From the NCBI GenBank assembly GCA_947377275.1, contig CANCFV010000003.1, positions 19,448 through 83,447 of the forward strand: a stretch of 64,000 bases of DNA, written 5' to 3'. Source of the DNA: Burkholderiales bacterium. GTDB taxonomy: Bacteria > Pseudomonadota > Gammaproteobacteria > Burkholderiales > Burkholderiaceae_C. The translations under genes and the position numbers were made by a program. The notes under the pieces were generated by a model. It was not told the DNA's origin. It saw only the letters and a program-made list of their open reading frames with translations, and ran no database searches. Of the stretch, positions 1-64,000 are shown one piece after another. How positions within the stretch are numbered: the stretch's first letter is position 1; every line of letters starts with the position of its first letter.

Positions 1-1396
<1,396 letters not shown>

Positions 1397-1470
1397 CTAG
1401 GAGCGAGGCCCGCATTGCTCAATCGGGCAATTTCTATGGCCGTCATAGCGACCACACCGGCATCCGCCCG

Positions 1471-2592
1471 TCAGGGCACCACGGTCAAGAAGATGAAGGC
1501 GGCAAACAGGACCAAGTGCACCGTGCCTTGCATCACCGTGGCACGGCCACTGCCCAGGGTCAACGTGGCCGTGAGCATGGTCATGGCCAGCAAGACCATC
1601 TGCATGGGCGGCAGGCCCAAGGCCAGCGAAAACGGGAACCAAGGCGACAGCGCCGCCACCACCGGGATGGTCAAGCCAATGCTGGCCAGACCCGAGCCCA
1701 AGGCCAGGTTCAGGCTGCTTTGCATGCGGTTGCCCTTGGCAGCGCGCAAGGCCGCGCCCGTTTCTGGCAACAACACGATCATGGCGATCACCACCCCGGC
1801 CACCCCAGGGGGCAAACCGGCCGCCGAAACCCCTGCCTCCAAGGCCGGTGCCAGGGCCTTGGCCAGCCCTACCACACCCACCAGCGAGACCATCAGCAAG
1901 CCCAGGCTCGTCCACGCCACGGCATTGGATGGCGGTGTGGCATGACTGTCTTCATCATCAGCGCCCTCGGCAGGCAAGAAGTAATCGCGGTGTCGCACGG
2001 TTTGCACGAACACGAACACGCCATACAGAACCAGCGAGGTCGCACCCGCGAACATCAATTGAGAGGCGCTGTACGTGGGCCCCGGCGTGGTGGTGGTGAA
2101 GCTGGGCAAGACCAGCGACAAGCCCGCCAGTGCGCCCAGCGAAGCCAGGGCCGGGCTGGTGCCTTCGACACGGTAGGCCAGCACGCCATGGCGCCATCCG
2201 CCCAAGACCAGGGACAGGCCGACGATGCCATTGACCGCGATCATCACCGCGGCGAACACCGTGTCACGCGCCAGCGAATTGGCGCTTTCGCCACCGGCCA
2301 CCATCAGGGCCACGATGAGGGCCACTTCAATGATGGTAACGGCCACGGCCAGCACCAGCGTGCCAAACGGTTCGCCCACGCGGTGGGCCACCACCTCGGC
2401 GTGGTGGATGGCGCCCATCACGGCCGCAAATAAGGCGCCCACCAAGAGCAGACCCAGCCCCAATCCCAGCGGCTGCCCCCAGGCGCCAGCCAAGATCAAG
2501 GCGGCCAGGGCCGGCACAGCCAGACTCCACACAGGCAGACCAGGGATGCGCGTCCACGAAGGGCGCTCAGAAGGGGTGGGCTTGGTTGACAT
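1471..2592 (-). CDS. chaA: ChaA-type Ca2+(Na+/K+)/H+ antiporter
   Basis: Inner-membrane cation/proton antiporter of the CaCA superfamily, about 373 residues and mostly hydrophobic with roughly ten to eleven helices. The signature segment GEPFGTLVLAVAVTIIEVAL in the first half and the matching VIAMIVLLPETGAALRAA in the second half are the two alpha-repeat motifs with their conserved glutamates. I chose the ATG at 2592 (MSTKPTPSE) rather than the longer frame from 2685, because the extra 31 residues look non-coding and the next gene begins divergently about 90 bases away. No strong Shine-Dalgarno is visible. It lies head-to-tail with katG, 119 bases apart. The exact ion cannot be read from sequence. 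Confidence 0.88.
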   Translation of the reverse strand: MSTKPTPSERPSWTRIPGLPVWSLAVPALAALILAGAWGQPLGLGLGLLLVGALFAAVMGAIHHAEVVAHRVGEPFGTLVLAVAVTIIEVALIVALMVAGGESANSLARDTVFAAVMIAVNGIVGLSLVLGGWRHGVLAYRVEGTSPALASLGALAGLSLVLPSFTTTTPGPTYSASQLMFAGATSLVLYGVFVFVQTVRHRDYFLPAEGADDEDSHATPPSNAVAWTSLGLLMVSLVGVVGLAKALAPALEAGVSAAGLPPGVAGVVIAMIVLLPETGAALRAAKGNRMQSSLNLALGSGLASIGLTIPVVAALSPWFPFSLALGLPPMQMVLLAMTMLTATLTLGSGRATVMQGTVHLVLFAAFIFLTVVP

Positions 2593-2683
2593 GGGGTGAT
2601 CGTACAAGCTGACGGGCCCGATGCTCGCCTCGCGTGGCGGCTTGACCGACAATCGCGCATTCCCCTCTTGCCGCACACCCGCC

Positions 2684-2920
2684 ATGAAAACCTACGACAT
2701 CGAAATCCAGCGCATCAAATCGGCCCGGCACAACCGCGGTCTGATCGAGTTGGGCGTGGATGTGCTGGTGCAGCCCCGCCCGGCGCGCGATGAGCAATCC
2801 ACCACGACCTGCCTGTCGCTGCCTGTGGACGACGCACGCACCCTGCTGATCTTGCTCAAGCAGCAGATCGCCGAGCTGGACAAACTGCAGCCCCGCAGCC
2901 GCCGCTCGGGCCGCTGCTGA
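2684..2920 (+). CDS. Small conserved hypothetical protein
   Basis: A 78-residue soluble protein beginning MKTYDIEIQRI and ending in the basic tail RSRRSGRC. It has no membrane segment or signal peptide and reads as an alternating beta-rich N-terminal half followed by one helix (DDARTLLILLKQQIAELDKL). I recognise the general look of a Comamonadaceae-type orphan protein but cannot name a function. The start at 2684 leaves a short intergenic space to the divergent chaA-like gene. Codon use is typical of neighbours, and no competing long frame exists on the other strand, which supports it being real. Confidence 0.6.
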   Translation: MKTYDIEIQRIKSARHNRGLIELGVDVLVQPRPARDEQSTTTCLSLPVDDARTLLILLKQQIAELDKLQPRSRRSGRC

Positions 2921-2934
2921 GGCGCAACGCACGA

Positions 2935-3414
2935 TCAGTGCTGGTGGGCTTCGGCCGCCTTGGGCGCCGCCACCACGACCTCGGCCTGGCATTCGCCAGC
3001 GCGCTTGAAGGTCAGCGTGATGGGGAACTTGTCGCCCTCTTTGAGCGGCTTGGTCAAGTCCAGCAACATCACGTGGTAACCGTTGACCTGACCACGCTTG
3101 AGCGAGATTTCTTTGCCCGGCGGCAACGCGACCTCTGACACCGAGCGCATTTTCATCACATCGCCCACCATGGCCATTTCGTGGATTTCGACCGCGGGTG
3201 AAACCTCTGTGCGCGCGGCAATCAACTGGTCAGCCTGTTTGCCCTTGTTGGTGATGCCATTGAAATAAACCGCGCCCACTTTGCTGAGGCCGATCGTGGG
3301 TGGCGAATGGGGGTGAGCAACCTGGATGTCGCCACAGGTGACACCGTGGGCCATGGCACCCGTTTGCAATGCGACCATGCAGGCGCCCAGAACGAGGCGT
3401 TTCGTGAGGATCAT
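2935..3414 (-). CDS. Periplasmic copper chaperone, PCu(A)C family
   Basis: Secreted copper(I)-binding protein that normally delivers copper to the CuA site of cytochrome oxidase or buffers periplasmic copper. The 159-residue product has a clear signal peptide (basic MILTKR, hydrophobic core, cut near GAMAHG). The family motif, a histidine and methionine cluster followed about 20 residues later by HxM, is seen as EIHEMAMVGDVMKM and YHVMLLDL. The C-terminus ends in a histidine-containing tail (EAHQH) that could add metal ligands. It is convergent with the small gene at 2684, only 14 bases apart, and has no Sco or cytochrome-oxidase neighbour in the window. Confidence 0.88.
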   Translation of the reverse strand: MILTKRLVLGACMVALQTGAMAHGVTCGDIQVAHPHSPPTIGLSKVGAVYFNGITNKGKQADQLIAARTEVSPAVEIHEMAMVGDVMKMRSVSEVALPPGKEISLKRGQVNGYHVMLLDLTKPLKEGDKFPITLTFKRAGECQAEVVVAAPKAAEAHQH

Positions 3415-3476
3415 GGCGGTTTCCTTGTGACCTTGTGCTCGGGAGAAGCCTCAGTTTATGCGAGCTGGGTGAGCGC

Positions 3477-4391
3477 TCAAGCCCGACGCAAAGCCGGAAA
3501 GCCCTCGAAGAGCTCGGCCACCCAGTCGACAAAGGCCTGAACCCGCGTCGACAGGTGGCGGTTGGAGGGGTACATGACGTGGATGGGGATGGGGTCGGCC
3601 ACCCAGTCGGGCAAGACCTCGACCAAGCCCTTGGCCTTTTCGCTGCAAGCCATGACGTAGCTGGGCAAGCAGCCGATGCCCAGGCCGGCATGCAGGGCGT
3701 CTTCGTGCACGTTCGAATCGTTCAGGGCCAGCACGCAATCGGGCGTCAACACGATGCGCTCGCCATCGCGGCTGAAGTTCACGGGGTAGATCTGACCCGA
3801 CATCTGGCTGGAGAAGTAACCCACCCAGCGGTGCTGCTGCAACTCGCTGGGGTGCTGCGGCAAGCCATGCGCCTGCGCGTAGGCCACCGAAGCGCAGGTG
3901 AGCAACCTCATCGACCCGACGCGCCGGGCGACCACCCCAGGGTCATTGGCCTCGCCCACACGGATCACACAATCGACGGCCTCGCTGACCAGGTTGATGG
4001 GGCGGTCGCTGCAGCCCAGCTCGAGCTTGATCTGCGGGTAGCGGGCCATGAAGTCGCTCAAGCCGGCGTACATCAACAGGCTGCCCAGGCTGGTCGCCAC
4101 GTCCACACGCAGGCGCCCGGTCGGGTTGCCTTGTCGCGAGGACACGGCCTCGTCGGCTTCGCGCATGTCGTCAATGAGCCGGATGCAGCGCTCGTAATAC
4201 GCGGCACCGTCGGCCGTGACGGCCACCTTGCGGGTGGTGCGGTTGAGCAGGCGCACGCCGAGTTGGGCCTCCAGGTCTTGCACCAGGGTCGAGATGCTGG
4301 CCTTGGGTGCGCCCATGAGCTCGGCCGCACGGGTGAAGCCGCCTGTGTCCACCACGCGCACAAAGGCTTCCATCGCTTTGAACTTGTCCAT
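3477..4391 (-). CDS. LysR-type regulator, divergent from the efflux operon
   Basis: Transcription factor of 304 residues with an N-terminal winged helix-turn-helix (MDKFKAMEAFVRVVDTGGFT, then the recognition helix around KASISTLVQDLEAQLGVRLL) and a LysR substrate-binding domain. It is transcribed away from the hydrolase-RND-MFS operon with a 75-base shared intergenic region holding a TTGTTC/GAACAA inverted repeat directly at its own start codon. This is the usual arrangement for a LysR protein that autorepresses and activates the divergent operon, so it is the probable efflux regulator. The inducer is unknown. Confidence 0.92.
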   Translation of the reverse strand: MDKFKAMEAFVRVVDTGGFTRAAELMGAPKASISTLVQDLEAQLGVRLLNRTTRKVAVTADGAAYYERCIRLIDDMREADEAVSSRQGNPTGRLRVDVATSLGSLLMYAGLSDFMARYPQIKLELGCSDRPINLVSEAVDCVIRVGEANDPGVVARRVGSMRLLTCASVAYAQAHGLPQHPSELQQHRWVGYFSSQMSGQIYPVNFSRDGERIVLTPDCVLALNDSNVHEDALHAGLGIGCLPSYVMACSEKAKGLVEVLPDWVADPIPIHVMYPSNRHLSTRVQAFVDWVAELFEGFPALRRA

Positions 4392-4410
4392 TGTTCAGAT
4401 TTTCGAACAA
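4391..4410. promoter_or_regulatory. Inverted repeat TTGTTC-N8-GAACAA, probable LysR operator
   Basis: A perfect 6-base inverted repeat with an 8-base AT-rich spacer lies immediately upstream of the LysR start codon and 57 bases before the hydrolase start. Size, dyad form and position in the shared divergent region fit a LysR autoregulatory site. That is inference from arrangement only. Confidence 0.5.
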
Positions 4411-4466
4411 TCAATTCGCATTCGTCTTCTTTATCCATTCATTGACCATCAATACAGTGCGGTCAT

Positions 4467-5282
4467 ATGCCCCACACCCCTTCGTCATCGCCCGCCGAGA
4501 TCCTGACCTGGCCTGCCCACAGCGGCCCGGTGGAGGTGCGGGTTTACCGAGGCGCCACCACGCGCCCGCATGACGCCTTGCTGGTGTTCTTCCACCCTGG
4601 TGGCTTTGTGATGGACGACAGCGGCGCGGCCGACGGCTGCCTGAGCGTGCTGGCCCAAGCTTGCGGGCTGGACGTGATCGCACCGAGCTACGCCCTGGCC
4701 CCTGCACACCCCTTTCCCGCGGCGGTCGAGGACGCCCACGCCGTGTTGAACGAGGCCCTGAGCCGGCGCAGTGAGCTGGGCTGGAAGGGCAAGCGGCTGT
4801 TCGTGTGTGGTGTGGAAGCTGGCGGCAACCTGGCGGCGGTCTCTGCCATGGTCTGCCGTGACCGTCAGGGCCCCACGCTGGCAGGACAGATCCTGGTGAT
4901 GCCCATGCTGGACACCTGCATGCAAGGCCAGTCGATGCAATGCGCCGCAGGTCAGGCCGACCAGGTCGAGCTGGTGGCCGGCATGGCCCGCAGCTACCGC
5001 AGCTACCTGCCTCACCCCGCCGACCGGCAACACCCCTATGCCAGCCCCTTGCAGGCCAGGCGCTTGGGCCAGTTGCCGCCGGCGCAGATTTTCTACACCG
5101 AGGGCGACCCCTTGGCCGACGACAGCCGGGCCTATGCCGACAAGTTGCGCCTAGCGGGCAACGAGGTCGAGCTGGTGGGCCTGCCCCCGGCCAATGTCTG
5201 CGACGACGAAGCGAGATGTTCCATCACGGCCGACGACCCCTGCGTCACGGCCATGAAGCGCTTCCTCGACGCCCACCGCTGA
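4467..5282 (+). CDS. Alpha/beta-hydrolase-fold protein (HSL/acetyl-esterase family) lacking catalytic Ser and His
   Basis: A 271-residue relative of the hormone-sensitive-lipase esterases. The oxyanion motif HPGG is present at 43-46, the following SYALAP block is normal, and the acid region EGDPLADD (D214) is kept. The nucleophile elbow, normally GDSAGG, reads GVEAGG with glutamate at position 117. The usual C-terminal HGF histidine region is replaced by LPPANVCDD. The fold should persist but ester hydrolysis is not expected. It is the first gene of the efflux operon, 57 bases before the RND adaptor, and divergent from the LysR gene. A role in sensing or binding a pump substrate is a guess. 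Confidence 0.82.
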   Translation: MPHTPSSSPAEILTWPAHSGPVEVRVYRGATTRPHDALLVFFHPGGFVMDDSGAADGCLSVLAQACGLDVIAPSYALAPAHPFPAAVEDAHAVLNEALSRRSELGWKGKRLFVCGVEAGGNLAAVSAMVCRDRQGPTLAGQILVMPMLDTCMQGQSMQCAAGQADQVELVAGMARSYRSYLPHPADRQHPYASPLQARRLGQLPPAQIFYTEGDPLADDSRAYADKLRLAGNEVELVGLPPANVCDDEARCSITADDPCVTAMKRFLDAHR

Positions 5283-5339
5283 GTTCATCTTTCCTCATCT
5301 TTGTCTTTGTCTTTGATCGATTCATTTCGGGAGCCTTCC

Positions 5340-6518
5340 ATGAAACCCATGTCACACCCACGCTGGCTGCTGGCCACCCTCACGGCCATGCTGATGGCCG
5401 CCGGCTTGTCTGCCTGCGGCGACGAGCAAAAGGCGCCCGCCGCTGCCGCGCCCCAGCCGCAAGGCGCCCCGGTCACCGTGGCCGCCGTCATCGCGCGCGC
5501 GGTGCAACAAGAGCGCGAGTTCTCGGGGCAGGTCGAAGCCATCGACCGGGCTCAACTGCGCCCGCGCGTGTCGGGCTACATCGACAGCGTGCGCTTTCAA
5601 GCCGGCAGCCTGGTGCGCAAAGGCGATGTGCTCTTCGTGATCGACCCACGCCCCTACCAAACCGAAGTGGCCCGGCTGGAGGCGGCGTCTGCCGCCACCC
5701 GCGTTCGCGCCGACCAGGCAGCATCGGACCTTCAGCGCGCCAAGCGCCTGTTGGCAGACAACGCCATCGCCCAACGTGAACACGACGAACGCTCGGCCAC
5801 GGCCCGCCAGCTGGACGCCGCTGCACGTGCCGATGCCGCGGCGCTGCAAACCGCCAAGCTCAACCTGGAATGGACCCAGGTGCGCGCGCCCTTCAATGGG
5901 CGCGTGGGCAAGGCCGAAGTGACCACAGGCAACCTGGTCGATGGCAACACCGTGCTGACCTCGCTGGTGTCGGCCAACCCCATGTACGTGAGCTTCAATG
6001 GCGACGAGGCCACCTACCTGCAACTGGGCCAACGTGCCCGCAACAAGCCGACTGAGCTGAAGATCCGCGTGGGTCTGGCCAACGAGACGGGCTTCCCACA
6101 CGCCGGCCGCCTGGAGTTCGTGGACAACCAGATCGACCCGCAATCGGGCAGCGTGCGCCTGCGCGCCGTGGTGGACAACACCGATGGCTTGTTGACGCCC
6201 GGCCTGTTCGCCAAGGTGCAACTGGCCACCGGCAGCGTGGACGGCACGCCCGCAACCCTGGTGCTGGAGCGCGCCATTGGCACCGACCAGAACCGCAAGT
6301 TCGTGGTGGTGGTGGGCCCCAAGCAAATCGCCGAATTCCGCCCAGTGCAACTGGGCAACGTGGTGGGTGAGTTGCGCGTGATCACCTCGGGTTTGAAGGT
6401 GGGTGAACAGGTGGTGGTGGACGGCTTGCAGCGCGTGCGCCCTGGTGCCCCGCTGGCCCCCACCGTGGTGCCGATGGACCCTGCAGCCACATCTGCCTCG
6501 GCGGCTGCCAGCAAGTGA
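5340..6518 (+). CDS. RND efflux periplasmic adaptor (membrane-fusion) lipoprotein, AcrA/MexE type
   Basis: Adaptor subunit that links the inner-membrane pump to the outer-membrane channel. I start it at the ATG at 5340, with CGGGAG nearby, giving 392 residues. The N-terminus is a lipoprotein signal ending LSACGDE, so Cys is probably lipidated. A split lipoyl domain (RPRVSGYIDSVRFQAGSLV and the later partner VRAPFNGRVGKAEVTTGNLV) flanks a long alpha-helical hairpin rich in Ala, Arg and Asp, followed by beta-barrel and membrane-proximal domains. It lies between the hydrolase-like gene and the pump, 10 bases before the latter. Confidence 0.95.
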   Translation: MKPMSHPRWLLATLTAMLMAAGLSACGDEQKAPAAAAPQPQGAPVTVAAVIARAVQQEREFSGQVEAIDRAQLRPRVSGYIDSVRFQAGSLVRKGDVLFVIDPRPYQTEVARLEAASAATRVRADQAASDLQRAKRLLADNAIAQREHDERSATARQLDAAARADAAALQTAKLNLEWTQVRAPFNGRVGKAEVTTGNLVDGNTVLTSLVSANPMYVSFNGDEATYLQLGQRARNKPTELKIRVGLANETGFPHAGRLEFVDNQIDPQSGSVRLRAVVDNTDGLLTPGLFAKVQLATGSVDGTPATLVLERAIGTDQNRKFVVVVGPKQIAEFRPVQLGNVVGELRVITSGLKVGEQVVVDGLQRVRPGAPLAPTVVPMDPAATSASAAASK

Positions 6519-6528
6519 GGACACGGCC

Positions 6529-9500
6529 ATGAACATTTCACGCTTCTTTGTCGACCGGCCCATCTTTGCCGGCGTGCTCTCCATCCTGGTCTTCATTGCC
6601 GGGGTGATTGCCATCTTCCGCCTGCCCATCTCTGAGTACCCGGAGGTGGTGCCGCCCTCCGTGGTGGTGCGCGCCCAGTTCCCGGGCGCCAATCCCAAGG
6701 TCATTGCCGAGACCGTGGCTGCGCCACTGGAGGAGCAGATCAACGGCGTCGAGAAGATGCTGTACATGTCTTCGCAAGCCACCACGGATGGCGTGCTCAC
6801 GCTGACCGTGACCTTCCAGATCGGCACCAACGTCGAGCAGGCCGAAACCCAGGTGCAAAACCGCGTGCAACGCGCCCTGCCCCGCCTGCCGGATGAGGTG
6901 CGCCAGATCGGCGTGACCACGGTCAAGAGCTCGCCCAACCTGACGCTGGTGGTGCACCTGCTGTCGCCCAAAGGCAGCTACGACGACATCTACCTGCGCA
7001 ACTATTCCACGCTCAACGTGAAGGACCGTCTGGCGCGCTTGCCGGGCATGGGCGATGTGCAGGTGTTTGGTGCGGGTGACTACGCCATGCGCATCTGGCT
7101 GGACCCACAAAAGGTGGCCCAGCGCAAGCTGACGGCCGGTGATGTGGTGGCCGCCATCCGCGAGCAGAACGTGCAGGTGGCCGCCGGTGTGGTGGGCGCT
7201 CCGCCTGACACCAAGGCACCCTTCCAGCTCTCGGTGAACGCCCCAGGCCGCCTGGCCAATGAGGCCGAGTTCGGCAACATCATCATCAAGACCACGCCAG
7301 ACGGGGGCGTGACGCGCCTGCGTGACGTGGCCCGCATCGAGCTGGGCGCTTCGCAATACGCGCTGCGCTCGCTGTTGGACAACAAGCCGGCAGTGGGCAT
7401 CGGCATCTTCGAGGCGCCCAATGCCAATGCCTTGCAGCTGTCCGCCGATGTTCGCAAGCTCATGGCCGAGCTCAAGAAGGACTTCCCGGCCGATGTGGAC
7501 TACGACATCGTCTATGACCCCACGCAGTTCGTGAGCGCCTCAATCGAGGCCGTGATCAAGACCCTGATCGAAGCCGTGGCCTTGGTGGTGCTGGTGGTCA
7601 TCGTCTTCCTGCAGACCTGGCGCGCCTCCATCATCCCGCTGCTGGCCGTGCCGGTGTCCATCGTGGGCACGTTCGCGGTGCTGCTGGGCTTTGGCTTTTC
7701 GATCAACACGCTGTCGCTGTTCGGCCTGGTGCTGGCCATTGGCATCGTGGTGGACGACGCCATCGTGGTGGTCGAGAACGTGGAACGCAACATCGCCCTG
7801 GGACTGAACCCGCGTGAGGCCACCATCCAGGCCATGAAGGAGGTCTCTGGCCCCATCATCGCCATTGCCCTGGTGCTGTGCGCGGTGTTCGTTCCCATCG
7901 CCTATGTGTCAGGCCTGACGGGCCAGTTCTACAAGCAGTTCGCGCTGACCATTGCCATCTCCACGGTGATCTCGGCCTTCAACTCGCTGACCTTGTCGCC
8001 CGCCCTGGCTGCCGCCCTGCTCAAGCCGCATGACGCGCCCAAAGACCGCCTGACCCGTGGCATGGACGCCGTGTTTGGTGGCTTCTTCAAGCGCTTCAAC
8101 CGCGTGTTCGAGCGCGGCTCACACAGCTACCAAGGCGGCGTGGCGGGCACGCTCAAGCACAAGACCCTGACCATGGGCGTGTACGCGCTGCTGTGTGTGG
8201 CTGCCTTCTTCGTGTTCAAGGCCGTGCCTTCGGGCTTCGTGCCGGCGCAAGACAAGCAATACCTGGTGGGCTTCGCCCAGCTACCTGACGCTGCTTCCCT
8301 GGAGCGCACCGACGCCGTCATCCGCCGCATGACCGACATCACCAAGACCGTGCCGGGTGTGGCCCATGCCGTGGCCTTTCCTGGCCTGTCGATCAATGGC
8401 TTCACCAACGCGCCCAACGCAGGCATCGTGTTCTACACGCTGGACGACTTTGCCAAGCGCAAGGGCCCCGGCATGTCGGGCGATGCGATTGCGGCCGAGG
8501 TCAACAAGCGCCTGGGTGCCATCCAGGACGCCTTCATCATGGTCTTCCCGCCACCGGCGGTGAACGGCCTGGGCACCATCGGCGGCTTCAAGCTGTATGT
8601 CGAAGACCGCGGCAACGTGGGCTATGACGAGCTGTTCAAGGCCGTGATGGCCCTGCAGATGAAGGCCTGGCAGACGCCCGAGCTGGCCGGTGTTTTCAGC
8701 AGCTACCAGATCAACGTGCCCCAACTGTTTGCCGACGTGGACCGCACCAAGGCCAAGCAGATGGGTGTGCCCCTGGGTAGCATCTTCGACACCCTGCAGA
8801 TCAACCTGGGCTCGCTCTACGCCAACGACTTCAACCAGTTTGGCCGCACCTACCAGGTGGTGGTGCAAGCCGATGCCCCCTTCAGGTCGACACCCGATGC
8901 CATTGGCCAACTCAAGGTGCGCAGCAACAGTGGCGAGATGGTGCCCCTGGGCAGCCTGATGAAGGTGTCTGACTCATACGGTCCTGACCGTGTGCAGCGC
9001 TACAACGCTTACGTGTCGGCCGACATCAACGGTGGCCCCGCCCCAGGTGTGTCGTCCGGACAAGCCCAAGCCATCATGGAGAAAATCGCTGCCGAAACCC
9101 TGCCCAAGGGCGTGAGCTTCGAATGGACCGACCTGACCTATCAAGATATTTTGGCGGGCAACACCCTGGTCTACATCTTCCCGCTGTGCGTGCTGCTGGT
9201 CTTCCTGGTGCTGGCCGCTCAGTACGAAAGCTGGACGCTGCCTCTGGCCGTGATCCTGATCGTGCCCATGTCCATTTTGTGCGCGCTGGCCGGGGTCTAC
9301 CTCACCAAGGGCGACAACAACGTGTTCACCCAGATCGCGCTGTTCGTGCTGGTGGGGCTGGCCTCCAAGAACGCCATCCTGATCGTGGAGTTTGCGCGTG
9401 AGCTTGAACACCACGGCCGTGGCACGGTCGAGGCCGCGCTGGAGGCTTGCAAGCTGCGCCTGCGCCCCATCTTGATGACGTCGATCGCTTTCATCATGGG

Positions 9501-9714
9501 CGTGGTGCCGCTGGTGTTCTCCACCGGTGCGGGCTCGGAGATGCGCCATGCCATGGGCGTGGCCGTGTTCTCAGGCATGTTGGGGGTGACGCTGTTTGGT
9601 CTCTTCCTCACACCGGTGTTTTACGTGCTGCTTCGCTTGCTGGCCAAACGCCTGGAGCGCAAGCCCAGCGCCACCTCGCACAACCCTGAACTGAACGAAG
9701 AGGTGCAAGCATGA
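6529..9714 (+). CDS. RND multidrug efflux permease, HAE1 family (AcrB/MexF-like)
   Basis: Proton-driven inner-membrane exporter of 1061 residues, the normal HAE1 length. It begins MNISRFFVDRPIFAGVLSIL and shows the two characteristic halves, each with one helix, a large periplasmic loop and five to six further helices. The proton-relay aspartates of TM4 are in LAIGIVVDDAIVVVENVE. The second-half motif around LVGLASKNAILIVEFARE is also clear. The start at 6529 is the only one that fits the conserved N-terminus; the open frame upstream overlaps the adaptor gene and is spurious. The gene overlaps the outer-membrane factor by four bases (ATGA), so the proteins are probably made together. Substrates cannot be inferred. 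Confidence 0.97.
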   Translation: MNISRFFVDRPIFAGVLSILVFIAGVIAIFRLPISEYPEVVPPSVVVRAQFPGANPKVIAETVAAPLEEQINGVEKMLYMSSQATTDGVLTLTVTFQIGTNVEQAETQVQNRVQRALPRLPDEVRQIGVTTVKSSPNLTLVVHLLSPKGSYDDIYLRNYSTLNVKDRLARLPGMGDVQVFGAGDYAMRIWLDPQKVAQRKLTAGDVVAAIREQNVQVAAGVVGAPPDTKAPFQLSVNAPGRLANEAEFGNIIIKTTPDGGVTRLRDVARIELGASQYALRSLLDNKPAVGIGIFEAPNANALQLSADVRKLMAELKKDFPADVDYDIVYDPTQFVSASIEAVIKTLIEAVALVVLVVIVFLQTWRASIIPLLAVPVSIVGTFAVLLGFGFSINTLSLFGLVLAIGIVVDDAIVVVENVERNIALGLNPREATIQAMKEVSGPIIAIALVLCAVFVPIAYVSGLTGQFYKQFALTIAISTVISAFNSLTLSPALAAALLKPHDAPKDRLTRGMDAVFGGFFKRFNRVFERGSHSYQGGVAGTLKHKTLTMGVYALLCVAAFFVFKAVPSGFVPAQDKQYLVGFAQLPDAASLERTDAVIRRMTDITKTVPGVAHAVAFPGLSINGFTNAPNAGIVFYTLDDFAKRKGPGMSGDAIAAEVNKRLGAIQDAFIMVFPPPAVNGLGTIGGFKLYVEDRGNVGYDELFKAVMALQMKAWQTPELAGVFSSYQINVPQLFADVDRTKAKQMGVPLGSIFDTLQINLGSLYANDFNQFGRTYQVVVQADAPFRSTPDAIGQLKVRSNSGEMVPLGSLMKVSDSYGPDRVQRYNAYVSADINGGPAPGVSSGQAQAIMEKIAAETLPKGVSFEWTDLTYQDILAGNTLVYIFPLCVLLVFLVLAAQYESWTLPLAVILIVPMSILCALAGVYLTKGDNNVFTQIALFVLVGLASKNAILIVEFARELEHHGRGTVEAALEACKLRLRPILMTSIAFIMGVVPLVFSTGAGSEMRHAMGVAVFSGMLGVTLFGLFLTPVFYVLLRLLAKRLERKPSATSHNPELNEEVQA

Positions 9715-11156
9715 ACGCCGCCCGCGCACTCACCCCCTTGATGGCCGCGCTGGTGATGGCCGGCTGCGCCAACGCCCCTGTCGAGCCCGATGCCGAACTG
9801 AACGTGCCAGCCGCCTTCAAGGAAGCGCAGCCCACCGGCCAAGCCATGGCCCAGGCACCCGCCGGATGGAAGTTCGCCTCCCCACAAGAAGGCAGCGAAC
9901 GCGGCGCATGGTGGTCTGGCTTTGAGGACCCCGCCTTGGAGCGCTTGCTCAAGCAAGCCATGGACAACAGCCCGACGCTGCAAGCCGCCACGGCCCGGGT
10001 CCAGGCCGCACGTTCGGCCCTGCGTGGCAGCCAAGCCGCCCAGATGCCACAGGTCGGCGTGAACCTGGGCGTGGCCCGCAGCAAGCCCAGCGCCGCTGAG
10101 CAAGGCTTACCCTCAGGCACGCAGGTCTCGCCGGCCACGGTGTGGCAAGCAGGCGTGGGCGCCAGCTACGAGGTCGACCTGTTCCGCCGCGTGGCCAACA
10201 GCGTGACCGCGTCCCAATTGGACTTGGCTGCCCTCGAAGCAAGCCACCGATCGGTGTTGTTGGCCCTGCAAGCCGACGTGGCGCAAACCTACTTCCAGTT
10301 GCGCACACTCGATGGTGACCTGGACGTGTTGTCACGTGGTGTGAGCTTGCGCGAGCAAACGCTGCAACTCATCCAAAAGCGCTTCGCTTCGGGTGACGTG
10401 TCTGAGCTGGACGTGAGCCGAGCGCAGACCGACCTGTCGAGCACCCGCGCCGAACTGCAAAGCCTGCGCGGCACACGGGCGCGGACCGAACACAGCCTGG
10501 CCCTGCTGCTGGGCCAAGCGCCTGCGGCCTTCCAACTGCCCTCGCAGCCCCTCGCTGTGAACGCGGCCGTGCCAGCGGTGCCCGCGGGCCTGCCCTCTTC
10601 GCTGCTGGAGCGTCGCCCCGACGTCGTGGCCGCGCAAGCCCAGATGCGCGCGGCCTCCGCCCGCGTGGGGCAAGCGCAAGCCGCGCTGTTCCCGGCCCTG
10701 ATGCTCACGGCCAATGGCGGCGTGGCGTCGTACGAGCTGCGAGACCTGTTCGAGCTGAGCGCGCGCTCCTGGCTGACCAGCGCGGTGCTGTCCCTCCCGC
10801 TGATCGACGGTGGACGCAACCGGGCGGTGATCGACCGGGCCGAAGCCCTGTTGGCCGAATCGGTGGCCAGCTACCGGCAATCGGTGTTGCAAGCCTTCGG
10901 TGACGTCGAGGGTCAGCTGTCCAGCCTGAGCAGCTTGCGCGAGCAATCGAGCTCGGTCGGCGAGGCCTTGGTGTCAGCACGGCGGTCGGCTGAGCTGGCC
11001 GACAAGCGCTACCGCGCGGGCGAAGACAGCTACCTCACCTTGCTGGACGCTCAGCGCAGCCAACTCAGCGTGGAGCGCCAGGCCCTGCAAGTGCGTGGCG
11101 CCTGGGCGGCCAGCACCGTGGGGCTGGTGCGTGCGCTCGGAGGTGACTGGCGTTGA
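9711..11156 (+). CDS. Outer-membrane efflux channel lipoprotein, NodT/OprM family
   Basis: TolC-like outer-membrane factor of 481 residues for the RND pump. Signal peptide ends in a lipobox (LVMAGCANAP). The mature part shows the duplicated helical-hairpin architecture of OEP domains: ALERLLKQAMDNSPTLQAA early in the first repeat and RRPDVVAAQAQMRAASARVG at the start of the second, which is the standard landmark. It overlaps the pump stop by four bases and its own stop overlaps the TTG start of the next gene. Confidence 0.95.
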   Translation: MNAARALTPLMAALVMAGCANAPVEPDAELNVPAAFKEAQPTGQAMAQAPAGWKFASPQEGSERGAWWSGFEDPALERLLKQAMDNSPTLQAATARVQAARSALRGSQAAQMPQVGVNLGVARSKPSAAEQGLPSGTQVSPATVWQAGVGASYEVDLFRRVANSVTASQLDLAALEASHRSVLLALQADVAQTYFQLRTLDGDLDVLSRGVSLREQTLQLIQKRFASGDVSELDVSRAQTDLSSTRAELQSLRGTRARTEHSLALLLGQAPAAFQLPSQPLAVNAAVPAVPAGLPSSLLERRPDVVAAQAQMRAASARVGQAQAALFPALMLTANGGVASYELRDLFELSARSWLTSAVLSLPLIDGGRNRAVIDRAEALLAESVASYRQSVLQAFGDVEGQLSSLSSLREQSSSVGEALVSARRSAELADKRYRAGEDSYLTLLDAQRSQLSVERQALQVRGAWAASTVGLVRALGGDWR

Positions 11157-12376
11157 GCAACACCCACCACAGTCCCTTGCGGGCCCTCGTGGCCCAGACA
11201 CCGTTCGCTCGGTTCTGGGTCTCGCGCGTGGCCGGCATCATGGCCAACCAGATGCTGATGGTCGCCGTGGGCTGGCACATGTACGACCTCACCGCCAGTG
11301 CCTGGGACCTCGGGCTGGTGGGCCTGTTCCAGTTCGTGCCGGCCCTGTTGATGACGCTGCCCGCGGGCCACATTGCAGACAGGCACCACCGTGCGCGCAT
11401 CTTTGCCGTGTGCATGTTGGCGCAAGCCACGGTGGCCGCGGTGCTGTGGTGGAGCACCCTCAGCGGCGAGGCCAGCCGCAGCCTGATCCTGGCTTTGTCG
11501 GTGCTGCTGGGCGTGGCGCGCGCCTTTCAGATGCCGGCACAGCAGGCGCTCACGCCCTTGCTGGTGCCGCGCGAGCTGCTGCAACGCGCCATCGCGGTGA
11601 GCTCCTGCGGCATGGAGATCGCTGTGATCGGTGGCCCGGCTTTGGGCGGTTTGCTCTACACCACCGGCGCCGCCACCGTGTACGCCCTGTGCAGCGCCTT
11701 GTTGTTGCTGGCCTTTGGGCTGTCGCTGCTGGTGCATTACCCCTTCACACCCACCCGGCATGCCAGTTCGTGGTCCGACGTGTTCGCTGGCCTGCGCTTC
11801 GTGTGGGAGCGCAAGGTGCTGCTGGGCGCCACCAGCCTCGACCTGTTCGCGGTGCTGCTGGGCGGTGCCTCGGCCTTGCTGCCCATCTTTGCCCGCGACA
11901 TCTTGCACACCGGCCCGCTGGGCTTGGGGCTGCTGCGCGCTGCACCAGCGGTGGGCGCGTTGACCATGTCCATCGTGCTGACACGCTGGCCACTGCAACG
12001 CCATGTGGGTGCGCGCCTGCTGGCCGCCGTGGCGGTGTTCGGGCTGGCCACCTTGGGCTTTGGCCTGTCGCAGAGTTTCTGGCTGTCGATGCTGATGCTG
12101 GCCATCACGGGTGCGGCCGACAACATCAGTGTGGTCACGCGCCTGACACTGACCCAGCTCGAAACACCCGACGAAATGCGAGGCCGCGTGGCCGCCGTCA
12201 ACAGCATCTTCATTGGCGCCTCCAACCAGCTCGGTGAGTTCGAGTCGGGCATGAGCGCCGCGGCCCTGGGTGCCGTGGGCTCGGTGGTGATGGGCGGCTT
12301 GGGCTCGGTCGCTGTGGCCGCCTTGTGGTGGCGCTGGTTCGCGCAATTGGCCCAGCGAGACCGCATCGAAGGCTGA
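11153..12376 (+). CDS. MFS exporter (DHA3/EntS-like), last gene of the efflux operon
   Basis: Major-facilitator transporter of 407 residues with about 12 helices. The A-motif-like loop GHIADRHHRARI follows TM2 and a C-half counterpart is visible near DEMRGRVAAVNS. The start is TTG at 11153, chosen because it overlaps the preceding TGA in a 4-base TTGA junction, consistent with translational coupling; the next usable start would cut off conserved N-terminal sequence. Having both an RND and an MFS exporter in one operon suggests two-step export (cytoplasm to periplasm, then out), or two substrates under one signal. The substrate is unknown. Confidence 0.88.
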   Translation: MSNTHHSPLRALVAQTPFARFWVSRVAGIMANQMLMVAVGWHMYDLTASAWDLGLVGLFQFVPALLMTLPAGHIADRHHRARIFAVCMLAQATVAAVLWWSTLSGEASRSLILALSVLLGVARAFQMPAQQALTPLLVPRELLQRAIAVSSCGMEIAVIGGPALGGLLYTTGAATVYALCSALLLLAFGLSLLVHYPFTPTRHASSWSDVFAGLRFVWERKVLLGATSLDLFAVLLGGASALLPIFARDILHTGPLGLGLLRAAPAVGALTMSIVLTRWPLQRHVGARLLAAVAVFGLATLGFGLSQSFWLSMLMLAITGAADNISVVTRLTLTQLETPDEMRGRVAAVNSIFIGASNQLGEFESGMSAAALGAVGSVVMGGLGSVAVAALWWRWFAQLAQRDRIEG

Positions 12377-12490
12377 CACGACCCGCGGTTGACACACACC
12401 GTGGTGAGCCGTTCGGCAGGCCCAGGATCATGCGCACGTCAAACGCGGCGCCCATAGTCCCGGCGATCCACTGTCACCGGAGTCGATACC

Positions 12491-14245
12491 ATGGGCCGTC
12501 CCAGCCACGTCAAGCCAGCACGCACCGGCACCAGCCGTCGCGAATTTTTCAAACGCTCTGCCGGCGGCGCAGCCCTGGTGGTGGCCGCATCGCCCATGGT
12601 GCCCATGGGCAGCCTGAGCGCAGCTCCCGCCGACCGCGCTGGCGCCAACACCTTCCAACACGGTGTGGCCAGCGGCGACCCCCTGCACGACCGCGTCATT
12701 TTGTGGACCCGCGTCACGCCACACGCGTACACCGCCTTGGCCGCGTCTGCCCACATCGAAGACCGTGAAGACGAGGAAGCCTGCCGCGACGGCAAAGTCC
12801 TCGTGCGCTTCACTGTCGCGCTTGACCCGCAATTCAACCGCCCGGTGAGCCACGGCACCTTCAAGACCGGCCCCGAGCGCGACCACACCGTCAAGATCGA
12901 CGTCACCGGTCTGCGCCCAGACACCACCTACTACTACCGGTTCCGTGCGCTGGGCACCACCTCGGCCATCGGCCGCACCAAAACCTTGCCCAAGGGTCAG
13001 GTCGAGCGTTTGCGCATGGCCGTGGTCAGCTGCTCCAACTTCGCGGCTGGCTACTTCAACGCTTACCGCCAAATCGCCGCTCGCGCCGACCTCGACATGG
13101 TCGTCCACCTGGGCGACTACATCTACGAATACGGCGCCGGCCAGTACGGCAACGTGCGCCCTTGCGAGCCTGCGAACGAAATCCTGACCCTGGCCGACTA
13201 CCGCATGCGCCACGCCCAATACAAGCGCGACGCGGACTCGCAAGCCATGCACCGCCAACACCCGCTGGTCGCCATCTGGGACGACCATGAAACGGCCAAC
13301 AACGCCTGGAAAGATGGCGCTGAAAACCACCAGGCCGCCAACGAAGGCGCCTGGCCTGAACGCGTGAAAGCGGCACTGCAGGCCTACTACGAGTGGATGC
13401 CTGTGCGCGTGGTGGACCCCGCCAACCTGCGTCGCAACAACCGCAGCTTTGCCTTTGGCAACCTGGTGGACCTGATCATGCTCGAAGAGCGCCTGGGCGC
13501 TCGCTCACAGCAACTCGATGGCAGCATCCCCACGCCATTGGGCTTGGCCTTCACACAAACCGGCGCCTTCGCCGACCCCGCACGCCAACTGCTCGGCAAA
13601 GACGAAGAGACCTGGCTGTTTGACAAGCTGCGCACCAGCACGGCCAAGTGGAAGGTCTTGGGACAAGGCGTGATGTTCGCGCAACTCAAGGTCAAGGGCG
13701 CGCCGAACGCAGTCGGTGGCGGCCTGTTCTTCAACTCGGACCAGTGGGACGGCTATCAGCCCGCACGCGACCGCGTCTACAACGTCATCAAAGGCGTCAA
13801 CAGCAGCAAGCCCGTGAACAACGTGGTGGTGCTGACGGGCGACATCCACAGTGCCTGGGCCGCCGACCTGACCCAAGACCCGAACAACCCAGACACCACC
13901 TTGGGTGGCTACAACCCACTGACGGGCGAAGGCTCGCTGGCCGTTGAGTTCGTGGGCACCTCAGTGAGTTCACCGGGCGTCAGCGACCCCTCTGGCGCGG
14001 TGGCCAACAGCCTCAAGCCTGCCAACCCGCACTTCAAGCACATCGACCTGGACAAGCGCGGCTACATGCTGATCGACGCCAACGCACAACGCTGCGTGTG
14101 CGAGTTCTGGCAGGTGGACACCGTCGCGTCGATCAGCAACGTGCAGACGCTGGGAGCAACGTTCGAGGTCAAAGACGGCCAAAACCGCTTGCAGATCTCG
14201 TCCATCACCACGCCAAAGGCAAACCCAGCCAAGCTCGCGCCCTGA
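12491..14245 (+). CDS. PhoD-like alkaline phosphatase / phosphodiesterase, Tat-exported
   Basis: Secreted metallophosphoesterase of 584 residues. The N-terminus carries a twin-arginine signal (TSRREFFKRSAGG followed by a hydrophobic stretch and cleavage near SAAPA), so the enzyme folds and loads metals in the cytoplasm before export. An N-terminal PhoD_N beta domain (NTFQHGVASGDPLHDRVILW) precedes the metallophosphatase domain with VVSCSNF, HLGDYIYEYG, WDDHETANN and LTGDIHSAW as metal-binding landmarks. It is a single-gene unit. I see no convincing pair of Pho-box half sites in front. PhoD enzymes use calcium and iron for phosphoester hydrolysis. Confidence 0.94.
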   Translation: MGRPSHVKPARTGTSRREFFKRSAGGAALVVAASPMVPMGSLSAAPADRAGANTFQHGVASGDPLHDRVILWTRVTPHAYTALAASAHIEDREDEEACRDGKVLVRFTVALDPQFNRPVSHGTFKTGPERDHTVKIDVTGLRPDTTYYYRFRALGTTSAIGRTKTLPKGQVERLRMAVVSCSNFAAGYFNAYRQIAARADLDMVVHLGDYIYEYGAGQYGNVRPCEPANEILTLADYRMRHAQYKRDADSQAMHRQHPLVAIWDDHETANNAWKDGAENHQAANEGAWPERVKAALQAYYEWMPVRVVDPANLRRNNRSFAFGNLVDLIMLEERLGARSQQLDGSIPTPLGLAFTQTGAFADPARQLLGKDEETWLFDKLRTSTAKWKVLGQGVMFAQLKVKGAPNAVGGGLFFNSDQWDGYQPARDRVYNVIKGVNSSKPVNNVVVLTGDIHSAWAADLTQDPNNPDTTLGGYNPLTGEGSLAVEFVGTSVSSPGVSDPSGAVANSLKPANPHFKHIDLDKRGYMLIDANAQRCVCEFWQVDTVASISNVQTLGATFEVKDGQNRLQISSITTPKANPAKLAP

Positions 14246-14459
14246 GGCGGCATGCCTCAGCCACCTGCCTAACGTCATACTCTTTGAGCAAAGGCAAGAG
14301 CACGTTCAAGCTGAACGGCTCGCTCATGGATCACCCTTTCCAGTCATCAGGCACAGGCACAGGGCCAAACGACGGCGATCGGCAGGTTTTTGTCAAAAAC
14401 GTGGGGGGAATGCGAGAAGCGGTGTACCGCCGCCGAAGGCTGTCAATGACCGATTTGGG

Positions 14460-15404
14460 TCATCGCCCCGCCATCGGCGGCCGCATGCCCGCAATGCCCG
14501 GCAGGGCCTGTCGCATGACGTTGGCAAAGGCCCGCAAGCGCGCGGGGTAGATGCGGGCGTAGGGATAGACCAGATGCACCGGTAGCGGCGATGCCTCCCA
14601 GTCGGGGATGAGCTGGCACAGGCGGCCAGTGGCCAGATCGTCGGCCACCAGCCATGCCGAGACCAGCGCGGCGCCCACACCTTCACGCACGGCACTGCGC
14701 GCGGCATAGAGGCTGTCGGTCCTGAGCCGAGGGCTCAAGCGCACTTGCTCGCGCTTGCCAGTGCCGAGCTGGAGAAGATCGAGCTCGTCTTGATGCAGCT
14801 GGGGAAGCGACAGCCAGGGCAGCGCCTGGAGATCGGCCGGCTTGCGAGGCGGCGCGCCTGGGCCCAGCAGACCGGGCGCGGCCACCAGGATGCGCGGCAC
14901 CTCCGCCAATTGCACGGCCACCAGAGAGGGGTCGTGCACGCCGCCAACGCGGATGGCGCAGTCGATGCCTTCGGCGATGAGATTCGCCTCGCGGTCATGC
15001 AGGAACCAGTCCACGTTGACCTCGGGACAGTCAGCCAGGAAAGCCGCCAACGGCTTGATCAGGGCCTCCTGCCCGAAGGCGTGCGGCGCGAGCACGCGCA
15101 ATTGACCTCGGGGCTGATCCTTGGCGCCGCGCAGATCGGCCTCGACCGCCGCCCAGTTCTCCAGCAAAGACTTGGCATGGGCGTAGCAGCGCTCACCGTC
15201 CTCGGTCAGCCGCATGGTGTGGGTGGAGCGCTGCAGCAGCCGCAGGCCCAGCAGCTTCTCCAGCCATTGCAGGCGCCGGCTGACCGTGGGTTGGGTGCTG
15301 CCCATCTGCGTGGCCGCGGCCGACAGGCTACCGGCCTCGACGATGCGGACAAAGGTCTGCATCAGCTCCAGGCGGTCCAGTGCGGTTGAACTCGGTGGTT
15401 TCAT
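14460..15404 (-). CDS. LysR-type regulator
   Basis: 314-residue LysR protein. The N-terminal helix-turn-helix is evident in LMQTFVRIVEAGSLSAAATQ and STQPTVSRRLQWLEKLLGLR, followed by the effector-binding domain. It is divergent from the MFS gene at 15499 with a 94-base shared region, so it probably controls that exporter. It belongs to the subgroup (with YPYARIYPARLRAFAN near the end) often linked to small exporters or reductases in Burkholderiales. No inducer can be named. Confidence 0.92.
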   Translation of the reverse strand: MKPPSSTALDRLELMQTFVRIVEAGSLSAAATQMGSTQPTVSRRLQWLEKLLGLRLLQRSTHTMRLTEDGERCYAHAKSLLENWAAVEADLRGAKDQPRGQLRVLAPHAFGQEALIKPLAAFLADCPEVNVDWFLHDREANLIAEGIDCAIRVGGVHDPSLVAVQLAEVPRILVAAPGLLGPGAPPRKPADLQALPWLSLPQLHQDELDLLQLGTGKREQVRLSPRLRTDSLYAARSAVREGVGAALVSAWLVADDLATGRLCQLIPDWEASPLPVHLVYPYARIYPARLRAFANVMRQALPGIAGMRPPMAGR

Positions 15405-15498
15405 ACGTGGAATGTATATCCAATGTTCATATCAGCCGTCTACAACAATTTGTCATGCAGGACAAGAATCAAGGCACACCACTCGCTGGAGTCCCAAC

Positions 15499-16719
15499 AT
15501 GAGCTCAATGTCTTTGAAGCGCGGCAACACCGCCGCTGCGCAAACTGTCGATCTGCCCCGCCCGCTGGTGCTGCTGCTCGCCAGCGGTGCCGGTCTGGCG
15601 GTGGCGTCCATCTACTACAGCCAACCCATGCTGGCCGTGCTGTCTGGCGCGCTGGGCGCCAGTGCCCGCGACACCGGCTTTGTGCCCACGCTGACTCAGC
15701 TGGGGTATGCGCTGGGCATCTTGCTGCTGGCCCCGCTGGGCGACCGCTTCGATCGCCGCCTTCTTATCTTGGTCAAAACCACGCTGCTTGCAGCGGCGCT
15801 TTTGGCCACCGGTCTGGCGCCAGGGCTGCCTTCCCTGCTGGCGGCCAGCCTGGTCGTGGGGCTGACCGCGACGCTCGCTCAAGACATCGTGCCAGCCGCC
15901 GCGACGCTGGCGCCCGAGTCCAGCCGGGGCAAGACCGTCGGGACCGTCATGACAGGGCTCCTGCTGGGCATCCTGCTGTCTCGCGTGGCCAGCGGCTTCA
16001 TCGCAGAGCGCTGGGGCTGGCGCATGGTGTACGAGCTGGCCGCTGCCAGCCTTGGGGTCTTTGGCCTGGCCGCTTGGCGCGGTCTGCCACGCCTGCCGGT
16101 GACAAGCCACATGAGCTACACCAAGCTGATGGGTTCGCTGGCGAAACTGTGGCGGCAGCACGCCGAGCTGCGCCGTGCAGCCCTGGCCCAAGGCCTGCTG
16201 TCCATGGGTTTCAGTGCCTTCTGGTCCACGATGGCGGTGATGCTGCACAGCCAATATCACATGGGCAGCGAAGCGGCAGGCGCCTTCGGGCTGGCCGGTG
16301 CGGCTGGCGCGCTGGCTGCACCACTGGCCGGCCGCTTGGCCGACCAGCGCGGCCCTGAACTGGTGACCCGCCTGGGTGCCGGACTGGCCATGGCGTCCTT
16401 CGCCGTGATGGGGCTGGGCATGTTCTTGCCCCGCGAGGCCCAGATCGGTCTCATCCTTGCCGCCACGGTGGGCTTCGACTTTGGCATCCAGGCCACGCTG
16501 GTGGCCCACCAGACCGTGGTCTACAGCCTGGACCCGGCCGCCCGCAGCCGCCTGAATGCGCTGCTGTTCACCGGGATGTTCGTCGGCATGTCGGCTGGCG
16601 CGGCGCTGGGCAGCCTGGCGCTGGCTCACTGGGGCTGGATGGGCGTGGTGGCGCTGGCCACGGCGGCCTCTGGCGCCTCATTGGCCGTGCGGCTCAGCCG
16701 ACGCCACGGCGCGCGTTGA
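15499..16719 (+). CDS. MFS transporter (DHA1, arabinose-efflux-like)
   Basis: Major-facilitator protein of 406 residues with 12 predicted helices. The TM2-3 loop motif is GDRFDRRLLILVKTTL and the sequence has the small-residue-rich helices of the DHA1 drug or sugar exporters (SIYYSQPMLAVLSGALG in TM1). I start at the ATG at 15499 (MSSMSLKRG); the open frame further upstream overlaps the LysR gene and is not coding. The divergent LysR gene is the likely regulator. Confidence 0.88.
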   Translation: MSSMSLKRGNTAAAQTVDLPRPLVLLLASGAGLAVASIYYSQPMLAVLSGALGASARDTGFVPTLTQLGYALGILLLAPLGDRFDRRLLILVKTTLLAAALLATGLAPGLPSLLAASLVVGLTATLAQDIVPAAATLAPESSRGKTVGTVMTGLLLGILLSRVASGFIAERWGWRMVYELAAASLGVFGLAAWRGLPRLPVTSHMSYTKLMGSLAKLWRQHAELRRAALAQGLLSMGFSAFWSTMAVMLHSQYHMGSEAAGAFGLAGAAGALAAPLAGRLADQRGPELVTRLGAGLAMASFAVMGLGMFLPREAQIGLILAATVGFDFGIQATLVAHQTVVYSLDPAARSRLNALLFTGMFVGMSAGAALGSLALAHWGWMGVVALATAASGASLAVRLSRRHGAR

Positions 16720-17034
16720 CGCCATGCCGGAGCCATCGCTGACATGGCCGGGTCAATGGGATGTGGATCGGCAGGTGCTGACGGATCCGAAGGCACTGGA
16801 CCTGCGCTTGCAGGCACCGACCAACGCGAGGCAGCCATCATGGGTGACCGATCGGCGATGGCGCGTTGGATGCTGTGCCAGAGCTTTGCCCGCCTGTCCG
16901 GCGAGGCACCACGCTGCAGCGAAGGGCCGCACTTTTGTGGCACGCGCTTCTCAACGTTGGCGACGGCATGCGAGGGTTCAAGATCTGTTCGCCCGCGCAC
17001 AGATCAGCAGCCGGCTGGTCGATAGCCTGACGAC
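16720..17034. other. Intergenic stretch, no gene recognised
   Basis: 315 bases between the MFS and sorbosone-dehydrogenase genes. Open frames exist on both strands but their translations are low-complexity and carry no family motif. No obvious terminator hairpin with a T-tract and no repeat was seen. Confidence 0.5.
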
Positions 17035-18360
17035 ATGAACCCGGCAACTTTCGCATTCATCACCATCACCATCGCTGCCACAGGACTTGGCCTGGCCAGT
17101 TGTGGCGACACCGCAAAGCTGACGGTTGAGGACGGCACAGGCCCACATCCCAAATGGGTGGAACCCCACGCGACGCTGATCCCCACGGTGAACATCGCCC
17201 CCGCCCGCGGCTGGCCGGCGGGTGCCAAACCGCAGGCGGCCGCAGGCACCCAAGTGCTCGCTTTCGCCGGTGGCTTGGACCACCCGCGATGGCTGATGGT
17301 GCTGCCCAACGGCGACGTGCTGGTGGCCGAATCCAATGCACCTGCGCGGCCCGATGACGGCAGCGGCATCAAGGGCGCCGTCATGCGCTGGGTGATGAAG
17401 CGCGCTGGCGCAGCCGTGCCCAGCGCCAATCGCATCACCCTGCTGCGAGACAGCCACAACAGCGGCGTGGCAGACGTGCGAAGCGTGTTGCTTGAAGGGC
17501 TGAACTCGCCCTTCGGCATGGCCTTGATCGGCAGCGAATTGTTCGTGGCCGATACCGATGCCGTCCTGCGCTTTCCATACAGCCCTGGTCAGTTGCGGAT
17601 CACCGAGCCCGGCGTCGTGGTGACGCGCTTGCCGGCCGGCAGCATCAACCACCACTGGACCAAGAACCTCATCGCGGGTGCAGACGGGCGCAAGCTCTTC
17701 GTGACCGTGGGCTCGAACAGCAACGTCGGCGAGAACGGCATGGCGGCCGAGGCCGAACGCGCGGCCATCTGGGAAGTGGACATCGCCAGCGGCGAACACC
17801 GCGTCTTCGCCACCGGCCTGCGCAACCCGAACGGCTTGGCCTGGGCGCCTGGAGGCGTGCTCTGGACCGTCGTCAACGAGCGTGACGAGATTGGCAGCGA
17901 CCTCGTCCCAGACTACCTGACCTCGGTGCGTGATGGCGGCTTCTATGGCTGGCCATACAGCTACCACGGCGCCCATGTGGACGTGCGCGTCGATCCGCAG
18001 CGCCCAGATCTGGTTGCCAAGGCCTTGGTGCCCGACTATGCACTGGGGGCGCACACGGCATCGCTCGGACTCACATCTTCGACCGGCACCACGCTGCCGG
18101 CGCGCTTTGCACACGGGATGTTCGTGGGTCAGCATGGCTCGTGGAACCGGCGGCCTCACAGCGGCTACCGAGTGGTTTTCGTGCCCTTCGACGGGACACA
18201 GCCATCGGGCGCAGTGCCGCTGGACGTGTTGACTGGTTTTCTCGATGATCAAGGCCAGGCATTCGGGCGGCCGGTGGGCGTGGTCATCGACCGGCAAGGT
18301 GGCCTGCTCGTCGCCGACGATGTGGGCAACGTGATCTGGCGCGTCAGCGCCAAGCCTTGA
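17035..18360 (+). CDS. Glucose/sorbosone dehydrogenase-type six-bladed propeller lipoprotein
   Basis: 441-residue probable PQQ-dependent sugar dehydrogenase of the L-sorbosone dehydrogenase group. The N-terminal hydrophobic segment ends LASCGDTAK, a lipobox, so it should be anchored in the periplasm. The family opening LDHPRWLMVLPNGDVLVAES, the blade motif LNSPFGMALIG, the catalytic-region GSINHHWTKNLIAG and GLRNPNGLAWAPGG are all present. It is a lone gene, convergent with the PRC-barrel gene. Substrate not predictable, and PQQ use is family knowledge, not visible in itself. Confidence 0.88.
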   Translation: MNPATFAFITITIAATGLGLASCGDTAKLTVEDGTGPHPKWVEPHATLIPTVNIAPARGWPAGAKPQAAAGTQVLAFAGGLDHPRWLMVLPNGDVLVAESNAPARPDDGSGIKGAVMRWVMKRAGAAVPSANRITLLRDSHNSGVADVRSVLLEGLNSPFGMALIGSELFVADTDAVLRFPYSPGQLRITEPGVVVTRLPAGSINHHWTKNLIAGADGRKLFVTVGSNSNVGENGMAAEAERAAIWEVDIASGEHRVFATGLRNPNGLAWAPGGVLWTVVNERDEIGSDLVPDYLTSVRDGGFYGWPYSYHGAHVDVRVDPQRPDLVAKALVPDYALGAHTASLGLTSSTGTTLPARFAHGMFVGQHGSWNRRPHSGYRVVFVPFDGTQPSGAVPLDVLTGFLDDQGQAFGRPVGVVIDRQGGLLVADDVGNVIWRVSAKP

Positions 18361-18447
18361 CAGCTTTCGTCTGTCACCGCAAAGCGGCCTCATACCGACC
18401 CAGACACGGCTGGTGCCACGCCGCCTGTCTGGGCCTCGACCCATGCG

Positions 18448-18816
18448 TTATTCCCAGTAAGGCGCGCGATCGTAATAGCTGGATGTCTCGCGGTTCCATT
18501 TTTCATCGGCCATCACGGGCCAATGGTCAGAATCGAACCCGGGTGCGGCCTTCAGTTTTGCCTTGTCCACATCGAGCACGTACTCGTTCTGGGTCGGGTT
18601 GTATGCAAATGCGCTGAAGGGAATGGCAAAGAGCTTTTCACCCATGCCCAGGAAACCGCCGAACGAGACGACGGCATAAGCCACCTTTCCCGTGCGCGGA
18701 TCGATGACCATCTCTTTGACGTCGCCGAGGCTTTCGTGCTGGGGATTGACGACGTTGGAGCCGATGATGCTCGATGACTTGACGGGTGAGTTTGAAAATG
18801 TTTGCGGCTGACTCAT
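18448..18816 (-). CDS. PRC-barrel domain protein
   Basis: A 122-residue small soluble protein with one PRC-barrel: SSIIGSNVVNPQHESLGDVK, then KVAYAVVSFGGFLGMGEKLFAIP. The start at 18816 is supported by CAGGAG eight bases upstream. A longer open frame reaching 19113 carries no homology and is not needed. Such stand-alone PRC-barrel proteins are common in stress clusters of Proteobacteria, but their binding partners are mostly unknown. It lies in a loose run of small stress-type genes. Confidence 0.9.
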   Translation of the reverse strand: MSQPQTFSNSPVKSSSIIGSNVVNPQHESLGDVKEMVIDPRTGKVAYAVVSFGGFLGMGEKLFAIPFSAFAYNPTQNEYVLDVDKAKLKAAPGFDSDHWPVMADEKWNRETSSYYDRAPYWE

Positions 18817-19018
18817 TTTTGAGCTCCTGTTGAAACGAGGTTCGAGGCAGGTAGTCAACGCGAAATGGCTGAGCGGCTTCTTGCAACGATCAAGCATTCG
18901 CACAACTTGAAGACCTGTGATCAGCCTAGGCGCCAAGCCATGCCAACACCGTTCGGGAGCGCACAGAGCCGCGTGGTTCAGTGCGGGTACCGCAACGGCA
19001 AGGCCTTGCTTGATTGGA

Positions 19019-19411
19019 TTACTCCGAAGTCTTCCCGTCGAAGTGCTCGCTGTCAGCCTTGGCGTCGGCGGGCGTGTGGTGGACGACCCCGTCACGATGA
19101 TTCGGTGGCGCATAGAGCGTGTAGAGCTTCAAGGGTGTCGCGCCGGCGTTGATGATGTTGTGCTTCGTCCCCGCCGGCACGAGCACCGCGAATCCGACCT
19201 CAATCGGAGTTCGAACCCCGTCAAGAACCGCTTCACCGCTCCCCTGTTCAACCCTGAAGAACTGGTCGAGTTGGTGAACCTCGGCTCCGATTTCTTCCTG
19301 CGGCTTCAATGCCATCAGCACGAGCTGGCAGTTCTTTGCCGTATAGAGCACCTTGCGGAACTCCACGTTTTGGGTCGCCAAACCCTCGATGTTTTGCACG
19401 TAGCCCTTCAT
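19019..19411 (-). CDS. Cupin-domain protein
   Basis: 130-residue single-domain cupin. The barrel motifs are GAEVHQLDQFFRVEQGSGEAVL (first motif, with H and the metal-site acidic residues) and FAVLVPAGTKHNIINAG (second motif, PAGxxHN). The start at 19411 has GAGGAG five bases before it. Cupins of this form resemble mannose-6-phosphate-isomerase-like cupins frequently annotated in stress regulons. No enzyme activity can be assigned. Confidence 0.9.
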   Translation of the reverse strand: MKGYVQNIEGLATQNVEFRKVLYTAKNCQLVLMALKPQEEIGAEVHQLDQFFRVEQGSGEAVLDGVRTPIEVGFAVLVPAGTKHNIINAGATPLKLYTLYAPPNHRDGVVHHTPADAKADSEHFDGKTSE

Positions 19412-19826
19412 CGCAACTCCTCTGGTGATTTGACCTGCGGCACATGCCGTTTGCTCGGCGCCTGTGGGCAGCGTCGGGCCATTCAACTTTGACTGTATGC
19501 ACCCATGCACATGGTGTCCGTTCGATATCGAACAAAAGCGAGCGACCAGGATGGCTTGCTGGTCGAACGACCGCCCCATTGAACGGACCGCGCCCAGGGC
19601 GCTGAATTGGCCGGCGTTGACACCCGGCGATGTGCTTGCGCCGGTCAAATCGCCACCCTGACATGGCCGCAGTGGCGTACGACAACGCACAGATGTGCGG
19701 CCAACGTGACTTGCACACTCAGACACTGGAGCAGGTTGGACTTGCAAACGTGTCTTGTACAACCAGGACGACGATGACCATCAGGCGGCGCCGTTGCTGT
19801 GCCGCCCAATCGAGGACGCGGTGGCG
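19412..19826. other. Intergenic region with a 14-base palindrome
   Basis: About 415 bases between the divergent cupin and AsmA-like genes. It holds the perfect palindrome GTTCGATATCGAAC at 19520-19533 and no recognised gene. Both flanking genes are transcribed outward, so promoters for both should lie here. Confidence 0.5.
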
Positions 19827-22010
19827 ATGACGGTTCCCTCGGGCGCTCACGCACATGCTGAATGCATGCATCCTCCCCCAGCCCCGATGTCGACGTCGTC
19901 AAGTCAGCCGTCCTCCCAGCGCGCGCCGCGCCTGCGCATCGCCGCACTGGCGCTGCCCGCCTTGGTGGTGCTCGGCGGCGCCGCGGTGGCCATCGCCGAA
20001 GCGCGCGGCTGGCCCTTCCTGCGCGCTCCGATGGCGCGCGGACTGGCCCGCGCGGCGGGCGTGCCGGTTGACTTCGGCCAAGACGCCGACCGCTTTGCGC
20101 TGAAGCTGATCGGTCGGCCGAGCCTGGAGGCCGCGTCGCTGACCGTCGGCGCCGCGCCCGGCCCTGCGGCGCCCTACCTGTTGAGCGGACGGGACCTTCG
20201 ACTGGCGTGGCGTTGGTCCGACGCCTGGCGCTGGTGGCGTGGCAGCACGGCATTGCGCGTTGCAAGCCTGGATGCGCGCACGCTCGACGTGAACCTGCTG
20301 CGCGATGGCGATGGCCGCGCCACCTGGCAGATCGGGCCCGGCGCCAGCAAGGGGTCGCCGCCGCCCGCGGGCCAGGCGCGGCTCGACCTGACGCAGATTG
20401 GGATGCTGTCGCTCGGCGGTGGCCGCATCGCCTTTGACGACCAGCCCTTGGCCACCCAGCTCGTCGTCACCATCGAAGGCCGCGAGAACGCAGACGCCGG
20501 CAGTCGCAGCCAGTCCGGCTGGCACGCCCGCGTCGAAGGCCGCTGGAAAGCGCTGCCGCTGCGGTTGGCCGTCGTCACCGGCGGTGCGATGCCGTTGGTG
20601 GCCGACGTGACGACAGCCGACATCGGCTTGCGTGTCGAAGGCCAGGTCGGTTCGGCGCGCGTGGTCTTTGACGGCTGCGCTGGCGCCTTGCTGGGCGCGC
20701 TGCGCTTGGACGGCGAACTGAAATTCAGCGGCCCGTCACTGGCCCGCGTCGCGGCGCCGCTGGGCCTGTCCCTGCCGCAGACACCGCCCTTCGAGCTGGA
20801 AGGGCACCTCTCCCACGACCTTGGCCTGTGGCAGCTCAACGCGCGCCGCGTGACCACGCGCAAGAGCCGGCTCCGTGGCGAGTTCCGCTACGACACCCGC
20901 ACGGACCCGCCGAAGCTGACAGGCCAGTTGAATGGCACGCGGCTCGCACTGGCCGACCTGGGCCCGGCCATCGGCGCGCCCGCCAGCGGCACCGCCGCGG
21001 CGCCATCGGCATGGCCGCCGAACGCCGCGGGCCGCGTGCTGCCGCAACGCAAATTCGATCTGCCCTCGTTGAAGGCGATAGACGCCGACGTGCAGGTGGC
21101 GTTCGACGAACTCGACTTTGGCACCGATGCGCTGGCGCCGCTGCGCAACGTCACCACCCGCGTGGTGCTGAAGGCCGGCCGGCTGGCGCTGCAACAGCTG
21201 AAGGCCACGGTGGCCGGCGGCACGCTGAGCGGCACCAGTTCTTACGCCAGCACCGGCGCTGCCGCCCAGTGGACTGCGCGCATGCGCCTGACGGGTGTCG
21301 ACGTCGCCGGCTGGCTGCGCGGCACGCAGACTTCGCAAGCGGCCGACGCGCCGCCGGCGGCCCCGACGCAGACCGCGAAGCTCAAGCAGGAGCGCCAGCA
21401 GGCACGCCAGGGCGGCGACCAGTTGGTGCGCAACTACGTCACCGGTGCACTGGATGCCGAGTTCGATGTGCGCGGCACGGGGGAATCAACCAGTCAGATC
21501 CTGTCGACGCTGAACGGCCGCTTCGACCTCACGCTGCGCGATGGCACGCTCTCGCACCTGGCCACTGAAGCCGCGGGCCTGGACCTGGCGCAGGGTCTGG
21601 GCGTGATCATCCGCGGCGACCGCCCGCTGCCGCTGCGCTGCGCGCGCATCCAGGCCACCGCGCGCAACGGCATCGTGCGCACCGACCGCGGCGTGATCGA
21701 CAACGCTGACAGCACCTTGCTGCTGGCCGGCGAGCTGAACCTGAAGGACGAGTCGCTGGCCTTGGTGGCGACGTCCAGGCCCAAGGACTTTTCTCCGCTT
21801 TCATTGCGCACACCGGTCACCGTGCGCGGCACGCTCGCGCGGCCGCGCATCGGTGTCGAGGACGGCAAGCTCGTCGGCAAGGTGGGGGTGGCCGCGGCGC
21901 TGGGGGCGGCACTCGGGCCGTTGGCCGCGTTGATCCCCTTGATCGACTTCGGCCGCAAGGAAGCAGGCGATCCGTGTGCCGTCAATGCACGAACAGCGCA
22001 ATCAAAATGA
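19827..22010 (+). CDS. AsmA-family protein
   Basis: Large envelope protein of the AsmA/YhdP superfamily, proteins proposed to bridge the periplasm and move phospholipid. One N-terminal membrane helix (IAALALPALVVLGGAAVAIA) is followed by a long beta-rich periplasmic region. The C-terminal AsmA_2 landmark is clear: LSTLNGRFDLTLRDGTLSHL then RCARIQATARNGIVRTDRGV and a glycine/alanine-rich end. The start is uncertain: 19827 has a weak GAGG upstream, while 19866 and 19887 (MSTSSSQPS) are also possible. Its 3' end overlaps the small membrane-peptide gene on the other strand by 29 bases. Confidence 0.85.
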   Translation: MTVPSGAHAHAECMHPPPAPMSTSSSQPSSQRAPRLRIAALALPALVVLGGAAVAIAEARGWPFLRAPMARGLARAAGVPVDFGQDADRFALKLIGRPSLEAASLTVGAAPGPAAPYLLSGRDLRLAWRWSDAWRWWRGSTALRVASLDARTLDVNLLRDGDGRATWQIGPGASKGSPPPAGQARLDLTQIGMLSLGGGRIAFDDQPLATQLVVTIEGRENADAGSRSQSGWHARVEGRWKALPLRLAVVTGGAMPLVADVTTADIGLRVEGQVGSARVVFDGCAGALLGALRLDGELKFSGPSLARVAAPLGLSLPQTPPFELEGHLSHDLGLWQLNARRVTTRKSRLRGEFRYDTRTDPPKLTGQLNGTRLALADLGPAIGAPASGTAAAPSAWPPNAAGRVLPQRKFDLPSLKAIDADVQVAFDELDFGTDALAPLRNVTTRVVLKAGRLALQQLKATVAGGTLSGTSSYASTGAAAQWTARMRLTGVDVAGWLRGTQTSQAADAPPAAPTQTAKLKQERQQARQGGDQLVRNYVTGALDAEFDVRGTGESTSQILSTLNGRFDLTLRDGTLSHLATEAAGLDLAQGLGVIIRGDRPLPLRCARIQATARNGIVRTDRGVIDNADSTLLLAGELNLKDESLALVATSRPKDFSPLSLRTPVTVRGTLARPRIGVEDGKLVGKVGVAAALGAALGPLAALIPLIDFGRKEAGDPCAVNARTAQSK

Positions 22011-22056
22011 TGACAGGGATGGGAATGCCGAGAAAGAGCAAAAGCAGTGAGCGCAT
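21982..22056 (-). CDS. 24-residue hydrophobic membrane peptide
   Basis: A very short gene, MRSLLLLFLGIPIPVIILIA plus four residues, with an excellent ribosome-binding site (GGAGG, five bases before the ATG). The product is one membrane helix with a central IPIP kink, a basic start and a histidine end. The strong ribosome site, the exact fit of the helix to the whole frame and the stop right after it argue for a real gene. Similar small hydrophobic peptides occur near stress genes in Proteobacteria; I cannot name a function. It is convergent with, and overlaps by 29 bases, the AsmA-like gene. Confidence 0.65.
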   Translation of the reverse strand: MRSLLLLFLGIPIPVIILIALFVH

Positions 22057-22115
22057 GGTTGCCTCCAAATTTGAAGTGAGATGAGGTGAATCGAAACGTG
22101 CCGACCAGATTGGCC

Positions 22116-23111
22116 TCAGGCGTCTCGTTGCCGCCCGCCCACGGTGGCCGCCAAGCTGGCCACAAAAGCACCGCTCAGCAAGGCAATGAAGAGCCACAAG
22201 GCGGCGTAGGCCGATGCCTTGCGCGCAGTGTCAGCGGCCTGAACCAGTGCGGTCTGCGCATCACGCAAACTGGCTTGTGCGCGGGCATACGTGTCGGTCA
22301 CGCGCTTTTCGGCTTCTGGCTGCAACAGCCCGGTGCGTTGCGTGACCAAGTGACCCACATAGCGAACATCCTGCGCGGGCAACGCCTCCATGTGAATGGT
22401 CGTCATGAAGATGCGAGCGACTTCAGCCAGACGCACTGGCGTGACGGGGTCCACAGTCCCACTTTGCATCGCGCGGCCACCCACAGGCGCAGCGCTTGCG
22501 GCCATCGTGGTGTCTCTTCGGAACAATGAATCGATGAAGTAGTCCATGGTCGTGGTCATGCCATCAGACTTCGCCGCTTCAGAGCCTGCCATGGCCGCAG
22601 CGCCAGTCGTGGCCGCCGCAGCGGTGCTTGCGATGCCACCCCCAACCGAAGCCCCAGCTTGCACGCCGCTGTTGGTGATCGACCCAATCACCGAAGTCAA
22701 CAACGCTGCTGTCACCAGAGAGGACACCGCCCACGCCAGAAAGCCGTGAACCGTGTCGCGGAAGTAGATTTCATCGCGATGAACTTCCACCCACTTGGTT
22801 CTGAGCCTGCCGGCCAGGTAGCCGCCCATGCCTGAGGCCACCAACTGTGTGAACGTGACCCACAGGATGGTCGATAAGCCAAAGGCGGCCTTGCTGATGC
22901 CATCGTGTGCCCATGGAGAGACGGAAGAGAGCCCCAATCCCGTACCCAGCATCAACAGGATCAAAGAAAGTGCGGCGGCCCCAGCGGCCCCAGCAAAAAT
23001 GGCAGCCCAAGACACGGGGCTGGAAGAAGCCGACGCGGTTGCGGCATACGCATCGGGCTGCGGGCGTTCACGCCCTGGGTTACCCATGGTGGCGGTGGTC
23101 GGAAGGGCCAT
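22116..23111 (-). CDS. PhnA-like integral membrane protein of unknown function
   Basis: 331-residue membrane protein with about four helices: one at VSWAAIFAGAAGAAALSLIL, one around KAAFGLSTILWVTFTQLVAS, one at LAWAVSSLVTAALLTSVIGS and a last at AALWLFIALLSGAFVASLAA. Between the third and fourth lies a soluble region, part of it alpha-helical with charged residues (LQPEAEKRVTDTYARAQASL). I recognise the general pattern of proteins annotated PhnA-like in Rhizobiales and Burkholderiales; that name does not imply phosphonate metabolism. It precedes the small membrane peptide on the same strand, 59 bases apart, and the two may be co-transcribed. Confidence 0.7.
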   Translation of the reverse strand: MALPTTATMGNPGRERPQPDAYAATASASSSPVSWAAIFAGAAGAAALSLILLMLGTGLGLSSVSPWAHDGISKAAFGLSTILWVTFTQLVASGMGGYLAGRLRTKWVEVHRDEIYFRDTVHGFLAWAVSSLVTAALLTSVIGSITNSGVQAGASVGGGIASTAAAATTGAAAMAGSEAAKSDGMTTTMDYFIDSLFRRDTTMAASAAPVGGRAMQSGTVDPVTPVRLAEVARIFMTTIHMEALPAQDVRYVGHLVTQRTGLLQPEAEKRVTDTYARAQASLRDAQTALVQAADTARKASAYAALWLFIALLSGAFVASLAATVGGRQRDA

Positions 23112-23542
23112 GATGAATCCTGAAGTGCAATCGCAAAATCATGGCCTGATGAGGCTGGTGGCACGGTGCGTTGGCGCACAGAGTGCTGGCATCGCCCCCT
23201 GCCGCACTTGAGCCACACGTGAGCAGACGAAGCGCACTCTTGGTTGATCTCGGATGCGCCGCGTCGAGCGATTTCCGGCAGCGAATCTGAGAGTCGCTGT
23301 AGCCTGTGTGGGTCAGCAGCGCGAGTTCGCCGCCAGCCAACGTCAGTTTCTAGCGCAGACCTGCCATTGCTCGGCACAATCCAGTAAGCAACGGAGGTGT
23401 TCGTGTTCTCGCTGTCCAATATGGCTGATTGGTTGGTGCCCCCGGGGCCGTTGTCCGCGGTGTGATGGCTGGCCGTCAATGAGCCTTGACAGGGGCGCCC
23501 TGAATGGCGCCAACACGTTGGCCGCAACAAGTGCACATGACC
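23112..23542. other. Intergenic region, no gene recognised
   Basis: About 430 bases between two outward-facing genes. A TTGACA hexamer occurs near 23484, but no well-spaced -10 element is obvious. Translations in all frames look non-coding. Confidence 0.45.
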
Positions 23543-24205
23543 ATGCTAGTGAACTCCGACTTCTCGCACCGCGTCACAGTGACCGCAGATGAACACCACT
23601 GGGTGCCGTCACCGCAGTCCGGTGTGACGCGCGCAATGCTGGACCGCCTGGGCGGCGAGCAGGCTCGGGCCACGAGCCTGGTGCGGTACGCGCCGGCATC
23701 GATGTTCCCGGCGCACAGTCACCCCGGCGGGGAGGAGATCCTTGTGCTGTCGGGCACCTTCTCGGACGGCAGCGGCCATTACGGGCCTGGCTGGTACCTG
23801 CGAAACCCGCCGGGCTCGGCCCACCAACCCTCGAGCGTGGACGGCGCGCTGATCTTCGTGAAGCTGTGGCAAATGCCGGCAGACGACACGCGTGCCTTGC
23901 GCGTCGACACACACGATCCCTCTGTGTGGCGACGTGACGGGGCGCACGAGGTCTGCTTGCTTCACCGGACCGACCATGAGCAGGTCAGCCTGCTGCGGCT
24001 GCTGCCGGGCCACGCGCTGCAGCCGGACGCACGAGGCGGCGCCGAACTTCTGGTACTTGATGGCCAGTTGCTTGACAAAGCCACCGTGCTCGGTCCATCA
24101 GGCTGGCTGCGGCTGCCGCCTGGAGACGGCTCAGAACTCCGCGCCGGCGCCTTTGGGGTCACGCTCTACCTGAAGACCGGTCACCTGGCTGGGTTCGCGA
24201 CATGA
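23543..24205 (+). CDS. ChrR-like cupin protein
   Basis: 220 residues with two tandem cupin folds as in the ChrR anti-sigma/cupin family. The first cupin is intact: AHSHPGGEEILVLSGTFSDG and the following WYLRNPPGSAHQP. The second is degenerate, with a DARGGAELLVLDGQLLDKA-like strand but fewer histidines. The N-terminal zinc-binding anti-sigma domain of true ChrR is missing and no ECF sigma gene is adjacent, so an anti-sigma role is doubtful. The start is MLVNSDFSHRV at 23543; an ATG six bases upstream is possible. Its stop overlaps by four bases the start of the amine-oxidase pseudogene, so the two formed an operon. Confidence 0.85.
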   Translation: MLVNSDFSHRVTVTADEHHWVPSPQSGVTRAMLDRLGGEQARATSLVRYAPASMFPAHSHPGGEEILVLSGTFSDGSGHYGPGWYLRNPPGSAHQPSSVDGALIFVKLWQMPADDTRALRVDTHDPSVWRRDGAHEVCLLHRTDHEQVSLLRLLPGHALQPDARGGAELLVLDGQLLDKATVLGPSGWLRLPPGDGSELRAGAFGVTLYLKTGHLAGFAT

Positions 24206-25102
24206 CGACACCCATCACCCGAATTGTCATCGTGGGCGGCGGCTTGGCCGGAAGCCGGTGACTTGCTCGTCGAGCGGTCGACCCAGCAGCCGCCTCAGCG
24301 CATGCGCAGTCATGCCAGCGACCCGCCGTCGATGCGGCTGGCTGGTGGCACCGGTGCCCTTGTTGCCGCGTTGAATGCCCGACTCGATCCCGCGATCGTA
24401 CGCACCGGGCAGACTGTGCGCCGCCTGCGTTGCGAGGCGACCCACGTCGAGCTGACGGTCGACGACGCGGACGGCAAACAGACGACCTGCCAGACCGAGA
24501 AAGTGCTTCTGGCTCTGCCTCCGCGACTGGCCGCGACACGGCTGCAATTCGATCCCCCGCTGCCCTCCGATCTGGCGCGCTGCAGGCAGGGGACGCCGAC
24601 TTGGATGGCACCGCACGCGAAGTACGTGGCTGTTTACGACTCACCGTTCTGGCGCGAACAGGGACTGTCCGGCGGCGCGCGCAGCAGCGCTGGCCCGATG
24701 GGTGAGATCCACGACGTCTCGATGCCTGGCGGTCACCCAGCGCTGTTCGGATTCCTGAGCGTGCCGGCGCGGGTGCGCCGCCAGGTCAGTGACGAGGTGC
24801 TGCGAAGGCACTGCCGGGCGCAGCTCGTCCGGCTGTTTGGCGAGCGGGCCGGTATGCCGCTGGGCGACGCCTTGCAGGACTGGGCAGCCGAAGCGCTGAC
24901 CGCGACCGATGACGACCAGGACGCCGCAGGCCACCATGCTGCACCACCGCCGAGCAGCCCCGATGGGGGCGCATGGCAAGGCCGTTTGATCGGCATCGGC
25001 AGCGAATGGTCTCCGCTGTTCCCGGGCTATCTGGCCGGGGCGGTCGATGCTGCCGAGCGCGGCGTCCAGCAAAGCGTTGCGGCTTCAGAGAAGTCTCGCT
25101 GA
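24202..25102 (+). pseudogene. FAD-dependent amine oxidase, inactivated by internal deletion and frameshift
   Basis: Remains of a flavin monoamine-oxidase-type gene. An ATG at 24202 overlapping the cupin stop starts the FAD-binding sequence TRIVIVGGGLAGSR and then hits a TGA at 24259. Directly afterwards, in another frame, sequence typical of the middle and end of the family resumes: GDLLVERSTQQPPQRM, then SMRLAGGTGALVAALNARL, the substrate domain, and the C-terminal FAD-contact region GSEWSPLFPGYLAGAVDAAE. The rest of the N-terminal FAD domain, which I estimate at 80-100 residues, is missing. A downstream open frame from 24224 exists, but without the dinucleotide fold it cannot bind FAD. Confidence 0.8.
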
Positions 25103-25315
25103 AGGACTGTAGCCAGCGTGAAGCCGTTACGGTCGCCGGCAGCTCCGCAGCGGGAGGCGGTCAAACCAGGGCTCGTATCCGAATGAGAAAGCGTGAAGGA
25201 GTCCGCGGCCGTTCGCTTCAGATTTTGAACAAATCGACGAAATATGTAACTGATTGACCCGCCCGACGTGCCCCTCGGCCCAACAAGGCGTGGGTGTTGC
25301 AATCGACCAGACCCA

Positions 25316-28300
25316 ATGAGCATGAACGTCCGCCCCGAAGTCGCGCTGCCCATCCAGGCGCCCGCCCATCCCCGTTCGCTGGGCTGGATCGGTACGACGG
25401 CGCTCGCAATGGGCGGTAGCAATCAGAGCCTGTTCATCCTGGCGGCTCTGTTCATCGGTCAGGGTGAAATACTGGGCCAGGGCACGGCCGCAGTGCCGCT
25501 GCTTTGGGTCGGCTTGCTGCTGGCGTGGGCGGCTGCGCCCGGCTGGACCGAACTGGTGCTGATGTATCCGCATCGGGTCGGTGGCATCGCTGCCACTTGC
25601 ACCGAAGCATTCCGGCCCTACAGCCCGGTGCTGGCCAACCTGACTGGCGTCTGCTACTGGTGGGGCTGGGTGCCGACCTGCGGCATCACCGCCATCCTGT
25701 CGGCTTCGGCCATCCACGAGTGGTATCTGCCGGGCATCCCGATCAACGCGCTGGCCATTGCGCTGGTGCTCGCGTTCACGCTGCTCAACCTGGCCGGCAT
25801 CCGCTGGGTCACGCGGCTGGCCGTGCCGGTGGCCAGCGCATCTGCCCTGCTGGCTTTCGTGTCGGGACTGGCACCCATTTTCGCCGGTACCGTCGACTGG
25901 CATACGGCCACCACCTTCACCCTGACCACGCCGTTCAGCGGCTGGTTCGGTCAGCTCACCAGCCTGATGGCCGGGCTGTATCTGATCGGCTTTGCCGCAC
26001 CCGCCTTCGAGGCTGCCGCGTGCCATGTGGGCGAGGCCATCGATCCCGCCAAAACGATCCCGCGCGCGATGCGGGCCAGTGGCCTGCTGGCCGGCATGTT
26101 CTTTGTCGTCCTGCCGCTGGTTTGGCTGGGCAGCCTGGGAGCCGAGCCCCTGGGCAAGGACCTGGCCCTGGTCCTCGGTCCCACGTTCGCGCCACTGTTC
26201 GGCAACTTGGCCAAGACCGTCGCCATCTGGTTCATGGTGCTGGGCATGTTCTCCGGCACGCTGCAGCCCCTGGCCGGCGCCTCTCGCACGCTGGCCCAGC
26301 TGTCGGAAGACGGCCTGCTGCCGCGCATCCTCGCGCGCCGTTCACGCACCGATGCACCCTGGGTCGCGACGCTGCTGACCGCCGGCATGGCCATCGCCTT
26401 TCTGCTGATCGGCGACCCGATCTGGCTGATCGCAGCGGCCAACTTCACCTACCTGATCAGCATCACGCTGCCCAGTGTGGCCGTCTGGCTGCTGCGGCGC
26501 GATGCGCCGCAGATGCACCGGCCCTACCGAGCACCGCGCGGCACCATCGGGCTGGGTCTGGCCGCTGCCGTGGTCTGGGGCTGTGCCGCTCTGCTCGGTT
26601 TCGAGCAGTACGGGCTGTCGACCGTGCTGATTGGCCTGGCATTTGCCTACTCGGGCTCGGCGCTCTACGCCTGGCGCAAGTACGAGGACCGCCGACGCGC
26701 AGGCCTGCCCGGCTTGGCCGGCTCGCTGCAGCTCAAGCTGACCGGCGCGCTGGTGGGCGTGCTGGTGCTGGACGGGGCCGGCTACCTGCTGGCCGTCAGC
26801 AACCTGCCACCGCAGCAAGGCGCGCTGATGACAGGCCTGGCCGACATCTTCGTGGCCGTCGCGATGCTCTCGATCACGGTGGCGCTGCTGCTGCCGGGCA
26901 TGATCGCCAACTCCGTGCTCGAAGTCGCCAGCGCCGCCAGGCGGCTGACCGCCGGCACGCTTGAAGACTTCTCGCGAGCGATGAATGCACTCGGCCGTGG
27001 CGATCTCGATGCCGCGCACGCCCGCGTTGACATCACGCCGGTCAGCATCACCACCAGCGACGAGGTCGGCGAAATGGCGGCCAGCTTCAACACGATGCAG
27101 GCGCAGATCGGCTACGCCGCGGTCGGGTTGGTCGGCGCCCGAGAAGGTCTGCGCGAGGCACGCGATGCCCTGACCGACGCCAACGACCGACTGGAGCAGA
27201 AGGTGGTGAAACTGCACCTCGCCGAAGAGAAGCTGTCCGGACTGCTCGAGTCGATCGACAACGTGGTGTGGTCCATGTCGCTCGAGACCGGCGATCTGCT
27301 CTACCTCAACCCGGCGGCCGAACGCATCTACGGCCGCCCGGTCGATGCGTTTTTTGCCGATCGGGATCTGTGGCTGAGCATCGTGCACGCGGACGACCGC
27401 GAGCGTGTGCTGGCCCGCCTGCAAGGGCCGTTTCAAAGTGACACCATCAGCTCCGAATATCGCGTGGTGCGGCCCGACCGCAGCGAGCGCTGGCTCGAGG
27501 ACCGGGCCCGCGTCATCCGCGGACCGGACGGCGCGTTGCTGCGCCTTGACGGCATCGCCACCGACATCACCGAGCGCAAATCCCATGCCGAACGCATCGC
27601 TCACCAGGCCAACCACGACGCATTGACCGGCCTGCCCAACCGCAACCGGCTGAACGACCGGATCGAACAGGCGCTGGCCTTGGCGCGACGCAGCGGCCAG
27701 CACGTGGCGGTGTTGTTCATGGACCTGGACGGCTTCAAGTTTGTCAACGACAGCTACGGCCATCCGTTCGGCGACGCGCTGCTGTGCACGGTCGCCGCGC
27801 GCCTTCAGGTCGTGGTCCGCGAAAGCGATACGGTGGCCCGGCTGGGCGGCGACGAGTTCCTGATCCTGTTGCCCAGCCTGGACCGCGCCGAGGATGCACA
27901 GCAAGTGGCCGCCAAGGTGCTCGATGCGTTCAAGGTCCAGATCTCGCATGGCGGCCGCGACCTGCAGCTGAGCGCCAGCATCGGCATCAGCGTGTTTCCC
28001 GACGATGGTGACGATGGCGCCTTGCTCTTGCAGCATGCCGACGTGGCGATGTACCACGCCAAGGCCCAGGGCCGCAACCGCTACCAGTGCTACGCCAGCG
28101 AAATGGGCATGCAGGCGCAGGAGCGCATGGAGCTTGAAGGTGCCTTGCGCATGGCGCTCGAACGCCAACAACTCGAGGTGCACTATCAGCCTCAGGTCGA
28201 ACGCGAGAGTGGCCGCATCGTCGGCGTCGAGGCGCTTTTGCGCTGGACGCACCCCACGCTGGGCAAGGTTTCCCCCGCACGCTTCATCCCTCTGGCGGAA

Positions 28301-28906
28301 GAGACTGGCTTGATCATTCCGATCGGTGAATGGGTGCTGCGCACCGCCTGCGCCCAGGCACAGTCGTGGCATGCGGCGGGGCACGGGACCCTGAGCGTCG
28401 CCGTCAACATGTCGGCCCGCCAGTTCCAGCAACAGGACGTGCCCGCTCTGGTGGGCCATGTCCTTGCGGCCACAGGATTGCCTGCTCGGTTCCTGGAGCT
28501 GGAGCTGACGGAGTCGGTCTTGATGCACGACACCGATCAGGTGGTCCGCACCATGCAGCGGATCAAGCAGCTCGGCGTGCGGCTGGCCCTCGATGATTTC
28601 GGGACTGGCTACTCGAGCCTGAGCTATCTGAAGCGATTCCCGATTGACGTGCTGAAGATCGACCAGTCCTTCACCTTCGAGGTGGCGCGTGATGCAGGCA
28701 CCGCCTCGATCACGCGCGCCATCATCGCGATGGCGCATTCGCTGCAAATGACAACGGTCGCCGAGGGCGTCGAAGACCAGGTCCAGTTCGACTTCCTCGC
28801 CGAGCTGGGCTGCGACGTCATGCAGGGATATCACATCGCCCGCCCCATGCCGGCAAACCAAGTCACGGCGCTGCTCGATGCGGAGCTGCGGCTCGAAAAG
28901 CAATGA
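25316..28906 (+). CDS. APC amino-acid permease fused to HAMP-PAS-GGDEF-EAL (c-di-GMP turnover)
   Basis: A 1196-residue hybrid. Residues 1-470 form a full APC-superfamily permease of about 12 helices (IGTTALAMGGSNQSLFILAA at the start, GFAAPAFEAAACHVGEAIDP in the middle). Two more helices at about 472-494 and 503-532 lead into a HAMP-like linker (541-598, ending DEVGEMAASFNTM), a coiled coil and a PAS domain (640-757). The GGDEF domain has an intact GGDEF at 844-848 and an inhibitory-site RESD at 835-838. The EAL domain (from about 935) keeps E972-A-L, DDFGTGYSSL and EGVED. Both cyclase and phosphodiesterase appear competent. I start at ATG 25316 over the GTG at 25268. It follows the broken amine-oxidase gene. 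Confidence 0.93.
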   Translation: MSMNVRPEVALPIQAPAHPRSLGWIGTTALAMGGSNQSLFILAALFIGQGEILGQGTAAVPLLWVGLLLAWAAAPGWTELVLMYPHRVGGIAATCTEAFRPYSPVLANLTGVCYWWGWVPTCGITAILSASAIHEWYLPGIPINALAIALVLAFTLLNLAGIRWVTRLAVPVASASALLAFVSGLAPIFAGTVDWHTATTFTLTTPFSGWFGQLTSLMAGLYLIGFAAPAFEAAACHVGEAIDPAKTIPRAMRASGLLAGMFFVVLPLVWLGSLGAEPLGKDLALVLGPTFAPLFGNLAKTVAIWFMVLGMFSGTLQPLAGASRTLAQLSEDGLLPRILARRSRTDAPWVATLLTAGMAIAFLLIGDPIWLIAAANFTYLISITLPSVAVWLLRRDAPQMHRPYRAPRGTIGLGLAAAVVWGCAALLGFEQYGLSTVLIGLAFAYSGSALYAWRKYEDRRRAGLPGLAGSLQLKLTGALVGVLVLDGAGYLLAVSNLPPQQGALMTGLADIFVAVAMLSITVALLLPGMIANSVLEVASAARRLTAGTLEDFSRAMNALGRGDLDAAHARVDITPVSITTSDEVGEMAASFNTMQAQIGYAAVGLVGAREGLREARDALTDANDRLEQKVVKLHLAEEKLSGLLESIDNVVWSMSLETGDLLYLNPAAERIYGRPVDAFFADRDLWLSIVHADDRERVLARLQGPFQSDTISSEYRVVRPDRSERWLEDRARVIRGPDGALLRLDGIATDITERKSHAERIAHQANHDALTGLPNRNRLNDRIEQALALARRSGQHVAVLFMDLDGFKFVNDSYGHPFGDALLCTVAARLQVVVRESDTVARLGGDEFLILLPSLDRAEDAQQVAAKVLDAFKVQISHGGRDLQLSASIGISVFPDDGDDGALLLQHADVAMYHAKAQGRNRYQCYASEMGMQAQERMELEGALRMALERQQLEVHYQPQVERESGRIVGVEALLRWTHPTLGKVSPARFIPLAEETGLIIPIGEWVLRTACAQAQSWHAAGHGTLSVAVNMSARQFQQQDVPALVGHVLAATGLPARFLELELTESVLMHDTDQVVRTMQRIKQLGVRLALDDFGTGYSSLSYLKRFPIDVLKIDQSFTFEVARDAGTASITRAIIAMAHSLQMTTVAEGVEDQVQFDFLAELGCDVMQGYHIARPMPANQVTALLDAELRLEKQ

Positions 28907-29391
28907 CGCGCACGGCGCACGATGTTCAACTTTCCAAGGTGGACAGCGTGCGACCCGCCCGCTCAACGTCGCGCGCCAGATCGGCGTATCCGTGCGAAGC
29001 GTGCAACGCTGGGTCGAGCTGGGTCGCTCGCGAGCTTGGAAGACGATCATGGCGCTCCAGTGACCATCACCCTCCCTTGCGAATGAGTTGATGAGACTTC
29101 GCACTTCCCATCGTGGTGCTGAGCGACCGGTCGCCTCTGCGCGGCTGGTTCGCGAGGGGAAGTCCCGTCCATTCGCTGAGCGTCGGCTTTCAGGCGGCTC
29201 AGTCGGCATTGTCAAAGGGCGCCAAGGGTCGTTTTAGCTGCCCCCCCGTCAGACCCACACGGGGTGACCGCGCCCAGCCTGTAGCTGGCACTCGGCGCGC
29301 TGTGCGGGCTGCCGTACAGACCGACCCGCGGCGCTCCGACACGCTCAACTCGTGGCCGCTCCATTTTGATCGGCCAGGACAAGGCAACCCC
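28907..29391. other. Intergenic region with a possible helix-turn-helix remnant
   Basis: 485 bases. At about 28955-29060 one frame gives NVARQIGVSVRSVQRWVELG, which resembles a helix-turn-helix of a regulator or transposase, but it has no start, no partner domain and a stop soon after. The remainder shows nothing recognisable. I treat it as a possible remnant only. Confidence 0.3.
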
Positions 29392-29772
29392 ATGACCCAG
29401 CAAGTATCCGCGTCAAGCCAGGGCGCCAGCAGCGTCGCCCACGACCTCATTCCCAGTCTCGACGCCGCCGGCTTTGCGTCGCATGTGCTGAGGGGGCAGG
29501 GGCCGATTGCGGTGGAGTTCATGTCCTACAGCTGCGCCTATTGCGGCGCGATTGAGCCGGTCTTGCAGCAGGTGGCCGAGACGCTGCGTTCGCAGGAGGC
29601 GGTCTACAAAGTGAACGTGGCGGTGGAGCAAGAGCTGGCCAGCACTTACGCGATTGAGGGCACACCGACGCTGGTCATGTTCTCGCAAGGCCAGGAGCTT
29701 GGGCGGGCCGAGGGTGTACACCCGGATGCGGCAAGCGTGCTTGAGGCACTGACGGCGCCATTCAGGTCATGA
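29392..29772 (+). CDS. Thioredoxin-family protein with CAYC active site
   Basis: 126-residue thioredoxin-fold protein, cytoplasmic as no signal peptide is present. The redox motif is SCAYCGA (C48, C51) instead of the usual WCGPC, and the cis-proline loop is EGTPTLVMF. The variant motif suggests a different redox potential or partner from standard thioredoxin. Its stop overlaps the ATG of the DCC1-family gene by four bases, so the two redox proteins are probably made as a pair. Confidence 0.85.
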   Translation: MTQQVSASSQGASSVAHDLIPSLDAAGFASHVLRGQGPIAVEFMSYSCAYCGAIEPVLQQVAETLRSQEAVYKVNVAVEQELASTYAIEGTPTLVMFSQGQELGRAEGVHPDAASVLEALTAPFRS

Positions 29773-30341
29773 CGGCTGCTGCAGGCCTCGGCACCGCTGC
29801 AGGGCCGACCACACCGATCCTGCTGTTTGACGATGAGTGTGCGGTATGCCGTCGCGTGGCGCGCTGGACGCAAAGCATTGCGCGTGATGAGGCGGGCACG
29901 CCTACCGTCGACGTGCGCGCCATTGGCGAGGACCCTCAAGCCATGCGGCGACTGGACCCCAGGCTCGACATGTGGAAGCTCTATGCCCAAAACCACCTGC
30001 TGATGCCCGATGGGACCATCCTCCTGGCCGGTGAGGCCGTGGCCGAGGTCTTCAGGCGCTCGCCAAGCATGGCTTGGTGCGCCCGGCTGTGTTCAATCCG
30101 TGTCTTCAAGGTGCGGCCCTTTCAGAGCATGCTCGACTTGGGCTACGTGATCCTGTCTGACGTTCGGCCGATCTTCGGCTGCAAGAGTTGCGGTAAGCCG
30201 GCCTGGTGGGCCAGGCCATTTGCATGGCTCGTTAAGTTGGCGACCAAGTTCACCGGCACCGAAACGCGCACCCCGCAGCGTCCGCACTTTACGCCGCGAG
30301 CTGGTGCCGGCGGGGCCAAGCCATTGCCGCCGGCACAATAG
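29769..30341 (+). CDS. DCC1-like thiol-disulfide oxidoreductase family protein (DUF393)
   Basis: 190 residues. The family is named for its DxxCxxC motif, seen as FDDECAVC (D21, C24, C27) near the N-terminus, after a short extension. A second cysteine pair appears as GCKSCGK in the C-terminal half. Family members are predicted thiol-disulfide oxidoreductases, with little biochemistry known. It is translationally coupled (ATGA overlap) to the upstream thioredoxin, which supports a shared redox role. The C-terminus is basic and proline-rich. Confidence 0.85.
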   Translation: MTAAAGLGTAAGPTTPILLFDDECAVCRRVARWTQSIARDEAGTPTVDVRAIGEDPQAMRRLDPRLDMWKLYAQNHLLMPDGTILLAGEAVAEVFRRSPSMAWCARLCSIRVFKVRPFQSMLDLGYVILSDVRPIFGCKSCGKPAWWARPFAWLVKLATKFTGTETRTPQRPHFTPRAGAGGAKPLPPAQ

Positions 30342-30567
30342 CGTCTCGTCCCCCTCTTTTTGGGCGGCCCACCGCGACGGGTTGGAAGTACCCGAGTAAG
30401 GCTCAATGCCGAGCCGATCGCGGCTTTGCAGCGATTGCCGCCGATGATGTCTGCCCCCTGAGATCACAGTCCGGGCCACACAGTGGTCATCCAGGCACCA
30501 AAGCACTGAAGGTCACCATCGAGGGCTCGCCGAGCACTGGCATGAAGACGCGGCGAGGCAGGCCCGA

Positions 30568-31707
30568 TTAACTTGGAATCATCCTGGTTTCTCCGGCCCG
30601 GCGCTGGCGCTTTCGGGAGACCCCGAGCACTGTACCGAGTCCGGCCAGCACCATGGCCCAAGCCCCAGGTTCGGGCACTGCCGCTGCCACCGCGACCAGG
30701 TTGGCCGCGCCGTTCTGCGCGCCGAGGTAGCTTCCAATGTCTCCCAGGCCAGGGTTCGAATCCGAGCCTTCCAGAATGGCGTGGTTGTCGATGGCATCGT
30801 ACTGGCCGCCGAACTTGTAGAACTCATATCGGCGCAGGATGGATGCGGCATTGGGCCCGACAGGCGCACCATAGCCGCTTTCAAGAATGCCGGACAAGGG
30901 GTTGCCAGGATCCTTTTGGAGCAGCTGCCACTCGGTCTCCGTCTTCAGGTTTTTGAGCGCGGCATTGCCACCGATCAAGTCCTCCAGCTGGGGGGCATTT
31001 TCCAGCTCGGTCGTGAACACCTTGACCCATATAGCCGTGCCCCATTGGGCTTCGGGCTTTTCAGGGGGCTGGACAGGTGCTGGGGCTTGAATCACGGCAG
31101 CGACGACAGGCGGTGCAGGTGGCTGTCCGACCGGTGGCTGCGCGGCAGGAATGACGTTCCACACCGGTGCGGGCAGGTTGACGATGCTGTTGTTCAAAAC
31201 CCCTGAGTTGGGCGCGGTCTCGGTCAGCCAGCTGTACGTGGTCTTGGTTGCGTTCGCTCTCACACCCACACCGAAGTGGTCGCAGGGCGTGCTGGCGTTG
31301 TAGCCAAGGCCGCCACCCGACCAGCAATTGTCGCCAGGGGTGATGAAGGAGCCGCTGGGGGTGCCGTAATCCCACGACGAGCCGTTGAACAGGCCCTGGT
31401 AGACGACCTTGGTGCCGAAGACGCCGCCGATCGCGTACTCGGAGATCGTCGGTGAACCGTATCGCTCCACACTGCCGGAGCCGAAACCGCGACCGGTGGG
31501 GAAGCCACGACCGGCACCGCCGAACGTGTCGGTGATGTCACTCGCGTGCAGGCCTTCAAGGTCAATCTCGAAACCATGCGCTTCTTTGCCGGTGTCGTTG
31601 ATGACGTCGAAATTGCCCAGAAACCCGATCACCGCAGCCGACGAAACGGCTGGAGCCAAAGCGAGGGCCGCAACGGCAGACACCAGGGAAAGCTTGAATC
31701 GCCGCAT
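30568..31707 (-). CDS. PEP-CTERM sorted surface protein
   Basis: 379-residue secreted protein. A signal peptide (MRRFKLSLVSAVAALALAPA, cut near SSAA) starts it, and the C-terminus is a textbook PEP-CTERM signal: VPEPGAWAMVLAGLGTVLGV followed by the basic cluster SRKRQRR. Such proteins are cut and anchored by an exosortase, usually in strains that make exopolysaccharide. Neither exosortase nor polysaccharide genes occur in this window, so it is an orphan substrate. The body is glycine, asparagine and aspartate rich with no enzyme motif. A proline/glutamine-rich linker sits near VGQPPAPPVVAAVIQAPAP. Confidence 0.9.
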   Translation of the reverse strand: MRRFKLSLVSAVAALALAPAVSSAAVIGFLGNFDVINDTGKEAHGFEIDLEGLHASDITDTFGGAGRGFPTGRGFGSGSVERYGSPTISEYAIGGVFGTKVVYQGLFNGSSWDYGTPSGSFITPGDNCWSGGGLGYNASTPCDHFGVGVRANATKTTYSWLTETAPNSGVLNNSIVNLPAPVWNVIPAAQPPVGQPPAPPVVAAVIQAPAPVQPPEKPEAQWGTAIWVKVFTTELENAPQLEDLIGGNAALKNLKTETEWQLLQKDPGNPLSGILESGYGAPVGPNAASILRRYEFYKFGGQYDAIDNHAILEGSDSNPGLGDIGSYLGAQNGAANLVAVAAAVPEPGAWAMVLAGLGTVLGVSRKRQRRAGETRMIPS

Positions 31708-31781
31708 GATGAACCTTTTCGTTTGTAGAAAGAAATGGAACTTGTCGCCATTGGGTCTGGAATGCCTCGCAGAAGCACCAG

Positions 31782-31812
31782 CATTAAATGTGCATTCTAC
31801 ACATTAAAAGTG
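31782..31812. promoter_or_regulatory. Tandem direct repeat CATTAAAWGTG upstream of the PEP-CTERM gene
   Basis: Two copies, CATTAAATGTG at 31782-31792 and CATTAAAAGTG at 31802-31812, are spaced 20 bases start to start, two helical turns. They stand in an AT-rich patch about 75 bases upstream of the PEP-CTERM start codon. A paired regulator site is plausible; the regulator is unknown. Confidence 0.4.
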
Positions 31813-32003
31813 TGCAATCCTTGCCCTAGGCGCAGCGTTGCATGGCGGAAAGGTGTCTCGCAAGCGGCTACAGTGTGTTCAGCGTTTGTTGGCGCCGAGC
31901 CAGAACGGAGCCAGTGGACCGGTCGAAGCGGCGCTGACTGAGCCTCGACCGCGATGTGGCCAAGACCGTGAGCGCAGAGCATGAATGAACAGGACGGCCA
32001 ACG

Positions 32004-32405
32004 ATGGATTGGCTTCGATCTGCCAACACGCACGAGCACGCGCAAGGCCTGGATGCGCGCATCATCGATGTCGGTCCCAAGTGGGTGGTTGTGCGCCTGA
32101 ACAGCGACAGAGAAGTTCATCAGCTACAACCTGACTTGGCGCACATGGCCACTTGCGACCGCACATGGGGTACGGTGGGCATCACCGAAGACCCGGTGTG
32201 CGGCAGCGGCAACGGCTGCGTGGCCGCATTCATCCGTGAACTGGCTCTGCCCGGCCTTTTCCCTGAAGGCCACATCGCCGGGCAAGGCATGGCCATCGGT
32301 CGAAACGGCCGTGTACGCATCGGCTATGTCGACGCCACCATCCACGTTACCGGACAGGCCATCACAGTCATCAGCGGACACATGACGCTTCCTCTCACAC
32401 GTTGA
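32004..32405 (+). pseudogene. PhzF-family isomerase, C-terminal half only
   Basis: 133 residues matching the second half of the PhzF (phenazine-biosynthesis-like) fold: ARIIDVGPKWVVVRLNSD, then LQPDLAHMA and the family signature GITEDPVCGSGNGCVAAFIR, with a normal end (GHMTLPLTR). Complete PhzF proteins are near 280-300 residues and carry the catalytic glutamate in the missing N-terminal half. The frame is closed by a TGA 18 bases upstream of the ATG, and no N-terminal sequence is found in the preceding 250 bases. Therefore a 5'-deleted, non-functional remnant. A separate single-domain protein is a less likely alternative. Confidence 0.75.
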
Positions 32406-32417
32406 CGCCGTTGCATC

Positions 32418-32828
32418 ATGGCCGACATCATTTTTCATGCCCACGAAGCAGATGCACCTGCGATCGCCACCCTGGTCAATCGTTCGTATCGACCAACTTC
32501 TGACAACGCTGGCTGGACCCATGAAGCAGCCTTGGTTTCAGGGCCACGCACATCGGCAGAGCAGGTTCGATCTCTGTTCCATGATGGCTCCGCTGTCTTG
32601 ATCATGAAACGCGACGACACCCTGATCGCCTGTGTGCATGTCTTGAACGAAGGTGATGCCTGCTGGATTGGCATGCTGGCCACCGAGCCCCAACTGCAAG
32701 GGCAAGGCGTCGGCAAAGCCATGCTGGACGCAGCAGAGCTTCTCGCCCATGCGATCCGACCTCTTGCTCAGGTCGATGGTCAAACACCTTTCTCCCTTCT
32801 CTGGCTGACATGCGCCCTCGCAAACTGA
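32418..32828 (+). pseudogene. GNAT acetyltransferase, C-terminally truncated
   Basis: 136 residues. The N-terminal and acetyl-CoA-binding parts of a GNAT are clear: AHEADAPAIATLVNRSY, GDACWIGMLATEPQLQGQGV and GKAMLDAAE, the V/IxPxxQGxG(I/V)G signature. After this point the sequence loses similarity (LLAHAIRPLAQVDGQTPF) and ends about 35-40 residues earlier than typical relatives, so the last strands are missing. It starts 12 bases after the PhzF remnant and overlaps the next hydrolase gene by 19 bases. I judge it damaged by a deletion at about 32745, but a short active variant cannot be excluded. Confidence 0.6.
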
Positions 32829-33454
32829 TCTTCCTGCCCGGTGCGGGCGGCCACCCTGACTTCTGGCGCCCCATGAGCGACGCGCTGCGCCACATCGGCG
32901 AACACGTGTTGATGGCATGGTCAGGGTTCGGAGGCATCCCCGCCCAAGCGGACGTCACCGGGATGAACGACCTGGTCGACATGGTGCTCCACCAGATGAA
33001 CGAGCCCTGCGCACTCATCGCCCAATCGATGGGCGGCGTGATTGCCATGAAGGCGGCGTTGACGCGGCCTGAAGCCGTCACCCACATGGTCTTGTCCGTG
33101 ACCTCGGGCGGGTTGCCCATGGACGACCTGGGTGCCGAGGATTGGCGTCCAGCCTACTTTGCGGCCAACCCCGAAGCGCCTCGCTGGTTTGGGCACGAGC
33201 GTGAAGACTTGTCCGGGCAGATCTCGGCGCTGGACATACCTGCGCTGCTGCTGTGGGGTGATCGCGACCCCATCAGCCCGGTCGCTGTGGGGCAACGGCT
33301 TCAAGCCCTGTTGAAGTCATCGCAGCTGCATGTGCTGGAAGGCGGCGAGCACGACCTGGCCAAGAGGCACGCGGCCGACCTGGTGCCTCTGGTGACGCAG
33401 CACCTTCTTCTGGCCACGCCCAAGATGCCCAAACGCGTGCCAGGCGAGCCCTGA
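32810..33454 (+). CDS. Alpha/beta hydrolase
   Basis: Small serine hydrolase of 214 residues with a complete triad: S73 in AQSMGG, D153 in WGDRDPISP and H181 in GGEHDLAKR. The oxyanion region is LPGAGGHPDFW near the start. The cap domain is short. No signal peptide, so cytoplasmic. It is the one apparently intact gene in the graveyard between 32.0 and 34.3 kb. No ribosome-binding site is obvious before ATG 32810, so expression may rely on coupling to the overlapping GNAT frame. Substrate unknown. Confidence 0.82.
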   Translation: MRPRKLIFLPGAGGHPDFWRPMSDALRHIGEHVLMAWSGFGGIPAQADVTGMNDLVDMVLHQMNEPCALIAQSMGGVIAMKAALTRPEAVTHMVLSVTSGGLPMDDLGAEDWRPAYFAANPEAPRWFGHEREDLSGQISALDIPALLLWGDRDPISPVAVGQRLQALLKSSQLHVLEGGEHDLAKRHAADLVPLVTQHLLLATPKMPKRVPGEP

Positions 33455-33548
33455 AGGCCCACCGCTTCAGCTTTCCGGCTGAACCGCGACACCTTGACAT
33501 GATTTCTGCGCATGCAAGCTGCCAGGAACGTGGCTTGAAGCAAGAGGC

Positions 33549-33752
33549 TTGGGAGGGTTCAATGCCAGCAACTACAGCTACCTGAGCATCATGCGCATCG
33601 AAGAAGCCTGCGCCATCTGGGCGCAAACCCAGGCCGCCATGGACAAAGGCATGTTGGGTGCCCCCACCTTCCTCGTTGGACAAGAGATGTTCTGGGGCAA
33701 TGCCCGGGTGGATGAGGCGCAGGCCTGGTGTGCCACACTGCGCGCGGGATGA
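33549..33752 (+). pseudogene. 2-hydroxychromene-2-carboxylate isomerase / DsbA-like remnant (C-terminus)
   Basis: About 50 residues match the end of the HCCA-isomerase/DSBA family: QAAMDKGMLGAPTFLVGQEM followed by FWGNARVDEAQAW, where GAPTFxVxGExFWGxxR is the family landmark. The catalytic N-terminal thioredoxin-fold part is absent upstream. The open frame begins at a TTG with no ribosome-binding site. Its stop overlaps the ATG of the following gene by four bases, an old operon junction. It is almost surely a 5'-deleted remnant. Confidence 0.7.
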
Positions 33753-34270
33753 AGCCACCAAGCCCCCACACACCACAGCACCACACCACGCCATCAGCCC
33801 AAGCCACCCAGTCGGACAAGGCACAGCGATTTCAAGCGCTCCATGCCGCAGGGTCTGGGTTCATCATCCCCAACCCCTGGGACCCAGGCTCCGCACGCCT
33901 GTTGGCCTCACTGGGCTTTCAGGCCCTGGCCACGACCAGCGCGGGCTTTGCGTTCTCCAGGGGCCTGCCAGACGGTGAAGTCCCACGCGACTGGATGATG
34001 CAGCACCTGGCAGAACTGTATGCGTCCACGCATCTGCCCATCAGCGCTGACTTGCTCAACGGCTTTGGCCCTCAACCCAGCGACGTGGCCCGCTGCATCA
34101 TCGACGCTGCCCAACAAGGCGTCGTGGGCGGATCTTTGGCGCGTGCCGCGCTGAGTGCTTTGGTGAGAGCCGCCACGGAACTGCGTGACCAGGGCACAAC
34201 GGGCTACAACCAGTCGGCCATGCGGGGCGCGGAGTTGAACACGCTGTTCTCAGCCCCGGACGTGGTTTGA
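33749..34270 (+). pseudogene. Isocitrate lyase / PEP-mutase family gene with in-frame internal deletion
   Basis: 173 residues, against roughly 260-280 in the family. The N-terminus is normal (SGFIIPNPWDPGSARLLASL, ALATTSAGFAFSRG, PISADLLNGFG with the metal-binding aspartate). It then runs through AAQQGVVGGS straight into LARAALSALVRAATEL, which belongs to the last helices. The middle, including the IED loop and several catalytic strands (about 90-100 residues), is absent, yet the frame stays open. VGGS is the natural sequence at both ends of the missing part, so recombination between short repeats at 34124-34135 is a likely cause. The barrel cannot be complete, so it is called a pseudogene. 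Confidence 0.75.
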
Positions 34271-34281
34271 GCGCAGCGCCC

Positions 34282-34917
34282 TCACTTGGCACGGTGTGAA
34301 TCGACCAACAGGGCCATCTGCGTCGACACATCGCTGCCCTCGGCCAACAGCGCCTGAACCACAGACTGTTGGTTCTGTGGCGCTTGATTCTGGCTGACCT
34401 TCCACTTGCCCTGCATGCGCAGGATTTTCAGCTCGATGCCCACGATGTTGGCGACCAACTGGTCCACAAAGGACTGGGGCGCATCGCTGACGCGCCATGG
34501 ATGCGACTGAGCCGCTTCGTGCTGGTCCGTGAGCTTGGTGATGATCTGCAGAACTTGATCTTGATCGTGGATGGCGCTCAGCGTGCAATGGGCGTGAACG
34601 ACAGCGTAGTTCCACGTGGGGACCACCTTGCCGGGCTCTTGTTTGGTGGCGTACCAGTTCGGTGAGATGTAGGTGGACGGACCTTGAAACACAATGAGCA
34701 ACTCCTGCTCAGGTTCGCACTGCCACAACGGGTTGTGCCTGGCCACATGCCCGACCAGCTTGCCCCATGTGCCAGGGGCAGCCTCATGCAGCAGCGGAAT
34801 GTGATCGGCCACCAGCCCCGACGGGCCGTTGCCCACGATGGCGGCCAAAGGGAACTGCTCGATGAGGCTGAGCAAACTGGCAGCATGCTCCTCGTTGAAA
34901 TGGGCAGGGCAGTACAT
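34282..34917 (-). CDS. PaiB-type FMN-binding negative transcriptional regulator
   Basis: 211-residue flavin-reductase-like split-barrel protein. The N-terminus MYCPAHFNEEHAASLLSLIE, the following GLVADHIPLL and VFQGPSTYISPNWYATK are the classic PaiB landmarks, as are VPTWNYAVVHAHC and the end segment VANIVGIELKILRMQGKWKV. PaiB in Bacillus represses sporulation and protease genes together with the acetyltransferase PaiA; here its role is unknown. It is convergent with the decayed PEP-mutase gene, 11 bases away, and the first of three minus-strand small genes. Confidence 0.93.
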   Translation of the reverse strand: MYCPAHFNEEHAASLLSLIEQFPLAAIVGNGPSGLVADHIPLLHEAAPGTWGKLVGHVARHNPLWQCEPEQELLIVFQGPSTYISPNWYATKQEPGKVVPTWNYAVVHAHCTLSAIHDQDQVLQIITKLTDQHEAAQSHPWRVSDAPQSFVDQLVANIVGIELKILRMQGKWKVSQNQAPQNQQSVVQALLAEGSDVSTQMALLVDSHRAK

Positions 34918-34993
34918 GTATGTTCCGGTCTGGGATGAAGTCCGAGCGTCGTCTGGTCTGCACGTGTGGCCGCACAGCCATGTGACGCCATTT

Positions 34994-35425
34994 TCACTGA
35001 CGCATGCCGATCGCCAAGCGATTGAAGGCGCTCATCAACGCGATGGCAAAGCTCAGGTCGGCGATCTCTGCATCGGTGAAATGTGCTTTGAGCGGATCGA
35101 ATTCGGCATCGGGCGCATGCGTGTGCGCCACATCCACCAGTGATTCCGTCCAGCTCAGTGCCGCGCGTTCGCGGTCACTGAAGTGCGGGCTCACGCGCCA
35201 CCCCGCCAGGCTGTCGACTTTGGCATCTGGCATGCCCCCTGTGCGCAACGCGGCCGCATGCATCTCCAAGCAATAGGCGCAACCATTGATTTGCGACACC
35301 CGCAGGTAGACCAACTCGATCAGCTGCTTGCCCAAGCTGCTCTTGAGCAGGGCCTTCTTGGTGGCACCAAGCCCTTGATAGGCTTCAGGCGAAAGGGTTG
35401 TATAGGGCAGGCGAAGGGTGCTCAT
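34994..35425 (-). CDS. AhpD-like carboxymuconolactone-decarboxylase-family protein
   Basis: 143-residue alkylhydroperoxidase-D-type protein. The redox motif is CAYCLEMH (C49, C52, H56), the arrangement used by AhpD proteins to reduce peroxides or peroxiredoxins. I start at ATG 35425 with GGAGCG about nine bases upstream, in preference to a frame 36 bases longer. It is next to PaiB and OsmC-family genes on the same strand, which suggests a peroxide or thiol stress group controlled by the divergent MocR protein. Confidence 0.92.
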   Translation of the reverse strand: MSTLRLPYTTLSPEAYQGLGATKKALLKSSLGKQLIELVYLRVSQINGCAYCLEMHAAALRTGGMPDAKVDSLAGWRVSPHFSDRERAALSWTESLVDVAHTHAPDAEFDPLKAHFTDAEIADLSFAIALMSAFNRLAIGMRQ

Positions 35426-35489
35426 GAAAACGCTCCGGTAGCAGCTGTTCAACAGGCGCAAGCCATTGGGTCAAAGTAAAGAGATGCGT

Positions 35490-35966
35490 TCAAACCCAGT
35501 CATGAGGCACGAAGACGGTGATCTCCGACCTGACCGAGTTGGCAATGAAACATTCGTCGTGGGCTTCGTCGTGCATGGCCACCAGCTCCTCTCGTGTTGG
35601 CCGTTTGAAGCCGGAGAACACGGCCACTGGATTCAGTCGGATGTGCGCCAGCCAAAGCTTCTTGCGCTCATTGGGAACCATGGTGCCTTCTGCCTGATCC
35701 TGGTAGCTGTCCACAACGAAATGGTGCTTGGCTGCGATCGACAGGAACCACAGCATGTGACAACTGGACACGGCAGAGACCAGCGCTTCTTCTGGATCCA
35801 AGGCCTGAGGATCAGACATGGGCACGGGCACCACCCAAGGTGAAGATGAGCCTGCGATGTCCAGGCCCCCATCAAATCGCAATCGATGGCGACGGCTGTA
35901 CAGCTTGTCGGTGAACACTTGCTGCTCCCGCTGCCAAATGGTTTGCGCCGTGTAGAGATGAGACAT
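35490..35966 (-). CDS. OsmC-family protein
   Basis: 158-residue OsmC/Ohr-type protein. The two conserved cysteines are C69 in AVSSCHMLWF and C139 in AHDECFIANS, so it may act as a thiol peroxidase against organic hydroperoxides. The start is ATG 35966 (MSHLYTAQTIW); the additional 11 codons upstream lack support. It is divergent from the MocR gene with only about 50 bases between, so that regulator is the likely controller. Confidence 0.93.
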   Translation of the reverse strand: MSHLYTAQTIWQREQQVFTDKLYSRRHRLRFDGGLDIAGSSSPWVVPVPMSDPQALDPEEALVSAVSSCHMLWFLSIAAKHHFVVDSYQDQAEGTMVPNERKKLWLAHIRLNPVAVFSGFKRPTREELVAMHDEAHDECFIANSVRSEITVFVPHDWV

Positions 35967-36017
35967 GTGTGCCCTCAAATGTGCTTCAATTGATTCCACA
36001 GATTACCGATATTCAAC

Positions 36018-37499
36018 GTGATTAAGCGGGCCAATTTGAAGCCATCAGATGGAGCCAATGAAGCATCAGGCGCCTCCTTGCGCTTGCAGATCTACCGTCA
36101 GCTGAGACAGGCCATCGCCAACGGCACCTTCCCTGCTGGCAGCAAGCTACCCCCGTCGCGTGACCACGCCAAAGCCTTGGGCGTAGCGCGCAACTCCATC
36201 CTGTGGGCACTGGATCGGCTCAAGGCTGAGGGCTATCTACTCACCCGGGTCGGGGACGGCACCTACGTGGCAGATGCAGCCCACATGCTCCCTGCGGAGC
36301 GTCGCAATGGCTTGAGGCCTGCGATATCTACATCGCCAGGCATCTCTCGCCGAGGGCAGACCATGGTTGATGCCATTCGCCATTGGCCGCCTCCTGCTGG
36401 TGAGCCCATCGCCTTCCGCGTCGGCTATCCCGCGCTGGATGCCTTTCCGTTCCAAGCATGGGAAAAGCTGATGCGCCAGGCGCAAAGAGACCAAGGCACG
36501 GCCATGGCCCGCTACATCGCACCAGCAGGGCACCCGCCGCTCCAGCAGGCCATCTCGCAATGGCTGCTGGTGTCACGCGGCATCCGTTGCGATGCCAGCC
36601 AAGTGATCGTGGTGTCCGGATCCCAGCAGGCACTGGACCTGGTGGGTCGCATCTTGCTGGACCCCGGCGACGAGGTGCTGGTCGAAGACCCGGGCTATCA
36701 AGGCATCCGCGCCAGCCTGATGGGGCATGGGGCGGTGGTCAGGCCCGCACCGCTGGATGCCGATGGCATGGACATCGAGCACGCAGCACGCAAGTGGCCC
36801 AAAGCGCGCATGGCCGTGGTCACGCCAAGCTGGCAGTTCCCTGCGGGTGTGCACATGGGCCTCAGCCGTCGCCTGGCCGTTCTGGCCTGGGCTCACCAGC
36901 ATCAAGCCTGGGTTGTGGAGGACGACTACGACGGTGAGTTTCAATACCTTCCACACCGCACCCCCGCATTGTCCAGTCTGGATGAAACCGGCCGCACCAT
37001 CCATGTCGGCACGTTTTCAAAGTCGCTTCATCCGGGCTTGCGAATCGGTTTCATCGTGGTTCCTGATCGTTTGGTGGATGCGTTCACGGCGGCAAAAGTG
37101 CTCGCTGATCGCCACAACCCCGCGCTGGAACAAACGGTGCTGGCGCGCTTCATTGCGGACGGGCACCTGCTCCGGCATCTGCAGCGCATGCGGTCTTTGT
37201 ATGCGGAACGGCAACAAGCCATGATCGACGCCCTGAACCGCTCGACTCACGGGGCCATTCAGTTGCTGCCCAGCTTGCGCGGCATCCATCTGGTTCATGA
37301 GATACCAGCCGGTGCGGACGATGCTTCCTTGGTCATCCAAGCCAAGTCTGCTGGCGTCCACCTCGTTGCCCTGTCGGCCTTTTGCATGGCCTCACCACGG
37401 CGGGGCTGGGCATTTGGGTATGCCGCTTATGACGCCCCGGAAATGCAAAAGGCGGCGAAGCGCCTGGCCAAACTGATCCTCGCCGCCAAGCGGGATTGA
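36018..37499 (+). CDS. MocR/PdxR-type regulator (GntR domain plus aminotransferase fold)
   Basis: 493-residue PLP-dependent transcription factor. The N-terminal GntR winged helix (LRLQIYRQLRQAIANGTFPA, PPSRDHAKALGVARNSILWA) is followed by a type-I aminotransferase domain. The PLP lysine is K335 in TFSKSLHPGLRIGF and the cofactor-binding VEDDYDGEFQY block is kept. The start is GTG at 36018. Divergent from the OsmC gene. Members sense PLP or an amino-acid-derived ligand; true PdxR controls pdxST, which is not present here. Confidence 0.92.
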   Translation: MIKRANLKPSDGANEASGASLRLQIYRQLRQAIANGTFPAGSKLPPSRDHAKALGVARNSILWALDRLKAEGYLLTRVGDGTYVADAAHMLPAERRNGLRPAISTSPGISRRGQTMVDAIRHWPPPAGEPIAFRVGYPALDAFPFQAWEKLMRQAQRDQGTAMARYIAPAGHPPLQQAISQWLLVSRGIRCDASQVIVVSGSQQALDLVGRILLDPGDEVLVEDPGYQGIRASLMGHGAVVRPAPLDADGMDIEHAARKWPKARMAVVTPSWQFPAGVHMGLSRRLAVLAWAHQHQAWVVEDDYDGEFQYLPHRTPALSSLDETGRTIHVGTFSKSLHPGLRIGFIVVPDRLVDAFTAAKVLADRHNPALEQTVLARFIADGHLLRHLQRMRSLYAERQQAMIDALNRSTHGAIQLLPSLRGIHLVHEIPAGADDASLVIQAKSAGVHLVALSAFCMASPRRGWAFGYAAYDAPEMQKAAKRLAKLILAAKRD

Positions 37500-37512
37500 A
37501 CGGCGCCATCCA

Positions 37513-37573
37513 TTTTTGCCCGGGTGTTATTGACGCGAACATTTAACCCGGGTATATTTCATTTTTACCCGGA
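37513..37573. repeat. Three CCCGG-centred boxes over a promoter (probable operators)
   Basis: TTTTTGCCCGGGTG, TTTAACCCGGGTAT and TTTTTACCCGGATG are centred at 37521.5, 37549.5 and 37570.5, with 28 and 21 bases between centres. The first two contain perfect CCCGGG dyads. The second overlaps the -35/-10 spacer and the third abuts the start codon at 37573, so a bound repressor would block transcription. The binding protein is not identified. Confidence 0.6.
37530..37558 (+). promoter_or_regulatory. Sigma-70 promoter of the DUF2239 / MFS operon
   Basis: TTGACG at 37530-37535, a 17-base spacer and TATATT at 37553-37558. Transcription should begin near 37565, leaving only about eight bases before the ATG at 37573 and no Shine-Dalgarno. 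The mRNA would be nearly leaderless. Confidence 0.65.
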
Positions 37574-38208
37574 TGAATCAAGCCAGCACAGCCATGCCAA
37601 ACAACACCTGGATCGCCTTCGCCAAGCACAAACAAATCGCCGTGGGCGAGCCCAGAAACGTGGCCACCCACGTGAAGGCATTTCTCGATACCCAACCCGA
37701 GGTGCCCTTTGTTGTGCTCGATGCAGACACCAGTCAGCCCATTGAGCTCGACCTGCGCGGCTCACTTGCTGCGATATTGAAACGCCTGCCCGTGCCTGAA
37801 GCATCGAGCACATCGGCCGCCGAAGCCACACCACGCGGACCCGGGCGCCCCAAGCTCGGAGTCGTGGCGCGCGAAGTCACCTTGTTGCCCCGGCACTGGG
37901 ACTGGCTGGGCTCGCAGCCTGGCGGGGCATCGGTGGCGCTGCGCAAGCTCGTCGAACAGGCCCAACGTGCGAGCCTTGAATCCGACCGCAGGCGCGTGGC
38001 CACTGAATCCGCCTACCGCTTCATGCATGCCATGGCCGGTGACGAAAAGGGCTTCGAAGAGGCCTCGCGTGCACTGTTCGCAAACCAGCTTGAGCGGCTC
38101 AAAGACGTGGTCGCCAAATGGCCGCGTGATGTGCGGTCACACCTGCTGGAACTGGCCGGCCGTGCGCTTGCTGCCCCCAATACCGACGCAGCGAAAGCCG
38201 CCGATTGA
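37573..38208 (+). CDS. DUF2239-family protein
   Basis: 211-residue soluble protein. The central signature is GPGRPKLGVVAREVTLLPRH followed by WDWLGSQPGGASVALRKLVE, which is typical of DUF2239; the basic GRPK element and the downstream helical LRKLVEQA look nucleic-acid binding. The C-terminal part is helical (SAYRFMHAMAGDEKGFEEAS). No experiment-based function is known to me. It is the first gene after the CCCGG-box promoter and only 14 bases before the MFS gene, so the two form an operon. It could itself be the regulator that binds these boxes, which is inference. Confidence 0.85.
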   Translation: MNQASTAMPNNTWIAFAKHKQIAVGEPRNVATHVKAFLDTQPEVPFVVLDADTSQPIELDLRGSLAAILKRLPVPEASSTSAAEATPRGPGRPKLGVVAREVTLLPRHWDWLGSQPGGASVALRKLVEQAQRASLESDRRRVATESAYRFMHAMAGDEKGFEEASRALFANQLERLKDVVAKWPRDVRSHLLELAGRALAAPNTDAAKAAD

Positions 38209-38222
38209 ACAAGTAGAACAAC

Positions 38223-39518
38223 GTGAAGCCATTGCCAACACCTGTGGAAGCCCTTGGGCATCAGCCCGAGGCTCATCCACCCGCCAAGCGACGAGAGCCC
38301 GCCATGGGCTTCATCATGCTGACGGTCCTCATCGACATGATCGCGATCGGCCTGATCGTGCCGGTGCTGCCGGGGCTGGTGGGCACCTTCACGTCCTCCC
38401 CCGCCGAGCAGACGTTCTGGTTTGGTGCCGTGGCCTTGAGCTTAGGCTTGAGCAACTTCTTCGCGTCGCCCATCATTGGCGCGCTGTCAGACCAGTTTGG
38501 CCGTCGGCCCCTGTTGCTGCTCGGCTTCTCGGGGCTGGCCTTGAGCTTCATCGTCACGGGCTTGGCCACCGCCCTGTGGATGTTGATTGTGGTGCGCTTG
38601 TTCAGCGGTGCGATGCAAGCCAACGCGGCCGTGGCCAATGCCTACGTGGCGGACATCACCGCGCCGCAAGACCGTGCCCGGCGCTTCGGGCTGGTCGGCG
38701 CGATGTTCGGGTTGGGTTTCACACTGGGCCCTGCTTTGGGCGGCTACCTCGGTGGCATCAACCTGCACCTGCCATTTTTCTTTGCTGGCGGCCTGGCCAT
38801 CTTGAATTTGACCTATGGGTACTTCGTGCTGCCGGAGTCACTGACACCCGAACAGCGCAAGCCTTTCGCGTGGCATCGCGCCAACCCGCTCGGCGCCTTC
38901 GCTGGCCTGAAGCAACTGCAAGGGGTGGGCGCACTGGTGGTGGTCACCGGCCTGTCCGGGCTGGCCCAGTCGACGCTGTTCAACAGCTTCGTGCTCTACA
39001 CGACCTTCAAGTTTGATTGGGGGCCAAGAGACAACGGCCTGGCGCTGTTTACCGTGGGCTTGTCATCGGTATTGGTCCAGGGCGTGCTGCTCAAACATCT
39101 GCTGAAGCACATGTCAGCACGGGTCTTGGCGGTGGGTGGGCTGTTGGCATCGATGCTGACCTACCTGGCTTTCGGCGTCGCCACCGAAGGCTGGATGATG
39201 TTCGCGGTCATCGTCGTGGGTACGCTGCTGAGCGGCGGGGCCGGGGCGGTGGTTCAAAGCCAGATCTCCAACGCGGCCCATGCACGCGACCAGGGCCAGA
39301 CCATGGGCGCCGTGGCGGCCGTCAACAGCCTGATGGCGGTGATGTCGCCTGTCATCAGCGCGAGCTTGCTGGGCATCGTCTCTCACTTGCCCAAGGGGGA
39401 TTGGCGCATGGGCCTGCCGTTTTACTTTTGCGCCGCGCTGCAGATGGTCGGTACAGCCGTCCTGTTCCGGCACTTTCACCGGGGTGACGGCAAGGCGCTT
39501 GGGCCTGAACCAGATTGA
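38223..39518 (+). CDS. TetA-like MFS drug exporter
   Basis: Major-facilitator antiporter of the Tet/DHA1 group. TM1 reads MLTVLIDMIAIGLIVPVLPG and the A motif between TM2 and TM3 is GALSDQFGRRPLLLLG, both near-diagnostic for this group; motif C is GLGFTLGPALGGYLGG. The open frame begins at GTG 38223, giving 431 residues with a 27-residue charged leader; an ATG at 38304 (MGFIMLTVL) is an equally good start. It is co-transcribed with DUF2239. Specific tetracycline resistance cannot be claimed from sequence. Confidence 0.9.
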   Translation: MKPLPTPVEALGHQPEAHPPAKRREPAMGFIMLTVLIDMIAIGLIVPVLPGLVGTFTSSPAEQTFWFGAVALSLGLSNFFASPIIGALSDQFGRRPLLLLGFSGLALSFIVTGLATALWMLIVVRLFSGAMQANAAVANAYVADITAPQDRARRFGLVGAMFGLGFTLGPALGGYLGGINLHLPFFFAGGLAILNLTYGYFVLPESLTPEQRKPFAWHRANPLGAFAGLKQLQGVGALVVVTGLSGLAQSTLFNSFVLYTTFKFDWGPRDNGLALFTVGLSSVLVQGVLLKHLLKHMSARVLAVGGLLASMLTYLAFGVATEGWMMFAVIVVGTLLSGGAGAVVQSQISNAAHARDQGQTMGAVAAVNSLMAVMSPVISASLLGIVSHLPKGDWRMGLPFYFCAALQMVGTAVLFRHFHRGDGKALGPEPD

Positions 39519-39616
39519 CTCGCCCAGAACGTGCGCTGCGCGGGCAATTACCTGACATGGTGACTGGGGCGTCATCAAGCGGGCGCGCAAAACTTGTTAG
39601 CCTATCGCCAGATGCA

Positions 39617-39690
39617 GAGGTACCGCTCTCTTCACCGTCTCACGACTGCGCCCGGTACAGGCGCAATGTCTTGAGAGGTGCCTTTCCATG
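39617..39690 (+). promoter_or_regulatory. Foldable leader that can hide the SMR ribosome-binding site
   Basis: A perfect hairpin (TGCGCC 39647-39652, seven-base loop, GGCGCA 39660-39665) sits inside a longer imperfect pairing between GGTACCGCTCTC (39619-39630) and GAGAGGTGCC (39673-39682). The second arm contains the GAGAGG ribosome-binding site of the SMR gene. I could not match it to guanidine riboswitch classes I, II or III, so it is only a candidate. Confidence 0.35.
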
Positions 39691-40020
39691 AATGACCGTA
39701 CCTTCGCGTGGCTGGTACTTGCCATGAGCGTGCTTGCCGAAGTCCTCGGCACCCTGGCCTTGCGGCAAGCCGCAGGCTTCACCAGGCCCTGGCCATCGGC
39801 CGCCGTGGCGGTCTGCTACGCCAGTGCCATCTGGCTGATGTCGATCGCCGTCAAACACCTTGAAATGGGCTTGGCGTATGCCGTATGGGCCGGTGCCGGT
39901 ACCGCGGTGACGGCGATCTTGGGCATGCTCTGGTTTGATGAGGCGCGCTCGGCCTTGCGGCTTGCGGGCCTGGGGTGCATCGTGATCGGCGTGATAGCGC
40001 TCAATCTCAGCAGCCGGTGA
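39688..40020 (+). CDS. SMR-family small multidrug exporter (EmrE/SugE type)
   Basis: 110-residue inner-membrane protein with four helices and the essential proton-coupling glutamate E18 in LVLAMSVLAEVLGTLALRQA. Further SMR landmarks are YAVWAGAGTAVTAILGMLWF and the final helix GLGCIVIGVIALNLSS. GAGAGG is nine bases before the ATG. It probably works as a dual-topology dimer. It stands alone, after the Tet-like exporter. Quaternary ammonium or guanidinium may be the substrate; the sequence does not settle which. Confidence 0.93.
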   Translation: MNDRTFAWLVLAMSVLAEVLGTLALRQAAGFTRPWPSAAVAVCYASAIWLMSIAVKHLEMGLAYAVWAGAGTAVTAILGMLWFDEARSALRLAGLGCIVIGVIALNLSSR

Positions 40021-40163
40021 GCTGGCGCTCCCGGTTTGAGACAAGCCGGAAGCGTTGAAGCGCCATCGCACCAGCCAGCCAACCAAGAAGTGCCAAACAA
40101 CGCGCTCGTTGCAAAACGAGCCGATCAACGATGGCACATTGGTCACGTCTATTGCGGCGCGCA

Positions 40164-40565
40164 TCAAGCATGCATGGCTTGATCGTCGAGCGCCAAAAAT
40201 ACCTCTCGCGCAGCCGTCAGCCCATTGAGCGCAGCAGGAAACCCAGCATAGACCGCCATCTGCATGATGACCTCGACGATCTCCTGCCGGGTGACACCCA
40301 CGTTCAGCGCCGCACGCAAGTGCACCTTGAGCTGGGGCGCGGCATTGCCCATGGCCGTGAGTGCCGCCACGACCGCGATCTCTCTGCTGCGCAGGTCCAG
40401 GCCCGGCCGGCTGTAGATGTCGCCAAACGGGAACTCGATCAGGTAGCACGCAAAGTCGGGGGCGATGTCGGCCAAGCTGGCCACCACCCGCTCGCCTGCT
40501 TCGCCATCGATCTCTCGCAACTTGGCAAGCCCCCGGCTGAACCGTTCATTCGTGTCTGCGCTCAT
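40164..40565 (-). CDS. Carboxymuconolactone-decarboxylase-family protein
   Basis: 133-residue alpha-helical protein of the CMD superfamily. The region DLRSREIAVVAALTAMGNAA, then LKVHLRAALNVGVTRQEIVE and MAVYAGFPAALNG is the 4-carboxymuconolactone decarboxylase form, lacking the CxxC of AhpD. The start at 40565 overlaps the 3' end of the MerR gene by 20 bases, so the two form a tightly coupled operon with the regulator first. No aromatic-degradation genes are close, so the substrate is open. Confidence 0.9.
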   Translation of the reverse strand: MSADTNERFSRGLAKLREIDGEAGERVVASLADIAPDFACYLIEFPFGDIYSRPGLDLRSREIAVVAALTAMGNAAPQLKVHLRAALNVGVTRQEIVEVIMQMAVYAGFPAALNGLTAAREVFLALDDQAMHA

Positions 40566-40935
40566 ATGGCGTCCTTTCCAGGTGTTGGTAGTGCTCAACC
40601 TTGGTCTGCAACACCTGTGCGGCATGCTGCATGGCCTGGATGGATGCCTGCACCTCGGCAAGGTGTTGCGCCAGCAGCGCCCGCCGCGCAGGCACCGTTG
40701 AGTCACCTTGGCTGCGCAAGCGCGCGAACACCTGCATCTGCCCAATGGGCATGCGGGTGTCACGCAAGCGCAGCAAGAAGCTGACCCAATCCAGGTCGGC
40801 AGCGGCATAGCGACGCTGCCCACCCGGTGCCCTGCCCACGGGGGCTATCAGCCCTGCACGCTCGTAGTAACGCAGCGTGTGGGCAGACAGGCCTGTGCGT
40901 GTGGCCACTTCGGTGATGCTGAGAAATCCATCCAT
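40546..40935 (-). CDS. MerR-family regulator
   Basis: 129-residue MerR protein. The DNA-binding domain is standard (LSITEVATRTGLSAHTLRYY, ERAGLIAPVGR, YAAADLDWVSFLLRLRDTRM), followed by a long dimerisation helix. No cysteine or histidine cluster for metal binding is found, so it is an organic-ligand or stress type rather than a metal sensor. It overlaps the downstream CMD gene by 20 bases and probably regulates its own operon. Confidence 0.92.
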   Translation of the reverse strand: MDGFLSITEVATRTGLSAHTLRYYERAGLIAPVGRAPGGQRRYAAADLDWVSFLLRLRDTRMPIGQMQVFARLRSQGDSTVPARRALLAQHLAEVQASIQAMQHAAQVLQTKVEHYQHLERTPYERRHE

Positions 40936-40968
40936 GACTGGATCCTAAAAGTTGGAGTGCACTCGAAG

Positions 40969-41901
40969 TCAAGCGTTTGCTGCACTGAGTTGCGCCACCA
41001 GAAAGTCCACCATGGCCCTGAGCTTGGGAGGCACCACGCGCTGCGGTTGCCACAAGGCCCAGGCGGTCGCACCAAACGCGGGCTGAGGCGTCCACTGGGG
41101 CAAGGCCACGCGCAACTGGCCAGACGCCAGATCGGCGGTCACCGCAAAGCGGGGCAACAGGCCGAGGCCCATGTCGGCCAGCAAGAGGTCTCGCACCACG
41201 TCGCTGCTGTTGACGATCACCGGCCCAGAAACCTTCACCGCGCAGGTGTGTCGACCTGGGCCCTCAAAGCGCCAGGTGATCGGCTGACCAGGCTGGCTGA
41301 CGCCAAAAGGCAGGCAGGGCAGATCCCGCAACTGGTCCGGGTGCAAGAGCTTCTTGCCTCGCAGAAAGCGCGGTGATGCACACAGCACAAAGTCGAACGC
41401 ATGCACGGGTCGCCCCGCCAATTGACCTGGGGGTTCATCGGTGAGCCGAATGGCCAGATCAAGGCCTTCTTCCCACAGGTCCACGTAGCGGTTGACCAGC
41501 AGCAGCTCCACTTGGATGTCCGGGTACTGCAGATGGAATGCGGGCAGCAGCGGCCCCAGCACGTGTTTGCCGTAAGTCACCGAAGCCGTCATCTTCAAGC
41601 GACCGGCGGGCCTCGTGGACAGTGATGACAAGGACGCCGACGCATCCCCGACCAACCGCACCATGCTGGCCGCGTGTTCGTACAGCACCTGCCCCGCCTC
41701 GGTCACCGTCATGCTTCGGGTGGTGCGGTGCAAGAGCGTGACGCCCACGCTGCGCTCCAGCCGCTGGATCTGCTTGGTCACGGCGGATTTGCCCAGGCCC
41801 AATGCGACCGCCGCAGCGGTGAAGCCGCCCATGTCCACCACTTTCACGAACACCAGCAGATCGGCCATGCGTTGGCTCTGGGCCAGGTACGAGTCTTCCA
41901 T
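40969..41901 (-). CDS. LysR-type regulator
   Basis: 310-residue LysR protein of the CrgA-like subgroup. HTH landmarks: ADLLVFVKVVDMGGFTAAAV, GLGKSAVTKQIQRLERSVGV, LLHRTTRSMTVTEAG. The ATG at 41901 is preferred over 41931 because GGAGG lies six bases upstream of it. It is divergent from the tautomerase-isochorismatase fusion, with 96 bases between the starts, and is its probable regulator. Confidence 0.92.
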   Translation of the reverse strand: MEDSYLAQSQRMADLLVFVKVVDMGGFTAAAVALGLGKSAVTKQIQRLERSVGVTLLHRTTRSMTVTEAGQVLYEHAASMVRLVGDASASLSSLSTRPAGRLKMTASVTYGKHVLGPLLPAFHLQYPDIQVELLLVNRYVDLWEEGLDLAIRLTDEPPGQLAGRPVHAFDFVLCASPRFLRGKKLLHPDQLRDLPCLPFGVSQPGQPITWRFEGPGRHTCAVKVSGPVIVNSSDVVRDLLLADMGLGLLPRFAVTADLASGQLRVALPQWTPQPAFGATAWALWQPQRVVPPKLRAMVDFLVAQLSAANA

Positions 41902-41937
41902 TGTTTCCTCCATGGAAACTGAATTGTGCATTTGAGA

Positions 41938-41953
41938 GATATTGTTTTATATC
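41938..41953. promoter_or_regulatory. Inverted repeat GATAT-N6-ATATC in a divergent LysR region
   Basis: Perfect 5-base dyad with an AT-rich spacer in the 96-base region shared by the LysR gene and the fusion gene. The position fits a LysR recognition site or an overlapping promoter. Confidence 0.4.
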
Positions 41954-41997
41954 AGCAGCTCGGCCACGATGGCCACTCTATCCAAACGGAGACCGCC

Positions 41998-43128
41998 ATG
42001 CCCCTCTTGACCCTCGACATCACCAGCGCACCGCTGACATCTGAACAGCGCACCCTGATCCAGCAAGGTTTAACGCAGCTGATGGCCTCGGTGCTGGACA
42101 AAGTAGCTGACCTGACCGTGGTGAATCTGCGCGAGAGCCCCGATCGGTCTGCGTGGTCTGTGGGTGGCCGACCCTTGTCAGAAGCCGAGTGGTGCGCCAG
42201 CCTGCATGTCGCCATCACCGAAGGCAGCAACAGCCTTGCACAACAAAACACCTTCCTGGCTGCGGCGCACGAGCTGCTTCAAGCCGCCATGGGCCAGCCG
42301 CCTTCAGCGCCGCTCTACATCGTGATGCAGAACGTGCCTGGTGCGCATTGGGGCTACGGGGGCCGCACGCAAGCCAGCCGTCAGGCGCCGCGTGCATCGC
42401 TGGGTTTGCCACAGACCATCAAGCAGTTGTCGGGTGCAGCTGGCAACGATGCCCTGTCGGCGCAAGGCTGCGCCCTCCTCTTGCTGGACTTCCAGCGCGA
42501 ATACGAGCGCGATGGGCGCTTGCCGCTAGACGGGTTTGGGGCCGCTGCCCATGAGGCTGATCGCTTGGTTCAGGCTGCCGATGCTTGCGGCGTCCCGGTG
42601 ATCCATGTCCACCATGTGGCTGCGCAAGCCAATGCTGCATTGTTCGACTGCAACGGCACCGGCATCATGCCCGCGCAGAAGCCCACAATGGGCGCTCACC
42701 ACGTCAAGCTGATCAAGCACTGGCCATCGGCACTTCATGAAACCGACCTGTTGCAAGCACTGCGGCAGCGCGACATCCACACGGTCGTGCTGGCTGGCTG
42801 CATGACGCACAACTGTGTGGACAGCTCGGCACGGCATGCCTTGCACCTCGGCTTCCAGGTGGTGGTGGCCGGAGATGCCTGCGCGACACGGGCCTTGCCT
42901 GCGACCGATGACACGGCCATCCCCGCCGAAGTGGTTCAACGAGTCACACTGGCCGGCCTGGCTGACCGGCATGGCACGGTCATGTCCGTCAACGAAGTCG
43001 TGTCAATGTGGCATCTGTCTACCTGCATTGGCAATGCCAGCGCTGTGCAGCCGCCGGATTCTGCCGACCATGTCCATGGTGATCACTCCTCAAACCCCGT
43101 TGCATCAAAAAGCAGCAGGGTCGGTTGA
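41998..43128 (+). CDS. Tautomerase (4-OT-like) fused to isochorismatase-type cysteine hydrolase
   Basis: 376-residue two-domain protein. Start ATG 41998 has GGAG six bases upstream and gives MPLLTLDI, so after methionine removal proline becomes residue 1, the catalytic base of 4-oxalocrotonate tautomerases. The first 130 residues are tautomerase-like (EQRTLIQQGLTQLMASVLDK, VVNLRESPD). Residues about 160-345 are a cysteine hydrolase with a full triad: D164 in LLLDFQ, K240 in IKHWPSAL and C273 in MTHNCVDSSARHA. The two activities could act in sequence on one ring-cleavage or amide compound. Divergent from a LysR regulator. The C-terminal 30 residues look non-conserved. Confidence 0.85.
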   Translation: MPLLTLDITSAPLTSEQRTLIQQGLTQLMASVLDKVADLTVVNLRESPDRSAWSVGGRPLSEAEWCASLHVAITEGSNSLAQQNTFLAAAHELLQAAMGQPPSAPLYIVMQNVPGAHWGYGGRTQASRQAPRASLGLPQTIKQLSGAAGNDALSAQGCALLLLDFQREYERDGRLPLDGFGAAAHEADRLVQAADACGVPVIHVHHVAAQANAALFDCNGTGIMPAQKPTMGAHHVKLIKHWPSALHETDLLQALRQRDIHTVVLAGCMTHNCVDSSARHALHLGFQVVVAGDACATRALPATDDTAIPAEVVQRVTLAGLADRHGTVMSVNEVVSMWHLSTCIGNASAVQPPDSADHVHGDHSSNPVASKSSRVG

Positions 43129-43139
43129 ACACCCGGGGG

Positions 43140-43158
43140 TGCGGCAGAAAAATTGGAC
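43140..43158. repeat. Probable terminal inverted-repeat end of the IS3-type element
   Basis: GCGGCAGAAAAATTGGAC lies just outside the transposase stop and reads, on the other strand, like GTCCAATTTTTCTGCCGC, close to the terminal repeats of several IS3-group elements. No matching left end was found upstream of the transposase fragment. Confidence 0.4.
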
Positions 43159-43161
43159 TGG

Positions 43162-43728
43162 CTAAACAGCAATTCCTAGGCTTCTGCGATGCCAGATTGG
43201 ACTGCGGGCTCCAAGCGAGATCTTGATCCGCACCTCGTTGTACAACTGGATATAGGCGTCCAAGGACGCGATGAATTCGTCGATGGTTGTGGACAGCCCG
43301 TCGCGAGAGAAGAACATCTCGATCTTCAAGCGGCCGAAGAAGCCTTCGCATGCGGCGTTGTCTGGCGAGCACCCCTTGCTCGACATGGAGCGAACCAGTT
43401 TGGCATCGGCGATTCGCGATAGCCAGCCGGGCCAACGATAGTGGCCGCCACGGTCCGAATGCACCACGGGCCGAGAACCGCTAGCAGCGATCTTGTCGAT
43501 GGCCGCGTCCAGCATCGTATTGACCAGCGCGACGCCGCCAATTCCCCAGGCGCCGTCCACGGCGTGAACTACGTTGACCCAGATGCGCTCCCTGGGCTGC
43601 CGCTCGACAAATGCAACGGAGGCCTCCTTCGATCCGGAGAACGTGTGCTCCTTTGACACGACGTTGATCGAACCAACAATGTTCGGCGTGATGGCCGCGT
43701 TTCCAGTCAATCCGTGCCACTTGATCAT
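43162..43728 (-). pseudogene. IS3-family transposase OrfB, 3' fragment
   Basis: The last ~150 residues of an IS3-group integrase are plain: VVHSDRGGHYRWPGWLSRIA with the second catalytic Asp, GCSPDNAACEGFFGRLKIEM with the catalytic Glu, and the end ARSPIWHRRSLGIAV. The first catalytic Asp region, the N-terminal part of OrfB and all of OrfA are missing. Upstream of VNTMLDAAIDKI the sequence departs from what I expect of the family. The element is dead. It separates the fusion gene from the DUF3604 module. Confidence 0.85.
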
Positions 43729-43863
43729 GGCATCTGAGAGCCGGTCAAAAGCGAGCTGTTCTTGGCCCTTCGCCGCTTAAGCCATCAAAGTTTTCTGCTG
43801 CATTCCCAACATGTTTGCGGTGATTGTGTGATTTGACCCGACCAATAGCAGATTCCTCGCGAA

Positions 43864-46245
43864 TCACCTTTGTTCTGCAGTCACGAATATCGCCGACGTC
43901 CACACCCGCGATTGATCGCGTTGGCGGGCAGTGATGAACAAGGGATGCTCCACGCCGGGCGCCAGTCCCAAGCCGACGAGGTCCACGTCGCCCACCAATT
44001 CGCGCGGCAACGGTTGTTCGGTGATGGGTTCGATGTCCAGGATCAGCTCCGTTCCTGATAGCTCTTCCTGAAACCGCCCACGAGCCAGCAGTTCCGCGCC
44101 ACTGATGCTGACCTCCACCTCCGGCGCGTGCACAAAAGGCTGGCGCTTGAGCGCGCTCCCTACCTTGACGTAGCCATCGATGCGCGCCTTCACCTTGATG
44201 CGCGCATCACGCAAAGCGCCCAGGGTCAGCTCGATGCTGTCGGTATCGCCATGGGTGGCAGTTTTGAAGCGCACCGTGGTGGTGTTTTCACGCCAGGCGG
44301 TTTGCTCTGGATGGTCGAATCCATGCGTGTCCACGGCGCGGATGTTGGTCCCCAGCACTTCGATGCTGCCATCCCAATACGCGCCACGATAGCGGTCTTT
44401 GATCCGTGCGCCACCGACACGGATGCGCACGCGGGTGTCTGACCAACCCAGCTCCTTGTGCAGGTCGCGTTCCCAGATGCATTGGTCACCACGGAAGAGA
44501 CGCACTGACTCCCATCCGGCTTCGCCGAGCAAGTGGTAGGACAGCGGTGTGGCGCCGTCGGTGTCACACACATCGCCCATCCAATGTTTGCCAAGGCGAA
44601 GGGACGCGAAGCTGCGCTCCCCGGTCGTCGCAAAGGTTCGACGAGCCCTCAGCGCTTGACCGACGCCTTGGCGATCAAATCGGGTGGACAGAACGCCTGT
44701 GAGCCCTCCACGCGAGCCAAACACGGCCGTGGCCGGAACACCGCCACCGCAGCGTCCTTGGTGTTCGTCGCTGTTGGCCACCGCACCAACGCGGTAGCCG
44801 CGCGCCAATGCCTCGGCATAGACCCAATGGAACTGCCCCCACGCGGACCCCACCTCCACCAGCCTCTCCAACTGCGGGTGATGCCAATCGAGGTTGCAAC
44901 GCCTGCCGCCAACGTGTGGAATCATCAGGTGGCACTCGGGCGCATCCGCGTAGGCGGCGTACAAGTCATCCACAGGCCAGGTGCCAGGGCGGATGGTGCC
45001 TTGCGTGAACTCGTTCCATTCGAAGCTGCGCATCAGGCGCCCCTGCTCATCGAACGGGAACCGTGGCTTGCCCTCTCCCAGGAACACGATGTTGCGGTCG
45101 CCGCCTGCTGCCGAGTTGCCACACCATTCGGTACCGGGGTAGCAAACGAAACGGCCAGGCTCATTGAGTGAATGAATCAGCTCAACCGCCTTGTTCCAGC
45201 GCGCCTCCGTGATGTTGAAATCGTTGGCCGTGTAGCCCAACACATCCAGGCCCGCTACATCGCGGCCATAGCTGAGGTTGTAGAGGGTGTCGTTGGTGCC
45301 AATCGTGTCGTCGGAGTGGACGTGCAGGTCGGCGTAGAGGGGCCGCAGCTCCGACAGCTCCGACGCATTGACATAGGCTTGGGCCTTGAGGCTCAACTGC
45401 GGATGTCGCACTACGCCGGTCAGGTGCCACTCGCCCGATGCGGGCAAGCGGAGCCCCGGCACGCGTGCCACAGCCCAGCCTTGGGTCAACAGGGCGAACG
45501 GCTGCGTGTGTGATGCCCCTTCTGGCCCGTGGAGCGTCAGCGTGCCTGCGAGGGGCGTGTCCTGGCAGGTGTTGCCCCAGGCATCGTCCAGTCTCACGAT
45601 GGCGTCGAATGACTCGTTCAGCCCGACCAAACGTGGTGCGATCACTTTGAGCGTGGCGGGTGGGCCTGGGACGATGTCCAGCAGGCAATCGCCCGGCACC
45701 TCCGCGAACTTGGAGCTGCCCAAGGGGTCGATGAACATGCGGAAACGGAAGTCCTTCTCGACGAAGCTCTGCACGCGAGTACCGGCACCGCCGTGACGAC
45801 GATCCCCCAGTCGGATGGTGATGCGATCCCCAGGGTTGAGGTAACCGTCCACGACGTCGATCAGCACGGCCTTCTGGAAGGGGCGCTCGTGCCCCTTTTG
45901 GTCGAACCGCACCTTGAGGTGTTGCACCGTGGCCGGGCTCTGACCGGGCACCAGGGGCCCCGCCTGATATTCAGCCGACACGAAGTTGGCAGCGGACGGA
46001 TCCGAGGTTTGGAACAAGGCCCAGTCGGAGTAAAACTTGAAGGCCAGCTTGAGCCAAGCCCCATCGGCCAGGCCCGAGGCGCCCACTTCGTACACCAGGG
46101 TCAGTTCGGTCCACTCACCCGCGACCAATTGCCGTCGCTCACAGGTGAATCGACCCAGGAAGGGCTTGCCTTTGTTCTGCTCATAGAGGCCTTGAGGCGC
46201 GGTGTAGTCGCCAGCCTCGCTGCGGGGATCGAATGCGTTGTTCAT
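43864..46245 (-). CDS. DUF3604-family protein (PHP-like metallohydrolase)
   Basis: 793-residue cytoplasmic protein, last gene of the ABC operon. An N-terminal beta-rich half is followed, at about residue 305, by a PHP/amidohydrolase-like metal site: LYADLHVHSDDTIGT, then YPGTEWCGN, MIPHVGGRRCNLDWHHPQLE and AVANSDEHQGRCGGG. These His and Asp clusters suggest a metal-dependent hydrolase. The C-terminal part (LSYHLLGEAGWESVRLFRGD) is beta-rich. I choose the ATG at 46245; the TTG at 46260 is possible. It starts 19 bases after the permease gene, so the enzyme probably acts on the imported compound. The substrate is unknown. Confidence 0.85.
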   Translation of the reverse strand: MNNAFDPRSEAGDYTAPQGLYEQNKGKPFLGRFTCERRQLVAGEWTELTLVYEVGASGLADGAWLKLAFKFYSDWALFQTSDPSAANFVSAEYQAGPLVPGQSPATVQHLKVRFDQKGHERPFQKAVLIDVVDGYLNPGDRITIRLGDRRHGGAGTRVQSFVEKDFRFRMFIDPLGSSKFAEVPGDCLLDIVPGPPATLKVIAPRLVGLNESFDAIVRLDDAWGNTCQDTPLAGTLTLHGPEGASHTQPFALLTQGWAVARVPGLRLPASGEWHLTGVVRHPQLSLKAQAYVNASELSELRPLYADLHVHSDDTIGTNDTLYNLSYGRDVAGLDVLGYTANDFNITEARWNKAVELIHSLNEPGRFVCYPGTEWCGNSAAGGDRNIVFLGEGKPRFPFDEQGRLMRSFEWNEFTQGTIRPGTWPVDDLYAAYADAPECHLMIPHVGGRRCNLDWHHPQLERLVEVGSAWGQFHWVYAEALARGYRVGAVANSDEHQGRCGGGVPATAVFGSRGGLTGVLSTRFDRQGVGQALRARRTFATTGERSFASLRLGKHWMGDVCDTDGATPLSYHLLGEAGWESVRLFRGDQCIWERDLHKELGWSDTRVRIRVGGARIKDRYRGAYWDGSIEVLGTNIRAVDTHGFDHPEQTAWRENTTTVRFKTATHGDTDSIELTLGALRDARIKVKARIDGYVKVGSALKRQPFVHAPEVEVSISGAELLARGRFQEELSGTELILDIEPITEQPLPRELVGDVDLVGLGLAPGVEHPLFITARQRDQSRVWTSAIFVTAEQR

Positions 46246-46264
46246 AGGTTTTTGAGACAAAGGT

Positions 46265-47056
46265 TCACTGGCCGCGCCAGTGGCTGTAGCGTGATTCCAA
46301 GCGCCTGAAGATCAGGCTTTCCGTCAGCCAGGCGATCATTCCGATCAAAGAGATGCCCAGCAGCACCTGGCTGCTGTTGCCGATTTGCCCGCCGGTGGAC
46401 ACCATCCACCCGATGCCCTTGGAGGCGCCGATCATTTCGGCAGCAACCAGCGCACGCCAGGCCTGACTGAAGCCGATGCGCAGGGCAGCCGTGATGAAGG
46501 GCAGGCAGGCCGGCAAGTAGACGTGGCGCAAGAGCTGCTGTCGCGTTGCGCCCAGCGTTCGTGCTGCGCGCACCTCACCGCCCTGGATGGACTGCACGCC
46601 CTCCTGGATGGTGATGGCCATGGGAAACACAGCGGCCATCACGATCACGGCCAGCATGGAGGCATCGCCCAGCCCCAGAAAAAGGATGATCAGTGGCGTC
46701 CACGCGATGGGAGGGATCGACATGAACAGGCTGTTGACAGGGCCCATGAACACCCGAAACCCCTTTGACAGGCCCATGGTGGTACCCAGCGCCACAGCCA
46801 TCACAGCAGCCAGACCAAAGCCCACCAGCTCACGCAGCAAGCTGGCGCCAAGATGCTTCGGTAGGCTGCCGTCCTGCCACCAACGAATGCCCTCGCGAAG
46901 CACCTCCCAGGGCTGAGGCAGCACGTACGAGGGCATCCTGGCCGCTAGCATCATCCAGACCAGCAAGATCAAGGGCAATGATGCCCAAGCCAGGATGCTG
47001 CGGGATCTGACGCGCATGGATGAGCGCGGGCTCACCAACTTGTTCAATGCCACCAC
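46265..47056 (-). CDS. ABC transporter permease, SsuC/TauC type
   Basis: About 263-residue inner-membrane permease with six helices. The EAA loop that contacts the ATPase is seen in EVRAARTLGATRQQLLRHVY followed by LPACLPFITAALRIG. It belongs to the sulfonate/nitrate/taurine permease group. The start is taken as GTG 47056, three bases past the end of the binding-protein gene and preceded by GAGG in that gene's end; a longer frame from 47092 overlapping the neighbour is less likely. Confidence 0.9.
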   Translation of the reverse strand: MVALNKLVSPRSSMRVRSRSILAWASLPLILLVWMMLAARMPSYVLPQPWEVLREGIRWWQDGSLPKHLGASLLRELVGFGLAAVMAVALGTTMGLSKGFRVFMGPVNSLFMSIPPIAWTPLIILFLGLGDASMLAVIVMAAVFPMAITIQEGVQSIQGGEVRAARTLGATRQQLLRHVYLPACLPFITAALRIGFSQAWRALVAAEMIGASKGIGWMVSTGGQIGNSSQVLLGISLIGMIAWLTESLIFRRLESRYSHWRGQ

Positions 47057-47058
47057 GC

Positions 47059-48075
47059 TCACCTCGCCAACCCGGCATTGGCCTTCTGCCAATAGCCTTG
47101 GTCCACCAGTTGCTCAACCTTCAATGGCTGAGCGATGAAGCCGAGCGCCAATGAGTAGTCCATCAGGCGCTGGATGAAGCGCAGATCCGAGGCTTCCAGC
47201 TGGTCGGCCCAGCCCAGTCGCTTGCGTGCTTCTTGCACGATGGACTCCGGTGCAATCGTCTTGCCATCAGACGCCTGAACAGACTCAAGCTTGAAAGCCT
47301 GGGCAATGATCTGATTGCTCTCGGCGGGTTGCTGCTTGAGGAAGGCGATCGCTTTGTGGTGCGCGCGAAGCAGCTTGACCACATCGCCGCCACGCTCCTT
47401 GAGAGTGGCCGTGGGTGCCATCACGACGTACCAGGGGTACTGCGGCAGCGCCTGGTTCAGGTCCAGCACCAAGCGAGTGTTGCCGCGCAGCAGGGCCTGC
47501 GACACAAAAGGCTCCCACAAAAAAGCAGCGTCGGCCACATTCCGATCCAGTGCCGCATTCATGTTGGCAGGTGGCATGGGCAGGATGCTGAGGTCCTGCT
47601 CGGGATCCAGCTTCGCTTGATCCTTGAGCACGAAGCCGCGCAACAGCACGTCCATCCCGCTGCCTTTGGCCACCGAAGCCAGGCGTTGCCCCCGCAAATC
47701 AGCGACCGTTCTGATCGGGCCCGCAGCACGGCTGATGACGGCGGCCTGGCCGAAGTTGACCTTGGCCAGGATGCGTGCGTCTAGTCCCCGTGAGAACCAT
47801 TGGTAGACGGGCGGTGCGCCGACATAGGCCACGTCCAGCTCGCCAGCAGCCAAGGCCTGCTGGAGCACGGGCCCATCTCCAAAAGATTTGAGCTCGACGT
47901 TCAGGCCTTCCTCTGCGAAGAACCGCTTTTGCTCGGCGATGACCGCAGGCGCGTTGGCCATGGCAAACACCCAGCCGACGCGCAATGGCTTGACCTGGGC
48001 CAACGCGGACGCTGCCTGGAACATGGAGACTGCGGCGAGCGCGAGAGTCAAAAGGGTTTGTCGACGGTATGTCAT
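47059..48075 (-). CDS. ABC transporter substrate-binding protein, SsuA/TauA (NMT1) type
   Basis: 338-residue periplasmic binding protein. Signal peptide MTYRRQTLLTLALAAVSMFQ with cleavage after ASALAQ. The mature protein opens KPLRVGWVFAMANAPAVIAE and shows ELDVAYVGAPPVYQWFS, the ligand-pocket loop of aliphatic sulfonate and related binding proteins. It overlaps the ATPase gene by four bases at its start and is nearly contiguous with the permease gene. The ligand could be a sulfonate, taurine, an aromatic ester or a thiamine precursor; no assignment is possible by eye. Confidence 0.92.
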   Translation of the reverse strand: MTYRRQTLLTLALAAVSMFQAASALAQVKPLRVGWVFAMANAPAVIAEQKRFFAEEGLNVELKSFGDGPVLQQALAAGELDVAYVGAPPVYQWFSRGLDARILAKVNFGQAAVISRAAGPIRTVADLRGQRLASVAKGSGMDVLLRGFVLKDQAKLDPEQDLSILPMPPANMNAALDRNVADAAFLWEPFVSQALLRGNTRLVLDLNQALPQYPWYVVMAPTATLKERGGDVVKLLRAHHKAIAFLKQQPAESNQIIAQAFKLESVQASDGKTIAPESIVQEARKRLGWADQLEASDLRFIQRLMDYSLALGFIAQPLKVEQLVDQGYWQKANAGLAR

Positions 48076-48905
48076 GCGTGGCTCTTGGTGACGTGGTCAA
48101 TGCGATCAAGCAATTGATCGCGGTACTCGAGAAAGCGTGGCTGCCGAATGGTCTGCAGCACTCGCCGTGGCCGAGGCAAATCGATGCGCAACTCGCTGTC
48201 GATGCCATGAGGCGTGCGGCCCAGGACAACCACACGGTCGGCCAGGAAAATGGCCTCGTCGATGTCATGGGTCACAAAGACCACGGTTTGCCCAAGCTCA
48301 GCCCACAAGCGCAGCAGCTCTTCGTTCATGTGCCGGCGGCTCATGGCGTCCAGTGCTGCAAAAGGCTCGTCGGCAAGCAACAGTGCAGGCTCAGGAGCCA
48401 AAGCCCTTGCCAGCGAGACGCGCTGGCGCATGCCGCCCGACAACTGATGAGGCCACTTGTGTGCGGCGTCTTGCAAACCCACCAACTGCAGGTAATGCAT
48501 CGCCTTGGTGACTTGATCGTGCGGAGAAAGCGTGCCCGCCATCTTCAGCCCGAATCGCACGTTGTCGAGTGCATTCAGCCACGGGAACAATTGGGGCGAC
48601 TGGAACACATAGCCCAACTCAGGCATCTCTGGATAGACCTCATGTGCATTGACACGCACCGAGCCTCGGTCAGGCGACAGGAAGCCCGACAGAAGGTTAA
48701 GCAGCGTTGATTTGCCACATCCTGAAGGCCCCAATAGCGCCACAAACTCACCGGGCGCGGCAGCGAAGTTCAAGCCTCGGAACACAGCCTGCCCGTCGGG
48801 ATGGGAGAAGTCGATGTCCGCCATGTTCAGCGAGGCGGGCGGACGCACGATTGGCGCTTGCGGCTGCGAAGCGTTCTGCGAGTGCTGGGGTAGTGTGTGC
48901 AACAT
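48072..48905 (-). CDS. ABC transporter ATPase, SsuB/TauB type
   Basis: 277-residue ATPase. Walker A GPSGCGKSTLLN, Q-loop FQSPQLFPW, signature LSGGMRQRVSLARAL, Walker B LLLADEPFAALD and the switch histidine in FVTHDIDEA are all normal. First gene of the operon, divergent from the GntR regulator. The ATG at 48905 adds a 27-residue non-conserved leader before MADIDFSHPDG (ATG 48824), so the real start could be the latter. Operon order is ATPase, binding protein, permease, DUF3604. Confidence 0.93.
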   Translation of the reverse strand: MLHTLPQHSQNASQPQAPIVRPPASLNMADIDFSHPDGQAVFRGLNFAAAPGEFVALLGPSGCGKSTLLNLLSGFLSPDRGSVRVNAHEVYPEMPELGYVFQSPQLFPWLNALDNVRFGLKMAGTLSPHDQVTKAMHYLQLVGLQDAAHKWPHQLSGGMRQRVSLARALAPEPALLLADEPFAALDAMSRRHMNEELLRLWAELGQTVVFVTHDIDEAIFLADRVVVLGRTPHGIDSELRIDLPRPRRVLQTIRQPRFLEYRDQLLDRIDHVTKSHA

Positions 48906-48948
48906 GGTGAAGTTCGGGCGTCAAGGACTTGCATCAGTCCTTCACCAT
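48904..48948 (-). promoter_or_regulatory. Stem-loop enclosing the start codon of the ABC operon
   Basis: ATGGTGAAG at 48904-48912 is the exact inverted repeat of CTTCACCAT at 48940-48948, with a second small dyad (GGACT/AGTCC) inside. In the transcript the first arm holds part of the ATPase ATG at 48905, so folding would hinder initiation there. If the true start is 48824 the hairpin lies just ahead in the leader. Confidence 0.4.
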
Positions 48949-48953
48949 TGGAT

Positions 48954-48990
48954 AATACGTATTAATACAAGTTGGCGATATAACAATATC
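48954..48990. promoter_or_regulatory. Cluster of dyads between ABC operon and GntR gene
   Basis: Overlapping 10-base palindromes AATACGTATT (48954-48963) and GTATTAATAC (48959-48968), then GATAT-AACA-ATATC (48977-48990). AT-rich dyads are typical of GntR/HutC-type operators, and the spot lies 11-47 bases before the GntR start, so autoregulation and control of the transporter are likely. Confidence 0.55.
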
Positions 48991-49000
48991 AGATGAACAT

Positions 49001-49753
49001 ATGAGCAAACCCGCAACCCGATCGCCCCGCACACCGCTGTCTCGAGAGAACGCCACGTCGCTGTACGAGCAGATTGCAAGGCGGCTGATGGAAGAGATGG
49101 AGGCGGGCATGTTTGAACCGACGGGGCGCCTTCCCTCTGAATTGGAAATCGGTGAGCGCTTTGGCGTCAGCCGCGTGACCGTGCGTCTCGCGCTGGACAA
49201 GCTGGTCAAGGAAGGCACGGTGGTGCGCAAGCAGGGAAAAGGCAGCTATGTTGCAGGCCGCCAGGTGCGCCACGGCCTGGACACGCTGCGCAGCTTCCAT
49301 GAGTCACTCAAACTGCAAGGCCTCAAAGCCTCGATGCAGTTGCTGGAAAAAAGAGTGGTGGTGTTGCCTGAGGACATGCGCCAGCGCTTCGCGCCAGCGG
49401 CCAAAGGATTGTTTCTGCAGCGACTGCACCTGGTCGATGGCGAGCCTGTCGCCCTGGGTGAGAGCTACCTGCCATACAAGCTTCACACATATGCTTGGAG
49501 CGAGGTGGAGCAGCGCCCGGCCTACAGCTTGTTGGTCGACAAGATGGGCGAGGGCCCAAGCCGCGCAGACATCGCCATTCGCGCCCTGGCAGCCGATGAA
49601 CGCATGGCCAAAGCGCTGAAGACCTCAGTCGGCGAGGCCTTGCTGGTGATGCGTCGCACCTCCTACTTCGTATCTGGCGAATGCTGTGACCACTCTCACT
49701 TCTATGTTCGGCCGGAAAGTTACGAATTTGTGATGAGCAGCACCTTCAGGTGA
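49001..49753 (+). CDS. GntR-family regulator, HutC/UTRA subfamily
   Basis: 250-residue transcription factor. Winged helix at the N-terminus (LYEQIARRLMEEMEAGMFEP, LPSELEIGERFGVSRVTVRL) followed by a UTRA ligand-binding domain (LFLQRLHLVDGEPVALGESY and the end ECCDHSHFYVRPESYEF). The domain senses small metabolites in relatives such as HutC. It is divergent from the ABC/DUF3604 operon with a dyad-rich 95-base space, so it probably represses it until the imported compound or a product binds. Confidence 0.93.
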   Translation: MSKPATRSPRTPLSRENATSLYEQIARRLMEEMEAGMFEPTGRLPSELEIGERFGVSRVTVRLALDKLVKEGTVVRKQGKGSYVAGRQVRHGLDTLRSFHESLKLQGLKASMQLLEKRVVVLPEDMRQRFAPAAKGLFLQRLHLVDGEPVALGESYLPYKLHTYAWSEVEQRPAYSLLVDKMGEGPSRADIAIRALAADERMAKALKTSVGEALLVMRRTSYFVSGECCDHSHFYVRPESYEFVMSSTFR

Positions 49754-50003
49754 CCTGCTGTTTCAATGCCCACAAGCGAACCTAGGCAACGGGTCGGGTG
49801 CGTCAGTTCGGTGGACTAGAGGCAGCCATTGGACTGGCCGAATCAGAGTTGGCTAACCACCGATGGTGGTGATGTTGGACAAACCCGGTTCCGCTCTGGC
49901 GATGATTGCAGTCGAAATAGAGACGCGGTGACACGCTCGTCCCGGCAATAACCCAGGGCTAATTGCGCCTGGCAGGGCGTGATGCTGACTCGACGGCGAA
50001 CCC

Positions 50004-50222
50004 TCAGGTGGCGCCGGGTTCAGCTGAAAACTTGAACACCGAGACAGCTCCGACCAGACGCTGCGCCTGTTCCCTGAGGCTTTCCGCCGCTGCAGCGCTT
50101 TCCTCGACGAGGGCAGCGTTTTGCTGAGTGACCTGTTCCATCTGTGTGACCGCCTGACCAACCTGGGAAACGCCGGAACTCTGCTCCACGCCCGCAGCGC
50201 TGATCTCAGCGAGGATGTCGCC
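50004..50222 (-). pseudogene. Methyl-accepting chemotaxis protein, C-terminal tail only
   Basis: About 72 residues match the end of a chemoreceptor signalling domain: EISAAGVEQSSGVSQVGQAV, then [20 protein letters not shown] and AVSVFKFSAEP. The homology stops at about 50220, next to the LysR stop at 50227, and the remaining ~450 residues (ligand domain, helices, HAMP, hairpin tip) are absent. It differs from the intact receptor at 55151, so it is not a duplicate of it. The junction suggests replacement or insertion of the LysR-oxidoreductase block. Confidence 0.85.
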
Positions 50223-50226
50223 CTCT

Positions 50227-51162
50227 TCAGGGTTCCGTTTTTGCTGGCTGGAGTTCAGCAAAGCGCCCAGCGACGAAGTCCACCAGCGCGCGAACGCGAT
50301 TGGGGACGAAGCGCCCGCTAGGTAAGAGAGCATGCAACGGATAAGGATCTGTCTCCCATTCGGTCAGTAGCCGCACCAGCTTGCCGCTTTGCAGATCACG
50401 CCGTTGTTCGATCTCCGTCTTGAAGATGATTCCGGCTCCCGAAACTGCCCATTCGCGGGCCAGCGAGGCGTCATCCAAGACCCGGTCGCCACTGACCCTT
50501 ACCGTGGTCCATTGGCCGTTCTGACCGAAGCGCCACGAGCTGAACGTGCGCCCGCCGCGAATGAATGAGATGCAGTTGTGGTCCACCAAGTCTGTTGGCG
50601 TACGCGGCGTGCCGCGACGACTCAAATAGTCGGGAGAAGCGCTGAGGACGGGGTGCGCAAGCAAAAGTGGACGGGCCACGAGACGAGAGTCGCTCAACTC
50701 GCCGTACCGAATCGCCAGGTCCACCTCGTCTCGCAGCACGTCGAGCACGCGGTCGCCAACATTGAGCGCCAGTTTCACCCCGGGATGAAGGTGCAAAAAC
50801 TCATCAAACATCGGCAGCAGCACGGTCCGGGCAAGGTCCGACGGTGCCGACACACGAACGGTACCCACCAGTGCGCCGCGTTCGGCATCGAGCTGGGATT
50901 CCCCCTCTGCAAGCAGCTCGAACGCGCGCTGGGCGTACTCCAGAAGAATTTGACCTGGTGGCGTCAGCCGCATTGCACGCGTGGAGCGCTCAAAGAGCCG
51001 CGTACCCAGCTGAGTCTCTAACCGCTTGAGCGTTGCGCTGGCCGCCGCTGGCGTGATACCAAGTGCCCGTGCAGCTGCAGTCAACGACCCTCCGCTGACC
51101 GTATGCAGTAGCACCTGCAGGTCACTCACATTTTCAATTCTGGTTTGAAAGTGAAACATCAC
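50227..51162 (-). CDS. LysR-type regulator
   Basis: 311-residue LysR protein with HTH around LQVLLHTVSGGSLTAAARAL and AASATLKRLETQLGTRLFER, and the CrgA-like binding domain. It is divergent from the oxidoreductase/GlcG operon, 81 bases apart, and is the likely regulator. Its 3' end abuts a chemoreceptor remnant. The double methionine at the start makes 51162 or 51159 equally plausible. Confidence 0.92.
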   Translation of the reverse strand: MMFHFQTRIENVSDLQVLLHTVSGGSLTAAARALGITPAAASATLKRLETQLGTRLFERSTRAMRLTPPGQILLEYAQRAFELLAEGESQLDAERGALVGTVRVSAPSDLARTVLLPMFDEFLHLHPGVKLALNVGDRVLDVLRDEVDLAIRYGELSDSRLVARPLLLAHPVLSASPDYLSRRGTPRTPTDLVDHNCISFIRGGRTFSSWRFGQNGQWTTVRVSGDRVLDDASLAREWAVSGAGIIFKTEIEQRRDLQSGKLVRLLTEWETDPYPLHALLPSGRFVPNRVRALVDFVAGRFAELQPAKTEP

Positions 51163-51243
51163 AAGGCCATCTTATCAAATCGGAAAACGATACCTACATT
51201 ACCTTTCATCGCCATCACTCAAACCCTAAAAGGAAAAATTTCC

Positions 51244-52254
51244 ATGAAAGCTGTTGGTTATCACAAGAATTTGCCCATCAACGCGCCCAAGGCACTTGAG
51301 GACGTAGACCTGCCTGCGCCGGTGCCTGGTGCACGTGATCTGCTGGTGCGCGTGCACACGGTTTCGGTTAATCCGGTAGATACCAAGGTGCGTGCCGGTA
51401 GCGCGCCGGCCGCTGGCGAAGTCAAGGTGCTCGGCTGGGACGCGGTTGGCGTGGTCGAGGCCGTCGGCGCACAGGCCCTCGGCTTTGCGGTCGGTGACCG
51501 CGTCTGGTACGCCGGCTCGATCAGACGCCCGGGCACCAACAGCGAGCTGCATGCGGTGGACGCGCGCATCGTCTCCAAGGCGCCCAAATCGCTTTCGGAT
51601 GCGCAAGCTGCGGCACTGCCGCTGACGGCCATCACGGCGTGGGAGCTGCTGTTCGATCGGCTGCGCATTGCCCAAGGCGGTGGCGAAGGCCAGACGCTGA
51701 TGGTCGTGGGAGGCGCAGGCGGCGTGGGCTCGATCCTGATCCAGCTGGCCCGACAGCTGACCAAGCTGCGCGTGATCGCCACGGCGTCGCGTCGGGAGTC
51801 GCGGGAATGGTGCCTGGAGCTGGGCGCGCATGCGGTCATCGATCACTCCAAGCCGCTGTCGCAGGCGCTGCGCTCGGCCGGCATCGAGCAAGTCGACTAC
51901 GTGGCCTCGCTCACGCAGACCGGCACGCACTACCAAGAGATCATCCAAAGCCTGAAGCCGCAGGGTGCGCTGGCCGTCATCGACGACATGGAAGGGCTGG
52001 ATCCGATCGCGCTCAAGAGCAAGTCGCTGTCGCTGCACTGGGAGCTGATGTTCACGCGCTCGATGTTCGAGACGCCTGACATGCAAGAGCAGGGTGTTCT
52101 GCTGGGGCGCGTGGCTGACCTCGTCGATTCCGGCCACGTCAAGACAACCGCCAACGCAGCCTACGGCCGCATCAACGCGGAAAACCTGACCCGCGCGCAT
52201 GCGCTGATCGAAAGCGGCAAGGCCGTGGGCAAGATCGTGCTCGAAGGCTTCTGA
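51244..52254 (+). CDS. Zinc-type alcohol dehydrogenase-like / quinone oxidoreductase
   Basis: 336-residue MDR-superfamily NADPH oxidoreductase of the QOR type. GroES-like N-terminal domain (VHTVSVNPVDTKVRAG, LGWDAVGVVEAVG) and Rossmann domain with VVGGAGGVGSILIQLAR; the catalytic- and structural-zinc cysteines are absent. AAGGA lies upstream of ATG 51244. Often annotated zinc-binding despite lacking zinc. It forms an operon with the GlcG-family gene (82 bases) under the divergent LysR gene. Confidence 0.92.
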   Translation: MKAVGYHKNLPINAPKALEDVDLPAPVPGARDLLVRVHTVSVNPVDTKVRAGSAPAAGEVKVLGWDAVGVVEAVGAQALGFAVGDRVWYAGSIRRPGTNSELHAVDARIVSKAPKSLSDAQAAALPLTAITAWELLFDRLRIAQGGGEGQTLMVVGGAGGVGSILIQLARQLTKLRVIATASRRESREWCLELGAHAVIDHSKPLSQALRSAGIEQVDYVASLTQTGTHYQEIIQSLKPQGALAVIDDMEGLDPIALKSKSLSLHWELMFTRSMFETPDMQEQGVLLGRVADLVDSGHVKTTANAAYGRINAENLTRAHALIESGKAVGKIVLEGF

Positions 52255-52336
52255 TTTCGGGCGCACCTCAGACAAGCACCAGGTTCACAACTTCAATTTT
52301 GCCCCCTCCTTTAATTTCATCTCAAGGAAAATCATC

Positions 52337-52780
52337 ATGGCTCAAAGCAACGCTAGCCAAGTCCAAACCAAGACTTCCATCACGCGCGACAGCGCGCTGG
52401 CGTTGGCCGTCGCTGCGCGCGACGCCGCCACCAAGATCAGCCTGAATCTGGCCATTGCCGTCACCGACGACGGCGGCCACTTGATCGCCTTCGAGCGCGC
52501 CGACGCCACGCCGTTTCTGGCCGCCGAAGTGGCCGTGAACAAAGCTTGGACTGCTGCCTCCTTCGGTCTGGACACGATGATCTGGAACCAGGTCGTCGCT
52601 CAGCCGGCCACGGCTCCGCTGGCCAACCATCCGCGCGTCATGCCGGTGGGCGGCGGTGTTCCCATCGTGGTGGGCGGTCGTGTGGTCGGTGGCATCGGCA
52701 TCTCTGGTGGCAACGCCCAGCAAGACCACGACGTTGCTGTCGCTGCTCTCAAGGCCGCCGGCTTCGAGGTCGCCAAGTGA
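52337..52780 (+). CDS. GlcG/HbpS-family haem-binding-type protein
   Basis: 147-residue protein of the GlcG/HbpS fold. Landmarks are NLAIAVTDDGGHLIAFERAD, AVNKAWTAASFGLDT and VGGGVPIVVGGRVVGGIGIS near the end. No signal peptide is evident. The upstream AAGGA suggests efficient translation. The family includes haem-binding sensors and proteins beside glycolate or aromatic oxidation genes; the role here is not known. The stop codon overlaps a GTG that begins a Tat-signal stub. Confidence 0.9.
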   Translation: MAQSNASQVQTKTSITRDSALALAVAARDAATKISLNLAIAVTDDGGHLIAFERADATPFLAAEVAVNKAWTAASFGLDTMIWNQVVAQPATAPLANHPRVMPVGGGVPIVVGGRVVGGIGISGGNAQQDHDVAVAALKAAGFEVAK

Positions 52781-52917
52781 ACGCAACCATCTCTCGGCGC
52801 GACGCCGGCGTCGTGTTGGCTACGGTGGCACTGGCGGCCTCGACGGCGAGCAGAGCGGCCGCTGACATCGATGTCGATGTCGCTTCTGCGGCGGTCGACC
52901 TTTACCCTACTTGCTGA
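52777..52917 (+). pseudogene. Tat signal peptide stub of a lost exported protein
   Basis: A GTG at 52777 overlapping the GlcG stop (GTGA) begins MNATISRRDAGVVLATVALA, a twin-arginine signal with an A-rich core ending SRAAA. Only about 16 residues follow the signal before the stop (DVDVASAAVDLYPTC). The junction spacing is that of an operon gene, but no mature domain exists. Best explained as the 5' remnant of a gene lost downstream; a genuine 46-residue secreted peptide is possible but less likely. Confidence 0.55.
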
Positions 52918-52962
52918 GGTGGAACGCGTGCGCCAGTTTGTATAGAGCAGCTTTTACGCCTT

Positions 52963-53850
52963 CTAGTGCTTAGCGATTTGCCTAAGATCGGCAAGAAGCC
53001 CTTGCTCCACAGGTTCCCAACTCAAAAGCGCTTTAGTCTTCGTGCTTGAGGCGGACATGTCTTTGCTTACGAACGCCGTGAGCCATCCGAAATGAATTGC
53101 AGCCTCAGTGCTGGACAAGGAAACCGCAGGGATGGAGAGGGTCTGCCCAATAACCTCCGCGATGTACCGGAACGCAATCCCCTCTTCTGCGGTTGCGTGA
53201 TACCTCGCTCCCGGCTGGGTCTTTTCCAGGGCCAGCTTGAACAAATGCGCTGCATCGGAAACGTGCGTGGCCGACCATCGATTGAGCCCCTCGCCAACGT
53301 AGGCCGCAATGCCCGTTTTTCGTGCCAATGCCACGACATCCGTGACGAGACCTTGCTTGAGCGTGTTGTGGATCTGGGACAGGCGGACCACCGACACGTT
53401 GACGCCACGCCGAGACAATTCCCGGCCTGCAAGTTCCGAAGCGACGCGCGGGTTGGGGTGCTCGGGATCGAAGTGATCTTCGGTCGCGGGCTGACCCGCA
53501 GTGGCGGTTCCCATCGCTGTGCTGGACGTGATGATGACCGGACGGTTCGATCCAATGAACGCCGAACCGAGCGCTTCGATAGCGCGGCTGTCCTTCTGGC
53601 AGTTCGCCACAAAGTTCGCGAAGTTGTGGTCGAACGCGGTATGGATCACACCGTCGCAACTTGCCGCCCCCTTGCGTAGATTGGCGAGGTCCTCGATGTC
53701 ACCTCGATGCGCTTCGGCACCTAGCGCAGCGAGCTCACGTACCCCAGAATCCGAACGCGTCAGCCCTAAGACTTGATGGCCGGCTTGGATGAGTTCTGAA
53801 GCGATCCTGGCGCCGATGAAGCCTGTTGAGCCTGTCAAGAAGATGCGCAT
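52963..53850 (-). CDS. NAD-dependent epimerase/dehydratase-type (extended SDR) protein
   Basis: 295-residue Rossmann-fold protein. The N-terminal nucleotide motif is MRIFLTGSTGFIGARIASEL (GxxGxxG), followed by LGLTRSDSG (NADP-type second strand) and GVIHTAFDHNFA. The usual YxxxK catalytic pair is not obvious: the region has ELAGRELSRRGVNVSVVRLS. It may bind NADP and act as an NmrA-like sensor or an atypical reductase. I start at ATG 53850 since the upstream 16 codons overlap the promoter region. Divergent from an XRE regulator. Confidence 0.88.
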   Translation of the reverse strand: MRIFLTGSTGFIGARIASELIQAGHQVLGLTRSDSGVRELAALGAEAHRGDIEDLANLRKGAASCDGVIHTAFDHNFANFVANCQKDSRAIEALGSAFIGSNRPVIITSSTAMGTATAGQPATEDHFDPEHPNPRVASELAGRELSRRGVNVSVVRLSQIHNTLKQGLVTDVVALARKTGIAAYVGEGLNRWSATHVSDAAHLFKLALEKTQPGARYHATAEEGIAFRYIAEVIGQTLSIPAVSLSSTEAAIHFGWLTAFVSKDMSASSTKTKALLSWEPVEQGLLADLRQIAKH

Positions 53851-53941
53851 GTTGAGTTCTCTTGTAGTGAAGTTGGCGACTGTGCGCGAAAGTGTCATCC
53901 TGTTAAAGTAGTGGCGTTATCGTATTAAACCAACTGACAGG

Positions 53942-54784
53942 ATGACCGAGACCGCCAAACCCGACAGTCCGTTCGCCGCGTATCTGCGAGATCGAAGAAT
54001 GCGGCTGGATCCAGCGGCCTTCGGCCTGCCCACCACGCGCCGCCGTACGCCGGGGCTGCGCAGAGAGGAAGTGGCTCAACGGTCAAACATCAGCCCCACT
54101 TGGTACACCTGGCTTGAGCAAGGACGTGGCGGCGCGCCCTCTGCCGACGTGCTGAACCGAATCTCGGTCGGACTGATGCTGACCGAACCGGAGCGTGAGC
54201 ATCTGTTCATGTTGGGGCTCGGGCGTCCGCCTGAAGTGAAGTACAGGACACCCGAGGGGGTCACACCGCGCTTGCAGCGCCTCTTGGACTCTCTGGAGAT
54301 CAGCCCCGCCATCATCAAGACTGCCACCTGGGATGTGGTGGCATGGAACCGTGCTGCTGCAGTCGTACTTACCGACTACGGCATCTTGCCGCCCGCGCAA
54401 CGCAACATCCTCAGACTTGTCTTTTGCAATCCTCGCATTCGCGAATCTCAAGACGATTGGGAGGGCACAGCGCGTTTCGTCGTGGGCGCATTCAGGGCGG
54501 ATGCGGCACGAGCTGGAGCGACCTCTGAGGTGAGTAAGTTGGTGGAAGAGCTTTGCTCGTTGAGCCCCGAGTTTGCGAACTTGTGGCGGGACAACGATGT
54601 GCGGACGCATGGTGAAGGTACAAAGCGGCTGAGGCATCCAGACCTGGGTCTGATCGAATTGGAATACTCCGCGTTCGCCGTTGACGGACGACCTGACCTT
54701 GGCATGATTGTCTACAGCCCCATTGGACAAGCTGATGCCGACCGTGTGCGGTCGCTGGTCAACTTGAAGCGCTCGAAGATTTGA
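53942..54784 (+). CDS. XRE-family regulator with MmyB-like ligand-binding domain
   Basis: 280-residue regulator. N-terminal helix-turn-helix including RRRTPGLRREEVAQRSNISP and TWYTWLEQGRGGAPSADVLN, followed by the MmyB-type PAS-like domain (LLDSLEISPAIIKTATWDVV, LRLVFCNPRIRESQDDWEGT, RHPDLGLIELEYSAFAVDG). These regulators typically control an adjacent divergent SDR or oxidoreductase gene, matching the neighbour at 52963. Confidence 0.93.
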   Translation: MTETAKPDSPFAAYLRDRRMRLDPAAFGLPTTRRRTPGLRREEVAQRSNISPTWYTWLEQGRGGAPSADVLNRISVGLMLTEPEREHLFMLGLGRPPEVKYRTPEGVTPRLQRLLDSLEISPAIIKTATWDVVAWNRAAAVVLTDYGILPPAQRNILRLVFCNPRIRESQDDWEGTARFVVGAFRADAARAGATSEVSKLVEELCSLSPEFANLWRDNDVRTHGEGTKRLRHPDLGLIELEYSAFAVDGRPDLGMIVYSPIGQADADRVRSLVNLKRSKI

Positions 54785-55150
54785 CTGCCAGTGATTAACT
54801 GAGTGCCGCGAAACGATCTGACACCGGCGAGTGACCGCATCTTGGCCATTCGACTGTCCGCTTGTGGCCGGAAGCGCCAGTTCGTGGGTGGAGCCGACAC
54901 CTGACTTTGGTCGACGAGTGTTCAGTCAGCGAAGGTCAGCTTTCCGGCACTGCCATGTGCTCACGCTCTCGGCCATGACCTGACGTTCATCACTGGCCGG
55001 TTCAGAGAGATCTGTTGCCGCTATCGTCGGAAGATCGGTTTCTCAGGACATCATGCGCAGTCAACAGGCGCGGCGGGCCGGGAGGCGACGGCCGGACAAT
55101 CGCGCCATGATTGTTTCGGGGTGCGACCGGGCGCCTCAAGCTATCGCCGT
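54785..55150. other. Intergenic region, no gene recognised
   Basis: 366 bases between the convergent XRE and chemoreceptor genes. Frames on both strands give arginine/serine-rich translations without family motifs. I see no T-tract terminator. It may contain an old intergenic repeat, but only one copy lies in the window. Confidence 0.4.
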
Positions 55151-56710
55151 TCAGGCTGCCCCGAGCCTGAAGGTGGACACCACTTGAACCAGATCCTCTG
55201 CCTGCGTTTTCAGGCTCATTGCGGCGGCGGCCATCTCCTCGACCAGCGCAGCATTCTGCTGGGTCGACTTGTCCATCAGCGTAACGGCCTCGCCGACCTG
55301 GCTCACCCCGCTGGCCTGCTCGGAACTTGCAGCTGCGATCTCGCCCACGATGTCAGTGACGCGTCGGATGCTGGCTACCACGTCGGTCATCGTCGCTCCC
55401 GCCTTATCGACCAGAGCGCTACCGTGCTCGACCCGCTCCACGCTCGCGTTGATCAGGGTCTTGATTTCCCTTGCAGCCTCGGCCGATCGCCCGGCCAGCG
55501 AGCGCACCTCGGATGCGACCACCGCAAAACCACGGCCCTGCTCGCCGGCGCGAGCGGCTTCCACGGCAGCGTTGAGGGCCAGGATATTGGTCTGAAACGC
55601 AATGCCGTCGATGACACTGATGATGTCGCTGATCTTGCTGCTCGACTCGTTGATGTGCTTCATCGTCTGGACGACCTGGCCGACCACTTCGCCACCTTGG
55701 ACCGCTACGCTCGAGGCGCTAAGGGCAAGCTGGTTGGCCTGCCGTGCCGAGTCCGCGTTCTGCCGCACGGTGGCTCCCAGTTCTTCCATGCTTGATGCGG
55801 TCTCTTCCAGCGCACTCGCCTGCTGCTCGGTGCGCGACGACAGGTCGTTGTTGCCCTGGGCGATCTGTGAGGAGGCCGAGGCCACAGCCTCCGAGCCCTG
55901 GCGCACATTGGCGACCACCTTGACCAAGCCTTCACGCATGGCTTCCAAGGCATGCAGCAACTGTGCAGCCTCGTCCTTGCCTTCGGCATGGATGCGCTGC
56001 GTCATGTCCCCTGCGGCGATCGCATGCGCAGCTCTGACGGCCGATTCGATTGGTCGCACCAACGCGCCCGCGATCACGATGGCCAGTCCAACCGACAGCA
56101 CCACTGCTGCCACCATGCCCGCGATGACAAGCAGGCGCGCGTTGCCGTATACCGCCTGAGCGTCGACCCAGGCCTGGTCGCTGTTCTTGGCATTGACCGC
56201 GACCAAGGTCTGTGCGGCGGCGATGGCGGCGTTAAAGGACTTGCTGGAATCTCCACCGTAAAGCTTCTTGGCTTCGGCCATGCCTGCGTCACCTTTGCGG
56301 GACGCAAGCCGCAGCTTCTGGTCCCACACCGCGAACCACTCATCTCGGTTCCGCTTGTATTCTGCGAGCGCTTTGACTTCGGCATCCGATTGAAAAAGCT
56401 GGGTGGCGCGGGAGTCAAGGTCCAAAAGGCCCTTGCGGGCCTTCGCCATTCTTGCTTCCTGCTCATCCATCTCGGAGTCGACTGTAGACATCACATGGCG
56501 GGCCTCGGAACGCCGAACCACCCCCAGCAGATCGCTCATCGCAGCTGCCATCTTCACGCTGGGCAGGTTGTCGGTGGCGATCTGCTCGGTGCTGGCGCCG
56601 ACAGCCCCCAGTTGCACCAGCGCCATCGTACCCAGCGCGATGACCAATGCCACCATGACCGCGAACCCGGCTCCGATCTTGGATCTGATAGAGAGATTGG
56701 CAAACTTCAC
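55151..56710 (-). CDS. Methyl-accepting chemotaxis protein
   Basis: 519-residue chemoreceptor. I start it at GTG 56710 ([24 protein letters not shown] upstream), which gives the normal length; the longer open frame to 57058 is leader sequence. Two membrane helices ([20 protein letters not shown] and [20 protein letters not shown]) enclose a four-helix-bundle sensor of about 150 residues. A HAMP domain follows, then the signalling hairpin with the invariant tip [20 protein letters not shown] and [20 protein letters not shown]. No C-terminal NWETF-type CheR tether is present. No other chemotaxis gene is in the window; the ligand is unknown. Confidence 0.95.
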
Positions 56711-57060
56711 GATGTACTCCACACAGTTGACGCGCATCTGGCTGGGAATGCGCTGCGTTGTGCGCGAGCCTGAGCCGATGTGTAGATTGGTTGACGACGA
56801 AGACGAGTCCGGTAGATGCAAGTGAATTGATTCACCCGCGCCGGAGCGCCACCAACGTCTCGTTTCACTCTTATCGGGTAATTCCAGCGGGGGCTTTAGG
56901 ACATTCACCCTAAAGCGCGTGTGGGCTGAATCGTTCTGCACCCAGCCAGCCTGGCGTGGGGCAACGAACAGTTTGACCGGCAGCTTTAGGACGGCAAGAT
57001 CTAGCGAGCGGATGTCGCTGATGGGTCGGTACTGTGAGTTCGTTGTTCGCGAGAGCAAAC
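56711..57060. other. Long leader and promoter region of the chemoreceptor gene
   Basis: About 350 bases without a gene. It contains the candidate flagellar sigma promoter at 56871-56898 and three CTTTAGG/CCTAAAG heptamers (two form a dyad at 56894-56914). Nothing else is recognised. Confidence 0.45.
56871..56898 (-). promoter_or_regulatory. Candidate FliA (sigma-28) promoter for the chemoreceptor
   Basis: On the minus strand TAAAGCCC (56898-56891), 12 bases, then CCCGATAA (56878-56871). The flagellar sigma consensus is TAAAGTTT-N11-GCCGATAA, so hexamer content fits and spacing is one base long. It lies about 160 bases before the chemoreceptor start. Chemoreceptors are commonly FliA-dependent. 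Confidence 0.45.
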
Positions 57061-57097
57061 AACAAGGCCAGCACGTGTGATCGATGCTGGCCTTGTT
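57061..57097 (-). terminator. Rho-independent terminator of glmS
   Basis: A perfect 13-base inverted repeat (AACAAGGCCAGCA / TGCTGGCCTTGTT) with an 11-base loop, followed on the minus strand by TTGTTTGCT. It is 46 bases past the glmS stop. The stem is strong; the T-tract is short. Confidence 0.8.
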
Positions 57098-57142
57098 TAC
57101 GACTTTAATAGACAGGAATATCGGTGCTTGCGCCGCCCTTGC

Positions 57143-59023
57143 TTATTCCACCGTCACCGACTTCGCCAAGTTACGCGGCTTGTCCACATCCGTGCCCTTG
57201 GCACAAGCAGTGTGATAAGCCAGCAACTGCAGCGGCACCACGTGCAAGATGGCCGACAGGGCGCCATAGTGCTCGGGCAGGCGGATCACATGGATGCCGG
57301 GCTCGGCCTGGATGTGGGTGTCGGCATCGGCGCAAACGTACAGCTCGCCGCCACGGGCCTTGACCTCTTGCATGTTGCTCTTGAGCTTTTCAAGCAAGGC
57401 ATCATGAGGCGCCACCACCACCACGGGCATCTCAGCGGTCACCAAAGCCAGGGGGCCGTGCTTGAGCTCGCCCGCCGGGTAAGCCTCGGCGTGGATGTAG
57501 CTGATCTCTTTGAGCTTCAAAGCGCCTTCAAGGGCGATGGGGTAATGCAGGCCACGGCCCAAGAACAAGGCATTGTCTTTGCGGGCAAAGGCTTCGGCCC
57601 AGGCCACCACTTGGGGCTCCAGCGCCAGCACAGCTTGCAGCGCGGCAGGCAGGTGGCGCATGGCCTTGATGTGCCCGGCTTCTTGCTCGGCGCTCAGGTT
57701 GCCGCGCAACTTGGCCAGCGTCAATGTCAACAAGAACAAGGCCGCCAACTGCGTGGTGAAGGCCTTGGTCGAAGCCACACCAATCTCGGTACCGGCACGC
57801 GTCACGTAGTGCAGCTTGCACTCGCGCACCATGGCGCTGGTCGACACGTTGCAGATGGTCAGCGTTTGCTCCATGCCCAGGCTGCGCGCGTGCTTGAGCG
57901 CGGCAATGGTGTCGGCCGTTTCGCCTGACTGGCTGATGGTGACCACCAGGGTACGTGGGTCAGGCACGCTGTCGCGGTAGCGGTATTCGCTGGCAATCTC
58001 GACCTGCGTGGGGATCTTGGCGATGGACTCGAGCCAGTATTTGGCCGACGAGCCCGAGTAATAGCTGGTGCCGCAGGCCAAGATCAGCACGCGGTCGATC
58101 TGGCCAAACACGGCAGCCGCATCCGCACCAAACAACGTGGGCGTGATGGCCTCAACACCTTCGAGCGTGTCGGCAATGGCGCGTGGCTGCTCGAAGATTT
58201 CCTTTTGCATGTAGTGGCGATAAGGGCCCAGCTCCACGGCGCCGCTGTGCGCGGTCACGGTGCGCACGGGGCGCTGATCAGCCTCCATGCGCTGGTAGCT
58301 GCCATCGGCCAGGCGGTGCTCGATCCAATGGCGGCCGGGCTGCAAATCAACCACGTCGCCCTCTTCGAGGTAAACGATTTGGTCGGTGACGCCGGCCAGC
58401 GCCATGGCGTCAGAAGCCAAGAAGCGCTCAGACGCATCGGCCCCACCCACGCCCAAGATCAGCGGCGAGCCGTAGCGGGCACCGATCACACGCTGGGGCT
58501 CGTCACGGTGGAACACGGCAATCGCATAGGCACCGGTCAGGCGCAGCGTGGCGGCCTTGACGGCAGCGAACAGGTCGCCGTCGTACAGCTGGTCGATCAG
58601 GTGGGCAATGACCTCGGTGTCGGTCTGGCTCAAGAACACATAGCCCTTGGCTTGCAGCTCGGCGCGCAGTTGCTCGTGGTTCTCGATGATGCCGTTGTGG
58701 ACCAGGGCGACACGGCCAGGCTTTGCGGTGGCGGCGTCCGCGCCAGGGCCATGCGAGAAATGCGGGTGGGCGTTGTGCACCGCAGGCGCGCCATGGGTGG
58801 CCCAGCGGGTGTGGGCAATGCCCAAGGTGCTGTTGATGCCGTCTTCGGCGGTTTGGGCATCGAGTTCGGCCACGCGCTGGGTGCTGCGCGAGCGACGCAG
58901 AGCGCCATCTTGCAAGACGGCGACGCCGCAAGAGTCATAACCGCGGTATTCGAGGCGCTTGAGGCCTTCGACCAGAACCGGCGTGATGTTGCGTGAACCT
59001 ACGGCGCCAACGATGCCACACAT
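57143..59023 (-). CDS. glmS: Glutamine--fructose-6-phosphate aminotransferase (isomerising)
   Basis: First enzyme of UDP-N-acetylglucosamine synthesis: it moves ammonia from glutamine to fructose-6-phosphate. The 626-residue protein starts [11 protein letters not shown], giving the N-terminal nucleophile Cys after methionine removal; the glutaminase domain includes HTRWATHG and the synthase half has two SIS domains ([36 protein letters not shown]). The C-terminus KSVTVE is the classical end. I place the start at 59023, with AAGGGAAG upstream; the additional 27 codons are promoter sequence. Works with glmU 1.6 kb away. A glmS ribozyme is not expected in Proteobacteria and none is seen. Confidence 0.98.
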
Positions 59024-59126
59024 ATGAGCTTCCCTTGATGTTGCGGTGCAATGGGTGCTGATGCTAGCGAGCTTCTTGTGAAATGTTCTTTCTATTTCAT
59101 CCAATATTTGATGGTTTCATTTTTTG

Positions 59127-59158
59127 TGGAATTTTTACAAGTATTTTATTCCAAAATA
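59127..59158. promoter_or_regulatory. AT-rich dyads between glmS and lrp, possible Lrp site
   Basis: TGGAAT (59127-59132) and ATTCCA (59148-59153) form an inverted repeat in an AT-rich island that contrasts with the GC-rich surroundings; TATTTT-ATTCC-AAAATA (59142-59158) is a second overlapping dyad. The divergent lrp gene starts 25 bases on. Lrp proteins often bind such AT-rich dyads and autoregulate. Confidence 0.5.
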
Positions 59159-59182
59159 TCGAATGAAATGGAATGATTCACC

Positions 59183-59710
59183 ATGACCAAAGCCTCCTCA
59201 CCTGAACTGGACGCCGCCGACCTGCGTTTGCTGAGCCTGCTGCAACAAGACGCCAGCCGCTCGAACCAGGCCTTGGCCGACGCCGCCACGCTCTCGGCGG
59301 CCACCTGTCACCGCCGCGTCAAGCGCTTGCGAGACGAAGGCTTCATCGAACGAGAGGTGGCGATCCTGTCACCGCACAAGCTGGCCGAAGCCTTCGGGTG
59401 GGGCTTGAGCGCCTTGGTCGAGATCACGCTCGACACGCAGACGCAAGAGGCGCTGGACGCCTTCGAGGCCCGCGCGGTGGCCGAGGCCGAAGTGCAGCAA
59501 TGCTGGCGGGTGTCACCCGGGCCTGACTTCGTGCTGGTGCTGCAAGTGACCGACATGCCGGCCTACCAGGCCCTGGCCACGCGCCTGTTCACGCAAGACG
59601 CGCTGGTGCGCAATGTGCGGGCGTTTTTCTCGGTCAAGCGCGCCAAGTTCGGGGCGCAACTGCCCTTGCCCTTGCCCACGTCGCGACCGCAAGATCAACG
59701 GCGAGGCTGA
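59183..59710 (+). CDS. Lrp/AsnC-family regulator
   Basis: 175-residue feast/famine regulator. HTH: LDAADLRLLSLLQQDASRSN, LADAATLSAATCHRRVKRLR. The RAM effector domain follows (LVEITLDTQTQEALDAFEAR, CWRVSPGPDFVLVLQVTDMP). It is divergent from glmS with an AT-rich shared region, so it may regulate itself and glmS. The neighbourhood is one I associate with Burkholderiales. Its 3' end overlaps the J-domain gene by 16 bases on the opposite strand. Confidence 0.93.
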   Translation: MTKASSPELDAADLRLLSLLQQDASRSNQALADAATLSAATCHRRVKRLRDEGFIEREVAILSPHKLAEAFGWGLSALVEITLDTQTQEALDAFEARAVAEAEVQQCWRVSPGPDFVLVLQVTDMPAYQALATRLFTQDALVRNVRAFFSVKRAKFGAQLPLPLPTSRPQDQRRG

Positions 59711-60543
59711 GCGGACTCGGGCGCCAAGGGGTCAACGAGGGTGGCGTCAGTGCGCAAAGACAGCGGCTTGCCATCCAGCGGGTGGTGCGCCAGCGCGGCG
59801 GTTTTGCGCTCGAGCGACTTGCTGCTTGGGCGCGCAGCGGGGTCGGCATCCAGCGTGGGCAAGGCGTTGAGCAGCTCTTCGTCTGACATGCGCGAGAGCT
59901 CGGCCACCGTCGGGCGACGGGCGCCGCGCTCGGTGGCAGCCAACGCGGCCTCGGCTGCGCGCGCCACCTCGGGGTTGACCTCACGCCGCTCCAGCGCGGC
60001 CATGCGCGACGATGGCAAAGGCGGCAGCGGCGGCATGTCTCCCACCGGCGCCGAGGCCGAGGGCGGGTGCGAGGCGTACTGGTCCGACAAGGCTTGTTCG
60101 ATCTGGTGTTGCCCCAGCACCTGCCAGATCCAGGCCGCACCGGCCAGCACCACCAAGCCGCCCACCGAGCCACCGATCAACATGGTGCGGGGGCTGGGCG
60201 GCCAAGGGCTTTTGGGGGGCGCCGCTTGGGGCACCAGCCAGTCCATGTCGACCCGGGCACTGCCCGCACCGGGGTGCGCGGCCTCTTGCGGGATGGACGA
60301 CGTGGCGCCAAACAAAGGGCGCGAAGGGGCCAGCGAGGCGTCGTAGTCCTGGCGCAGCTTGGGGTCGATCAACACCTCATAAGCGCCATTGAGTGCCACC
60401 ATCAGGTTGTGCATCTCGTCGTCAGGGCCCGTTTCACTGCCTTGGCGATCGGGGTGCAGTTTGCCTGCCAGTGCCCGATAAGCCGCCCGAATGACCTCGG
60501 GCGGTGCGTCCTGCGAAACTTTCAAGCGTTCGTAGTGGTTCAC
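59695..60543 (-). CDS. J-domain (DnaJ-like) membrane protein
   Basis: 282-residue protein with an N-terminal J domain: YERLKVSQDAPPEVIRAAYR, HPD at H30-D32 and NGAYEVLIDPKLRQDYD. One membrane helix (MLIGGSVGGLVVLAGAAWIW) follows near residue 120, then a charged, proline-containing helical tail. The HPD motif indicates it stimulates an Hsp70 at the membrane. No zinc-finger or client-binding domain of DnaJ is present. Between lrp and glmU, convergent with lrp (16-base overlap). Confidence 0.9.
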   Translation of the reverse strand: MNHYERLKVSQDAPPEVIRAAYRALAGKLHPDRQGSETGPDDEMHNLMVALNGAYEVLIDPKLRQDYDASLAPSRPLFGATSSIPQEAAHPGAGSARVDMDWLVPQAAPPKSPWPPSPRTMLIGGSVGGLVVLAGAAWIWQVLGQHQIEQALSDQYASHPPSASAPVGDMPPLPPLPSSRMAALERREVNPEVARAAEAALAATERGARRPTVAELSRMSDEELLNALPTLDADPAARPSSKSLERKTAALAHHPLDGKPLSLRTDATLVDPLAPESAQPRR

Positions 60544-60628
60544 AGCGGGCAGGTCCTGAAGCGGCTCTGAGGTTGACGGATGTCTCAGATGTTAGCGGCT
60601 CTGCGGGCGCTGCCGCAGGCCACAAGGC

Positions 60629-62023
60629 TCAACGCTTGATTTTTTGGGGTCGTTTCCACCCAGACAGCGCCACCTGTTTGCCGCGCGCCACGGCCAAGTC
60701 ACCCGCAGGCACGTCTTTGGTGATGGTGCTGCCGCCGCCAATGGTGGCGCCCTCGCCCAAAGTGACCGGTGCCACCAGCACGCAGTTCGAGCCCACATGC
60801 ACATCGGCACCAATGACGGTGCGGTGTTTGTTGGCCCCGTCGTAGTTGGCGGTGATGGCGCCAGCGCCGTAGTTCACACGCTCACCCACGGTGGCGTCAC
60901 CCAGGTAGGCCAGGTGGTTGGCCTTGGCGCCCTTGGCCATCGTGCTGTTTTTCACTTCGACGAAATTGCCGATGTGGACTTCGTCGCCCAACTGGGCACC
61001 GGGGCGCAAACGCGCAAAGGGGCCGATCAATGCGCCCTCGCCCACCGTCACGCCTTGCGTGTCGCCATCGATGTGGGTGAAGGGGTGAATGACGGTGCCC
61101 TTGCCGATGCGGGCGTTGCGAATGACACAGTTGGCGCCAATCTGCACGCCATCGCCCAAGGTCACGCTGCCTTCGAAGACGCAGTTGACGTCGATGTCGA
61201 CATCGGCGCCGCATTGCAGGCTGCCGCGCAGGTCGAAGCGGGCCGGGTCGGCCAGGCGCACGCCTTGCTCCATCAGGCGATTGGCTTGGGCGCGCTGGAA
61301 GCGGCGCTCCAGGTCGGCCAACTGCAGGGGGCTGTTGACGCCCAGCACCTCCACCTCGTCACGCGGCTGCGCGGCCACCACGCTGACGCCGTCTTGCTGG
61401 GCGAAGGCCACCACGTCGGTCAGGTAGTACTCGCCTTGGGCGTTCTTGTTGTCCAGGCGGGCCAGCCACTGCTTGAGCTTGGCGGTGGGCGCAGCCATCA
61501 CGCCGGTGTAGACCTCGCGGATGGCACGCTGCGCCTCGGTGGCGTCTTTGTGTTCCACGATGGCCAGCACGTTCTGGCCAGAGGCATCGCGCACGATGCG
61601 GCCGTAGCCCGTGGGGTCAGGCAGATCAATGGTGAGCAAGGCCAGGTGCTGACCGGCGCACGCGTTGATCAAGGCTTGCGCGGTGCTGGCCTCGATCAAG
61701 GGCGTGTCGCCATTGAGGATCAGGGTGACGCCGTCGTTGGGCAGCACCGGCACGGCCTGCTGCACCGCGTGGCCGGTGCCCAGCTGGGGCTCTTGGCGCA
61801 CGAACTGCATGGGTGCGCCAGCAAAGGCCGCTTGCATGCTGGTTTCCACGTGCTCGGCGCCATGGCCCGTGATCACGACCTGCTGCTGCGCTTGGAGCGT
61901 GGCGGTGGTGCCGATCACGTGCGCCAGCATGGGCCGCCCGGCCAGCTTGTGCAGCACCTTGGGCAGCGAGGACTTCATGCGGGTGCCTTTGCCCGCGGCC
62001 ATGATGACGATGGAAAGCGACAT
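60629..62023 (-). CDS. glmU: Bifunctional GlmU: glucosamine-1-P acetyltransferase / GlcNAc-1-P uridyltransferase
   Basis: Last two steps to UDP-GlcNAc. The 464-residue protein has the N-terminal pyrophosphorylase domain ([20 protein letters not shown] with the nucleotide-binding GKGTRMx[15 protein letters not shown]) and a C-terminal left-handed beta helix of hexapeptide repeats ([40 protein letters not shown]) with the acetyl-CoA-site residues. Length is normal. It pairs functionally with glmS 1.6 kb away. Confidence 0.98.
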
Positions 62024-62043
62024 GCGTTACCTGTGTGAGTGTG

Positions 62044-62673
62044 TCAAGGATTGTCAGGGGGGATCGTGACCGTCACGGCACGAGGGCCCAAAGCAGGGGC
62101 AGGAAAGCCTTCGAGCGCGGCCGAGCACAGGGGTGCGAGCAAGCGCACATCGGCGCCCCCCACCCGCTCGTGCACCGCGTGCGTTTCATACAGCACCTGG
62201 TTGCCCTTGCGGTCGCGGATCAGCACATCGAGCTGAATGCGTACGTAGGGCAAGTCGGTGCCAAAGCCTGGCCAAGGCCCACGGCCCCACACGCCAGGGT
62301 GACCGTGGCGTGCGTCGAGGCCATACGGCCCATACGGACCCCAAGGTCCTAAGGGGGACCAGAAAGGGTCGTACCGCACGCGGTTGTCGGCGCGCACCGT
62401 GCTGCTCAGTTGCACAGACACATCGGCCTGATCAGGCTGCGCAGCTGGGGTGAAACCCGCTTCAGTCAAGGCCGGCAGGCATGCGGCCTCCAGCGTGGCC
62501 TGGCGTTCGGGCTTGGCGTCTTGCGAGGGCAATCGATCGAACACGTAGCGACCGGGCGCGCGTTGAACGGGCCACTGCGGGAAGCTGCTGACCTCGCTGG
62601 TGATCTGAGGCACGCCCCCGCAAGCGGCCAGCGCCAGCGCGCTGCACAGACCGAGCCAGCGCGCTGGGGTCAT
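62044..62673 (-). CDS. DUF4136-type lipoprotein
   Basis: 209-residue lipoprotein: signal MTPARWLGLCSALALAACGG with a lipobox ending in Cys. The mature protein has the DUF4136 pattern, with a short glycine/proline/tyrosine-rich insert (SPLGPWGPYGPYGLDARHG) and the terminal strand VRIQLDVLIRDRKGNQVLYE. The start at 62673 lies one base after the ttcA stop (TGACATG), so translation is probably coupled. Function unknown; the outer-membrane periplasmic face is the likely location. Confidence 0.85.
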   Translation of the reverse strand: MTPARWLGLCSALALAACGGVPQITSEVSSFPQWPVQRAPGRYVFDRLPSQDAKPERQATLEAACLPALTEAGFTPAAQPDQADVSVQLSSTVRADNRVRYDPFWSPLGPWGPYGPYGLDARHGHPGVWGRGPWPGFGTDLPYVRIQLDVLIRDRKGNQVLYETHAVHERVGGADVRLLAPLCSAALEGFPAPALGPRAVTVTIPPDNP

Positions 62674-62674
62674 G

Positions 62675-63655
62675 TCACACCGCCTTGCGGATGCTGATGA
62701 CCGACAAGGGCACCGACGTTTCAGCGGGCAAGCCTTCGGTCGGGCTGCCGCAGCCTTCGTCTTCGTCGAACGCGATGTCACCGCCGGCCACGGGCTTGCC
62801 GGTGGCTTGGATGGTGGTGAAGGGGTAGAGCGCGCGGTCCATCAGGTGCGAGGGCACGATGCTCGACAAGGCCGTGAACATGTTGTCCACGCGGCCGGGG
62901 AAGCGGGTGTCCCAATCGTTGATCATCTCGCGCATTTGCTGGCGTTGCAGGCCTTCTTGGCTGCCGCACAGGTTGCACGGGATGATGGGGAACTCGCGGT
63001 GTTGGGCGTACCTGGCCAGGTCTTGCTCACGGCAATAGGCCATGGGGCGGATGACCACGTGCTCGCCGTTGTCGGTCACCAGCTTTGGGGGCATGCCCTT
63101 GAGCTTTGAGCCAAAGAACATGTTCATGAACAGGGTCTGCAAGATGTCGTCGCGATGGTGGCCCAAGGCGATCTTGGTGCAGCCCAGCTCGGTGGCCACG
63201 CGGTACAAAATGCCACGGCGCAGGCGCGAGCACAGCGAACACGTGGTCTTGCCTTCGGGCACCACGCGCTTGACCACGCTGTAGGTGTCTTGCTCTTCAA
63301 TGCGGAAGGGCACGCCGACTTGGGTGAGGTACTCGGGCAGCACGTGCTCAGGGAAGCCGGGCTGCTTCTGGTCGAGGTTGACGGCCACGATCTCGAACTT
63401 GATGGGCGCCCGGCGCTGCAGGTTCATCAAGATGTCGAGCATGGCGTAGCTGTCTTTGCCACCCGACATGCACACCATCACCTTGTCGCCGTCTTCGATC
63501 ATGTTGAAGTCGGCAATGGCCTGGCCCACCTCGCGGTGCAGTCGCTTGCTCAGCTTGTTGCGCTCAAACGCCTCTTTTTTGGCCTTGAGGTCCTCAGGCG
63601 TCTTGGCCGGGCGTTCTTCGTCTGCAAGGGTGGGGGTGATCAGGTCGGACGTCAT
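62675..63655 (-). CDS. ttcA: tRNA 2-thiocytidine(32) synthetase TtcA
   Basis: ATP- and iron-sulfur-dependent enzyme that thiolates cytidine-32 of certain tRNAs. PP-loop [15 protein letters not shown] and the two family CxxC motifs, [10 protein letters not shown] and CNLCGSQEG, which bind the 4Fe-4S cluster, are all present, as is [19 protein letters not shown]. The start is taken as ATG 63655 (326 residues); a GTG at 63718 would add 21 non-conserved residues. Between folB and the DUF4136 lipoprotein gene. Confidence 0.96.
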
Positions 63656-63751
63656 GGCAAAGGCTGGCTGCGTGGCTCGTAACCCGTCATTTTCGCCGAT
63701 CTGCGCGTTTTGCGACACCCCTATCCCCTTAGACAGGGCGCAATGCCGCGC

Positions 63752-64000
63752 TCACCATTGCCCGGTTTCCATGCGAATGGCCACTTCGCAGTCTTCAAAA
63801 ATCTCGAGCTTGGCGATCTTGACGCGCACGCCCTGCACCCCTGGCAGCGCCATCAGGCGGTTGCTGACTTTGCCAATCAGCGTTTCGAGCAGGTTGACGT
63901 GGCGGGCCGTGCACTCTTCGATGATGATGGTGCGCACCTTGCGGTAGTCCAGCACATTGAGGATCTCGTCGTCGCGGGGCAGCAAGGGCTGGCTGCCCAT
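63752..64000 (-). CDS. folB: Dihydroneopterin aldolase-family (FolB), partial
   Basis: The C-terminal 82 residues of a FolB-like folate-biosynthesis enzyme: VLDYRKVRTIIIEECTARHV, LLETLIGKVSNRLMALPGV and RVKIAKLEIFEDCEVAIRME. FolB is about 120 residues; the N-terminal part with the catalytic-site entry lies outside the right edge. The conserved ETL glutamate is visible. The frame continues to base 64000, so the true start is not seen. Confidence 0.85.
   Translation of the reverse strand: MGSQPLLPRDDEILNVLDYRKVRTIIIEECTARHVNLLETLIGKVSNRLMALPGVQGVRVKIAKLEIFEDCEVAIRMETGQW

Follow-up and report, generated by a model that had tools for sequence, protein, structure and literature searches.

A permease-like, probably sensory module joined to c-di-GMP enzyme domains and to other bacterial signalling outputs

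What is a complete APC-type permease doing at the head of a protein that carries domains of the kinds that make and break down c-di-GMP? The question is raised by a single gene (25316..28906, + strand; 1196 aa) in the 64,000-nucleotide stretch of Burkholderiales DNA analysed here, referred to below as the window, in which an APC permease is followed by two further transmembrane helices and by HAMP, PAS, GGDEF and EAL domains. We consider it probable that the protein is a receptor in the membrane: a ligand bound where the ancestral permease held its substrate would shift the balance between c-di-GMP making and destroying.

Results

The reading frame is open to position 28906 from either of two candidate start codons, GTG at 25268 or ATG at 25316, and the database copy of the protein (P0002) has 1194 aa; a promoter scan returned no candidates. 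All Pfam domains of the protein score above their gathering cut-offs. The match to AA_permease_2 (PF13520) spans residues 22-419 with 127.9 bits against a cut-off of 27, covers positions 1-400 of the 427 in the profile, and lies within a 12-helix APC/LeuT-fold core (residues 20-461; 25373..26698, + strand, as are all features below). This core is followed by the extra helices TM13-TM14 (471-525; 26726..26890), a HAMP domain (544-598; 26945..27109; 30.4 bits), a long helix or coiled coil that the structural model predicts 3′ of HAMP (600-651; 27113..27268), and the PAS_3 (662-748; 27299..27559), GGDEF (765-922; 27608..28081) and EAL (943-1177; 28142..28846) domains found by Pfam. The motifs RESD-TVARL-GGDEF, EALLRW, DDFGTGYSSL, KIDQSF, EGVED and MQGY can be read directly from the translation, so that the GGDEF motif, the RxxD inhibitory site and the EAL signature residues are all intact. 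With both domains and their signature residues present, the protein belongs among GGDEF-EAL c-di-GMP proteins. Translation, Pfam and model together bear out the earlier note, which had described this single frame and its motifs. The two extra helices match no Pfam family at E<=0.1 over residues 467-547, nor does the wider segment 424-547, for which the Pfam library may hold no STAC model. Neither the SSF nor the Amt family was found in the protein with Pfam at E<=0.001, and AA_permease_2 was found there.

The same architecture recurs in independent genomes, as the earlier note had proposed to check. A protein search scored 7996 candidates, of which 1850 matched at E<=1e-3. Over 95-100% of residues 1-620, the 120 relatives listed (the copy from the window itself among them) show 71-100% identity. 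Together with the window protein, these comprise 90 proteins with GGDEF-EAL and 27 with HisKA out of 121. The architecture is present in isolates, among them Glaciimonas immobilis DSM 23240 and Paraconexibacter antarcticus, and a second genome of the family encodes it in a 1217-aa open frame with 85% identity over the permease. When 61 genomes were searched with the whole protein, the sensor part was matched in three, including the window's own, and other GGDEF-EAL proteins dominated the results; phage records contained no sensor and gave two weak permease matches. Recurrence and the Pfam domains support the view that a transporter-derived module stands before c-di-GMP enzymes. The recurrence also disposes of the artefact that the earlier note had named as its refuter, an assembly or annotation error fusing two genes: nothing favours it except that the window genome is a 221-contig assembly, and the independent occurrences, isolates included, leave it with practically no weight.

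The catalytic domains are likewise maintained. Within a set of 89 proteins, window included, that was picked by a DDFG-type motif, EAL and EGVE are present in all 89, KID in 88, RxxD in 87 and a GGDEF-like motif in 89 (86 in strict form).

To what extent is the sensor tied to this particular output? The unit of permease, two helices and HAMP was located at 80 loci, chosen as the best among 152 relatives, with 55-83% identity to the window and a distribution over seven named phyla. Among the resulting 81 sensors (window plus 80 loci), the output is HisKA in 44, GGDEF-EAL in 24, HisKA_2/HWE in five and GGDEF-HD-GYP in two, as counted with profiles, one or two examples per kind being checked with Pfam. 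Three more carry a third kinase type, assigned only by likeness to the sensor at locus L053, and three have no recognised output, one of which reaches a contig end while two stop early. A quickly built sensor-part tree requires 10 output switches, against a mean of 29.5 for shuffled outputs, and the well supported branches alone force at least four switches for GGDEF-EAL and at least six for HisKA. Among the 52 kinase-type loci, four have a REC-HD-GYP response regulator next to the sensor, once more a c-di-GMP output. Because close copies of the module precede at least four kinds of output across seven named phyla, the transporter-like module is likely to be a portable receptor.

The PAS domain is less constant than the helices that precede it: 19 of the 24 GGDEF-EAL sensors (loci plus window) show no match to the window's PAS, and one sensor without a window-type PAS that was checked with Pfam has a GAF domain in its place. 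These counts bear on the reading in which the permease is merely a membrane anchor and dimer platform and the PAS is the real input. The presence of a PAS in the window protein is in keeping with such an arrangement, as is the statement, in the portion of PMC7096432 available, that CbrA can be activated and can signal without its SLC5 domain. The 19 unmatched sensors speak against it, and so does the state of the permease itself, since a kept core with nearly invariant pocket helices is unneeded in an anchor. We regard this reading as improbable.

The evidence on the permease core comes from structural modelling and conservation. An AlphaFold2 model built on an 80-row alignment (mean pLDDT 86), used instead of an earlier and poorer model from 52 rows (pLDDT 73), predicts breaks in TM1 (at residue 36) and in TM6 (at residue 228), which places the permease among LeuT-fold proteins. 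The broken segments are GGSNQS in TM1 (residues 33-38; 25412..25429) and GFAAPAFE in TM6 (225-232; 25988..26011). The model also predicts TM13 at residues 471-495 and a long helix at 502-560 that spans TM14 and continues unbroken into HAMP. In 80 chosen relatives, collected through sequence words shared with the window, W115, W116, G117, W118 and P120 of the TM3 segment CYWWGWVP (113-120; 25652..25675) are invariant, as are G225, F226, A228, P229, A230 and E232, and G33, G34, S35, N36, Q37 and F40 are nearly so. For the 81 locus sensors, the share of the commonest residue is 0.95 in TM1 (31-40) and 0.975 in TM8 (287-293), compared with a permease mean of 0.78; conservation of TM3 and TM6 in this set is inflated because the loci were searched with patterns from those helices. 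From TM13 to HAMP, many residues are kept regardless of output type. Median identity is 82 for the permease, 69 for GGDEF and 72 for EAL, a ranking that arises partly because hits were chosen by their sensor part. Conservation in the 80 relatives and the model show that the permease core is kept, and not lost as in the second outcome by which the earlier note had said it could be overturned.

A preserved core also suits a true transceptor, a permease that takes up its substrate and whose transport cycle directly controls the enzymes, as proposed for CbrA. The predicted TM1 and TM6 breaks and the kept core are consistent with transport, CbrA is described as importing histidine (PMC7096432, in the part available), and the present data give no sign of lost transport residues. 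A useful importer might, however, be expected to occur alone, and no clean stand-alone permease of the sensor clade was found among 20 short hits picked from the 120 relatives listed; judged by eye, these are garbled frames or fragment ends, with P0134 stopping soon after HAMP. In addition, the sensor clade sits on a very long stem, with 2.44 changes per column, which is what a change of role would be expected to leave. We treat a transceptor as possible rather than probable. According to the receptor reading that we prefer, an outside ligand would enter between TM1, TM3, TM6, TM8 and TM10, the ensuing change in the LeuT-fold bundle would shift TM13-TM14, and the helix running from TM14 to HAMP would relay the movement to the coiled coil, the PAS and the catalytic domains of a dimer.

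Which ligand such a receptor might bind was approached through the nearest transporters. The best NCBIfam match of the window protein is the trimethylamine N-oxide (TMAO) permease (NF053774), the closest named transporter family to the sensor and one found in Tdm/Dmm gene clusters; at 131 bits against a cut-off of 690, with the next family at 72, the protein falls outside that family. Four plasmid-borne relatives were examined: each of them clears that cut-off, and demethylase or dimethylamine genes lie next to three. The kinship is remote, with 26-29% identity between sensors and TMAO permeases, a joining branch in the tree that has values of 89/85 and is not starred, and the very long sensor stem noted above. 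Sensors and TMAO permeases share W118 and P120 of TM3, together with F231, N376 and Y379. Of these, P120, F231, N376 and Y379 occur in 14 of 14 sensors and in 8 or 9 of 9 TMAO-like rows (four tested against the TMAO family, the rest named by likeness), and in 0, 1, 0 and 0, respectively, of 20 other rows. The four TMAO permeases aligned differ from the sensors in having neither HAMP nor output domains.

The TM1 GxG motif, a mark of APC amino-acid transporters proper, has a role in carboxylate binding. It is missing from all 14 sensors and from the eight TMAO-like rows scored, and also from an ethanolamine-permease branch of seven rows, of which L001 was tested against that family. At the position of the window's TM1 break, GxG is present in 11 of 18 other APC rows with TM1, the seven without it being the ethanolamine-permease branch; the figure of 11 comes from reading the rows, a pattern count of 14 of 18 having included three false matches in that same branch (L133-L135). 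The earlier note had suggested an amino acid or an amine as ligand. Because the TM1 GxG is missing, the alpha-amino acid half of this proposal is weakened, and the amine half gains some support from the kinship with TMAO permeases. Our tentative suggestion is that the ligand may be a small TMAO-type amine or amine oxide and not an ordinary alpha-amino acid. TMAO demethylase was found above cut-off in six of 50 sensor genomes, representing 48 of the 80 loci, versus nine of 274 in a class sample drawn without taxonomic matching; the window's genome has none. A wider reading, which we hold to be doubtful, is that of an unnamed, horizontally moving family of bacterial transceptors: a single APC-derived module from the TMAO-permease branch, made up of 12 TM, 2 TM and HAMP, would recognise a methylated amine or an amine oxide and would have changed partners some ten times among GGDEF-EAL, GGDEF-HD-GYP, HisKA and HisKA_2 across seven phyla. 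Were this so, an osmolyte/C1-nitrogen compound would be a direct input to c-di-GMP and two-component signalling.

Gene neighbourhoods were compared separately. An all-against-all comparison of ORFs from the 80 loci and the window, called by a simple home-made procedure that may miss short or divergent neighbours, gave one large cluster of signalling proteins and three other clusters present in at least four loci. These three cover 10, five and four loci; their distances from the sensor vary widely, and members of the two larger ones lie on either strand. A Pfam scan covered 56 of the 77 near neighbours on the sensor's strand (54 from the loci, two from the window), the remainder being 19 members of the signalling cluster and two others (L030 and L068); no family recurred in more than two of the 56. 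There being no conserved neighbour set around the 80 loci and the window, a ligand or target deduced from neighbours was rejected. The cupin and broken amine oxidase upstream of the window gene, which the earlier note had read as hints of an amine, receive no support in this role: tblastn over the sensor loci found one cupin relative (at L059, on the opposite strand) and no relative of the amine oxidase.

Discussion

Fusions of transporters to signalling domains are already known, and what is new here is another transporter family, another linker and outputs that are exchanged with unusual freedom. PMC7096432 describes SLC5-STAC proteins fused to kinases or to diguanylate cyclases. These sensors (CbrA, CrbS, MxtR and RpuS) resemble the window protein in that a complete secondary-transporter fold is fused to histidine-kinase or diguanylate-cyclase domains, with coupling of transporter to output proposed (excerpts of PMC7096432, PMC7918813 and PMC13022988). 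They differ in having a 13-TM SLC5/SSS fold and a STAC linker, whereas the window protein has 12 APC helices followed by two more and HAMP. The APC superfamily would join the transporters turned bacterial receptors, with a HAMP linkage replacing STAC. In the open-access literature searched, we recognised no description of an APC-GGDEF/EAL or APC-kinase fusion among the titles and abstract openings of the matches listed; within that literature, the earlier note's statement that no APC-GGDEF-EAL receptor has been characterised stands, the SLC5-STAC and Amt fusions being of the same kind with other transporters.

Very similar sensor modules precede many outputs, and natural chimaeras are therefore ready made. 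A ligand identified by a kinase read-out could be carried over to the c-di-GMP proteins, and the system would give direct access to the question of whether binding is enough for a transporter-type receptor to signal or whether it has to turn over.

Other receptors offer partial parallels. Yeast Ssy1 also evolved from an amino-acid transporter and shows no detectable transport, but is eukaryotic and works via Ptr3/Ssy5 with no fused enzyme (PMC12958826, as far as the accessible text goes). MHYT, MASE and 7TMR proteins likewise place a multi-helix membrane sensor before PAS-GGDEF-EAL, but these sensors are not of transporter origin as described in the sections available of PMC8846402 and PMC9683572. 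In the Amt sensors, a transporter fold has been recruited before a kinase or, apparently, a GGDEF domain; they differ from the window protein in their Amt fold and ammonium ligand. Ks-Amt5, an Amt-histidine kinase, senses via its transporter fold and is described as binding without translocating (PMC5764959, in part). A C-terminal stretch of the PDB chains 8qpf and 8qj3, named 'Ammonium transporter', aligns with GGDEF profile positions, a match in sequence that suggests an Amt fold in front of a GGDEF domain.

A recurrent sensor module with exchangeable outputs

A database search with residues 1-620 of the window protein (25316-28906, +), scoring 7996 candidates, revealed 1850 matching proteins at E≤1e-3, the best 120 of which are 71-100% identical to the query over 95-100% of its length. 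Among 121 proteins (these 120 plus the window protein), the output is GGDEF-EAL in 90 and HisKA in 27, and the fusion described in the earlier note recurs. A second, pattern-based survey, in which each of 84,980 species was represented by a single genome, yielded 152 confirmed relatives. The best 80 of these loci are assigned by record titles to Pseudomonadota (39), Verrucomicrobiota (26), Actinomycetota (7), Armatimonadota (3), Myxococcota (2), Chloroflexota (1) and Omnitrophota (1), with one unassigned, and most are metagenome bins whose taxonomic placement may be in error. Their sensor parts are 55-83% identical to that of the window protein (median 67%). Isolates also carry the sensor, for example Glaciimonas immobilis, Paraconexibacter antarcticus and Verrucomicrobia bacterium IMCC26134. 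The APC permease-2TM-HAMP sensor is therefore a recurrent module, with a rare and patchy distribution: within the window's family 2 of 399 genomes have it, and within the class 3 of 369, the window genome being included in both counts.

The outputs of 81 sensors (the 80 loci and the window) comprise GGDEF-EAL (24), GGDEF-HD-GYP (2), HisKA (44), HisKA_2/HWE (5), a third kinase type (3) and none (3), the first four kinds being confirmed with Pfam on one or two members each. A quick tree built from the sensor parts requires 10 changes for five output classes (minimum possible 4; shuffled labels 29.5), and well supported branches force at least four changes for GGDEF-EAL and at least six for HisKA. 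Outputs have been exchanged while the sensor part was kept. A REC-HD-GYP response regulator adjoins the sensor in 4 of 52 kinase-type loci (L024, L055, L067 and L078), so that c-di-GMP is indicated as an output of certain kinase forms as well. In three Opitutae records (L026, L045 and L057), the HisKA_2 form overlaps a following ORF by a few bases; this second frame spans 681-684 aa and groups with signalling proteins.

Conservation of the permease core and a proposed mechanism

In an alignment of 80 relatives picked from two database searches, W115-W116-G117-W118-P120 of TM3 and G225-F226-A228-P229-A230-E232 of TM6 are invariant, and G33-G34-S35-N36-Q37-F40 of TM1 is nearly so. Among the 81 locus sensors, conservation of TM1 (residues 31-40; 0.95) and TM8 (287-293; 0.975) far exceeds the permease average (0.78); the corresponding TM3 and TM6 figures are biased because motifs in these helices served to find the loci. 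This constrained core argues against the possibility, raised previously, that the permease has lost its core residues and is a mere anchor.

A ligand bound in the former transport site would fix one state of the helix bundle, which TM13-TM14 and HAMP may pass on to the dimeric output, where the signal would shift GGDEF against EAL activity. Among transporter-type sensors, Ks-Amt5 is reported as binding without translocation (PMC5764959), CbrA is described as a histidine importer (PMC7096432), and Ssy1 is reported to lack detectable transport (PMC12958826). In its predicted working the window protein resembles SLC5-STAC and Amt sensor fusions, but its transporter domain differs, and it is therefore a member of neither group. 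In the text of a 2022 review of c-di-GMP sensing, the word "permease" occurs nowhere (PMC8846402). The earlier remark that no characterised APC-GGDEF-EAL receptor is known stands within the open-access literature searched: among the papers listed, we recognised none describing an APC-GGDEF/EAL or APC-kinase receptor.

Kinship with TMAO permeases

In an NCBIfam ranking, the window sensor matches TMAO permease (NF053774) best, at 131 bits (next family, 72); the family cut-off is 690 bits, making the sensor a relative rather than a member. Among the 40 matches listed in a plasmid search, one is another sensor and the other 39 are at most 32% identical. Four of these 39, examined with their genes, all exceed the TMAO permease cut-off, and in three cases the surrounding genes encode dimethylamine monooxygenase, aminomethyltransferase or TMAO demethylase. 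A tree of 45 rows places the sensors in one clade (100/100) and the TMAO-like permeases (five of these nine rows labelled by likeness only) in another (100/100), and the two are joined at 89/85. This group lies with two further permeases inside a 100/100 branch, with 20 other APC permeases outside.

P120, F231, N376 and Y379 occur in 14 of 14 sensors, in eight or nine of nine TMAO-like rows and in at most one of the 20 others. The GxG motif of TM1 acts in carboxylate binding. Read directly from the aligned rows, it is missing from all 14 sensors, all eight TMAO-like rows having TM1, the two further permeases and, among 18 other APC rows, the seven that form the ethanolamine permease branch (L001, L124-L126 and L133-L135); the other 11 have it. 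This pattern suggests that permeases without GxG are those for substrates without a carboxylate, and loss of the motif may mark them. From such sequence features, the ligand is tentatively predicted to be a small amine or amine oxide. Counting against this prediction are the remote kinship of sensor and TMAO permease (26-29% identity) and the absence of TMAO demethylase from the window genome. The demethylase is found in 6 of 50 sensor genomes and in 9 of the 274 genomes of a class sample, which is not matched to them in taxonomy.

Neighbouring genes

The earlier note had drawn its hint of an amine ligand from two upstream genes, a ChrR-type Cupin_7 protein (23504-24205, +) and a broken amine-oxidase-like gene (24202-25102, +). 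The start of the latter overlaps the cupin stop, and its frame meets a stop codon within about 20 codons; only its C-terminal part (Pfam positions 181-440) carries on, in another frame. In a search of the sensor loci, a cupin relative was found at one locus only (L059, 8799-9455, -; 38% identical), upstream of the sensor on the opposite strand, and an amine-oxidase relative at none. The pair is not part of a conserved gene set, and the hint finds no support here.

Pfam scans of 56 near neighbours show no family in more than two of them (Thioredoxin matches two), and three non-signalling neighbour clusters each recur in 4-10 loci at scattered distances. Directly downstream of the window sensor lies a thioredoxin-domain ORF (29113-29772, +), and an ORF of the same cluster also follows the sensor in locus L019 (13112-13474). 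Elsewhere in the window, the protein encoded at 30568-31707 (-) has a PEP-CTERM-like C-terminal end (VPEPGAWAMVLAGLGTVLGVSRKRQRR).
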